Shown here in pieces: positions 1 through 6,984 of a DNA stretch of 6,984 bases. The stretch lies in NCBI GenBank assembly GCA_021833045.1, contig JAKBGP010000108.1, positions 1 through 6,984 on the forward strand, read 5' to 3'. The notes under the pieces were generated by a model. That model worked only from the letters and a program-made list of their open reading frames with translations, was not told the DNA's origin and did no database searches. The stretch is from Thermoplasmata archaeon. GTDB lineage: Archaea > Thermoplasmatota > Thermoplasmata > Thermoplasmatales > Thermoplasmataceae. The first letter of the stretch is position 1. Each line of letters starts with the position of its first letter. The position numbers and the translations under genes were made by a program.

Positions 1-54
1 AGAGGCCGTAGCATATCTCAGAATCGTATCACGGACTGATATCGAGTTTAATTT

Positions 55-624
55 TTAGCTTTTATCGCCTGGACTCCACTCGATCTCTATGTGCATCTCC
101 AATTTTTGATTTTCCTTAGCATAGACGAATTTGAATCTCAAAGGCTCCACGGGAGTGATTGTTACACGCTCTTCAGTCTTGAAAATAATTGATGTGTCGA
201 TTACTTCCTCCCTTAGAGCTGATCCAAGGTTTTCCATAATACTTGCTAGCTCATTCTTATTCACATCTAACCTATGCCTCACAATTGACTCGTGCATCTC
301 GCGGTAGTTTTCGAGCACTTCAGTCATTTTTGTCCAGTGAACCATAGAGCGCCTGAGCTCCTTGTTCCCTCTGTTGGTTAAGGCATAATGTTTACGGCCA
401 GGCAACTTATCTTTGAATTCCACGCGGCTTGTGACAAATCCGTCCTGCTCAAGTTTCTCGAGGGAAGGATATATCGTGCCAGTCTTTGGTCTCCAGAATC
501 CGGAGAACCTTTTTTCCAGTTCCTTTATCATTTCATATCCATACATTGGCCTTTCAGATAAGAGAAGGAGGAGCCAGAGTGATACCGTTCCAACTTTCAT
601 GCCCCGGGGGATGTTATTCGGCAT
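55..624 (-). CDS. PadR-family transcriptional regulator
   Basis: A 189-residue DNA-binding repressor of the PadR family. The N-terminal winged helix-turn-helix is clear: MYGYEMIKEL (27-36) is the usual second helix, GTIYPSLEKLEQDGFV (49-64) is the recognition helix and start of the wing, and GRKHYALTNRG (76-86) is the wing. The rest, about residues 95-189, is a helical and acidic C-terminal part that would serve dimerisation or ligand sensing. The ATG at 624 lies about 22 bases from the centre of the TATA box at 642-651, so the message is probably leaderless; the internal Met9 is a less likely start. The gene is divergent from the ChrB-like gene at 682 and shares its promoter, so it probably represses both directions. 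The ligand cannot be read from the sequence. Family assignment is firm; the target is inferred. Confidence 0.93.
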   Translation of the reverse strand: MPNNIPRGMKVGTVSLWLLLLLSERPMYGYEMIKELEKRFSGFWRPKTGTIYPSLEKLEQDGFVTSRVEFKDKLPGRKHYALTNRGNKELRRSMVHWTKMTEVLENYREMHESIVRHRLDVNKNELASIMENLGSALREEVIDTSIIFKTEERVTITPVEPLRFKFVYAKENQKLEMHIEIEWSPGDKS

Positions 625-641
625 GAACAGGTATGGAAATC

Positions 642-651
642 TTTATATAAA
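642..651. promoter_or_regulatory. Shared bidirectional TATA box of the padR / chrB-like pair
   Basis: TTTATATAAA is a perfect 10-bp palindrome and a good archaeal TATA box in both directions. On the minus strand its centre is about 22 bases from the padR start, which predicts a leaderless transcript. On the plus strand it predicts initiation near 670, just ahead of an AGGTGA ribosome-binding site at 670-675 and the ATG at 682. The inverted repeat AGTAG-GTGAA-CTACT (668-682) overlaps the expected plus-strand initiation region and is a candidate PadR operator. The operator assignment is inference. Confidence 0.65.
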
Positions 652-681
652 CACATTTACTACATAAGTAGGTGAACTACT

Positions 682-1149
682 ATGCGATGGGTTACTAGAG
701 AGAAGGCAAAGGTGGATAGGATTGCGTGCCCTTGGGTGATCTCCAGATTTGTCGATAAAGATGCTCAGTTCTTTTTTGTTCCGGCTCAAGAGGTGTTGGA
801 GTATGCGAAAAGGAATAACGCTACACCGTTCGACACGCCAGGCGCGGAATTGATGCATTATGAAGAAAAAGGTTACGAGTACGTGAGCTTTGATGCTATC
901 ATCAAGAAGTACGCTCTCAAAGACCCGGCACTGCTTGAACTGGCAAAGATTGTAAGATCTGCGGATGCGGAACCCCCAGATGCAAAGCCAGAGGGACCAG
1001 GTCTCGAAGCAGCAGCTCTCGGATTCAGAAGAATAGCAAAGGACGACCATGAGAACATGAAATTGCAATTTCCTTTGTATGATGCATTATATGCCTACTG
1101 TAAATGGAGATTAGAAGAAGGCGGAAAACTGGAGCACTCCGGCAACTGA
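682..1149 (+). CDS. ChrB C-terminal domain-type protein (chromate resistance family)
   Basis: A 155-residue protein matching the C-terminal domain of ChrB (chromate resistance exported protein family), here as a stand-alone protein. Recognisable segments in order are WVTRE (3-7), the conserved KVDRIACPWVISRFVD (10-25), PFDTPGAELMH (49-59), SFDAIIKKYAL (69-79), VRSAD (91-95), a GPGLEAAALGFRRIAKDDH stretch (105-123) and YDALYAYC (133-140). No signal peptide or membrane segment is seen, so it should be cytoplasmic despite the family name. ATG 682 is preceded by AGGTGA six bases upstream. Family members occur near chromate transporters or as metal-linked regulators, but no ChrA transporter is in this window, so a chromate role is not shown. 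It is followed by the beta-propeller gene with a short gap and is probably co-transcribed with it under control of the divergent PadR. Confidence 0.85.
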   Translation: MRWVTREKAKVDRIACPWVISRFVDKDAQFFFVPAQEVLEYAKRNNATPFDTPGAELMHYEEKGYEYVSFDAIIKKYALKDPALLELAKIVRSADAEPPDAKPEGPGLEAAALGFRRIAKDDHENMKLQFPLYDALYAYCKWRLEEGGKLEHSGN

Positions 1150-1181
1150 TCCTGCGTAATTCAAAGGAGCAAAATGTAGTA

Positions 1182-2117
1182 ATGGCGCTCAAGGAAGTTA
1201 AGCGTGTTTTCCTCCCTCATCACTTGGAAGGTGGAGAATTTGACCATGCTGCCGTGGACGAGATGTCCGATTTTTTGTACGTGGCCCACCCATCGAACGA
1301 TGCGGTGGACGTCATTGATCTAAGTGCTGAGAAATTTCTATACTCCATCACTGGGCATAAGGGAGTAGCTGGAGTTTGGGTTTCAGCGAAAAGAAGACTC
1401 CTATTTACTTCTAATAGAGGGGAGGATACTGCAAGTGTATTTCATCTGGATGGAAAAAAAGCCACAGAGAAATTTCGCGTCCCTACTGGGGTCAGGCCAA
1501 ATGGCATGGCGTTCGACGAAGGAAGAAACATCCTCATGGTTGCAGGTGTTGGTAATGCAGAAAAGAGCAATGCCCCACCATCTCTAACCTTCATCGACAC
1601 CAGCAGTGGGAAAGTAATGGGAAAGATCGAACTTCCGGGAAGGACTCGATGGGCACTTTATAATGCAGATACGGACTCATTCTTCGTGAACGTTGCTGAT
1701 CCGCCTTCAATAGTCTCTGTTAGGGCTGATAATCTTTCTAAGGTTTCCAGAACGTTCAACATCCCAGCTAGGGGACCACATGGACTCGAACAGAATAAGA
1801 AAAGCGGCACACTATATTGCGCTTGTGATGAGGGCATCTTAATCGGCCTTAACTTAGGAACCGGTGCAACAGAAGTTCTCGGGCTTCTGACAGGACCACC
1901 GGATGTAATCTGGCTGAACCGGAATTTGGATCGACTTTACGTTGCGGTGGGGGATCCTGGAGTAATAGATGTCTTTGATACAAATACTCTCCACTTTGTA
2001 GAGAAAATACAAACCGGTCCTGACGCACACACCCTTACCGTAGATCATCGTCGCGGAAATGTGCATGTCTTCTTGCCTGACGTTTGCCTGGATTTAATAC
2101 TGGCAGACAGAACCTAA
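1182..2117 (+). CDS. YncE-like beta-propeller protein
   Basis: A 311-residue protein built of about seven repeated beta-sheet units of the YncE/YVTN type. Typical blade motifs are FLYVAHPSNDAVDVIDL (31-47), LLFTSNRGEDTASVFHLD (73-90), RPNGMAFDEGRNILMVAG (105-122), SLTFIDTSSGKVMGKIEL (134-151), LYCACDEGILIGLNLGTG (211-228), RLYVAVGDPGVIDVFDT (251-267) and DAHTLTVDHRRGNVHVF (281-297). There is no signal peptide, unlike many bacterial relatives, so a cytoplasmic location is likely. The frame is open back to ATG 1104, which would overlap the upstream gene by 46 bases. ATG 1182 is preferred because it follows AAAGGAG at 1163-1169 and lies clear of the upstream stop. The family has no single known activity; binding of ligands or metals is possible. 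Operon with the ChrB-like gene is inferred from the 32-base gap. Confidence 0.82.
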   Translation: MALKEVKRVFLPHHLEGGEFDHAAVDEMSDFLYVAHPSNDAVDVIDLSAEKFLYSITGHKGVAGVWVSAKRRLLFTSNRGEDTASVFHLDGKKATEKFRVPTGVRPNGMAFDEGRNILMVAGVGNAEKSNAPPSLTFIDTSSGKVMGKIELPGRTRWALYNADTDSFFVNVADPPSIVSVRADNLSKVSRTFNIPARGPHGLEQNKKSGTLYCACDEGILIGLNLGTGATEVLGLLTGPPDVIWLNRNLDRLYVAVGDPGVIDVFDTNTLHFVEKIQTGPDAHTLTVDHRRGNVHVFLPDVCLDLILADRT

Positions 2118-2133
2118 CGAAGTGAAAGCACTG

Positions 2134-2138
2134 TTTTT
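2134..2138 (+). terminator. Possible T-run terminator after the chrB-like operon
   Basis: A TTTTT run 17 bases after the propeller stop codon could act as a short archaeal intrinsic terminator. It is brief and there is no supporting hairpin, so this is weak. Confidence 0.2.
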
Positions 2139-2187
2139 CCAGGAATATTTAATAGGCTGACGGTATGTTGCCCATGGTATTCCATTA

Positions 2188-2217
2188 ATGTTTTAAGCGA
2201 ATCCCGACCGGTCCATT
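2188..2217 (+). repeat. tRNA 3'-end-like direct repeat, copy A
   Basis: First of four direct repeats. AATCCCGACCGGTCCATTCT (2200-2219) is identical in copy B. Read as a tRNA 3' end, CGAAT fits the T-loop (R57 as G), CCCGA the 3' strand of the T-stem, CCGGTCC the 3' acceptor strand, and the next A the discriminator. It lies 6 bases beyond the vapC1 stop, on the 3' side of that gene. The upstream part is the most diverged of the set (GTTTTAAGC in place of CTTTAATCA). The tRNA reading is inference; no complete tRNA accompanies it. Confidence 0.8.
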
Positions 2218-2223
2218 CTAACC

Positions 2224-2601
2224 CTATTTGAACAACTTGAGATCATTGTCAATAAAAACTTCAAAATGTTTATCTAAGGTATAAAGTGAGCAGCCGTTAT
2301 TAATTGCTATTGACGCAACAATAGCGTCCATTCTTGGAACTGCCTTTCCTTTTCTTTCCGCGTTTAATTCTAAAAAGGCAGATAGTTCACTATCTTTTTT
2401 ACTGTATTCAAGTGCCGGTATCTGCAGGACTAAACGAGAATCCTTGGAGTATTTTTCTATACCGTAAAGCAACTCGTGCATGTTAACAGAACTTGTGCAG
2501 TATTCTTCCTCACTTTCGATAATTTTAAGCAGGAATACCTGACCTTTGTCTGAATTCTTATCCAGCACTTCGATGATTACATCCGTGTCCAGGAGAATCA
2601 A
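2224..2601 (-). CDS. vapC: VapC-type PIN-domain toxin (vapBC1)
   Basis: A PIN-domain endoribonuclease of about 125 residues, the toxin of a type II VapBC pair. With the start at TTG 2601 it begins MILLDTDVIIEVL. The metal-binding acidic residues are Asp5 (LLDTD), Glu43 (NMHELLYG), Asp92 (RMDAIVAS) and Asp110 (YTLDKHF), so it looks catalytically intact. The frame can be extended to GTG 2616 (130 residues). TTG 2601 is preferred for three reasons: GGTGGGAG at 2618-2611 gives it a ribosome-binding site about 9 bases away, it forms a TTGA four-base overlap with the vapB stop, and it gives the usual VapC N-terminus. Family members cleave RNA, often tRNA; the target here is unknown. Its 3' end abuts repeat A. 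Confidence 0.9.
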   Translation of the reverse strand: MILLDTDVIIEVLDKNSDKGQVFLLKIIESEEEYCTSSVNMHELLYGIEKYSKDSRLVLQIPALEYSKKDSELSAFLELNAERKGKAVPRMDAIVASIAINNGCSLYTLDKHFEVFIDNDLKLFK

Positions 2602-2810
2602 TTTCTTTTCTCCCACCGTTTCTTTTGTATGTCAATGAGGAGATCATTCTTGTTTTCAAATTCCATGCTTCCCCGTAGAGACAAAAGTAGATCCTTTCTG
2701 CTCTGTGATTTAATAAGTCTGTCCAGAAGTTCACTGAAACTTTCCTTTTCTTTCTTGAATCCCATTAGTTCATCATAAACTGATTTCTTAATGGTGATGG
2801 TTTTGAACAT
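2598..2810 (-). CDS. vapB: VapB antitoxin, DUF217 family (vapBC1)
   Basis: A 70-residue antitoxin of the archaeal VapB type (DUF217, PF02697-like). The N-terminal half FKTITIKKSVYDELMGFKK (2-20), followed by ESFSELLDRLI (23-33), forms a strand-helix-helix DNA-binding part. The charged C-terminal tail, about residues 48-70, should wrap around and block the PIN toxin. It is translated just before vapC1 with a four-base or longer overlap, so the two are translationally coupled. The start ATG at 2810 sits about 28 bases downstream of an AT-rich TATA-like element, giving a leaderless or very short leader. The pair is expected to repress its own promoter through the palindromes upstream. Confidence 0.9.
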   Translation of the reverse strand: MFKTITIKKSVYDELMGFKKEKESFSELLDRLIKSQSRKDLLLSLRGSMEFENKNDLLIDIQKKRWEKRN

Positions 2811-2841
2811 AACATATGTTTATGTTTAAACACTATTTATT
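2811..2841 (-). promoter_or_regulatory. vapBC1 promoter with two 10-bp palindromes
   Basis: Reading on the minus strand, ATAAATA at 2841-2835 is a plausible TATA box about 28 bases before vapB1. Between it and the start codon lie two perfect 10-bp palindromes, AACATATGTT (2811-2820) and TGTTTAAACA (2823-2832), two bases apart. This is a natural site for a VapB dimer pair that autoregulates the operon. Palindromes are seen directly; their function is inferred. Confidence 0.55.
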
Positions 2842-2897
2842 CCTTTATACATTCACGATAAAATAGCTTTATGGTTTCTGATCTTAAAAATTCGTTC

Positions 2898-2927
2898 AAA
2901 CTTTAATCAAATCCCGACCGGTCCATT
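2898..2927 (+). repeat. tRNA 3'-end-like direct repeat, copy B
   Basis: Second copy. It shares 24 consecutive bases with copy C (2898-2921 versus 5474-5497) and 20 with copy A (2910-2929 versus 2200-2219). tRNA reading: TCAAAT T-loop (2907-2912), CCCGA T-stem (2913-2917), CCGGTCC acceptor strand (2918-2924), A discriminator (2925). It separates the vapBC1 module from the MarR/SRPBCC module. Confidence 0.85.
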
Positions 2928-2931
2928 CTCC

Positions 2932-3143
2932 ATTTTAATGGATTTGTGAAGGAGTGCGGATACAACTCTTGCATACCTTATGTTTGAAGCTCTGTCAGCT
3001 GTGACTTTAGTTTCTTTGATGAGTGGATTTATTCCAATCTTATCTGACTTGATTGTGGACCGTATTGTGGACCATATTGTAAACCTCACATCCAAAATAA
3101 GAGCATAAGCGTTTACCCCATGGCTAATAGATGATTCCCTAAG
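2932..3143. other. Unassigned stretch with a 12-bp tandem repeat and a short plus-strand frame
   Basis: No confident gene. Three imperfect 12-bp units lie at 3051-3062, 3063-3074 and 3075-3086 (GATTGTGGACCG, TATTGTGGACCA, TATTGTAAACCT). The plus strand is open from 2950 to the stop at 3108 and reads as a hydrophobic segment followed by an amphipathic helix (VSLMSGFIPILSDLIVDRI). That resembles the C-terminus of a lost membrane protein, with only an internal ATG at 2980 and no ribosome-binding site. A 62-codon minus-strand frame (2907-3095) ends inside repeat B and has no recognisable domain. Either may be gene debris between insertions. Confidence 0.3.
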
Positions 3144-3602
3144 TCAGTTAGAAGAAATCAGTTTTCTAAGAGCTTCAGTGAATTCGATCATATCATTGCC
3201 CAATACAGCAAAAAAAGTGTTATCAGCATCCTCAACCACTCTTATGGCTTTGTCAATCAACTTTCTCCCTTTTTCTGTTGGGGATACTAAATGAGCTCTA
3301 GTGTCTTCCGAATTTCTTAACCGCAGAATTAGATCTTTTTCTTCAAGAGAACGCAGGACTGTTGATACCATCATTGCATCTGCATGTGCAAATCTAGAAA
3401 TCGCAACCTGTGTGGTTTCTCCACCATGATCGTTCAACCATACGGTGGAGGCTAAGAGCACAAACTGAACATGGGTTAGCCCTGAATCTTTTAGAGCTAC
3501 TCTCATTTTCCGTTGCCAGACATTCGTAGCCTGCCAGAGTATAAAACCAGGGCTATCCTGTGGTTTCTCAAATTTTGTAGGCATCTTATGTGGTGACGAC
3601 AT
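3144..3602 (-). CDS. MarR-family transcriptional regulator
   Basis: A 152-residue winged-helix regulator of the MarR family. An N-terminal dimerisation helix (18-40, LWQATNVWQRKMR) leads into GLTHVQFVLLASTVWL (41-56). The recognition helix is around MMVSTVLRSLEEKDLI (77-92), and the wing RNSEDTRAHLVSPTEKGRKL (96-115) carries the family's Asp-Arg pair. The C-terminal helices close the dimer. ATG 3602 is 12 bases after the SRPBCC stop and has GAGG at 3616-3613, so the two genes form an operon with the regulator second. It probably controls that operon in response to a small molecule, an inference from family behaviour. Confidence 0.92.
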   Translation of the reverse strand: MSSPHKMPTKFEKPQDSPGFILWQATNVWQRKMRVALKDSGLTHVQFVLLASTVWLNDHGGETTQVAISRFAHADAMMVSTVLRSLEEKDLILRLRNSEDTRAHLVSPTEKGRKLIDKAIRVVEDADNTFFAVLGNDMIEFTEALRKLISSN

Positions 3603-3614
3603 ACACTTTAAGCC

Positions 3615-4064
3615 TCATTTATCCTTACATATTTTTCCAATGAAATTAGCCATTCGAGCAATATTTTCCATTGTCTGCGGAACTCCAAGACTTATACCTT
3701 CTCCTATTTCTTTTTCTATTTCTTCTTTATCGGGACATAGGATTGTTACGTGATTGGTGAGTCGCGTCTTCCCATCTGGCAAATCAGAAAAGGTGTGGAT
3801 GAATTTTATCGTCGCATTCAACCCTTCAATAACAGTCTCATCAGAAAAACCTTTATTTGGGTCAGCCTGTGTAATTTTGTAAGTCAGAACCTCCTGTTCC
3901 TCCGGTTTGATTTTCCCGAAAGCCCCTTCCCTGAATTCTCCATGGAGAGATATTTCTTCAATTCCATGATCCCAAAGGGGCCAGGTTTCAACGTTACTGT
4001 AGAGAGCCCAAATATACTCTTTCCTTGCATCTGTTACTATGCTGTTCTCAAATTCCCAAGTCAT
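3615..4064 (-). CDS. SRPBCC-fold (polyketide cyclase/START-like) protein
   Basis: A 149-residue protein with the SRPBCC helix-grip fold. It begins with the typical first strand and short helix (FENSIVTDARKEYIWALYSNVETWPLWDHGIEEISLHG split over 5-42, with the Trp28-Pro-Leu-Trp31 signature). Beta strands follow, including the GEFREGAFGKIKP turn (42-54), KIKFIHTF-like strands (about 86-92) and RLTNHVTIL (101-109). It ends in the long C-terminal helix GVPQTMENIARMANFI (128-143). The fold makes a deep hydrophobic pocket that binds lipids or aromatic compounds; no catalytic role can be assigned. It is the first gene of a two-gene operon with a MarR regulator, which suggests a role in binding or detoxifying the effector that the regulator senses. 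Confidence 0.85.
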   Translation of the reverse strand: MTWEFENSIVTDARKEYIWALYSNVETWPLWDHGIEEISLHGEFREGAFGKIKPEEQEVLTYKITQADPNKGFSDETVIEGLNATIKFIHTFSDLPDGKTRLTNHVTILCPDKEEIEKEIGEGISLGVPQTMENIARMANFIGKICKDK

Positions 4065-4079
4065 CTTATCACTATGAAG

Positions 4080-4101
4080 ACATGATATGTGCGTATATAA
4101 T
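4080..4101 (-). promoter_or_regulatory. Promoter of the SRPBCC-marR operon
   Basis: On the minus strand ATTATATA at 4101-4094 is a TATA box about 33 bases before ATG 4064, predicting a leader of roughly 8 bases. Just downstream, ACAT-GAT-ATGT (4080-4090) is a perfect inverted repeat at about the position where MarR binding would block initiation. The operator role is inference. Confidence 0.5.
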
Positions 4102-4174
4102 AAGTGCGCTTACTTTCTGAATTCTGATTTTTGGCTTAGAAAAATATTCGGGCAAACCTTTCATGGAATAAATG

Positions 4175-4324
4175 CTAGCTCATTGTTTCGCCTTTTTCTG
4201 CATATCTTTAATTACACATATCAAGAAAATGATTCCATACAAATCTGCATGAGCCTATGTGTTTTTCAATGAGCACCTTCCGATCTTCATTGGGATAGAT
4301 TCTGAATTTGTAGGCCTTGAACAT
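4175..4324 (-). pseudogene. tnpB: Decayed 5' end of a tnpB (IS200/IS605 OrfB) gene
   Basis: The minus strand from ATG 4324 reads MFKAYKFRIYPNEDRK, then an EKHIGSCRFVWNHFLD segment. This is the characteristic N-terminus of TnpB/OrfB proteins of IS200/IS605 elements (the KAYKFRIYP and CRFVWN motifs). The frame is stopped by TAA at codon 39 (4210-4208). It continues recognisably as RYAEKGETMS to a TAG at 4177-4175, after which similarity fades. Only about 50 of roughly 400 codons remain, so the RNA-guided nuclease is gone. The upstream TATATAAAAG (4350-4341) would have been its leaderless promoter. The RuvC and zinc-finger regions are absent; the DNA beyond 4175 runs into the SRPBCC operon promoter. 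TnpB identity rests on the motifs alone but is quite distinctive. Confidence 0.8.
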
Positions 4325-4340
4325 GCTGTGTAAGTAATTG

Positions 4341-4350
4341 CTTTTATATA
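4341..4350 (-). promoter_or_regulatory. TATA box of the tnpB remnant
   Basis: TATATAAAAG on the minus strand lies about 22 bases from the remnant start codon. Read on the plus strand, CTTTTATATA is also a plausible TATA box. A hairpin AAAGC-ACTTC-GCTTT (4353-4367) follows, with no convincing coding frame downstream before vapB2. Confidence 0.45.
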
Positions 4351-4464
4351 CCAAAGCACTTCGCTTTCATCCCCTATCTTGTGAAAGGAGAATTCTCGCT
4401 TCTATGTGTTAAAAACACAATAGGAAACCATTATAATATAAGGGTAGGGGGTACCTGTGATGGT

Positions 4465-4487
4465 AAATAAATATATACCGGTATACC
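4465..4487 (+). promoter_or_regulatory. vapBC2 promoter with 12-bp palindromic operator
   Basis: AAATATATA around 4469-4477 is the TATA box, about 27 bases before ATG 4500, so the transcript should be leaderless. A perfect 12-bp palindrome TATACCGGTATA (4474-4485) overlaps the box's downstream edge. A dimeric ribbon-helix-helix antitoxin bound here would compete with TBP/TFB. Palindrome seen; function inferred. Confidence 0.6.
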
Positions 4488-4499
4488 ATTTAAATTTAT

Positions 4500-4760
4500 A
4501 TGAAAGTGAAAACGAGTATATCCATTGATAAACAGATCTGGATGGAACTCAAGAATCTCGCGTTACAAAGAGATGAGGACATAAGTTCTATCCTCAAAGA
4601 TGCGATCGAAAATGAGTTGTGTTTAAATTTAGACAAATACTTAATGAAATATTCCAAATCTGGCAAATCTTCTCTAGATTTTGAGCCGATTAAACCAAGT
4701 GGCAAAGTAACCGATTTGATAAGGAGCATGAGGGATGACCGAGAAAGTCGTATATCTTGA
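4500..4760 (+). CDS. vapB: VapB-type ribbon-helix-helix antitoxin (vapBC2)
   Basis: An 86-residue antitoxin. The N-terminus KVKTSISIDKQIWMELKNLA (2-21) is the beta-strand and first helix of a ribbon-helix-helix (CopG/Arc-like) fold, and DEDISSILKDAIENEL (26-41) is the second helix. The C-terminal half, including DFEPIKPSGKVTDLIRSMRDD (about 59-79), is the likely toxin-binding tail. It is unrelated in sequence to the DUF217 antitoxin of vapBC1. The gene overlaps vapC2 by 26 bases. ATG 4500 fits a leaderless message from the TATA box at about 4473. It is the only plus-strand toxin-antitoxin pair in the window. Confidence 0.82.
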   Translation: MKVKTSISIDKQIWMELKNLALQRDEDISSILKDAIENELCLNLDKYLMKYSKSGKSSLDFEPIKPSGKVTDLIRSMRDDRESRIS

Positions 4761-5190
4761 CAGTAGTGCAATAGTAAAAAAGTATGTTTATGAAATCGGC
4801 TCAGAATCTATTCGTGCAGAATACCACGAAGCCTATCTTGGAAACGTACTTCTTTCATTCAGCGTTTGGAATATTGGAGAGGTCATCGGAGTGTTTGATA
4901 GAGCATATAGGCAAAAAAGAATTGAGAAGGAACAGTTGGATGAAGTTATGACTAGATTCTCAAATGAGACTGCAGGGCTTAAGAAGATAAGCAGAATAAG
5001 GATAATCACCCTATCAGAGAGGATAATGGAAGCAAGCTGGGATGTTGTGATAAGGAATCATATCTATGTTGCTGATGCCCTACAAATTACAAGTGCTGTT
5101 GAAGTTGGATGTAAAGAGTTTTACACTGGAGATGAAAAGCTTCATAATTTAGCACTCTCGTCCGGCTTAAATTCTATTTATTTGGGATGA
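4735..5190 (+). CDS. vapC: VapC-type PIN-domain toxin (vapBC2)
   Basis: A 151-residue PIN-domain ribonuclease. The acidic centre is complete: Asp9 (YLDSSAIVKKY, the usual N-terminal signature), Glu49 (WNIGEVIG), Asp114 (YVADALQITSA) and Asp133 (YTGDEKL). The start ATG 4735 has AAGGAG at 4721-4726, 8 bases away, inside the end of vapB2. The toxin therefore depends on translation of the antitoxin gene and has its own ribosome-binding site. It is longer than the VapC1 toxin and has a different signature (DSSAIVKKY instead of LDTDVIIE), placing it in another VapC subgroup. RNA target unknown. Confidence 0.9.
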   Translation: MTEKVVYLDSSAIVKKYVYEIGSESIRAEYHEAYLGNVLLSFSVWNIGEVIGVFDRAYRQKRIEKEQLDEVMTRFSNETAGLKKISRIRIITLSERIMEASWDVVIRNHIYVADALQITSAVEVGCKEFYTGDEKLHNLALSSGLNSIYLG

Positions 5191-5473
5191 TCAGTAATGC
5201 CTCAAATGAAAAGCTGTAGATTAATTCGAGGGTATTTAACAGTACTCGCGTGACATCCTCCCCCAGCTGACGCAGGGAGCTTCCTATTTAAAACATTGGC
5301 TCTTTGGACTTTCATGTGGGTAACAATATCCAATTCTATTTTTGAGCGAGCTATGTGTGTCTTCCAGAATATATTTTTATCAGTGAAGTCGTTAATGTAT
5401 TGGAAAATCGGCTATTTCCATAACTTTTGTGTAGTTTCCTTAGAGATGACCCATACAAAAGTGTGATGAACCA
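5191..5473. other. Gene-free region with insertion-sequence debris
   Basis: No intact gene. It holds the IS end-like hairpin at 5250-5284 and an inverted repeat TGGAAA-N8-TTTCCA at 5401-5420. There is also a minus-strand open stretch of 69 codons (5411-5202) that lacks an N-terminal start codon and reads through the hairpin (NVLNRKLPASAGGGCH). It could be the decayed 3' end and right end of an IS200/IS605 element. Confidence 0.4.
5250..5284 (-). mobile_element. IS200/IS605-like right-end hairpin remnant
   Basis: The minus strand reads GGAAGCTCCC, then a GC-GTCA-GC inner hairpin, then GGGGGAGGATGTCAC. This arrangement (GGAAG, C-rich arm, loop, G-rich arm, GAGGATGTCAC) is what I recognise from the 3' ends of tnpB-bearing IS200/IS605-type elements, where it overlaps the guide RNA scaffold. 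The outer arms CTCCC and GGGAG (plus-strand 5258-5262 and 5275-5279) pair perfectly. By that orientation the element body would lie at higher coordinates, so it need not belong to the tnpB remnant at 4324. Recognition is from memory of the motif, so confidence is moderate. Confidence 0.5.
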
Positions 5474-5503
5474 AAACTTTAATCAAATCCCGACCGGACC
5501 ATT
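5474..5503 (+). repeat. tRNA 3'-end-like direct repeat, copy C
   Basis: Third copy, identical to copy B for 24 bases and with the same T-loop and T-stem reading. The acceptor-strand part is CCGGACC, one change from CCGGTCC. It ends 7 bases before the vapC3 stop codon, the same placement as copy A beside vapC1. Confidence 0.85.
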
Positions 5504-5510
5504 AATCAAA

Positions 5511-5918
5511 CTATATCTCAATAACCTGAATGCCAAGTTTTTTGCATTTATTATATAGTATTTTGTCAAAGGTGACTAAAGGTACTTTTCTCGAATATGC
5601 ATCATATGCTATTATCCAGTCATTGAAATCTCTAAAACTTAGCTTGTTTTCAACCATGAAGGTGGATACCTCCTCCATCATTTTTCCAGAAAGCCATGAA
5701 ACTGTGAAATATTCACTATGCAATAATTCCTCAATCTTAATTCGAACACTTTCATTATCTATTCCATACCTGGGAAGTACAAAACCAAGCTCGACAATTG
5801 ACAATGAGTTCACTATGGGGTCTTCCGACTTATCGATAAATTCACTTGCCCTGTCATGGCGTGGAGAATTCTCTATAGCATCATATACCAGAACATTGGT
5901 GTCGACAAGCACTGTCAT
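5511..5918 (-). CDS. vapC: VapC-type PIN-domain toxin (vapBC3)
   Basis: A 135-residue PIN-domain ribonuclease beginning MTVLVDTNVLVYDA. The acidic residues are Asp6 (VDTNVLVY), Glu43 (SIVELGF), Asp100 (DFNDWIIAYDA) and Asp118 (TFDKILY), so the active site looks complete. The frame is open to an ATG at 5936. ATG 5918 is preferred because GGGAGGAG lies about 8 bases upstream, and it forms an ATGA four-base overlap with the vapB3 stop, the classic coupled arrangement. The DTNVLVYDA signature and the FNDWIIA motif set it apart from the other two toxins here. Its 3' end is 7 bases from repeat C. Confidence 0.92.
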   Translation of the reverse strand: MTVLVDTNVLVYDAIENSPRHDRASEFIDKSEDPIVNSLSIVELGFVLPRYGIDNESVRIKIEELLHSEYFTVSWLSGKMMEEVSTFMVENKLSFRDFNDWIIAYDAYSRKVPLVTFDKILYNKCKKLGIQVIEI

Positions 5919-6151
5919 TTGCTGCTCTCCTCCCATCCCGCCCTTATCTCATTGTCGGCATCCATTGATGAAAGATTCTTTTTTGCCTTGAAGGTTATTC
6001 GCCCTCTGCGTTTCCCTGTAGAGTTTATCCTGTTCCTGAGGCGTTGGTTAATGATCTTCGACATATTCTTTGTGCTACCATACTTTTCTATGGATTCTTT
6101 GACGATTTCAGCGTAGATTTCTTCGTCCAGGTTGATAGTGGTTTTGACCAT
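5915..6151 (-). CDS. vapB: Ribbon-helix-helix antitoxin (vapBC3)
   Basis: A 78-residue antitoxin starting MVKTTINLDEEIYAEIVKES, the strand and first helix of a ribbon-helix-helix domain. STKNMSKIINQRLRNRI follows as the second helix (about 31-47), then a basic linker and the acidic tail MDADNEIRAGWEESSK that should contact the toxin. The frame extends to ATG 6220, but ATG 6151 is chosen: it begins the conserved domain and lies about 24 bases after TTTATATGG, giving a leaderless message. The stop overlaps the vapC3 start as ATGA. Confidence 0.85.
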   Translation of the reverse strand: MVKTTINLDEEIYAEIVKESIEKYGSTKNMSKIINQRLRNRINSTGKRRGRITFKAKKNLSSMDADNEIRAGWEESSK

Positions 6152-6152
6152 G

Positions 6153-6181
6153 AATGTTAATGCAAATACCATATAAACATT
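6153..6181 (-). promoter_or_regulatory. vapBC3 promoter
   Basis: On the minus strand TTTATATGG, centred near 6175, is the TATA box. AATGTT (6153-6158) and AACATT (6176-6181) form an inverted pair flanking the initiation region, a possible antitoxin-binding arrangement. The half-sites are short, so this is tentative. Confidence 0.5.
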
Positions 6182-6275
6182 TAACGGTAAACTGTCATGA
6201 CTACAGTTCAAACAATCCACTTCACAAATGCACTATATTGTTCGTCTGAAAATCATATTTCAGGGTATTCGTTTA

Positions 6276-6305
6276 AAATTTTAATCAAGTCCCGACAGTT
6301 CCATA
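6276..6305 (+). repeat. tRNA 3'-end-like direct repeat, copy D (degenerate)
   Basis: Fourth and most diverged copy in its 3' half: AATTTTAATCAAGTCCCGAC followed by AGTTCCAT. TTTAATCAA and CCCGA are kept. The T-loop variant TCAAGT still fits tRNA consensus (variable position 59), while the acceptor strand has drifted to CAGTTCC. It lies 18 bases beyond the stop of the HxlR-type gene and bounds the vapBC3 module on the right. Confidence 0.7.
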
Positions 6306-6323
6306 CCCAATCATGTTCAGAAC

Positions 6324-6638
6324 TCAATCCGTTGAGGTTTTTTCTACCATATGCAGCAATGGCAACAAACTCTCTCTGACATTATGGCCAAATCCGGAGA
6401 GTGTGTAAGTAACACCTTCTGCTCCTTTATGCCTCTGGATCAACTGGAAATTCTGAGGCTCCTTCAGCCTCTTGGAGATTATCCTTGAACTTGAATAATG
6501 AATATCTTTGAGTATCTCATTAAAATTCTTCCCGTTACCTCTGTTCCCTATAACGCCCAGCACGATCATTGTGTATTTCTTTCCAATCAGGTTAAGAGGA
6601 GGAGAATCAATACAAACGGTAAAATCACGGCCTTCAAT
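6324..6638 (-). pseudogene. HxlR-type winged-helix regulator with disrupted 5' end
   Basis: The segment reads VCIDSPPLNLIGKKYTMIVL, then GVIGNRGNGKNFNEILKDI, SSSRIISKRLKE (recognition helix), LIQRHKGAEGVTYTLSGFGH (wing) and a closing LLPLLHMVEK helix. This is a full HxlR-type DNA-binding domain of about 100 residues. The only ATG (6569) would cut the first helix in half. The frame continues upstream for 23 codons without ATG, GTG or TTG to a TAG at 6641-6639, and beyond that is open again for 24 codons to a TGA. The simplest reading is a gene whose start has been lost through a nonsense mutation. A truncated 81-residue product from 6569 cannot be excluded. It is divergent from the metal-binding gene at 6777 and may once have controlled it. 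Confidence 0.6.
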
Positions 6639-6730
6639 CTAGCAGGCCTTGCTTTTATTTTCAAGTCCACTCAGGTCATTGTTTCTTGCTGAAGCCAATA
6701 TAACCAAGGAACTTCATGCAATCAGGTAAA

Positions 6731-6757
6731 AAAAAGTTTACTTTTTAGCTTTAATAC
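6731..6757 (+). promoter_or_regulatory. Promoter and inverted repeat before the HMA-domain gene
   Basis: TTTAATAC at 6750-6757 is a TATA-like box centred about 24 bases before ATG 6777, predicting a leaderless message. Just upstream is a perfect inverted repeat AAAAAGT-TT-ACTTTTT (6731-6746), where it could overlap the TFB recognition element. It is a candidate operator for a metal-responsive regulator; function inferred. Confidence 0.5.
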
Positions 6758-6776
6758 TTTTCTGCGATTAGATGAT

Positions 6777-6984
6777 ATGACTGATAAGAAAGTAACAATG
6801 AGAGTTTTTGGCATGACTTGCGATGACTGCGTAAGAACGGTAAGTGATGGACTGAAAAAGGAGGGTGCAGAGGTGTTATCCATATCATTAAATGATGGGA
6901 TGGCAATTGTAAAGATAGATGATGCTAAAATTTCAGCAGAGAAACTTGTTAAAGCCCCTGTCTTTGGAGAAAAATCTCATTACA
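6777..6984 (+). CDS. N-terminal heavy-metal-associated domain of a larger protein (partial)
   Basis: The gene runs off the right edge after 69 codons. Residues 5-60 form a heavy-metal-associated (HMA) domain with the metal-binding motif GMTCDDC (12-18), so two cysteines (15 and 18) would bind a soft metal such as Hg(II) or Cu(I). The next residues, APVFGEKSHY (60-69), continue past the domain and do not look like a chaperone end. This makes an N-terminal HMA domain fused to something larger likely. A mercuric reductase (MerA) with an HMA leader is my first guess, and a copper-transporting P-type ATPase is the main alternative. The visible part cannot decide between them. ATG 6777 fits a leaderless message from the TATA box at about 6753. 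Confidence 0.75.
   Translation, partial: MTDKKVTMRVFGMTCDDCVRTVSDGLKKEGAEVLSISLNDGMAIVKIDDAKISAEKLVKAPVFGEKSHY

Follow-up and report, generated by a model that had tools for sequence, protein, structure and literature searches.

A putative tRNA-Ala-anchored, integron-like array of toxin-antitoxin cassettes in Thermoplasmata archaea

Introduction

Toxin-antitoxin pairs are included among the dif modules of Acinetobacter, where the dif or pdif site is a 28-bp Xer site with an 11-6-11 layout. These modules and the ssrA islands of Dehalococcoides are the closest parallels to the locus described here. As far as the cited excerpt describes them, dif modules have at their boundaries the sites of a tyrosine recombinase whose gene lies elsewhere (PMC6449649, among others). 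The Dehalococcoides islands lie in tandem between 20-bp repeats derived from the 3' end of a tRNA-like gene, with insertion in the T-loop; a conserved 15-bp motif lies just 5' of the repeats and all the islands are found within 100 kb downstream (PMC3146451, in the part cited). Integrons, including archaeal ones, have folded attC sites (PMC9668308, excerpt), and archaeal integrative elements located in tRNA genes carry a tyrosine integrase and use a tRNA 3'-end attachment site (PMC4158269, excerpt).

We analysed a window of 6,984 nucleotides (the whole stretch of DNA) from a Thermoplasmata archaeon, which an earlier note had read as a cassette-like array whose repeats frame toxin-antitoxin modules. 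The hosts of such arrays inhabit acid mine drainage and comparable places, as judged partly from the source names of the records.

Repeats and gene content of the window

A 39-nt direct repeat (family D1) was found four times in the window, starting at positions 2185, 2895, 5471 and 6273, and the measured spacings reproduce the distances of 710, 2576 and 802 bp that had been claimed. Three occurrences of the AATCCCGACCGGTCCATT core with at most 3 mismatches were observed against 0.01 expected, a count that none of 200 shuffles reached; the fourth copy has 4 mismatches to the core and was detected by the repeat search and the profile. In a scan with a 43-nt profile only the four sites scored high (43-52 bits), the runners-up being at -6.7 bits on the plus strand and 8.2 bits on the minus strand, where the latter is a near-palindrome of copy 1. 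The best candidate for a decayed internal site in the 2576-bp unit (4142-4184) scored -6.7 bits and is not claimed because this score falls within the control range. A CRISPR was ruled out by the spacings, which are irregular and at least 0.7 kb. Within the window the array does consist of four repeats, but it does not end there, since on a contig of 98% identity 22 kb contain 10 sites, of which one is weak (13 bits).

The features are listed in Table 1. The ORFs and Pfam domains bear out that the 710-bp and 802-bp units each contain one minus-strand vapBC operon, in which a PIN toxin gene overlaps a small upstream antitoxin gene, and that the toxin genes stop 6 and 7 bases away from the left repeats (sites 1 and 3 respectively). 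The 2576-bp unit contains a MarR regulator, an SRPBCC-like protein and a TnpB fragment beside the third PIN module of the window (4500-5190, plus strand). The VapC of cassette 1 matches the NCBIfam VapC model at 4.7e-11, which is under that model's cut-off, and the VapC of cassette 3 has 140 homologues. The 78-aa ORF next to the latter had no Pfam match, and it is predicted to be the cognate antitoxin solely from its position and co-conservation. No integrase was found among the scanned ORFs of the three units.

Table 1. Features of the 6,984-nt window, with profile scores in bits.
Feature	Position	Strand	Remarks
Preceding unit, right part (family F11)	1..2217	+	left site outside window
PadR regulator (F11 unit)	55-624	-	
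ChrB_C protein (F11 unit)	682-1149	+	
Beta-propeller (F11 unit)	1182-2117	+	
Cassette-end site 1	2175..2217	+	arm-like 2175-2196; core 2197-2217, 19/21 nt match tRNA-Ala-type core; score 52.4
Cassette 1 (710 bp, family F1)	2218..2927	+	VapBC, minus-strand genes
VapC toxin, PIN domain	2224..2616	-	PF01850 3.6e-11
VapB antitoxin	2598..2810	-	PF02697 (VAPB_antitox) 5.3e-14
Cassette-end site 2	2885..2927	+	core 2907-2927, 21/21 nt; score 51.3
Cassette 2 (2576 bp, family F12), compound	2928..5503	+	MarR, SRPBCC-like, TnpB fragment, plus-strand RHH/PIN
MarR-family regulator	3144..3602	-	PF01047 4.5e-9
SRPBCC / polyketide-cyclase-like protein	3615..4064	-	PF10604 5.2e-4, under cut-off
IS605-type TnpB, N-terminal fragment (48 aa)	4208..4354	-	PF12323 1e-14
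RHH-type antitoxin	4500..4760	+	weak RHH_4 0.015; homologue in L079 1.9e-4
PIN-domain toxin	4735..5190	+	PF01850 1.4e-6
Cassette-end site 3	5461..5503	+	core 5483-5503, 20/21 nt; score 43.4
Cassette 3 (802 bp, family F0)	5504..6305	+	VapBC, minus strand
VapC toxin, PIN domain	5511..5936	-	PF01850 3.4e-13
Predicted cognate antitoxin (78 aa)	5915..6151	-	ORF overlaps vapC; conserved with toxin in F0
Cassette-end site 4	6263..6305	+	arm 18/20 nt, core 17/21 nt; score 43.5
Following unit, left part	6306..6984	+	
HxlR-like (following unit)	6324-6569	-	
HMA metal-binding (following unit)	6777->	+	

Origin and siting of the repeat

The last 21 nt of the repeat are the 3' end of tRNA-Ala and are preceded by a conserved arm of about 22 nt. 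The contig of the window stops short of the tRNA, and the intact gene is known from the loci of relatives, where a tRNA-Ala found by ARAGORN has these 21 nt as its 3' end and adjoins cassettes homologous to those of the window (VapBC-a in L004, VapBC-c in L010 and L136). An intact tRNA is thus present at one boundary of the array in these relatives. In 1.43 Mb of related DNA the profile found 227 sites above 10 bits and none in the reversed control. Adjacent sites were located on one strand in 121 of 123 pairs, with two discordant, which makes these arrays tandem cassettes with one site each and a single orientation, as in integrons. Wherever a stretch includes an intact tRNA-Ala, its sites (45 of 45) are found downstream of the gene and on the strand of the gene, and on six chromosome-sized contigs 26 of the 27 strict sites lie less than 55 kb downstream of tRNA-Ala, the lone site away from it being in G061. 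Within the consensus site there is a 28-mer in which 10 of 14 pairs are palindromic, a level reached by 31 of 5000 shuffles. The integration site marked by the repeats is a single one, the tRNA-Ala 3' end.

Cassette families and exchange between species

Between species, whole repeat-bounded units were observed to recur in other orders and neighbourhoods, which supports the cassette-array reading. Units were defined by our own choices (60% mutual coverage for families, a 20-bit site limit and a 6-kb limit) in a sample of one genome per species, mostly MAGs. Outside the window, family F0 has 11 further copies (801-877 bp) and F1 has 8 (709-799 bp), and F16 occurs elsewhere as a 952-954-bp cassette carrying an RHH/PIN module. 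The breakpoints respect the repeats in this between-species comparison: mean pairwise identity was 47-62% just outside the units, which is the random level (51%), and 68-90% inside them in F0, F1, F2 and F5. The inside identity is weaker in smaller families, and F6 and F9 (3 pairs each, with unequal unit lengths) show little or no contrast. L061 was left out of this comparison as it is near-identical to L067 and perhaps comes from one source. The unit-wise differences that the earlier note had looked to were therefore found between species; within the species of the window there were none, the single near-identical contig (L001) having the same unit order.

Toxin-antitoxin genes were found in 94 of 135 units and in one of 675 control windows, a comparison which is biased because the reference proteins came from the units and the control DNA includes rpoB stretches. 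On six chromosomes, 12 of the 40 PIN genes over the cut-off are inside arrays covering about 97.6 of 11,575 kb (p=6e-16; which genes lie in arrays, and how far the arrays extend, was worked out by hand using the site coordinates). In addition, chromate- and mercury-type genes occur in the same array.

Cassettes were more similar than rpoB in 99 of 116 pairs and less similar in the other 17, although these pairs are not independent. The comparison covers 29 genomes, with G001 omitted for its split gene, and 38 of the 154 long-match pairs across genomes were dropped for want of a comparator. In the pairs G012/G013 and G107/G006 very high identity extends past one cassette, possibly through misbinning; when G012 and the G107/G006 pair are removed, the cassette is the more similar in 85 of 102 pairs. 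Some species pairs have a single common cassette at 91-93% identity with rpoB at 71-74%. As an example, F8 in G105 and G090 has 91% identity across the 21-nt core and the cassette, with rpoB at 71%, and F5, F13 and F16 follow the same pattern. It appears that species exchange the cassettes as intact units.

The candidate integrase

A tyrosine recombinase of 429 aa begins about 47 bp behind tRNA-Ala. It belongs to an element of about 16 kb in the same tRNA-Ala, the far end of which carries the same site (63 bits in L051). PF00589 was precomputed for many homologues of this integrase, and its best NCBIfam match is XerA_Arch (2.6e-10, 40 bits against a cut-off of 220). At 1e-20, an integrase match was found in 33 of 49 strict-site genomes, leaving 16 without one, against 25 of 68 genomes without strict sites (p=0.0014). 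Strict sites are present in 18 of the 25 genomes with a match of at least 78% identity and absent from 7 (p=0.0011). In IMG/VR there was no close relative of VapC or the integrase and no exact site core, and no similar DNA was found in PLSDB (near mode) or, for positions 2100-6400, in INPHARED (distant mode); a plasmid or phage origin was ruled out on these results.

Proposed mechanism and alternatives

In our judgement the locus is quite likely an integron-like array that is anchored at tRNA-Ala and made up of non-autonomous cassettes, which are probably moved in trans by the integrase. This reading builds on the observed repeat identity, site orientation, shuffling of units between species, breakpoints at the repeats and sharing among distant species. 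A cassette would be a small non-autonomous segment, often with one toxin-antitoxin operon and sometimes with genes for defence or metals. At its right end lies the 43-nt site, composed of the element-specific arm of about 22 nt and the last 21 nt of tRNA-Ala. We infer a circular intermediate, which would recombine, through its 21 nt derived from the tRNA, with another site of the array or, mainly, with the 3' end of tRNA-Ala. The tRNA would be left whole and older cassettes would be pushed downstream, thereby giving a head-to-tail series of sites on the strand of the tRNA. The recombinase would most likely be the 429-aa integrase of the 16-kb element acting in trans, and addiction may help to retain the cassettes. 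We lean, by a smaller measure, towards a wider proposal for the Ferroplasma-containing order, namely integron-like gene capture without IntI or attC, with tRNA-Ala as the capture site, the tyrosine integrase of a resident element working in trans on the one-armed sites of cassettes that lack an integrase, toxin-antitoxin cassettes being common because they stabilise the array, and metal-resistance and defence cassettes carried along with them and exchanged between distant species.

An unlikely alternative is that full-size elements entered tRNA-Ala repeatedly and decayed by deletion, so that the units are remnants, not mobile cassettes, in which addiction has preserved the toxin-antitoxin genes. 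In Dehalococcoides, islands arranged in tandem at a tRNA-like gene are indeed described (PMC3146451, in the part cited), the full-size integrase element here ends in the same site, and some units are compound or large (10 of 148 exceed 6 kb). The integrase element also has an inverted arm at its left end which is missing from the cassettes: no clear common arm was found when left ends were compared across 94 independent families without the integrase (at most 0.14 bit per column; mean 0.02 and maximum 0.10 in columns 41-120), with an arm-like match in 8 of the 94 families where about 3 are expected. The arm of a unit is thus present at one end only, and cassettes may for this reason be poor substrates of the integrase. 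However, independent decay is not expected to give equal unit lengths across many species, as seen in F0 (eleven copies of 801-807 bp and one of 877), F2 (seven copies of 1944-1965 bp) and F5 (four copies of 721-723 bp), nor does it fit single small site-bounded units common to distant species.

Homologous recombination between the repeats of about 43 bp or within toxin genes, with no site-specific recombinase, is considerably less probable. The repeats are direct and similar, such that exchange could delete or duplicate units within the array, and it may contribute to internal reshuffling. Homology of 21-43 bp is short for homologous exchange, however, and the left-side homology of the shared F8 cassette ends at the 21-nt core, and the sites are found strictly behind tRNA-Ala. 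Of the two routes suggested in the earlier note, tandem integration at one site suits the data better than exchange between repeats.

A true integron with IntI, attC and attI would share the one-site, one-orientation array but is scarcely credible, since a tRNA 3' end forms the core of the site, the integrase is only a weak match to archaeal XerA, and the window sites (four on the plus strand, two of them also on the minus strand) fold no better than shuffled sequences do (z-scores for DNA, -0.46 to 1.88). Equally remote is the idea of a regulatory or RNA element (a terminator or tRNA fragment gene) with an incidental layout, which would suit a tRNA-derived sequence at the 3' ends of toxin genes in some cassettes but conflicts with the lack of an Rfam match at the gathering score and of a stable fold, with sites flanking units of many kinds in both gene orientations, with identity breaking at the sites, and with the observed shuffling of units.

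Compared with the earlier note, the identity of the site, the integrase-bearing element, the non-toxin cargo and the order-wide spread are new. Single-operon cassettes at one tRNA-derived site would offer a concrete mechanism for the island clustering and interspecies movement of toxin-antitoxin and defence genes. They also make testable how recombinase-less cassettes form and move, a question shared with integrons and dif modules, and in several families the toxin gene stops a few bases from the site, which prompts one to ask how new cassettes arise.

Comparison with known systems

As in integrons, there is a cassette array with one site per cassette and an insertion platform adjoining a tyrosine recombinase gene (PMC9668308, excerpt), but the window sites have no attC-like fold, the core is a tRNA 3' end and the integrase is weakly XerA-like by the models run. 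The tRNA stays whole as it does with archaeal tRNA-gene integrative elements; those in the cited excerpt are single, large and carry their own integrase (PMC4158269), whereas here many integrase-free mini-units use the end site of an element.

The units resemble Acinetobacter dif modules in being bounded by the probable sites of a tyrosine recombinase encoded elsewhere. The latter, in the excerpt cited, have Xer/dif sites and are mainly plasmid-borne (PMC6449649), whereas each unit here has one asymmetric site, of which half is the end of a tRNA gene, and the sites share a single orientation behind a chromosomal tRNA. The Dehalococcoides ssrA islands share the tandem units, the repeat of a tRNA-like 3' end, the conserved upstream motif and the position downstream of the gene. 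They are, as far as the cited part describes, bacterial and use a CcrB-like serine recombinase and the tmRNA gene, with cargo that includes reductive dehalogenases (PMC3146451); in contrast, the array described here is archaeal and toxin-antitoxin-rich, with tRNA-Ala, a tyrosine recombinase and units down to 0.7-0.8 kb.

The cassette-end repeat finishes with the 3' end of tRNA-Ala

A repeat search of the window recovered four direct repeats spaced by 710, 2576 and 802 bp, where the earlier note had placed them. Its further claim of one minus-strand VapBC-type operon in each of the 710 and 802 units was borne out by ORF and Pfam analysis, with 6 or 7 nt between the toxin stop and the left repeat. 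The 2576 unit has its PIN module on the plus strand; it also encodes a MarR regulator, an SRPBCC-like protein and a TnpB fragment. The final 21 nt of the repeat on the plus strand, TCAAATCCCGACCGGTCCATT, resemble a tRNA 3' end, with T-loop, T-stem, acceptor strand and discriminator, plus TT. This core was observed three times in the window at up to 3 mismatches (0.01 expected), and a tRNA gene search of the window found none. The closest contig, from the MAG Thermoplasmata archaeon LSA5.bin89 (L001), is 98.0% identical across the entire window.

Relatives confirm that the core is a tRNA 3' end. At 17 loci with a relative of the toxin of the 802 unit, the core (up to 3 mismatches) directly follows the toxin stop in 11 cases, of which L012 and L013 are near-identical. 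In locus L010 the core behind the toxin stop belongs to an intact tRNA-Ala(TGC), whose end it forms, and in L004 an intact tRNA-Ala(CGC) adjoins a homologue of the window's first VapBC. Other loci carry a conserved arm in place of tRNA sequence upstream of the 21 nt, with the consensus GTATTCGCTTAAAACTTTAA. From 69 sites a 43-nt profile was built; at that stage, shuffled and reversed sequence produced no match above 0 bits. Applied to 1.43 Mb in 114 stretches, the window among them, it found 227 sites above 10 bits, against none in the reversed control. Site 1 of the window includes the near-palindrome GGTATTCCATTAATGTTTTAAGCGAATCC. In the consensus site, 10 of the 14 pairs of one 28-mer are palindromic, a level reached by 31 of 5000 shuffles; the arrangement is reminiscent of a dif-type 11-6-11 site.

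Sites form arrays downstream of tRNA-Ala

Adjacent sites (at least 20 bits, at most 10 kb apart) were found on the same strand in 121 of 123 pairs. The only strand change within 1 kb is a pair about 560 bp apart, pointing away from each other. Where a stretch has a tRNA-Ala that is intact by ARAGORN, all sites of at least 20 bits (45) lie downstream of it and on its strand; 22 further tRNA-Ala are without such a site inside the piece examined. In the six genomes with strict sites on a chromosome-sized contig (G065, G084, G105, G107, G061 and G082), 26 of the 27 strict sites share the strand of tRNA-Ala and lie less than 55 kb downstream of it (p about 7e-39, assuming 3%), with a sole exception in G061. 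Strict sites were observed in 49 of 117 genomes of the order and in 46 of 400 drawn from the class, three of the 46 (G146, G182 and G237) being outside the 117; Ferroplasma acidarmanus Fer1 (G017) has no strict site.

Units keep their boundaries and change their neighbours

Consecutive sites enclose 148 units; the 145 outside the window have a median length of 1532 bp, and 34 measure 690-830 bp. Twenty nucleotide families take in 75 of the 138 units of up to 6 kb. Several families are constant in length and variable in order and neighbours. For example, F0 comprises the window's 802 unit and 11 further copies; one of the 12 is 877 bp long and the others 801-807 bp. A right neighbour is known for 10 of the copies outside the window, and 9 of these neighbours differ; in locus L136 F0 lies directly behind tRNA-Ala. 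The chromate-type family F11 (PadR, ChrB_C and beta-propeller) is itself a cassette. It precedes the toxin cassettes in L048, as in the window, and follows F0 in L070; it is 94% identical between G001 and G002, with a different placement relative to the toxin cassettes.

Mean pairwise identity in equal-distance bins was compared for ten families with at least 3 members. Outside the units it was 47-62% in all ten (random pairs, 51%). Inside, F0, F1, F2 and F5 reached 68-90%; the range was 55-77% for F3, F4, F7 and F8 and 47-63% for F6 and F9, two families in which the bins may be misaligned. The RHH/PIN module of the compound 2576 unit is a separate cassette elsewhere (family F16 of 952-954 bp, seen in G007 and in G065), so this unit probably formed when an internal site was lost. 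The TnpB fragment also lies in the unit, and debris of an insertion sequence may have destroyed that site.

Coordinates of features in the window and in related sequences
Feature	Sequence	Position	Strand
Near-palindrome of site 1	window	2177-2204	
F11 cassette	window	1-2217 (right part)	
F11 cassette	L070	7086-9405	
TnpB N-terminal fragment	window	4208-4354	
Toxin of 802 unit	window	5511-5936	
Divergent site pair	L085	8318-8876	
Strict site away from tRNA-Ala	G061:C1	1348237	
tRNA end	G009, C3	10-28	
Strict site behind it	G009, C3	15,244-15,282	
Remoter integrase homologue	G065:C1	865301	
Remoter integrase homologue	G065:C1	1397575	
F2 cassette	L154	11808-13772	
F2 cassette	L091	6734-8677	
Second repeat type	L096	1-77	
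Second repeat type	L102	1205-1299	
Second repeat type	L124	13880	-
Second repeat type	L157	8132	-
Second repeat type	L161		
Second repeat type	L163		

Cassette identity exceeds rpoB identity in 99 of 116 cross-genome pairs with an rpoB comparator, and the count is 85 of 102 once the suspect genome G012 and the suspect pair G107/G006 are removed. Among the clean cases, F8 is 91% identical between G105, where it lies behind tRNA-Ala, and G090, where it lies behind an arm, across the 21-nt core and the cassette (rpoB 71%). Similar values were observed for F5 in G065 and G003 (93%; rpoB 72%), F13 in G102 and G002 (91%; 71%) and F16 in G065 and G007 (93%; 74%), and these three matches start in the shared left site and stop no more than 2 nt from the end of the right core. 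Matches in which identity continues beyond the cassette (G012/G013, G107/G006 and, on the left, F18) were not relied on, as they may reflect misbinning or larger transfers. Vertical descent could account for many of the lower-identity pairs.

Cargo

The cassettes carry several PIN families as well as ParE-like, Fic/TPR and AbrB-like/PIN units, 'AbrB-like' being our reading of a sequence for which Pfam gave no match. PIN genes are enriched in the arrays: on the six chromosomes, 12 of 40 fall within about 0.84% of the DNA. Larger units encode a type IIG-like restriction-methylase with an SNF2 helicase, DNA methylases and an ABC transporter. They also encode a pyridine-nucleotide oxidoreductase, which is mercuric-reductase-like by its position after HMA. 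In addition, the 7 copies of F2, of 1944-1965 bp, form a conserved cassette of two genes, whose products are about 346 and 248 aa long. Its longer protein has only a weak winged-helix match, the shorter has no Pfam match and neither has a PADLOC or NCBIfam match; the genes are a candidate for an unknown toxin-antitoxin or defence pair.

A tyrosine recombinase at the same tRNA

In locus L051 a 429-aa protein starts 47 bp past the tRNA-Ala core, as it does in at least 10 further stretches, one of them (L075) broken; it begins some 50 bp downstream of tRNA-Ala in G105, in G107 and, with two copies per genome, in G065 and G084. Pfam gave nothing at 0.01 for the L051 copy and a PDB sequence search no match, and NCBIfam gave XerA_Arch (2.6e-10, 40 bits, below the cut-off of 220) and PHROG an integrase (3e-7). 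Many homologues carry a precomputed PF00589, and database sources name those in Cuniculiplasma, Acidiplasma and Ferroplasma 'site-specific integrase'. The L051 element is 16.3 kb long and terminates in the same site (63 bits), and in G009 a strict site lies behind a tRNA end. At the end facing the tRNA, the element carries an inverted arm, TTAATCTATTAATCGAATAC, which is absent from the cassettes: among 94 independent left ends the first 30 columns are all at or below 0.14 bit, and arm-like matches are slightly in excess (8 vs about 3 expected).

Integrase homologues (1e-20) were found in 58 of the 117 genomes, namely 33 of 49 with strict sites vs 25 of 68 without (p=0.0014); of 25 genomes with a match of at least 78% identity, 18 have strict sites (p=0.0011). 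Remoter homologues (about 38-62% identity) were noticed elsewhere in these genomes, for example far from tRNA-Ala in G065, and may use other target sites. A second type of tRNA-Ala repeat was also observed. It contains a longer tRNA 3' part, from the anticodon arm onward, preceded in three cases by GATGCCGGAGGCAA, a sequence pattern suggesting that another integrase cuts the same tRNA-Ala at the anticodon side.

Proposed mechanism and relation to known systems

We infer cassette circles, integrase action in trans and a role of addiction. Through its tRNA-derived core, a circle would most likely recombine with tRNA-Ala or with a site in the array, the crossover being expected within the 21 shared nt; this would restore the tRNA and displace earlier cassettes. 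The enzyme acting in trans would most likely be the integrase of the large element.

No published description of such a system was found by title and abstract opening in mostly non-subscription literature. The term 'tRNA-Ala' was not found in passages of PMC12302457, a search that a superscript spelling would escape. For Cuniculiplasma, vapBC clusters are reported to lie mostly in islands (PMC5155288). The nearest layout described is that of the Dehalococcoides ssrA islands (PMC3146451). From this comparison with the literature, we rate the array as a new form of tandem tRNA-site integration, which is integron-like in function and is not an integron.
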